From a virus, in the IMG/VR virus record IMGVR_UViG_3300032323_001472, positions 1 to 24,762 of that record: 24,762 bases of DNA, one strand, 5' to 3'. The notes beneath the pieces are model-generated. The model was not told where the DNA came from. It ran no database searches and was given only the letters and a program-made list of their open reading frames with translations. Positions within the stretch are counted from its first letter, which is position 1; each line of letters begins with the position of its first letter. Shown here piece after piece: positions 1-24,762 of this stretch. The position numbers and the translations under genes were made by a program.

Positions 1-1
1 A

Positions 2-1945
2 TATAGTGCTTCCATCAATCCTGAAAATGCTTCATTTATCGGGAATTTATATGGATATAACCCATATGGTACTAATGCAGTTTATAACTATGTATCTTTT
101 AAACAATATGCATCTGCTTCACTTGCTGAAGATCCTGCAACAAAAGTTTACATAGAAACTGGTTCTGCCGCAACACCACCATGGGATTTCACAACAGATT
201 ATCTTGAAGCATCTACTCCTTGGATAACATCACAAAAAATTGGTGCGAATGCATTAGACTTGTTCAGATTCCACACAATTTCTCACGGTGTTCATTCTAA
301 CTATGAAATCAAAGTTGGTATAGCTAATATACGTCCTGCTGGTTCAATCGCAGGTTCAGAATACGGTGATTTTGATATTATCGTTAGATATGTTGATCAA
401 AGTAAATTGCCACAAACACCATTTGGATGGCAAGATGAAGATATTCGTCCTGCAATAATTGAGGCATATAAGTGTAACTTGGATCCAAATTCTCCAAGAT
501 ATATTACAAGAGTAATCGGTGATAGATATGTTACTATCTCTGATGAAGGTAAAGTTATTGTAAATGGTGATTATTCAAATAAATCTAAATTTATTCGTGT
601 TGAAACAACAGAGGCCGTAAAGAATGGTGCAGTTTCTCCAAATCTGATTCCATTTGGTTTCCGTGGTCTTGTTTCACCAATACCAAGTGCATTCTCTCAA
701 CCTGCAAGTGCAAATTATGTAACATCACAGGTAATAGGAAGTGCATATAATAAACGAGTATTCTTTGGATTCAATTTTGATTTCTCAAATACTGACAACT
801 TTAATTACTTGCGTCCATTGCCAATAATTCAAAATCAAACAACTGGAAGTAATGTAGATTTCTACTTGGGTAACTATTCTCAAAATGCTGGTGCAAATTA
901 TCCGTCACCATCAAACCCATATAGTGGATCTATAGATTTGACATCAAACACTTCCATTGATACTCGTAAATTTATCGTTCCTTTTCAGGGCGGATTTGAT
1001 GGTCACAAGCCAAATCTTCAAAAGAAAACCGGAACATATATTGAAGCTGGTAACACACAAGGATTCAATTTATCATCAACTGGAACAGATGGATATGTTG
1101 CTTATAAGAAGGCGATAGATACAATCTCAAATGCTGACGAATTTGATATTAACATGGTCGCAATACCTGGTGTATTACACTCATTACATTCTGCAATAAC
1201 TTCTTATGCTTCTGAAATGTGTGAAAATCGTGGTGATGCTTTCTATGTGATGGATTCAACCAGCATCAATGATAACATTGCTAGTGCAGTTTCAACGGTA
1301 GAGGCACTTGATACAAATTATGCTGCTACATATTATCCTTGGGTTAAGATTGTAGATATGGACAGAAACAAGCCAGTTTGGGTTCCACCATCTGTTGTTC
1401 TTCCTGGTGTGATTGCATTTAATGACCGTGTTTCTGCTGAATGGTTCGCGCCTGCCGGTTTGAATCGTGGTGGATTGACAGAAGTTATCGAAGTTAAATC
1501 CAGATTGACACAAGCTGAACGTGATACATTATATGAAGGTAGAATAAACCCAATCGCAGTATTTCCTGCCGCTGGTGTTTGTGTGTGGGGTCAAAAGACA
1601 CTCCAAGGTAAACCATCTGCTCTTGACCGTATCAATGTTCGTAGATTGTTGATTGCTGCTAAGAAGTTTATCGCTTCTTCTACAAGATACCTCGTGTTTG
1701 AACAAAACACATCACAAACAAGAACTCGTTTCTTGAATATCGTGAATCCATATCTTGAATCAATTCAACAACGTCAAGGTCTTTATGCTTTCCGTGTTAT
1801 CATGGATGAAAGTAATAATACGCCTGATGTAATCGATCGTAATATACTTTATGGTCAATTATATCTACAACCTGCGAAGACTGCTGAATTTATCATTCTT
1901 GATTTCAACATTCAATCAACAGGTGCTGCGTTTCCAGGATCTTAA
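2..1945 (+). CDS. gp18: Tail sheath protein, 5'-truncated (T4 gp18-like)
   Basis: This is the contractile sheath subunit that surrounds the tail tube and shortens to drive it through the host envelope. The reading frame is open from base 2, so the gene enters from outside the window; the TTG at 260 is only an internal codon and bases 1-259 are coding. About 647 residues are visible. The C-terminal third is the conserved sheath core: an ALDRINVRRL-type segment, a run predicted to pack between subunits, and a final block reading FRVIMDESNNTPDVIDRN followed by a hydrophobic strand (FIILDFNI). T4 gp18 has 659 residues, so with its missing N-terminus this protein is longer, probably through variable surface insertions in the Ser/Asn/Gly-rich N-terminal half. 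It is followed by a terminator and then the tail tube gene, the standard order. Family assignment is secure; the true start is not visible. Confidence 0.93.
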   Translation, partial: YSASINPENASFIGNLYGYNPYGTNAVYNYVSFKQYASASLAEDPATKVYIETGSAATPPWDFTTDYLEASTPWITSQKIGANALDLFRFHTISHGVHSNYEIKVGIANIRPAGSIAGSEYGDFDIIVRYVDQSKLPQTPFGWQDEDIRPAIIEAYKCNLDPNSPRYITRVIGDRYVTISDEGKVIVNGDYSNKSKFIRVETTEAVKNGAVSPNLIPFGFRGLVSPIPSAFSQPASANYVTSQVIGSAYNKRVFFGFNFDFSNTDNFNYLRPLPIIQNQTTGSNVDFYLGNYSQNAGANYPSPSNPYSGSIDLTSNTSIDTRKFIVPFQGGFDGHKPNLQKKTGTYIEAGNTQGFNLSSTGTDGYVAYKKAIDTISNADEFDINMVAIPGVLHSLHSAITSYASEMCENRGDAFYVMDSTSINDNIASAVSTVEALDTNYAATYYPWVKIVDMDRNKPVWVPPSVVLPGVIAFNDRVSAEWFAPAGLNRGGLTEVIEVKSRLTQAERDTLYEGRINPIAVFPAAGVCVWGQKTLQGKPSALDRINVRRLLIAAKKFIASSTRYLVFEQNTSQTRTRFLNIVNPYLESIQQRQGLYAFRVIMDESNNTPDVIDRNILYGQLYLQPAKTAEFIILDFNIQSTGAAFPGS

Positions 1946-1956
1946 TGTAAGTTAAA

Positions 1957-1987
1957 TGGGGAGATGAAATACTCTCCCCAATTTTTT
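1957..1987 (+). terminator. Hairpin terminator after tail sheath
   Basis: A perfect 8-bp stem (TGGGGAGA with TCTCCCCA) closes an 8-base loop and is followed by ATTTTTT, the form of a rho-independent terminator. It starts 11 bases after the sheath stop codon. Confidence 0.85.
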
Positions 1988-1995
1988 AATGTTCT

Positions 1996-2004
1996 ATATT
2001 TATG
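1996..2004 (+). promoter_or_regulatory. ATATTTAT motif, putative late promoter element
   Basis: One of eight intergenic copies of an ATATTTATA-type motif (here ATATTTATG). It sits just after the terminator and 30 bases before the tail tube start. The core is the reverse complement of the T4 late promoter TATAAATA. Function is inferred only from its repeated position. Confidence 0.4.
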
Positions 2005-2034
2005 TAAAAGAATAATTTTAATTTGGAGAAATAA

Positions 2035-2523
2035 ATGGCTGAATTACTTGATCCCACGGAAGTATTTTTTACCCCGTTTGAGCCGAAGTTACAAAACCGA
2101 TTTATTATGTACATCGAAGGTGTTCCTGCTTATTTAGTAAAGGGTTCAGGAAGACCAAACATTAGTTTTAATCCTATCACACTTGACCACATAAACATTA
2201 AACGTAAAGTTAAAGGAAAGGGTGAATGGCAGGATGTTACTATTAAATTATATGATCCTATTGTGCCATCTGCTGCTCAGGCAGTTATGGAGTGGGTACG
2301 TCTTTCACACGAATCTGTGACAGGTCGTGATGGTTATTCCGACTTTTATAAGAAAGATATAACACTTCATATTCTTGGTCCAGTTGGTGATAAGGTTGAA
2401 GAATGGACACTCAAAGGTGCATTTATCACCGCAACAACTTTTGGTGATATGGATTGGGCAAACGATGCGTTTGTAGAGATTTCTCTCACACTCGCCTATG
2501 ATTATGCTATTCTACAATACTAA
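2035..2523 (+). CDS. gp19: Tail tube protein (T4 gp19-like)
   Basis: This is the major subunit of the inner tail tube, which stacks as hexameric rings inside the sheath and carries DNA to the cell. It has 162 residues; T4 gp19 has 163. The sequence shows the mixed beta pattern of tube proteins: an N-terminal region with EPKLQNRFIMYIEGVPAYLV, a basic strand with HINIKRKVKGKGEWQDV, and a C-terminal strand pair ending in VEISLTLAYDYAIL. The start at ATG 2035 has a good ribosome site (TTTGGAG, 9 bases upstream). Its position between the sheath and a gp26-like protein matches other T4-related genomes. It is separated from both neighbours by terminator plus promoter-like elements, so it is probably transcribed as a single strongly expressed gene, as expected for a high-copy structural protein. 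Confidence 0.92.
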   Translation: MAELLDPTEVFFTPFEPKLQNRFIMYIEGVPAYLVKGSGRPNISFNPITLDHINIKRKVKGKGEWQDVTIKLYDPIVPSAAQAVMEWVRLSHESVTGRDGYSDFYKKDITLHILGPVGDKVEEWTLKGAFITATTFGDMDWANDAFVEISLTLAYDYAILQY

Positions 2524-2556
2524 TTTTTATCATATTGTATTGTTGTTAGTAATTTA

Positions 2557-2592
2557 AAATATGGGTATGCCTTTTTTGGTATACCCATATTT
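2557..2592 (+). terminator. Long hairpin terminator after tail tube
   Basis: A 15-bp stem, perfect apart from one G-T wobble, closes a TTTTTT loop (arms 2557-2571 and 2578-2592). The distal arm is AT-rich and its end overlaps the next ATATTTATA motif. The trailing T-tract is weak, interrupted by A and G. Confidence 0.75.
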
Positions 2593-2595
2593 ATA
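2587..2595 (+). promoter_or_regulatory. ATATTTATA motif, putative late promoter element
   Basis: An intergenic copy of the recurring motif, overlapping the last six bases of the preceding terminator stem. It lies 47 bases before the gp26-like start. Promoter function is inferred from recurrence. Confidence 0.45.
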
Positions 2596-2642
2596 TTTGT
2601 ATTTTAAACTGTTTTATTATAAACAATGTTATAGGATTAGTT

Positions 2643-3509
2643 ATGACAAAAATTCCAACCGGTTACGATTTACCAATGGACAGTAGTATGTCTGATGCTG
2701 ATATAAAGGCACAGTTAATGTCCGAACACAAACAAACTAATGTTAAAAAATCAAATTTCCCAACAGAGATTGTTCCTTTGCCATCAAAGGGATTGGTTTA
2801 TCCAGAAGGACATCCACTTGCAAGTGGAACGATAGAAATGAAATATATGACTGCACGTGAAGAAGATATTTTGACTTCACAAAACCTAATCAAACAAGGT
2901 GCAGTTTTAGATAAGTTGTTTGAGTCTTTGATTGTCACTCCAATGAATTATTCTGATTTATATGTTGGTGATAAGAATGCAATTATGGTTGCTGCTAGAA
3001 TACTTGGTTATGGAAAAGACTATACAGTAGAAATAGATGATCCATTTTCTCCAGGAAATAAACAAAAAGTAACAATAGATTTAACTCAAATTGAGCACAA
3101 GGAGGTCGATTATTCGCCATTTGAGAACAGAGCAGCCGAATTTGATTACCAATTACCACTTTCAAGCCGATACGTTACTTTCAGACTTATGACACATAAG
3201 ATTGAAAAAGAAATCCAAGCTGAAATAAAGAGTATGAATAAAACACTTGTTAAAACAGGAATAGATAAGGAATTGACAACGAGACTCAAACATCTTATTG
3301 TTGCAGTTGATGGTGAACGCGGTAGAGCAACAGTTGATAATTTTGTAGACAATGAATTATTTGCTGCAGATTCAAGGGCATTAAGAATGTATATGAGAGA
3401 TTTTGCTCCAGATTTGGATATGTCCTTTACATTTGTATCAGATGCTACCGGCGAGGTAAAGGAGATGGATGTACCGCTTGAGGTATCATTTTTTTGGCCT
3501 AACACCTGA
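2643..3509 (+). CDS. Baseplate hub protein, T4 gp26-like
   Basis: This is a probable baseplate hub or assembly protein of 288 residues. Recognisable features are the segment IVPLPSKGLVYPEGHPLASG (about residues 43-62), followed by IEMKYMTAREEDILTSQNLI and a helical VLDKLFESLI stretch. This order (LPS-G, Y-P, MT-EE-IL) is typical of the T4 gp26-like baseplate family. The C-terminus ends in EVSFFWPNT, also a familiar ending in that family. Start ATG 2643 has a TAGGA site 7 bases upstream. The last 41 bases overlap the next ORF in another frame, across a run of seven T. Given the position just before the tape measure, this gene could be the upstream partner of a frameshifted tail-assembly chaperone pair. 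Family call moderate to good; the exact role in assembly is inferred. Confidence 0.72.
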   Translation: MTKIPTGYDLPMDSSMSDADIKAQLMSEHKQTNVKKSNFPTEIVPLPSKGLVYPEGHPLASGTIEMKYMTAREEDILTSQNLIKQGAVLDKLFESLIVTPMNYSDLYVGDKNAIMVAARILGYGKDYTVEIDDPFSPGNKQKVTIDLTQIEHKEVDYSPFENRAAEFDYQLPLSSRYVTFRLMTHKIEKEIQAEIKSMNKTLVKTGIDKELTTRLKHLIVAVDGERGRATVDNFVDNELFAADSRALRMYMRDFAPDLDMSFTFVSDATGEVKEMDVPLEVSFFWPNT

Positions 3510-3723
3510 TTATAAACTAGGTTTACACGAGGAAATATTTTCTCTATGTTACTACGGAAAGGGTGGATTTACTTGGGAAGAAGTATATTCATTGCCAATA
3601 CATTTGAGGAGATATTATCTAAAACAAGTTCAGAAGGCAGTAGATGAAAAGAACAAAGTGGAACAAGCGGAAGTTTCTAAAACAAAAGTTCCTAAATTTA
3701 CAAAACCGGCTGGAAGAAAATAA
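3469..3723 (+). CDS. Small overlapping ORF before tape measure; possible tail-assembly chaperone
   Basis: An 84-codon ORF that overlaps the end of the gp26-like gene by 41 bases, in the +1 frame relative to it. The distinctive part is GLTPDYKLGLHEEIFSLCYY, then a GKGGFTWEEVYSLPIHLRRY segment and a charged lysine-rich tail. This looks like a small conserved phage helical protein, but I cannot name its family. The first seven codons (MYRLRYH) lie wholly within the overlap and look like a frame by-product. It may start independently at ATG 3469, where AAAGGAG stands 4 bases upstream (a short spacing), or it may be made only as an extension of the gp26-like protein by a +1 or -2 shift at the seven T bases at 3489-3495. 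It ends just before a terminator and the tape measure gene. Confidence 0.7.
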   Translation: MYRLRYHFFGLTPDYKLGLHEEIFSLCYYGKGGFTWEEVYSLPIHLRRYYLKQVQKAVDEKNKVEQAEVSKTKVPKFTKPAGRK

Positions 3724-3728
3724 TTTCG

Positions 3729-3768
3729 TGGTCTACATATTTATATTATGTAGACCATTTTTGTTTTT
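3729..3768 (+). terminator. Hairpin terminator before tape measure, with motif in its loop
   Basis: A perfect 11-bp stem (TGGTCTACATA with TATGTAGACCA) has a 7-base loop TTTATAT and is followed by TTTTTGTTTTT. The ATATTTATA motif lies across the top of the stem and loop. Confidence 0.85.
3737..3745 (+). promoter_or_regulatory. ATATTTATA motif inside terminator loop
   Basis: The recurring motif is embedded in the apex of the hairpin at 3729-3757 and lies 41 bases before the tape measure start. Terminator and putative promoter share the same bases. Confidence 0.45.
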
Positions 3769-3786
3769 ATAGCATTTTGGAAAAAT

Positions 3787-6700
3787 ATGGCAACGGATAA
3801 TGAAAAAAAATTAGAAGAACAGATAAAAGTTTTATCACAAGAGCGAAAAAAACTTGAGGCAGATATTCTTGAATTAAAAAATCAAATAGAATCTACCGAG
3901 AAAAAATCTGTTGCAAATTTAGAAAAAATAATAAAATTGGAAGCTCTACGTCTTGATAGTGTAGAGAAAGAAGAAGAAATACGCAAAAAAATTGAAAAAA
4001 TAGACAAAGATAGTGAAAAGAGAACCGAGAAAGCAAAAAAGGCACAAGATGATTCGTTAAAAGGATTTGAAAGTCAAACTGATTATACTGATACATTAGA
4101 AAGACAAATGAAATCAGTATCATACCTTATGAAAGACTTTGGGCAAACTTCTTTTAAAACACAAGCAGTTCTTTCAACGTTAAGTTCAGATGCACAGAAA
4201 AATGCTGCAAGTATGGGATTGACGGTTAATATTGCGGAAAAATTTGGAAAAACATTAGAATTAGTTGCATCGAATACAAGACAGGGGAAAATATACACAG
4301 AAGATTTTAAAGACGCATTATCAGATACAGTGGATTTAGCATCAGAAGTTGAATCATTAGAATCTGCTATGGTAAAATCATCTGCTGATGCATTAAAAGG
4401 TAAGGCGAGTATAGTGGATACCGATAAAACTCGTGAATCTATACTTGTTAAGATGTATGAGATTGAAAATGGAAATAACGATTTAACAAAAGAAGAAAAG
4501 AAAATTCAGTTGGACGCATTGGGTATTCTGATAAAAAAAATTGGAGAACTTGATAAAGTAAACGAAAAAATATCAGAACAAAATAGTCAGATGGCCGGAT
4601 TAAACTCACTTAGTAGTAAAGTTGGTGATACAATGGGTGGGTGGATTAGGAAAGTTCCAGGCGGAGATAATATTGCTAAGATATTGAACATAGATAAAAC
4701 TGCGGAAAATGTAAACAAAAAAATGTCAAAAGCTTTCACATCCGCAGTTGGTGCCATAAAAGGTAAAAATAGTCCTGCTGAAGCGTTTAAGGACGCAAGT
4801 GCAGCTCTTGGTGGTATGATTACTATGGCACCGAAATTGATTGCAGGATTGGGATTAGGTCTGATTACGGGTGCAGCTCAATTTCTTATTGGTGCATTTA
4901 ATGCAGTTGATCAGGAAGTTTCGGAAATAGGTAAAGAATTTGGTTATTCAAGAAAAGAAGCAATCGCATTGAGAGATACTTCTATTGATATTGCATCTGA
5001 AATGAATGTTGTTGGTGTAAATTCAAAAGAAGTTGTTAAAAGTATAGGTTTGGCTTCCGATATGATGGGCGGTCTTGATATGGGAGCAAGACTTGCTAGT
5101 GGAAATCCTGCCGCTAAACAATTAGTAAAAGATACCGCTTTGCTGACAGAAAAATTCCAAATGAGTGCAGATGAGGTAAAATCAATGCACGACCTTTCAA
5201 CTCTGACTGGTAAAAGTATGGGTGAACTTGCTGGAACTGCTGCTAAAATGGGTGGTGGTTTGATGACAAGTAAACAGGCAATGAAAGCACTAGCGAGTGT
5301 TCCCAAAGAAGTTGCAGTTGCATTTAAAGGAATACCTGCACAATTAGCTGCTGCCGCTCAAAAGGCAAAATTATTAGGACATGATTTGAAAAAGGTTCAA
5401 GATATTGGTGACGGTATGTTGGATATTGAATCATCACTCCAAAAAGAAATGGAGGCAAGGGCAATAACTGGTAAAAATATTCAATTAGATAAGGCACGTG
5501 AATTGGCTTTGAATGGTGATATAGCTGGTCTTCAAGACGAATTGTTGAAACAGTCTGGATCATTACAAGATTTCCAAAAGATGAATAGATTGCAACAAAA
5601 GTCAATGGCTGACGCAATGGGTATGTCTGTGGAAGAAATGACAACCATGCTCACAAATGCACAGAAGTTAAAAGATTTGGGTGTATCACAAAAAAAGATG
5701 GATGAACTTCAGGCGAAAAGTGCAGCAGAATTAAGGGCAATGAATAAAGACGGTATGAATGAGGCAATGAAAGGGGAAATCGAAAGAATGGCAAAGGAAA
5801 AGGAATCTGCTGCTATAAAAGAAAGAATGGCCAATATTGTTCAAAAACTTCAAGAAAAATTATCAAAATTGCTATCACCAATTCTTGAAATGGTTCATGG
5901 TATGCTAGATGCTGCCGAAGCCGGTGGTGGTTTCGATAGTATACTAGAATCTGTATCTGGTATTATAAAGGGAATAATACCCATAGTTAAAACTCTTTTT
6001 GGCGTTGTTTCATCATTGATAGGTCCTGTAACTTCTGTTTTAGGATTTTTCGGTGGTATTGGAAAAGAAACGGAGGCAATAACTGGTGGTGTTGCTGATG
6101 CAGGTAAGGCAGCCGAAGCGAGTCAAGCTGGATTTGGTGGTATATTGAAAGCCGTAACTTTAATAGGTGGTGCTTTTGCAGGAAAGGCACTGCTTGGAAA
6201 AGGTCTGGATATGATGAAAGAAAAGGCATCAGAATTGGGTAATACCTTAAAAGAAAAGGTTGCCGATAAAGCAGGTGACATGGGTAAAAAACTACTTGGA
6301 ATGGGTAAGAAAATGAAAGCACCAAAAATGCCAAAAATACCAGGAGCAAAAGCTGCTGGTGGAAAGGGTGGTGGTTTCATGGATTCACTTGTTCAGGCAT
6401 TCAATAAAATAGATGGTAAAAAAATGATTCAAGGTGCAGCTGCATTAGTTATTCTCGCGGCTGCTTTATGGATTACTGCTAAAGCCGTTCAAGAATTTAT
6501 GAAAGTTAATTGGGATGCAATGGCAAAAGCAGGTGTTGCTCTTCTTGGATTAGTAGGCATAGCGTATCTTATGTCAAAGGCAAGTACGGAAATGATTAAA
6601 GGTGCAGCTGCAATGTTAATACTTGGGGTTGCATTAGGTATCGTTGGACTTGCACTACAAACATTTATGACTGTAAAATGGGAAGACATGGCAAAAGCCG

Positions 6701-7695
6701 GTGTTGCTCTGCTTGCATTAGTTGGAATCGCTGCACTAATAGGTGCATTTATTGCACCTATAATGATGGGTGCAGCTGCTCTCATAGTATTATCCGGTGG
6801 ATTTTTAATATTTGCTGCCGGAATGTGGGTGTTGAGTAAGGCAATGGAAGGGTTTATTCCAATGATGGAAACACTTTTCACCGGAATCAGTAGTATCATT
6901 ACCACAATCGGTGATGCCATTGTAAAGATAATAGAGGCCGTAACTGCAGGTATTTCAACGGTAGTTGATAAGTTGATGGGATTAACAACACTCGATGGTG
7001 AAAATCTACTAAAAATTGCTGCAGGTATTACTGCATTAGGAGTTGCACTTGCAGGATTTGGTGCAGGTAGTGGTGCAGGTGCGATTGCAGATGGTATAGG
7101 TAGTGCTATTGGCGGATTACTTGGTGGTGACAGTCCATTGAGTCAATTACAAACAATAATGAAAGATATACAGCCGGAAAAATTATCTGGAATCGCGAAG
7201 GCAATAGTAGAATTATCTGCTGCAATGACTGCACTTTCAAACACATTGCAGAATGTAAACTTCGATAAGTTAGAAGAAGTTATGAGTGCAGTTGATAAAG
7301 CCGGTGGTGGTGGTAGTAAAATAGGTTCTATTGTAAGTAGTATTGGTTCATTGTTTGGTGGTGGTGATGACGGTGGTGCATCTGCTACACCCGCAAAGGC
7401 CGGTGGTGGAATTTCCACCGTAGGTCAAACAACCGGTGGTATAGGTTCTTCTGCTGGACCAGGTGGAACAGGTGGAACCGGATTAGGACAATCAGGTGGA
7501 GCCGGTGGTGCAGGTGGTGGTGATGGTGTTGAGAAAAAACTTGATCAGTTAATATCAATAATGTCTTCGATGGCAAGTGCACCAACTATTATCAAAATTG
7601 GTGATAAAACAGTTGAAGAAATAAATGGTAGAGCTGATTTCAAAAAGGCGTATCAAATAGGAATAGATAACAGTTATGGAAAGTCCCTACAATAA
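3787..7695 (+). CDS. Tape measure protein
   Basis: This sets tail length and is packed inside the tube until ejection. It has 1302 residues; at about 0.15 nm per residue this predicts a tail near 195 nm, about twice T4. Residues 1-105 are a highly charged coiled coil. Residues 344-374 are a hydrophobic Gly/Ala segment. A long helical Met/Lys/Ala-rich region runs to about 700, with a second hydrophobic block at about 727-758. A basic KAPKMPKIPGAK linker is followed by tandem hydrophobic 56-58-residue repeats from about 879. A Gly-rich linker with many GGTGG-type codons covers 1173-1247. The short C-terminal tail (VEKKLDQLISIMSSMA) is helical. Length, helical composition, hydrophobic blocks and position after the tube and candidate chaperone genes all support the call. 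Start ATG 3787 has only a weak GGA upstream. No peptidase or lysozyme domain was recognised. Confidence 0.9.
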   Translation: MATDNEKKLEEQIKVLSQERKKLEADILELKNQIESTEKKSVANLEKIIKLEALRLDSVEKEEEIRKKIEKIDKDSEKRTEKAKKAQDDSLKGFESQTDYTDTLERQMKSVSYLMKDFGQTSFKTQAVLSTLSSDAQKNAASMGLTVNIAEKFGKTLELVASNTRQGKIYTEDFKDALSDTVDLASEVESLESAMVKSSADALKGKASIVDTDKTRESILVKMYEIENGNNDLTKEEKKIQLDALGILIKKIGELDKVNEKISEQNSQMAGLNSLSSKVGDTMGGWIRKVPGGDNIAKILNIDKTAENVNKKMSKAFTSAVGAIKGKNSPAEAFKDASAALGGMITMAPKLIAGLGLGLITGAAQFLIGAFNAVDQEVSEIGKEFGYSRKEAIALRDTSIDIASEMNVVGVNSKEVVKSIGLASDMMGGLDMGARLASGNPAAKQLVKDTALLTEKFQMSADEVKSMHDLSTLTGKSMGELAGTAAKMGGGLMTSKQAMKALASVPKEVAVAFKGIPAQLAAAAQKAKLLGHDLKKVQDIGDGMLDIESSLQKEMEARAITGKNIQLDKARELALNGDIAGLQDELLKQSGSLQDFQKMNRLQQKSMADAMGMSVEEMTTMLTNAQKLKDLGVSQKKMDELQAKSAAELRAMNKDGMNEAMKGEIERMAKEKESAAIKERMANIVQKLQEKLSKLLSPILEMVHGMLDAAEAGGGFDSILESVSGIIKGIIPIVKTLFGVVSSLIGPVTSVLGFFGGIGKETEAITGGVADAGKAAEASQAGFGGILKAVTLIGGAFAGKALLGKGLDMMKEKASELGNTLKEKVADKAGDMGKKLLGMGKKMKAPKMPKIPGAKAAGGKGGGFMDSLVQAFNKIDGKKMIQGAAALVILAAALWITAKAVQEFMKVNWDAMAKAGVALLGLVGIAYLMSKASTEMIKGAAAMLILGVALGIVGLALQTFMTVKWEDMAKAGVALLALVGIAALIGAFIAPIMMGAAALIVLSGGFLIFAAGMWVLSKAMEGFIPMMETLFTGISSIITTIGDAIVKIIEAVTAGISTVVDKLMGLTTLDGENLLKIAAGITALGVALAGFGAGSGAGAIADGIGSAIGGLLGGDSPLSQLQTIMKDIQPEKLSGIAKAIVELSAAMTALSNTLQNVNFDKLEEVMSAVDKAGGGGSKIGSIVSSIGSLFGGGDDGGASATPAKAGGGISTVGQTTGGIGSSAGPGGTGGTGLGQSGGAGGAGGGDGVEKKLDQLISIMSSMASAPTIIKIGDKTVEEINGRADFKKAYQIGIDNSYGKSLQ
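6421..6860 (+). repeat. In-frame hydrophobic tandem repeat in the tape measure
   Basis: Copies begin at 6421 (56 codons), 6589 (58 codons) and 6763 (partial, degenerate). Copies one and two share a GAAA-hydrophobic stretch, then W-(D/E)-(A/D)-MAKAGVALL. They encode paired membrane-like helices. Confidence 0.8.
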
Positions 7696-7708
7696 TTTTT
7701 AATGCATG

Positions 7709-7717
7709 ATATTTATA
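7709..7717 (+). promoter_or_regulatory. ATATTTATA motif before the giant gene
   Basis: The recurring motif sits inside the near-palindrome GATATTTATATC, only 19 bases before the giant gene start. No terminator hairpin is visible in this 41-base gap, so tape measure transcripts may read through. Confidence 0.45.
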
Positions 7718-7736
7718 TCAAACAAAAGGAATACAA

Positions 7737-10700
7737 ATGTCATTATTGGACCTAAAATCAGATTTGTCAAAATATCGTTCTGAACCTTCTCGTGAAGAAA
7801 AAAATGAACCACAAAACTCTGTTGCGAAATCTTCAACAAATTTTGCAACAGTTCAACCTATTACGGATTCCCTTTTAAGTAAGATACCTAATATAAAAAA
7901 ACCAACTTCAAAAGATATAGTTAGTAAATTAAATTCAACAAATCTTGATAATATCAAAGATCCCAAAAAAACGGAACCTTTGGAAAAAAGATTAAACACA
8001 ACAAAATTAGATGATATTGTAAAAAAAGATTTTGATGAATTGTTATTAAACTCTATATCAGAGTTTTCACCGTCTGCTATTGATATAAATTCTTATAATT
8101 TAGGAAGACAACCTATTGAAAAAATTGTATCAAAATTTGATGATATAAAACAGACAGATTTTGTTAGCTCACTTGATAAATCAAATATTCTTGTTTTGAA
8201 GAGCGATCAAGGAACAAATAATAACACATCCGATATTGAAATAACATCAAAACCTTTTCAATTCGATAGAACAAAAACTTCTCCGAATATAACAGAAAAT
8301 CCAGAAGATGCAACAGATAATATAGTGATACCAAAATTGTCTATAACTGGAAAACCATTATCAATAGACAGACAAAAACAATCCGTTATAATAGATAAAG
8401 ACTTGGTATCACCCATAAACAACATAATAAGTCCAGATATTTCATTACAAAGAACTAATTTAACTTTTAATAGAATTGTAGAATCTCCAAACATAGTAAA
8501 AGATACTATAAAAGAAGGTCTGGTTGTTGATCCAAAAATAAGTGTTTTTAGAATTGAACAAGGAACAAATCATTTCAAAGATAATAGTGATTTGAATCCA
8601 GATAAACCACAAATATATTTCATACAATCATCATTGTTGGCGGCAAGAAAACCACGGTTGGAACCTGATAATGTAAGATACAATCAGATTTCAAATCAAT
8701 TATCTGACAATAGTGATTTTAATATAGATGATATAATACGAACAAATCCATCTGGAAGAAATGAAGATCCAACTCGTTCACCATACTCAACCGATGGAAC
8801 ACGAGCAGTTGATTATTTTGGAAATTCTTATTTTAGAGGATTCAGTATTCGTCAATCAAATACTGAATATAGTAATTTACCATCTGCTTATGGATGGAAA
8901 GGTGGTCGTGGTGATGCACCTACCGTTAATTTTGTTACAGATGTTAATGGTAGAGGTTTTGAAAAATTTGCTAGAATCAGAGAAACTTCATACAAAACTA
9001 ATTCTTCTGAACTTGGATTCGTTACGATTCAAAGAGTTAATTTCTTTGATATTAAAAAAGAGTATGCAACTGATGGATTTACACCGTTTCCTGTTGCATT
9101 AAGAACAAGTTACATTAAAGACTCATCCAAATTTACTTGGATTGGTCCAAGAGACAGGTCTCCTGCCGTAAATTATTTTGATATTGAAGCACAAAAAACA
9201 ACTGCTGGATTTCATGGATTTGCTCAAGTATATGATACAAAGTATATTGCAGAATCTTCCATATATGATTGGGACGGTAAAAGAGAAAATGCTCCATCTA
9301 TAAATTACTTTGATATAAATGGAAGGAATACAACCGCTGGTTTTGAAAAGTTTGCACAGATATACGATACAAAATATATTCCTGAATCATCGATATATGA
9401 TTGGGATGGAAAGCGTGAAAATGCCCCATCTGTAAATTATTTTGATTTGAATGTTCAAAATACAAATGCAGGATTCCATAATTTTGCTCAACTATATGAT
9501 ACGAAGTATATTCCAGAATCATCAAGATTTGATTGGGATGGTGCTAGAGTTGATGCTCCAACGGTTAATTATTTTGATATAAATACACAACATACAACTG
9601 TTGGTTTCCATTCTTTTGCTCAAAAATATGATACGAAGTATATTCCAGAATCATCGGAATTTGATTGGGACGGTGCTAGAGGAGATGCACCATCGGTGGA
9701 TTATTTTGATTTTTCAAAAAGAAATACTACACAAGGATTTCATACGTTTGCACAAAAGTTAATAACAAAGTATGTACCAGAATCTTCCGATTATGATTGG
9801 GATGGAGTTAGACAAAATGCACCATCCGTTGATTACTTCGATATTTCAAAGTCAAATACTACCGTTGGTTTCCATACGTTTGCTCCACATTATGAAACAA
9901 AGTATGTACCGGAGTCATCCAGATTTGATTGGGATGGATCAAGAGGTAATGCACCATCTGTAAATTATTTTGATACAATAGAAACAAATAGAACCGAGCT
10001 TTTCAGAGGAAGATTTAGATCAAAAACAACTGCTGGTTTCCATACTTTCGCTCAAAGATATGATACGAAGTATGTACCAGAGTCATCGGAATTTGATTGG
10101 GATGGTGTTAGATTACAGGCACCGTCTGTGAATTATTTTGATACATCAAAAACAAATAAAACAATATCTGAATTTCCTGACGGATTTAGTGCAAAAACAA
10201 CTGCTGGTTTCCACACATTTGCTCGTATGTTAGATACTAAGTATATTCCGGATTCTTCACGATACGATTGGAATGGTAAGGCAGATAGACGTAATTTTAG
10301 AAATCCAATACCTGTTGATTTCTTTGACAATACGGCAGCGGTAAATAAATACGGAAATAAATTGTTTATAAATGTTCCAGTTGATTATAGAGGCGGTGTT
10401 ACCATTGGAACAAAGGACAAGTATGTTCAAAAAACATTTGGTGGTTTCCATATATTTGCTCAGTTATATGATTCAAAATATGTACCAGAATCATCAAGAT
10501 TTGATTGGGATGGCACAAAAACTAATGCCCCTACTGTAAACTATTTTGATACAGCACAATCTAACAGAACAACATCGGAAGAAAACTCATTACTTGCAGA
10601 CTTTAATAAACCAAAACAGTTTGTTGCAAAAACAACTGCTGGTTTTCATATATTTGCACAAAAATATGATTCCAAATACATAAATTATGCTTCAATTTAC

Positions 10701-13700
10701 GATTGGGATGGTGTTGCTGATAGAACTGGCTTTACAAATCCAATACCAGTTGATTTCTTTGATACTGGAAACACAAATAGAACAGAAACCGAGTTTCCAA
10801 ATGGATTTGTACCACACACGAAAGAAGGTTTCCACATATTTGCACAAAAATATGATTCAAAGTATGTTGATTATTCTTCAATTTACGATTGGGACGGTAT
10901 TGCAGACAGATTGGAGTTCAAAAATCCAATACCTGTTGATTTCTTCGATAATAATGTAGTTTATTCCGCATATCAAGATAGATTTGGTATAAAAATTGCA
11001 ACAAAAGATGCTTATGTTCAAAAAACAATAGCCGGATTCCATAATTTTGCTCAGTTATATGATTCAAAGTATATTCCAGAGGCATCAAGATTTGATTGGG
11101 ATGGTTTTAAACAAAATGCTCCTGCGGTAAATTACTTTGATAATCCATTATTTTCTCGTCAAACAAATGTAGTAAATGCAGTTGTAAAACTGGCAGCAAC
11201 AGATTCTTATGTTCAAAAAACATTCGGTGGGTTTGATACATTTATAGACAAATATGACAGTAGATATGTTCCAGATTCATCATTATACGATTGGGATGGT
11301 AAAAGACAAGATGCTCCTGTTGTAAATTTCTTCGATATAGATTTTAAGAAAACAACAGTCGGATTCCATAAGTTTGCACAAAAATTAGATACAAAATATG
11401 TTCCGGGTTCATCTGGCTTTGATTGGGATGGTCCAAAAATAAATGCACCTGCTGTTGATTATTTCCCAAATGTTTATGGTGATGGGTTTATAACATTTGC
11501 TCGCGAATTGAACAGTAGATTGAATTTAGAGTCTTCAAGATTTGATTGGGATGGTAAACGATCAAATGCTCCTGGAATAAATTATTTTCAAAAGTTAAAA
11601 CCAAAAACAGAATATGCTATAAGACTTATTGCAAATTACCTTGTACCACAAAGTGATATTGTAATTCAACAAGGTGATCCACAATATCCTGAATTTTTTA
11701 ATATAATCGGAATGGATAAAGGATTTATACCATTTAATACTAATAAAACTATAACTGCATATTCACCGTATCTGACTGAGTTCTCACCCTCAGCCAGATT
11801 AGATAAGTATACAAACTTTTTCCCTGCACCAAATAATTACACACTTTCTGGTCCTATATTAAATGCTACTGGATTAGAAGCTACTGATCCATCAACGTTG
11901 GGAATGGTAACTGGATTATTAACTGGTATCGGTGGTTTCATACCATATCTTGGCACGTTAAATAGACCAACACAGGATCCTTCTGTTACTGAAATTGGTG
12001 CTACAGATTTTGTAACCGGTTTAAATGCAACACAACAGACACAACTTGCTATAAATAGAGGGTTTGCACCGAATGCATCTAATTCATATAGTTCACCTGT
12101 TGTAAAAAGATCCTCTATAAGAACAAAAACGCTTGGAACTAAACTTTCTTTGATAGATGCTAAAAGAAAAACAACTTCATTTTTCTCATGGGCAAGATGG
12201 CCACTTGGTCAAGACTTGGGTTTTATCAAAAATATGTCATTATTTCGTGGTACATTATATCCTATAATTGGACCACATTTTAGTACAAGAGATATTCCCG
12301 ATACCACAATACAATCTATTATAGCAAATATAGATTTTTCAAATTTGGGTGGATTGAGTGGTGGAAGTGTGCCATCGGTTGCTTCACTTGGAAATGTTAA
12401 TGTAGGAATATCTACAACTACGAATAATGGAACAAGTTTTAATCTTCAAGTAGAACATGGTCGTGGTGATGCAAATATACAACGATTAAATTCATTTGGT
12501 TTTGGTCCAGATAATTTGGGACAAGGACAGGCATTTTTAGATGCACTTTTACCACATTCTCTCGGTAGACGCCCTTGGTCTGGAAAAATTTCAAACGGTT
12601 TGTATTCATCATTACAAAACCAATATCCAATTTATACACACGATGTTTCTTCTAGATTTTATGGTTATCGTAGACCAAATAATTCCAATACTGATGCACC
12701 ATATACACCATATGATGAAGAATTATCAAGACGTGGTAATGCTGTAGCAAATGATCCTTCAATATGGCGTACTGGAAAAGGTGGACCATATGAAAGACAA
12801 CTAAAAAATGGTTGGTGGGTTGAACCTGGTATGCCACAGGATGGTGATTACAGTCCAGGTAGCGTTAGAAATCCAAACCGTAATTTTGTGGGAATGGGAC
12901 AGACGGATCAAAATGCTATAACTGGTAACTTTAAAATCAGAGCATCGTCAGAAAATTTAGTTAGAAAATATGGATATATTGGTAGATGGGCATTAGACAC
13001 TGGTGAGTTGGCTAAACAATATACAAAATTTGATCTTCGTAAAGATTCTTACAATACAGATTTAATATGGTCACAACCATATTATGTATCAGATATAGGT
13101 GCAAATTGGGGTTGGGGTGCCCTTGCGTGTGGAAGATTTAGCCCAACAACTCAATTAGATAGAAGACTTGCAGATTTACAGAGAATCGGTAAATTCATGT
13201 CATCTGGTAAAGGTTTAATGTGGACATTGAAGCAGTTTGGTATGCAGTTTATGAATCCATTTGTAGACACATGGAGCGAACCATTTGATTTATACCAAGA
13301 TTTACAAAGAACAAATGTAAATCAAACTGGTGTAAACTCCACACGAGATATTGTTGCTACAAATCAGGCACTATTGCCCAATTTCTTTGGAAGGAGTGAT
13401 GGATCTGGTGGATTAAAGTCGATTAGAGGAAACGCTACAATATTTATGCCACCGCCAACAATGATATACAATCCATTATCAACGATAATAAGTACCGTAT
13501 TGAGTGGAATTGGTCATGATCAAAGACATATAAAATCATCGGCATTTGGTTTTCAAGGTGCACAACAATGGACACCGAATTATAGAGAACAAATTGCAAA
13601 AGAAGTGTTTGCAAACAGTAATCCAGAGAATGTATTATCGTCAGTATCATCTCGGACTGGACCTGCAGGAACTGGTTTACAAAATTTGGGTGCACAGGGT

Positions 13701-16250
13701 ACACGAAGATTCCCAAATGACTTAAACCAACACTATGAGGCACAAACAACTTATAGAAACAGAACTGGATTCTCAACACAAAATATCGGTGGTGTTGATT
13801 ATAGAGAAAAAACATTTCATAGAAAACAAAATGGTGACTGGTTAATTCCAGTTGATGAAACGGTTGATTGGTGGACGCTTGGTGGTGCTAATGGTATGGG
13901 TGGTGCTACTCCAGGTGGTTCCGGAAACGTTGAAGCAACAAATTACTTTGAATCACCACAGAAAGCTGATCCTGTAACACGTCAGAGAAGATACAACAGA
14001 TTGATTGGTTTGATGAAAGAAATGTTACCACAATCATTTTCTCCAATGCTGTCACCACAGCGTGATTCTGCATTTGCAACAACCGGTCCTGTCCCTGCAC
14101 AGGCAGGTGTCACTGGAAATACTGGAATAACTGATCCAAATAGTGAATTGAGGATATTGGCAAACTCGTCTTTGATGAAGACACATCAAAATAGATTACG
14201 CGATGGGGAAATAATAAGAATTTCTTCAAACTTTGGTGGACCTGGATCGTTTCTTGGTTTAGGTGGAACCACTATAAATAAATCAAGTCATAAGTTATTA
14301 GGAACATATACAACTATTCCTACACTTGATAAAGATAAAATATTAGACGGAACACAAAGAGAAACATTTTTTGCTAAGGACTTCTACGGAACATATAGTG
14401 ATAGATTACGTGGAATAAATGAGATAGAGGTTTCATCCGATGGATCTAAAGCAGAATTGGGTGGTGATTTAAGAACACTTGTTAATGCATTAGATTCTAG
14501 TAAACCCACTCTTTCTTATCAAACCGATGGTGCATTTAAAGATCCGTACGGCACAAATTCTGTTCTATTGGGTGAACAAGTTACAATACAACCTATAACT
14601 CAAATGCGTTTGAATAAAATAAAACCATTTGATTTTCTATATCCAAATCCTTTGAATAGATTATCAAGGCCGAATGTAATGGATGAATTTAGGGATCCAA
14701 ATAATACTATGAGTGATGGTCCAGATGCATCTATACAGTCTATCCAAAACAGACAACTATTCGCAACAACACCATATCAATACATGGAAAGATTTAACGG
14801 AGCCGGAAGAGCATTAGTTGGGGGTGTTGATAGATCATCTGCTTGGAATGCAAATTGGAGAAAGGGTCGTGGTGCAACTAAATTTAATGATTTTAGATGG
14901 GACACTGAAAATTTTGGAAATGGTGGTGCAATAGCATATGCAACAAGTCCTGAATCCTTGCCAAATTGGACGGGATTAGTTAATAAACAATTCTCCACAC
15001 ACCCGGCTATAAGTAATTACGCAAATACAAATTTAGAAGAAACATTTGGATTTTATGAAAATGCCGGTGACGCTGGTAATGATAGAGGTAATCCAAGAAA
15101 ATCAAATATTGAATATGCAAAAGTAACATCATTCAATCCTGCACTTCCAGGTGCTCGATTCATCAAACCCGCAACTAATGGTCAGTATGCAACATATCCT
15201 GTTCCTGTTAAAAAGCCAAATTCTAATAATTTTAGAGGCGATAGAATAAACATAATAGATTATAAGCGGGCAAACTTTGCAATAACAAAAGATTTGGTAT
15301 ACGAAATGGGTGAGTTTGATAACCCAACGCTTCAAGGACGAAATGATTTGATAGAATTTTATTTCTCAAGTGTAGTTTTACGAGGACACAACTACTGTCC
15401 AGCGGAAGTTATAGTATTTAGAGCAACTTTTGATAGTATAACGGATAACCATAAACCATCGTGGAGTCCTGTAAAATATATGGGCAGAGGTGATCCACTC
15501 TATACTTACGATGGATATGAAAGAGATGTGAGCTTTAATTTTACGGTTCACATTGGATCTCGCGATGAAATGAAAGCATCATGGAGGAAATTAAACTACT
15601 TAGCAACATGGACGATGCCAGAATATACTGGTGCAGGATATATTCGTGCTCCATTTTGTAGATTGAATATCGGTAATTTGTTTAGAAAAATGCCAGGATA
15701 TATCAGTAATCTAAGTTACACATTTGACAATCAAGGTGGAACATGGGAAACTGCAAAATTGCAGGGTGATAAATATACAAATGCAACTGATAAAACAATA
15801 ATCGATGAATCTAGACCTGGCGTATTGGAGTTGCCAAAAACTATACAAGTTTCCGTTGGATTTGTTCCGATAGGTGTTTATCGTCCTGAAAGATATGGAG
15901 TTGTTTATCCATTGTACGATGATAGAGTTGATAGTAATGATAATCCAGAAAATGGTTTGATACCACAAAGAGAAGATGTTGTTAATTGGTTTAAAACATT
16001 TGATAACACCAGTGTACAAACTGATCCAGATGCTCAAGAGTACCTTGCTGTTCCACCTATTGTATACAAGCCAACACCAGGTGCGGCAAAGGCGGTGGTT
16101 CTTTCACAAAATGGACTTACAAATATACCATTAGATTCTGGCAATCTTGGTCCTGGCGAATATGGTCCAGCTAATCCTAATGCGCCACAAGGTCCTCAAT
16201 TATACGAACAAGTTATGTTGGAGGCAGATGCACCAGCACCTACACCTTAA
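7737..16250 (+). CDS. Giant repeat-containing baseplate/tail structural protein with C-terminal tube-initiator-like domain
   Basis: This 2837-residue protein takes up about a third of the window. Residues 1-300 are Asn/Asp/Ser/Lys-rich, low-complexity and loosely repetitive. Residues 357-1285 hold 18 degenerate repeats around GFHTFAQKYDTKY, VPESSRFDWDG and NAPSVNYFD. Residues 1286-2500 are rich in Gly, Asn, Tyr and Trp and include KGLMWTLKQFGMQFMNPF (about 1824-1841) and GGPGSFLGLGGTTI (about 2167-2180), patterns I associate with large structural proteins of T4-related phages. Residues about 2505-2740 include FRATFDSITDNHKPSW, YMGRGDPLYTYDGYERDVSF and LNYLATWTMPEYTGAGYIRA, resembling baseplate tube-initiator proteins of the gp48/gp54 type. 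No enzyme motif or signal peptide is seen. Start ATG 7737 has AAAAGGA 6 bases upstream. Position between tape measure and gp53-like gene fits a baseplate component. The C-terminal domain call is moderate; repeat function is unknown. Confidence 0.8.
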   Translation: MSLLDLKSDLSKYRSEPSREEKNEPQNSVAKSSTNFATVQPITDSLLSKIPNIKKPTSKDIVSKLNSTNLDNIKDPKKTEPLEKRLNTTKLDDIVKKDFDELLLNSISEFSPSAIDINSYNLGRQPIEKIVSKFDDIKQTDFVSSLDKSNILVLKSDQGTNNNTSDIEITSKPFQFDRTKTSPNITENPEDATDNIVIPKLSITGKPLSIDRQKQSVIIDKDLVSPINNIISPDISLQRTNLTFNRIVESPNIVKDTIKEGLVVDPKISVFRIEQGTNHFKDNSDLNPDKPQIYFIQSSLLAARKPRLEPDNVRYNQISNQLSDNSDFNIDDIIRTNPSGRNEDPTRSPYSTDGTRAVDYFGNSYFRGFSIRQSNTEYSNLPSAYGWKGGRGDAPTVNFVTDVNGRGFEKFARIRETSYKTNSSELGFVTIQRVNFFDIKKEYATDGFTPFPVALRTSYIKDSSKFTWIGPRDRSPAVNYFDIEAQKTTAGFHGFAQVYDTKYIAESSIYDWDGKRENAPSINYFDINGRNTTAGFEKFAQIYDTKYIPESSIYDWDGKRENAPSVNYFDLNVQNTNAGFHNFAQLYDTKYIPESSRFDWDGARVDAPTVNYFDINTQHTTVGFHSFAQKYDTKYIPESSEFDWDGARGDAPSVDYFDFSKRNTTQGFHTFAQKLITKYVPESSDYDWDGVRQNAPSVDYFDISKSNTTVGFHTFAPHYETKYVPESSRFDWDGSRGNAPSVNYFDTIETNRTELFRGRFRSKTTAGFHTFAQRYDTKYVPESSEFDWDGVRLQAPSVNYFDTSKTNKTISEFPDGFSAKTTAGFHTFARMLDTKYIPDSSRYDWNGKADRRNFRNPIPVDFFDNTAAVNKYGNKLFINVPVDYRGGVTIGTKDKYVQKTFGGFHIFAQLYDSKYVPESSRFDWDGTKTNAPTVNYFDTAQSNRTTSEENSLLADFNKPKQFVAKTTAGFHIFAQKYDSKYINYASIYDWDGVADRTGFTNPIPVDFFDTGNTNRTETEFPNGFVPHTKEGFHIFAQKYDSKYVDYSSIYDWDGIADRLEFKNPIPVDFFDNNVVYSAYQDRFGIKIATKDAYVQKTIAGFHNFAQLYDSKYIPEASRFDWDGFKQNAPAVNYFDNPLFSRQTNVVNAVVKLAATDSYVQKTFGGFDTFIDKYDSRYVPDSSLYDWDGKRQDAPVVNFFDIDFKKTTVGFHKFAQKLDTKYVPGSSGFDWDGPKINAPAVDYFPNVYGDGFITFARELNSRLNLESSRFDWDGKRSNAPGINYFQKLKPKTEYAIRLIANYLVPQSDIVIQQGDPQYPEFFNIIGMDKGFIPFNTNKTITAYSPYLTEFSPSARLDKYTNFFPAPNNYTLSGPILNATGLEATDPSTLGMVTGLLTGIGGFIPYLGTLNRPTQDPSVTEIGATDFVTGLNATQQTQLAINRGFAPNASNSYSSPVVKRSSIRTKTLGTKLSLIDAKRKTTSFFSWARWPLGQDLGFIKNMSLFRGTLYPIIGPHFSTRDIPDTTIQSIIANIDFSNLGGLSGGSVPSVASLGNVNVGISTTTNNGTSFNLQVEHGRGDANIQRLNSFGFGPDNLGQGQAFLDALLPHSLGRRPWSGKISNGLYSSLQNQYPIYTHDVSSRFYGYRRPNNSNTDAPYTPYDEELSRRGNAVANDPSIWRTGKGGPYERQLKNGWWVEPGMPQDGDYSPGSVRNPNRNFVGMGQTDQNAITGNFKIRASSENLVRKYGYIGRWALDTGELAKQYTKFDLRKDSYNTDLIWSQPYYVSDIGANWGWGALACGRFSPTTQLDRRLADLQRIGKFMSSGKGLMWTLKQFGMQFMNPFVDTWSEPFDLYQDLQRTNVNQTGVNSTRDIVATNQALLPNFFGRSDGSGGLKSIRGNATIFMPPPTMIYNPLSTIISTVLSGIGHDQRHIKSSAFGFQGAQQWTPNYREQIAKEVFANSNPENVLSSVSSRTGPAGTGLQNLGAQGTRRFPNDLNQHYEAQTTYRNRTGFSTQNIGGVDYREKTFHRKQNGDWLIPVDETVDWWTLGGANGMGGATPGGSGNVEATNYFESPQKADPVTRQRRYNRLIGLMKEMLPQSFSPMLSPQRDSAFATTGPVPAQAGVTGNTGITDPNSELRILANSSLMKTHQNRLRDGEIIRISSNFGGPGSFLGLGGTTINKSSHKLLGTYTTIPTLDKDKILDGTQRETFFAKDFYGTYSDRLRGINEIEVSSDGSKAELGGDLRTLVNALDSSKPTLSYQTDGAFKDPYGTNSVLLGEQVTIQPITQMRLNKIKPFDFLYPNPLNRLSRPNVMDEFRDPNNTMSDGPDASIQSIQNRQLFATTPYQYMERFNGAGRALVGGVDRSSAWNANWRKGRGATKFNDFRWDTENFGNGGAIAYATSPESLPNWTGLVNKQFSTHPAISNYANTNLEETFGFYENAGDAGNDRGNPRKSNIEYAKVTSFNPALPGARFIKPATNGQYATYPVPVKKPNSNNFRGDRINIIDYKRANFAITKDLVYEMGEFDNPTLQGRNDLIEFYFSSVVLRGHNYCPAEVIVFRATFDSITDNHKPSWSPVKYMGRGDPLYTYDGYERDVSFNFTVHIGSRDEMKASWRKLNYLATWTMPEYTGAGYIRAPFCRLNIGNLFRKMPGYISNLSYTFDNQGGTWETAKLQGDKYTNATDKTIIDESRPGVLELPKTIQVSVGFVPIGVYRPERYGVVYPLYDDRVDSNDNPENGLIPQREDVVNWFKTFDNTSVQTDPDAQEYLAVPPIVYKPTPGAAKAVVLSQNGLTNIPLDSGNLGPGEYGPANPNAPQGPQLYEQVMLEADAPAPTP
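8805..11591 (+). repeat. 18 degenerate in-frame repeats, 44-residue core
   Basis: Eighteen protein-level repeats cover residues 357-1285 of the giant protein. Six consecutive units at 9183-9974 are exactly 132 bases (44 codons) each. Later units are lengthened to 56-74 codons by variable insertions at the unit junction. Conserved positions are GF-x-x-FA, Y-D-(T/S)-(K/R)-Y, a Ser pair, DWDG, a Pro near AP, and (N/D)(Y/F)FD. Outer units (the first three and last two) are the most divergent. Confidence 0.95.
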
Positions 16251-16253
16251 AAC

Positions 16254-16289
16254 ATTCCCCACTTCTTTATGTTGTGGGGAATTTTTTTT
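16254..16289 (+). terminator. Hairpin terminator after the giant gene
   Basis: A 9-bp stem (ATTCCCCAC with GTGGGGAAT) closes an 11-base loop and is followed by a run of T. It begins 4 bases after the stop codon of the giant gene. Confidence 0.9.
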
Positions 16290-16293
16290 AATC

Positions 16294-16302
16294 ATATTTA
16301 TA
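16294..16302 (+). promoter_or_regulatory. ATATTTATA motif, putative late promoter element
   Basis: The recurring motif lies 5 bases after the terminator T-run and 36 bases before the gp53-like start. It probably heads the baseplate group 16339-19467. Confidence 0.5.
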
Positions 16303-16338
16303 TTAGATAATTGACTATTCATTCGTAATAGGAATAAT

Positions 16339-16674
16339 ATGGAAAACAGATACTCTATGTGTAGTATAGTTAGTGGATCCAGAAAAATGGAACCCGATGG
16401 TAATTTTAGAAATGTAAGTAGATTATCAACTGTTATGTATCCTGATCTTAGAACTGGAGACGACCAAATCATAATGGCAGTAGAAGGTGATAGACTCGAT
16501 ACTCTTGCAAAGGAATTTTATGGTGATGAAACGTTTTGGTTTGTTATTGCAGCTGCTAACAATCTTGGCAGAGGAACATTAAATATTCCAGGTGGAACAT
16601 TGGTTAGAGTTCCAAGATATTCCGAATACGATGGTATTTCTGCTTTGTTAAGAACTTATAATGATGAAAGGTGA
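16339..16674 (+). CDS. gp53: Baseplate wedge protein with LysM-like domain (T4 gp53-like)
   Basis: A 111-residue protein whose C-terminal half is LysM-like: EGDRLDTLAKEFYGDETFWF, then an Ala/Asn helix, then LNIPGGTLVRVPR. This is the GD-x-L-x-x-IA-x-x-Y-G ... IP-x-G-x-x-(L/V)-x-IP pattern. T4 gp53 is a wedge protein that joins adjacent wedges and also contains a LysM-like fold. In tail gene clusters small LysM proteins next to the hub play this type of structural role rather than binding peptidoglycan. The N-terminal 40 residues (RYSMCSIVSGS onward) contain an F-R-x-V-S-R-L-S-T-V segment likely to form the strand that contacts partners. The start at ATG 16339 has AGGA 8 bases upstream. The next gene starts 3 bases after its stop, suggesting co-translation. 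Confidence 0.75.
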   Translation: MENRYSMCSIVSGSRKMEPDGNFRNVSRLSTVMYPDLRTGDDQIIMAVEGDRLDTLAKEFYGDETFWFVIAAANNLGRGTLNIPGGTLVRVPRYSEYDGISALLRTYNDER

Positions 16675-16677
16675 TTT

Positions 16678-18789
16678 ATGCCAATGATAGATGGATCATA
16701 TGTTAATCCGTTTTATCGGGAAGTTGATGATTCAGTTCGTTCTGAATTGAATACACGTGCTCGTTATTATGGTGAGCGAGTTAGAAGCACTAGATCAGGT
16801 GCATACGAAAAAGGTATTGCGTTTTCATACCAAAAAAAATCATGGGCAAGAGTAAAATCTATTGATCCCGCTTATACTCTTGGTATGGCTGGATCAAAAA
16901 TAATGAGTAATCGAATCGGTGATCTGACACTTTATAATTCTCAGAGATTTGTTCCTAACAAGGCATTGTTAAAAAGTTTAGAAATTTCAAATGAAGGAAC
17001 TATTGGATCACTATTAAAAGGTAAATTTACTTTTATTCTTTATCCATATATGACATCTTCCGGGTTTGAGATTGGTGTAATAGAACGTGCATTTTTTACT
17101 CCAGGAGCAGAGGTTGAAGTTTCTTGGGGATGGAGTGTTACTGCTAAAAGTAAAGAATGTAATTATGGTAGATTTAATGGTATAATCTATAATTTTAATT
17201 GGAGTCTAAATCCAGACTTGTCAATAACTGCAGATTGCTCAATAGTTTCAGCAGCAACTATTGCTCTTGGACATTCTGGTGATTTGTCCACAAAAAAGGA
17301 TGAGGTTAATGAACCGTCAAAAGTATTAGATAATCCAATTCCTGGACCAAATTTGGCAGCAGTTATTGATAGAGATTTAACAACACCTGGATTTGCTGCA
17401 GTTTCTACATTGGCAGTTGGTCAAGGAATCACGGCTGGTATTCCTGGTGTAGAAGGGAAAGGTTTGCCCACAGTTGGTGGAACGTCTGGTCCATATATTC
17501 CGGAATATTGGGCAATCGGTTTACCTCACCAAGAAGTTGAACCAGAAACAAATGCACCTGCACCTGCTGGAACACCTGGATCTTCTGTGACTAAGGCAAC
17601 TAAACCACCTGCACCCGTTACAAAAACATATTTTTATATTAAATTGGGAGTTGTTGTTAATTTTATAAATGAGTTAATTGATAGATTGGAAGCAACAGGT
17701 GAGGGCAAGAATGATGTAATGGGTAGACTGTTTGAAGTTCAAGTTTGGCAAAATATTACGGCTTATAATCCTGATATAAAATCTGCATATCCTTTCGATG
17801 TTTTCTTTCCAGATGATAGAATGGGAAGTTATGGTCCAACCATAACGCCATATAAAGATATGTTGAGGACCATAACGATTGGGCAAACAATGACAAAAGA
17901 CATAGGGATAGGAAACATATTGTTAGGAACTGACTTTGTAAAAAACACATATAAAAATTTCGTAGAAGAAAATTCAGCAAATGTTCCTTTCAAAAATATA
18001 TCTTCATTTTTTGAAGATATTGTAAAAAAAATAAATGAAGCGGCGGGTGATGCCTACCAATTATCACTTATTCAAATGGAAAGGCCAGACGTAGGATTTC
18101 CAAATCCAAATAAGCCGGGCCTTGCTATGTCTAGATCAAATAGATCTATTTTATCAATAGAAGATTCGCTATTGAGTGAAACTGCTACCAAGAATGTAGT
18201 ACCATATGAGTTTAGAGTTGATATATTTAAACCGTTAATAAAAAATGCACAAATTTCATGTAAACCACCGGCTGCTATGGCAACTGCCGCATATGCAAGT
18301 GCAAGGGGAACCTCTAAGAAAGCATCTGGAATGAAACCGAATAATGCATTGGTTGATGTTACACCAACAAAAGATAAAGACGTTGGTGCATTTAATACAG
18401 AAAAAACCGGTAATGCCGACGGAACAGGAACCACTGGTGTTTTAGGTGATATTATTGCAAAAGCAAATGCAGGTGCTTCGAGTGGATTTAATAATAGTTG
18501 GTCTGAACAAATGCGTGGTTCATTAGCTGCACTGAAAAAAAATACAACAGATAGACCGAATAACTCTGGACATTGGTTAAATGCTGCTGCATATCCGATA
18601 GATTTTACAATAACAATAGACGGTATAAATGGTTTTAAATTTGGCGATACTATTGCAACGACTGCTATACCAAAGAGATATAATACTGTATATGAAATGG
18701 TATTTACAGTAACTAAAATATCACACAAAATAGATGAAAGTGGTTGGGAAACTACATTAAATACAAAATCAAGAATAAAAATGGGGTAA
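16678..18789 (+). CDS. Baseplate hub-like structural protein
   Basis: A 703-residue protein immediately downstream of the LysM protein, with a strong ribosome site (AAAGGTG) that lies in the end of the upstream gene. The N-terminal part carries DLTLYNSQRFVPNKALLKSL, then ISNEGTIGSLLKGKFTF and EVEVSWGWS, a pattern I associate with hub proteins of T4-related and other large phages, where it builds a tube-like beta domain. A Pro/Ala/Thr-rich linker (about residues 285-315) separates it from a helical middle region (FYIKLGVVVNFINELIDRL). A long loop rich in Thr, Gly and Lys follows at about 540-600. The C-terminal domain ends FTVTKISHKIDESGWETTLN, typical of proteins that close the hub. No lysozyme motif is seen. 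Hub assignment rests on pattern and position, not on a certain homologue. Confidence 0.62.
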   Translation: MPMIDGSYVNPFYREVDDSVRSELNTRARYYGERVRSTRSGAYEKGIAFSYQKKSWARVKSIDPAYTLGMAGSKIMSNRIGDLTLYNSQRFVPNKALLKSLEISNEGTIGSLLKGKFTFILYPYMTSSGFEIGVIERAFFTPGAEVEVSWGWSVTAKSKECNYGRFNGIIYNFNWSLNPDLSITADCSIVSAATIALGHSGDLSTKKDEVNEPSKVLDNPIPGPNLAAVIDRDLTTPGFAAVSTLAVGQGITAGIPGVEGKGLPTVGGTSGPYIPEYWAIGLPHQEVEPETNAPAPAGTPGSSVTKATKPPAPVTKTYFYIKLGVVVNFINELIDRLEATGEGKNDVMGRLFEVQVWQNITAYNPDIKSAYPFDVFFPDDRMGSYGPTITPYKDMLRTITIGQTMTKDIGIGNILLGTDFVKNTYKNFVEENSANVPFKNISSFFEDIVKKINEAAGDAYQLSLIQMERPDVGFPNPNKPGLAMSRSNRSILSIEDSLLSETATKNVVPYEFRVDIFKPLIKNAQISCKPPAAMATAAYASARGTSKKASGMKPNNALVDVTPTKDKDVGAFNTEKTGNADGTGTTGVLGDIIAKANAGASSGFNNSWSEQMRGSLAALKKNTTDRPNNSGHWLNAAAYPIDFTITIDGINGFKFGDTIATTAIPKRYNTVYEMVFTVTKISHKIDESGWETTLNTKSRIKMG

Positions 18790-18801
18790 AGGTATTATCA
18801 T

Positions 18802-19467
18802 ATGCTAGAAGTTCGTAAGAAAATATATTATCAAGAATCCGAAATACGTAGAAATTTATTCACTTATGGAAAAGAATGGATGACTATGATTGATTGGAAA
18901 GAATATATTGGTCCATACCATGCATATGAGACGGGAGAAGTATACACGGAGTCTGATTGGAATGGTACTAAATCAAAAAGATTGGTGCCTTACAAAGATA
19001 GAAGTCCATCTTATTTCAAATATATCGATTTAGTTCAATACAAGAAAGTTTCACCCAAACAAAAAAAGATAGCATCTACTCGTTTGCATATGAGTGGATA
19101 TATTGCACCAATTCCTGTTTTAAGAAAACCAACCGAAGATGAATTGAGAATGGGTAAAATGACACGATACTTTGTTTACAAAAGAAACGAACCTGATAAG
19201 TTTTGTGTTGAAGTAGATGATGATCAAATGAGTTCATTCAATTTAGACTTCACTGGAATAAATCAATATCTATATGCAATGATTGAGATGCCTTGGAGAT
19301 TGACTGGTCCAGAGTTTGATGAATTTGATGAAAATGGCTATCTCACACGATATGGTGTTGTTGATACAAATAACAGAATTATTTTGAAAATGTCAAAAAA
19401 AATTCGTATATTGAAGGAGGTTTTAAGAAACCCTCGTGAATTAACAATATACGATGATTTTATTTAA
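18802..19467 (+). CDS. Unrecognised baseplate-region protein
   Basis: A 221-residue protein, 12 bases after the hub-like gene, with AAAGG 10 bases before its ATG. I do not recognise the family with certainty. A segment EYIGPYHAYETGEVYTESDW followed within ten residues by LVPY resembles a motif I recall in small proteins beside hub genes of marine T4-like phages; I cannot confirm this. The rest is rich in Tyr, Lys, Asp and Glu, with a basic C-terminus (KKIRILKEVLRNPRELTIYD). There is no signal peptide, membrane segment or cysteine cluster. Tight spacing to the hub-like gene suggests one transcript and a structural or assembly role. The function is unknown. Confidence 0.8.
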   Translation: MLEVRKKIYYQESEIRRNLFTYGKEWMTMIDWKEYIGPYHAYETGEVYTESDWNGTKSKRLVPYKDRSPSYFKYIDLVQYKKVSPKQKKIASTRLHMSGYIAPIPVLRKPTEDELRMGKMTRYFVYKRNEPDKFCVEVDDDQMSSFNLDFTGINQYLYAMIEMPWRLTGPEFDEFDENGYLTRYGVVDTNNRIILKMSKKIRILKEVLRNPRELTIYDDFI

Positions 19468-19483
19468 CATTTCAGAATAACAT

Positions 19484-20695
19484 ATGTTTCAAGACAAACC
19501 GTGCGTTTGTGTGCCAATCACAAGTAATGCTAACAAGCATCAATCCGAAGTTTCGATAGTAGGTCTTTATCTATCATTCGGTAATGATGAAGAACGATAT
19601 ATCAATTTCACACATCCAGATGAAATTGATACCGATGTAATCCTACAAGAAATACAACTGCATCCAAAATCACTCGTTTTTAATAAAAAGGTATTAGTGA
19701 ATAATGATTTTAATTATGGTTTTGATATAAATTCATACTTACATTATTATGGACATCCTCACATCAGCCTACATGAATTTTATTCAAAAGGTATGGAGTA
19801 TCTTGCTAATAAGTTCTACAATATAGAAGATTTAGGTCATGTGATACCATTAACAAATCAATTAGAATGGGCAAGAGGTATTGCAAAATATGTATTGAGA
19901 TTAAAACCATTTGAGTTCAAAAAAGAAAAATGTGTAAACTATTGTAATGATTTCATAGAAGTATTCCATGAGATAGAAAAAAATCATATTGTTGTTGGTG
20001 ATGAAATAAAAAAACAAAATTATATGTGGTATACAGCAACGAGCAGACCAAGTAATGCTTGGGGTGGATTTAATTTTTCCGCTATGAATAAGAAAGATGG
20101 AACTCGTGATAAAATTCGTTCAAGATTTGAAGGTGGTAAGATTGTTCAATTTGATTACGATGCGTTTCATATAAAGTTGTTGGCAAAGATATTGGATTAT
20201 CAATTCGACTATCATCCATACGAACAGATACGGGATGAATTAGGAATTGACATGGATTATGACCAATTCAAAGGAAAGGTGTTTCAAAACATTTACGGAA
20301 CAATAACTTCTGAATTTATGAATCATCCGTTTTTTCAAACAGTTCAATCAATGATTGATACGATGTATGAACAATATCAATCGGAAGGTGTAGTTAAATC
20401 TTGGTTTTATGAAAAACTATTTCGTGATATACAAGATGCAACACCGAATAAAGTATTTAACTATGTGTTGCAATCATTAGAAACAGAATACAATGTTCGT
20501 AAGATAAAAACTATTTTACCACATTTGAAAGGTAAACAATCGGTATTTATGATGTATCTATATGATGCTTTTATTTTTGATATTCATCCAGATGAAATGG
20601 ATTTGATAGATATTCTTCATCGTGCTTTCGAGACTGATAATATGTCAGTAAAAATTTATACCGGTGACAGTTTTGGTAGTATTCTACAAATTTAA
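19484..20695 (+). CDS. Divergent family-A DNA polymerase-like protein
   Basis: A 403-residue protein with the landmarks of the PolA palm domain in order. TATSRPSN (about 184-191) matches the T-x-TGR-x-S motif. FDYDAFHIKLLA places the motif A aspartate at D224. FKGKVFQNIYG gives K263 and Y271 with the spacing of the O-helix Lys and Tyr. YLYDAFIFDIHPDE aligns with the Pol I motif C, VHDE-x-VFEVH, with D361 as the second metal aspartate. Departures are notable: the motif A Glu is His (H229), its Arg is Lys, the O-helix Arg is missing and the motif C Glu is Ala. The first 180 residues may be a decayed 3'-5' exonuclease fold, but no D-x-E was found. It is much shorter than Pol I (928) or T7 polymerase (704). 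No Shine-Dalgarno site precedes ATG 19484. The activity is uncertain. Confidence 0.7.
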   Translation: MFQDKPCVCVPITSNANKHQSEVSIVGLYLSFGNDEERYINFTHPDEIDTDVILQEIQLHPKSLVFNKKVLVNNDFNYGFDINSYLHYYGHPHISLHEFYSKGMEYLANKFYNIEDLGHVIPLTNQLEWARGIAKYVLRLKPFEFKKEKCVNYCNDFIEVFHEIEKNHIVVGDEIKKQNYMWYTATSRPSNAWGGFNFSAMNKKDGTRDKIRSRFEGGKIVQFDYDAFHIKLLAKILDYQFDYHPYEQIRDELGIDMDYDQFKGKVFQNIYGTITSEFMNHPFFQTVQSMIDTMYEQYQSEGVVKSWFYEKLFRDIQDATPNKVFNYVLQSLETEYNVRKIKTILPHLKGKQSVFMMYLYDAFIFDIHPDEMDLIDILHRAFETDNMSVKIYTGDSFGSILQI

Positions 20696-20698
20696 TAC

Positions 20699-20707
20699 AT
20701 ATTTATA
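20699..20707 (+). promoter_or_regulatory. ATATTTATA motif, putative late promoter element
   Basis: The recurring motif lies 3 bases after the stop of the PolA-like gene and 37 bases before the TTG proposed as the start of the next gene. No terminator is visible here. Confidence 0.42.
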
Positions 20708-20744
20708 TTAAGTATGAATATTGATAAAAAATGAGAGAGAGGTA

Positions 20745-21137
20745 TTGAAGACACAACTAGTATGTACTTTTACACGAAAACATCAAGTCAATGATGTATT
20801 AAATGATATTGCAAATACTTTTTCAATATTAAATGATAAAGTTTTTCATTTCAAATCGTTTGACACACGTGAAGATACATTGTTATCCTACAATGTAATA
20901 ATGGACACTTATAAGAAATTTTTACCAAATTCAATAATGGTTCATCAGAAAAAAGAAACTAATACAATATACACTATAAATGCTCTAAATGAACTGATAA
21001 TGAACTTAAACAATGGTGTGCTAGATAAAACCTATCCGATTGAATGGGAACGGTATAAAAACTGTGCATTATTGAAAAATAAAGAAGGGTTTAGGGTAGT
21101 CAAGATTTTTTTAGTGAAGGTTCACACTTTACAATAA
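20745..21137 (+). CDS. Unrecognised protein with uncertain start
   Basis: About 130 residues from TTG 20745; the frame stays open back to another TTG at 20721. I do not recognise the family. The body begins with a coherent strand (LVCTFTRKHQV) and includes FHFKSFDTREDTLLSY, an MVHQKKETNTIYTINALNEL segment and a C-terminal strand FRVVKIFLVKVHTL, giving a mixed alpha/beta small domain. No ATG lies near the apparent N-terminus. GAGG stands only 2 bases before TTG 20745, which is closer than normal for a ribosome site. An ATG at 20714 would join the same frame if one A were missing from the six-A run 20726-20731, so an assembly error or slippage is possible. The start is therefore tentative. Downstream is a 39-base gap with another promoter-like motif. 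Confidence 0.65.
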   Translation: MKTQLVCTFTRKHQVNDVLNDIANTFSILNDKVFHFKSFDTREDTLLSYNVIMDTYKKFLPNSIMVHQKKETNTIYTINALNELIMNLNNGVLDKTYPIEWERYKNCALLKNKEGFRVVKIFLVKVHTLQ

Positions 21138-21141
21138 TTCT

Positions 21142-21150
21142 ATATTTATA
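21142..21150 (+). promoter_or_regulatory. ATATTTATA motif, putative late promoter element
   Basis: The recurring motif lies 26 bases before the first of four tightly spaced tagged genes. It probably heads the operon 21177-23725, which ends at the hairpin at 23754. Confidence 0.48.
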
Positions 21151-21176
21151 GGAATGAAACTATACGGAAATTCATT

Positions 21177-21503
21177 ATGAAGAAAATAAAACTAAAAAGT
21201 ATAATAGATGAAGTTACTGTTAGAGTAATAAATACATTGAAAGAAAGATACTCGATAAATGAGGGTAGTGGATTCGATACTATATTTGATAGTCTAAAAC
21301 AAAAATTGAAAAATATATCAATGTTACCAGATAATGTGATAGATGTATCACAATATAAGGAACACGAAGTTATAAACGCATTAAAGGATATAGGTTACGT
21401 CTATAAAAAGCCGATGGGTGGTAAGTTACACTTTTTTAATAAAAAAACAAGTATAAGCATATATCTGATTCAAAATGAATTAAAAATAACACTTCTTCCG
21501 TGA
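21177..21503 (+). CDS. Small protein with putative capsid-targeting N-terminus (I)
   Basis: A 108-residue protein, first of four consecutive genes with similar N-terminal tags. Residues 1-29 are basic and amphipathic-helical and end in SINE before Gly30. I-N-E fits the [L/I]-x-E cleavage signal of T4 gp21-type prohead proteases; IIDE12 is a second candidate. The predicted mature part (about 79 residues) has a helix, then EVINALKDIGYVYKKPMGGK, a beta hairpin and KTSISIYLIQNELKITLL. This resembles a compact alpha/beta domain; a HicA-like double-stranded-RNA-binding fold is conceivable but not supported by any diagnostic residue. The Shine-Dalgarno is weak (GGA, 9 bases before ATG). The next gene starts 7 bases after its stop. 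Packaging into the head is an inference from the tag. Confidence 0.75.
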   Translation: MKKIKLKSIIDEVTVRVINTLKERYSINEGSGFDTIFDSLKQKLKNISMLPDNVIDVSQYKEHEVINALKDIGYVYKKPMGGKLHFFNKKTSISIYLIQNELKITLLP

Positions 21504-21510
21504 GAACTTT

Positions 21511-22113
21511 ATGAAAAATAAAAAGAAAAAACTACAAGAATCCATTAGTGAAACGGCCATTAGTCCTTTGAGCTACATAGTTTTCATTGACGCTGGTAAT
21601 GTTATTGGCGGAAAGAGTGGTTATTTAAAGATACTATTTCAAAACGAAACCACGAATACCATAACATCATGGTTTAGAAATATGGTAAAAGATGACAATT
21701 ATAAGAAAAATAAAGACAAGTTGATTGCTATAGCTTCAAGATTTTCAAATATACCATCTTTGAAAGTATTGTTCACATCACTTTCTAAACTAAAATCTTC
21801 TTCATTCTCACAAGAAGAAAGAGAACAACAAGAGGCAGATATTCAAAGTTTGATTCAAAAAGTAAGTGTATTTATAAAAAGAAGATTAACCGAAGATGAC
21901 GATATTATTTTGAAAGAACTTTTATCCGATATAAATGCAGTTGGTGAAAATATATTGAATAAAATAGATTCTGAAATAGAATCCAATGAAATAAAATCTG
22001 ATGATGCAGAGAAAACTCCAAAAAAAGAAGTTAAGGTAAATGAACGTATTAAAAATAAACTACGTAAAAAGATAAAAGAGATTATTAGAACTCATTTGCT
22101 TAATAATAGATGA
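21511..22113 (+). CDS. Small protein with putative capsid-targeting N-terminus (II)
   Basis: A 200-residue protein of unknown family, second in the tagged cluster. Its N-terminus is very basic and ends KKLQE at Glu10 before Ser11, a short L-x-E prohead-protease-like site comparable in length to the ten-residue leaders of T4 internal proteins. The body begins with a hydrophobic strand (SYIVFIDAGNVIGG), then a helical, Lys/Ser/Glu-rich region with QEEREQQEADIQSLIQKV, and ends in an extended basic helix (ERIKNKLRKKIKEIIRTHLL), which could bind nucleic acid. There are no cysteines and no catalytic motif I can name. The ribosome site is weak (GAGA). It starts 7 bases after the previous stop and is followed after 9 bases by the third member. 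Confidence 0.75.
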   Translation: MKNKKKKLQESISETAISPLSYIVFIDAGNVIGGKSGYLKILFQNETTNTITSWFRNMVKDDNYKKNKDKLIAIASRFSNIPSLKVLFTSLSKLKSSSFSQEEREQQEADIQSLIQKVSVFIKRRLTEDDDIILKELLSDINAVGENILNKIDSEIESNEIKSDDAEKTPKKEVKVNERIKNKLRKKIKEIIRTHLLNNR

Positions 22114-22122
22114 TGTGACAAA

Positions 22123-22971
22123 ATGAAAACAAATGGATTATTGCTAAAAAATCTTCTGTATCAAGTTAGATCAAAATTAAATGAAGACAAATCAGAAGCT
22201 GAATTGAAACGAATTTTAAAAAAAGACTATGTTAGTTTTGTAAATGACTTAGGTGATTTCATCAAAGATCCTAAATTTGTAGATGCAATAAAATCTCTTT
22301 CAAGTAATATTCCAGTTAAAACAAGCAATATTGATGTTGCTTGTAAAGATTTGAAACCGAGTCAAAATGAAGTTGTTTTAGCTAACTCTTTGAGTTATCC
22401 GATGAAAGATCCATCAGGAGTAGATGCGGCTCTGAGTGGTGGACCAGTTTCTCCTGGAGGAAGACTCGTTGTTACTGGTGGTGATGGTAAATTTATAATT
22501 GACGGACATCACAGATGGTCACAGGTGTATTGTATAAATCCTGAAGCTAAGATAAAATGCAAAGATTTGCCCGATATAAAAAATCCTATGAAGGCATTAA
22601 AGGCAACACAATTAGGAATAGGTGCGGAACTGGGAACTATTCCAAAGGCAGAAGGTGGTGGTGTTAATTTATTTGAAATAGGTGAAAATCAATTAAAAAA
22701 ATATGTAATAGAGAATATACAAGACTCTGTTATAGAAGTTTTTAAAAAACACGATAAAGGTAACAACGCAGAATCAGTTGCAGACTATATTTGGGATAAT
22801 GTTAAAAAATTACAAGTTGATAATACTCCAGTAGATGATGCACCAGTTCGTAATGTTATGCCACAGACGGATGATGCACCGCAATGGGTTGATAATACAT
22901 TTAACGTTGAAAAAATACCAGAGACAGTTATACATAGATTAAAACAGTTGGTTAAATACAATAATAAATAA
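22123..22971 (+). CDS. ParB/sulfiredoxin-like domain protein with putative capsid-targeting N-terminus (III)
   Basis: A 282-residue protein, third in the tagged cluster. The N-terminal helix (LLLKNLLYQVRSKLNE) ends in L-N-E21, a prohead-protease-like site. The central region has GGPVSPGGRLVVTGGDGK, then FIIDGHHRW with D127-W132, matching the DGHHR(W/Y) signature of the ParB/sulfiredoxin superfamily, whose members bind or hydrolyse nucleotides or cut DNA. Upstream, LKPSQNEVVLANSLSYPM could supply the helix and strand that precede the signature in that fold. The C-terminal 90 residues are acidic and Asp/Asn/Pro-rich with a final basic helix (VIHRLKQLVKYNN). The start ATG 22123 has no clear Shine-Dalgarno. 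Domain assignment good; enzymatic activity and delivery into the host are inferences. Confidence 0.72.
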   Translation: MKTNGLLLKNLLYQVRSKLNEDKSEAELKRILKKDYVSFVNDLGDFIKDPKFVDAIKSLSSNIPVKTSNIDVACKDLKPSQNEVVLANSLSYPMKDPSGVDAALSGGPVSPGGRLVVTGGDGKFIIDGHHRWSQVYCINPEAKIKCKDLPDIKNPMKALKATQLGIGAELGTIPKAEGGGVNLFEIGENQLKKYVIENIQDSVIEVFKKHDKGNNAESVADYIWDNVKKLQVDNTPVDDAPVRNVMPQTDDAPQWVDNTFNVEKIPETVIHRLKQLVKYNNK

Positions 22972-22984
22972 TGTAGGAGTTTTT

Positions 22985-23725
22985 ATGAAAAAGAAAATTG
23001 TGGTAAAGGATTTGGTTGAAGAAAATCGAAAATTACAAGATACATTCAAAAAAAGATTGAATGAGGGGTTTTTTGACAATGTATTGAAGAAAGTGGGTAT
23101 GGGTGAACCGGAACAAGTGAAACAGAAAAAAGTTTCAACTATGACTCCGAAAGAAAAAGAATTGTATGATAAGGCAAAGGCAGCCGCTGGAACTGCTGCG
23201 GAAGATGCTGCTTGGGCAGAATATGAGGCGGAAAGATATGGTGGTGGGGATAAATCACCTGTTCTTGGAAAACAAGATACACCTATGGCACAAGAACTTC
23301 AAAAGAAAACAGTTGAAGACTTGGCAAAAGATATGAAACTTGAATTTTCAAAGATTAAAATGAATTATGACGGAACAATAGACTACAATGGAACGTTTGA
23401 ATTTGATCCAACGATTCATTTAGATGATAAAAATGGTTTATTATTACCTATGAATAAGGTTAGTGTTTTGGCATTTTCACCAAATACAAAAGGTAATCCT
23501 TGGGAATTACATAAAGGTATGCCTCAAAAGGCAGACCAAATTAGTTATAAAGCCAATGATGGTGAACATACGTGGTTCAATAGTATTGGTAGAGATAAAC
23601 TTGCTGACATGATTAGGAAAAATTTGAATCCTCCTGGTAAGATTGAAATTCCATATAAATTTGATTATGAAATCAAAACACCAGCTGGTCGTTCTGATGA
23701 TTACGATGATTACATGACAAGGTGA
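22985..23725 (+). CDS. Protein with putative capsid-targeting N-terminus (IV)
   Basis: A 246-residue protein, last of the tagged cluster, with the best ribosome site of the four (GTAGGAG, 6 bases before ATG). The N-terminus is basic and helical and ends KKRLNE27 before GFFDN; L-N-E followed by Gly fits a prohead-protease cut site. Residues 50-80 are Ala/Glu/Lys-rich helix (KAKAAAGTAAEDAAWAEYEA). The C-terminal half is a beta-rich domain with KMNYDGTIDYNGTFEFDPTI, a PWELHKGMPQKAD loop and a terminal strand ending YDDYMTR. I do not recognise the family. It has no cysteine or membrane segment. Transcription probably ends at the UUCG hairpin 28 bases downstream. A virion-internal role is inferred from the tag and cluster. 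Confidence 0.75.
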   Translation: MKKKIVVKDLVEENRKLQDTFKKRLNEGFFDNVLKKVGMGEPEQVKQKKVSTMTPKEKELYDKAKAAAGTAAEDAAWAEYEAERYGGGDKSPVLGKQDTPMAQELQKKTVEDLAKDMKLEFSKIKMNYDGTIDYNGTFEFDPTIHLDDKNGLLLPMNKVSVLAFSPNTKGNPWELHKGMPQKADQISYKANDGEHTWFNSIGRDKLADMIRKNLNPPGKIEIPYKFDYEIKTPAGRSDDYDDYMTR

Positions 23726-23753
23726 TACATCGCCAACTAAAAAAAATGATAAA

Positions 23754-23777
23754 ATGGGAAATCTTCGGATTTCCCAT
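23754..23777 (+). terminator. UUCG tetraloop hairpin terminator
   Basis: A perfect 10-bp stem (ATGGGAAATC with GATTTCCCAT) is capped by TTCG, an exceptionally stable loop in RNA. It closes the tagged-gene cluster. The T-rich tail is interrupted (ATTTATTTATA). Confidence 0.87.
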
Positions 23778-23788
23778 ATTTATTTATA
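23776..23788 (+). promoter_or_regulatory. ATATTTATTTATA, extended motif
   Basis: A variant of the recurring motif with an extra TTTA, overlapping the last two bases of the terminator stem. It is 114 bases from the gp32 start, much farther than the other copies, so it may not drive gp32. Confidence 0.3.
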
Positions 23789-23799
23789 GAAAAAATTGC

Positions 23800-23828
23800 T
23801 TGCTTATTAAACATTAAATTCGTATATT
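23800..23828 (+). promoter_or_regulatory. Possible host sigma-type promoter for gp32
   Basis: TTGCTT (23800-23805) and TATATT (23823-23828) are separated by 17 bases, about 74 bases before gp32. The -35 match is only partial (TTG). A separate early promoter would make sense because gp32 is needed for replication. In AT-rich DNA such matches arise by chance. Confidence 0.3.
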
Positions 23829-23902
23829 AGTATTGTCCTATTAGAACTGACATTCTTTTAGTAACAGTTAATCATTATTCATTACACATTTGGAGAAACA
23901 GC

Positions 23903-24658
23903 ATGAGTATTAACCTCGATGCAATCAAGAGTCGTTTGAACTCTTTGAAAAACACAAACAATCGCACATCAAACATTTGGAAACCCGATCCAGGTGAAAC
24001 CCAAATCCGTATTGCCCCTTATATCCACAACAGAGAAAATCCTTTCATCGAATTGTATTTCCATTACAATATCGGTAAACGTTCTATTCTTTCACCTGTA
24101 TCATTTGGTCGTCCTGATCCAATCGTTGAGTTTGCTGAGAAGTTGAAGCAAACTGGAGATAAAGAAGATTGGGTGATGGGTAGAAAACTCGAACCAAAAA
24201 TGAGAGTGTATGCACCTGTTATCATTCGTGGTCAAGAAAATGAAGGTGTTAAATTTTGGGGATTTGGTAAACAAGTCTATGAAGAACTACTTGCTTTCTT
24301 TGTTGATCCCGATTACGGCGATTTGTCTGATCCTAAATCCGGTCGTGATATTGTTGTTACAGTTAAGTCACCAGAAGAAGCTGGTAAAACTTATGCAGAA
24401 ACAACTATTCGTGTTAAACCAAAAGAAACCCCAATCACAGAATCTCAGGATGTTCTTGAAAAAATTAAGACACAACCACAGATTACTGAATTGTTTCCTG
24501 AGCCATCATATGATGATTTGAAAATTCAATTACAAACTTGGATGGGTACTTCGTCACAAGAAGAACCTGCTGCTGATTTGAATTACAAACAAGAAAAGAC
24601 CGAGAAACCCGCATCATCTGCTGATGATATTGGCGTTACATTTGATGACCTATTTTAA
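23903..24658 (+). CDS. gp32: Single-stranded DNA-binding protein (T4 gp32-like)
   Basis: A 251-residue protein that coats single-stranded DNA during replication, recombination and repair. It has the gp32 layout: a short N-terminal region (LNSLKNTNNRTSNIWKP) for cooperative contacts, an OB-fold core with IRIAPYIHNRENPFIELYFH, YAPVIIRGQENEGVKFWGFG and a DPDYGDLSDPKSGRDI loop typical of T4-like SSBs, and an acidic C-terminal tail ending DDIGVTFDDLF, the usual docking site for partner enzymes. It is shorter than T4 gp32 (301) and contains no cysteine, so the zinc-binding site of T4 gp32 is absent. Start ATG 23903 has TTTGGAG 9 bases upstream. The next gene follows 12 bases after the stop. The 177-base upstream gap holds a terminator and possible promoters. 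Confidence 0.9.
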   Translation: MSINLDAIKSRLNSLKNTNNRTSNIWKPDPGETQIRIAPYIHNRENPFIELYFHYNIGKRSILSPVSFGRPDPIVEFAEKLKQTGDKEDWVMGRKLEPKMRVYAPVIIRGQENEGVKFWGFGKQVYEELLAFFVDPDYGDLSDPKSGRDIVVTVKSPEEAGKTYAETTIRVKPKETPITESQDVLEKIKTQPQITELFPEPSYDDLKIQLQTWMGTSSQEEPAADLNYKQEKTEKPASSADDIGVTFDDLF

Positions 24659-24670
24659 TAAGGGTGTGTT

Positions 24671-24762
24671 ATGGCAAAATCAAAAAGTGATTTATCCGAT
24701 GAACTCGGTGGAGTCATTGCCGAAACTATAAACAAACAATTCAAAGCTCAAAACATTAAGAC
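24671..24762 (+). CDS. Start of downstream gene, possibly UvsX/RecA-like (3'-truncated)
   Basis: An ATG at 24671 with AAGGGTG 5 bases upstream begins a frame open to the window end, giving about 30 residues (DLSDELGGVIAETINKQFK within them). The helical start with Leu/Ile/Lys is compatible with the N-terminus of UvsX-like recombinases, which often follow gp32 in such phages and act with it in strand exchange. Thirty residues contain no Walker motif, so the identity is a guess from context; the existence of the gene is more certain. Confidence 0.6.
   Translation, partial: MAKSKSDLSDELGGVIAETINKQFKAQNIK

Follow-up and report, generated by a model that had tools for sequence, protein, structure and literature searches.

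The question raised by this locus is why four consecutive genes should each begin with a short leader ending in a hydrophobic residue, any residue and glutamate, and whether such leaders could direct the proteins into a phage head and be removed there, as is the case in T4. The locus lies in a 24.8 kb virus record (the window, i.e. the whole stretch of DNA analyzed) of an uncultured, T4-like contractile-tailed phage, which holds tail sheath, tail tube, tape measure and baseplate genes and, after them, a gene for a gp32-type protein. The TTG start of the sheath ORF (260-1945) is probably an artefact, since the homologues are 812-817 aa long and the record starts inside the gene. A 2837-residue protein encoded at 7737-16250 carries many KYxPESSxxDWDGxRxxAPxVNYFD-type repeats and gave no PHROG match.

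The four genes, all on the + strand, are designated A (ORF at 21177), B (21511), C (22123) and D (22985) and are separated by gaps of 7, 9 and 13 bases, with a further 177 bases between the end of D and the gene of the gp32-type single-strand DNA-binding protein (23903..24658, + strand; Pfam gp32, 8e-11), the fixed right border of the locus. The leader of gene A (residues 1-29, 21177..21263) has a predicted cut at SINE29↓G (here and below, the arrow marks where a cut would fall) and precedes a 79-residue body (21264..21503), which in the AlphaFold model adopts a compact alpha/beta fold. In gene B, a leader of 10 residues (21511..21540) with a predicted cut at KLQE10↓S is followed by the body (residues 11-178, 21541..22044) and by a basic C-terminal tail after VNE178 (22045..22113), conserved in sequence, which may be cut off as a second propeptide. 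The leader of gene C (residues 1-21, 22123..22185; predicted cut KLNE21↓D) and that of gene D (residues 1-27, 22985..23065; predicted cut RLNE27↓G), the latter of the KDLVxE[GN]R type, precede bodies at 22186..22971 and 23066..23725, respectively. The ORFs lie exactly where the original prediction had placed them, as do the motif ends SINE29, KLQE10, KLNE21 and RLNE27; in all four the residue at P3 is L or I, and the one after the motif is G, S or D.

A bare [LI]xE is expected by chance within the first 30 residues of 19-39% of proteins, depending on the protein, and the joint chance of finding it in all four of A-D is 0.0044, a simple product for a set chosen post hoc. The same bare motif is also present in 2 of the 11 other window proteins checked, namely the one encoded at 3469-3723 and the tape-measure protein (3787-7695), so that the earlier statement that structural proteins elsewhere lack such tags holds for the leader and fails for the bare motif. 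Given the post hoc choice and these two further proteins, the motif alone is unconvincing. What exceeds chance is its conservation across relatives, for which sequences from viral contigs and from Mel-JY01, a cultured Microcystis phage, were compared; relatives of gene B were missed by a direct scan of the viral contigs and were found via the neighbouring genes.

In family A, the glutamate is present in 38/38 relatives and is the sole invariant column of the leader (E29 in the window), while [LIV]-x-E occurs in 37/38 and the cut is followed by S, A or G in 38/38; P3 is I, L, V or T, and 12 different residues occur between it and the invariant E. The corresponding figures for family B are 49/49 for E and 48/49 for [LIV]-x-E, and in the relatives of both families the leaders vary freely while the motif that ends them is nearly fixed. 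In family D the glutamate is retained in 18/18 relatives, P3 being L, V, M or I, and 27 of 39 family C members have the motif at a single aligned column, several of the others having it shifted by insertions or deletions. It has to be noted that P3 in the relatives is often V and in some D relatives M, which is outside the strict T4 [L/I]. At the level of all families, a loose conservation test returned E in 16/93 families versus 3-15 for other single residues and was too noisy, and it was replaced by tests demanding poorly conserved surroundings; these returned, for an E close to the N-terminus, 5, 8 and 11 families under three settings, as compared with 2, 3 and 8 for the best other residue tried, a control that is suggestive and not overwhelming.

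The leaders are also shared between proteins that otherwise have nothing in common. The gene D leader (KDLVxE[GN]R..., ending in hydrophobic-x-E) precedes eight body groups without mutual BLAST similarity, which bears out the expectation that relatives would carry one leader on unrelated bodies. A short MIKLKxxLxE-type tag (e.g. MIKLKDILKE) starts 19 of 715 protein families, whereas shuffling yields 3.2 +/- 1.9 families, with a maximum of 9 among 300 shuffles. Bodies carrying this or a similar tag include an alpha/beta-hydrolase, a zeta-toxin-like kinase and DUF7178 (all above cut-off), as well as weaker matches to ART-PolyVal, DHH and cytidylyltransferase. In a relative of 177 kb, tagged genes are grouped in an island (L241:3705-8767) that codes for a D-leader protein, a DUF2608 protein, a pair of ART-PolyVal-like proteins and one unknown. 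Elsewhere (L238:367-2658), a protein of 763 residues whose start is leader-like combines a weak cytidylyltransferase match with an ADP-ribosyltransferase-like stretch after VITE.

In the relatives, the gene order is A-B, a variable slot and the gp32-type SSB. A and B are found in nearly all of them and C and D come and go, that is, A and B are constant residents before gp32 and the remaining slots are exchanged cassettes. The slot holds a tagged hydrolase together with C in 39 loci, not all of them on separate contigs, a lipoprotein in 14, nothing in 10, D in 7 and C alone in 3, and C and D occur together only in the window. The 14 lipoproteins are predicted from a signal ending in LVTGC-S or similar, and their slots contain no tagged genes (e.g. 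L191:6044-6664). In Mel-JY01, B is fused behind a tagged domain that matches the S-AdoMet_lyase profile PF23780 at 40.0 bits (curated cut-off 28), with IINE↓S, the counterpart of the gene B leader site, at the junction, and a single-domain relative scores 41.9 bits; two other relatives encode a B-D fusion with a complete D-type leader in its middle. Motif sites between joined domains, as seen in Mel-JY01 and in the B-D fusions, are what a processed polyprotein would show. The SAM-lyase-family relatives carry different leaders, mostly ending in [LIM]xE before S or N; those of Campylobacter phages, of which IBB_35 encodes a distant homologue (FDG52_s5gp09), have F at P3, outside the motif.

A gp21-type protease (Peptidase_S77) was detected in 19 of the 36 related records, among them all six of at least 110 kb, and none in the 24.8 kb window, which is unsurprising in a fragment that lacks head genes, so that the protease of this phage is inferred from its relatives. 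Near its N-terminus the relatives' protease carries the motif (e.g. LIAE↓S), as does the scaffold (LEE before A or T), and their capsid protein has LI[DSAE]E↓[SA] near residue 62. Homologues of gene C lie within this head module, where they adjoin the protease gene or stand two genes after it, before the scaffold, or else directly follow the capsid gene. In Mel-JY01, a gene for ribosomal protein S21 (L129:9454-9681) is located between prohead protease and scaffold.

With regard to the bodies, the AlphaFold model of gene A places a helix at leader residues 3-24 and the cut site in a loop before the body, whose blocks from residue 31 on have pLDDT values of 86-96. A Foldseek search with this body returned no significant match; a HicA-like toxin, indicated by weak Foldseek hits, was rejected (no PF07927 match, hhalign probability 0.4%). 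The model of gene C is poor in its first 43 residues and has the cut site between helices 4-19 and 23-32. Its body, in which DGHHRW is invariant, is probably ParB/sulfiredoxin-like: a match named ParB/Sulfiredoxin was obtained from a viral library at 1.3e-15, and the best PDB fold hits are ParB, Noc and Atu1540, albeit weak ones (E 0.02 and worse). No ParB/sulfiredoxin sequence profile matched this body above cut-off, the ParBc_2 profile reaching 0.0019, below cut-off, with the Mel-JY01 homologue. The body of gene D gave no family match and no match in the phage collection, and solved structures searched by sequence with A, C and the SAM-lyase-family protein returned nothing significant. The tail of gene B, VNE-R[LI]KNKLRKKIKEI[IV]RT, is conserved among the relatives inspected. 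In Mel-JY01 (L129:39676-40962), the C-terminal tail MKITREQLKEKIRIIVKRVLNEAMK resembles an N-terminal leader placed at the C-terminus, and basic C-terminal tails lie at a VNE or LNE motif both there and in gene B (22045-22113).

The conservation of the motif, the sharing of leaders, the presence of the protease in relatives and the head-module context all point to the leaders of A-D being, very probably, T4-style capsid-targeting propeptides of different sequence that a protease removes. The original prediction of removable T4-style head-targeting leaders is supported to the extent that the relatives possess the protease, share leaders between unrelated bodies, and have the motif in their capsid protein, their scaffold and the protease itself. 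In the model proposed here, to which as a whole we would assign a probability of roughly 0.8, each protein would be synthesized late and bound to the prohead core by its basic helical leader, and during head maturation the gp21-type protease would cut after the E of [L/I/V]-x-E. The mature body would stay inside the head with the DNA; when a cell is infected, ejection would carry the free bodies out together with the genome, and they would act on the host ahead of phage gene expression. We infer packaging, cutting, ejection and early host action by analogy with the established T4 pathway, which fits every feature seen.

Could the motif nevertheless be a coincidence? An [LI]xE is common in short basic N-termini with many L, I, K and E residues, and the per-protein base rate, the two further window proteins with the motif and the narrow margin of the loose test would all suit such an explanation; chance is, however, highly improbable, as the exact position is kept across divergent relatives, unrelated bodies have leaders in common, and E reached 5 families in the stricter test, where no other residue tried exceeded 2. 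That the leaders serve docking or regulation at a target outside the head (membrane, polymerase or replisome), and merely happen to look like protease sites, is suggested by the proximity of the locus to gp32 and replication genes. A near-invariant [LIV]xE in otherwise varying leaders, followed in A by small residues, is not what this would lead one to expect, nor is the recurrence of the motif in protease, scaffold and capsid protein or the location of C homologues in the head module, which makes such a role improbable.

A different matter is whether A-D, although packaged and cut, serve head assembly as components of the core or scaffold and are not host effectors. Since C homologues occur between protease and scaffold, some of the set, C in particular, may indeed be head-core components, and the presence of A and B in nearly all relatives is unlike that of dispensable effectors. 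On the other hand, C and D come and go at the locus while A and B stay, and the same kind of leader is found at this very locus on an alpha/beta-hydrolase and on a SAM-lyase-family domain; for the set as a whole we regard an assembly role as rather unlikely.

Under the preferred reading of head-targeting propeptides, ejection of A-D with the DNA is reasonably likely. A counter-defence or host take-over function of one or more of the four bodies is put forward tentatively, at somewhat less than even odds; for the locus, anti-defence action is plausible in view of the tagged SAM-lyase-family protein of Mel-JY01 and the published role of the T3 SAM lyase. The earlier proposal that the proteins counter host defences is thus backed by association, through this protein and the similarly tagged ADP-ribosyltransferase-like proteins of relatives. 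A broader, and likewise tentative, possibility is that a widespread clade of T4-like phages loads exchangeable enzymes (SAM-lyase family, alpha/beta-hydrolase, ADP-ribosyltransferase-like, kinase, phosphoesterase-like and ParB-like) via modular leaders, some as polyproteins separated by the protease, and that some of them, including a virion-delivered SAM lyase, disarm methyl-dependent defences before phage gene expression. A literature search found no description of the leader system or locus in this clade; the principle is already known from T4. If correct, the rule of leader plus cut site would list the injected proteins of a large uncultured phage group from sequence alone, mark an exchange locus in which to seek new counter-defence proteins and show the principle of the T4 internal proteins at work in a clade whose leaders differ and whose cargo includes enzymes. 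For the cultured Mel-JY01 the predictions are exact: the new N-termini would be G33 in the A homologue (after ARINE32), S11 and S198 in the SAM-lyase-B fusion (after ILGE10 and IINE197, respectively) and I11 in the C homologue (after LLKE10), and the capsid protein would be cut after LISE near residue 60.

In T4, a leader targets the protein to the prohead core, gp21 cuts after [L/I]xE and the protein is ejected with the DNA (PMC9026906; PMC12373910); the injected IP1-3 each inhibit a different GmrSD restriction enzyme (PMC12373910; PMC9026906). Like A-D, IPI, IPII and IPIII combine a short N-terminal leader and [L/I]xE before a small residue with unrelated bodies, and T4 has a gp21-type protease, as do the relatives of the window phage. 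Examined as a control, T4 ipII and ipIII both start MKTYQEFIAE↓A, to which the leaders of A-D show no resemblance by inspection; they also reach up to 29 residues, and P3 may be V or M. Unlike the T4 genes, the A-D locus lies beside gp32, and its bodies have no detected relation to the IPs. Both ends of T4 Alt are cleaved (PMC9026906), which may hold for B too, and the relatives have similarly tagged ADP-ribosyltransferase-like proteins, although no ADP-ribosyltransferase was recognised among the bodies of A-D.

The SAM lyase of phage T3 acts against restriction-modification and BREX (PMC11580459). The Mel-JY01 locus protein is linked to it by its above-cut-off match to Pfam S-AdoMet_lyase, a likeness known from sequence, and differs in the predicted packaging leader on its domain; no SAM-lyase gene is present in the window. 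The ejection proteins of phiKZ and SPN3US form a bolus and are cut after glutamate by distant relatives of gp21 (PMC5694885; PMC10052503). A-D are likewise predicted to be cut after glutamate. The phiKZ-type cleavage motif has S at P3, from which the I, L, V or T of family A differs. Head-packaged enzymes have been widely proposed (PMC9503650), and in its content the present clade, with S21 in Mel-JY01, resembles the bS21-encoding freshwater phages (PMC9723584).
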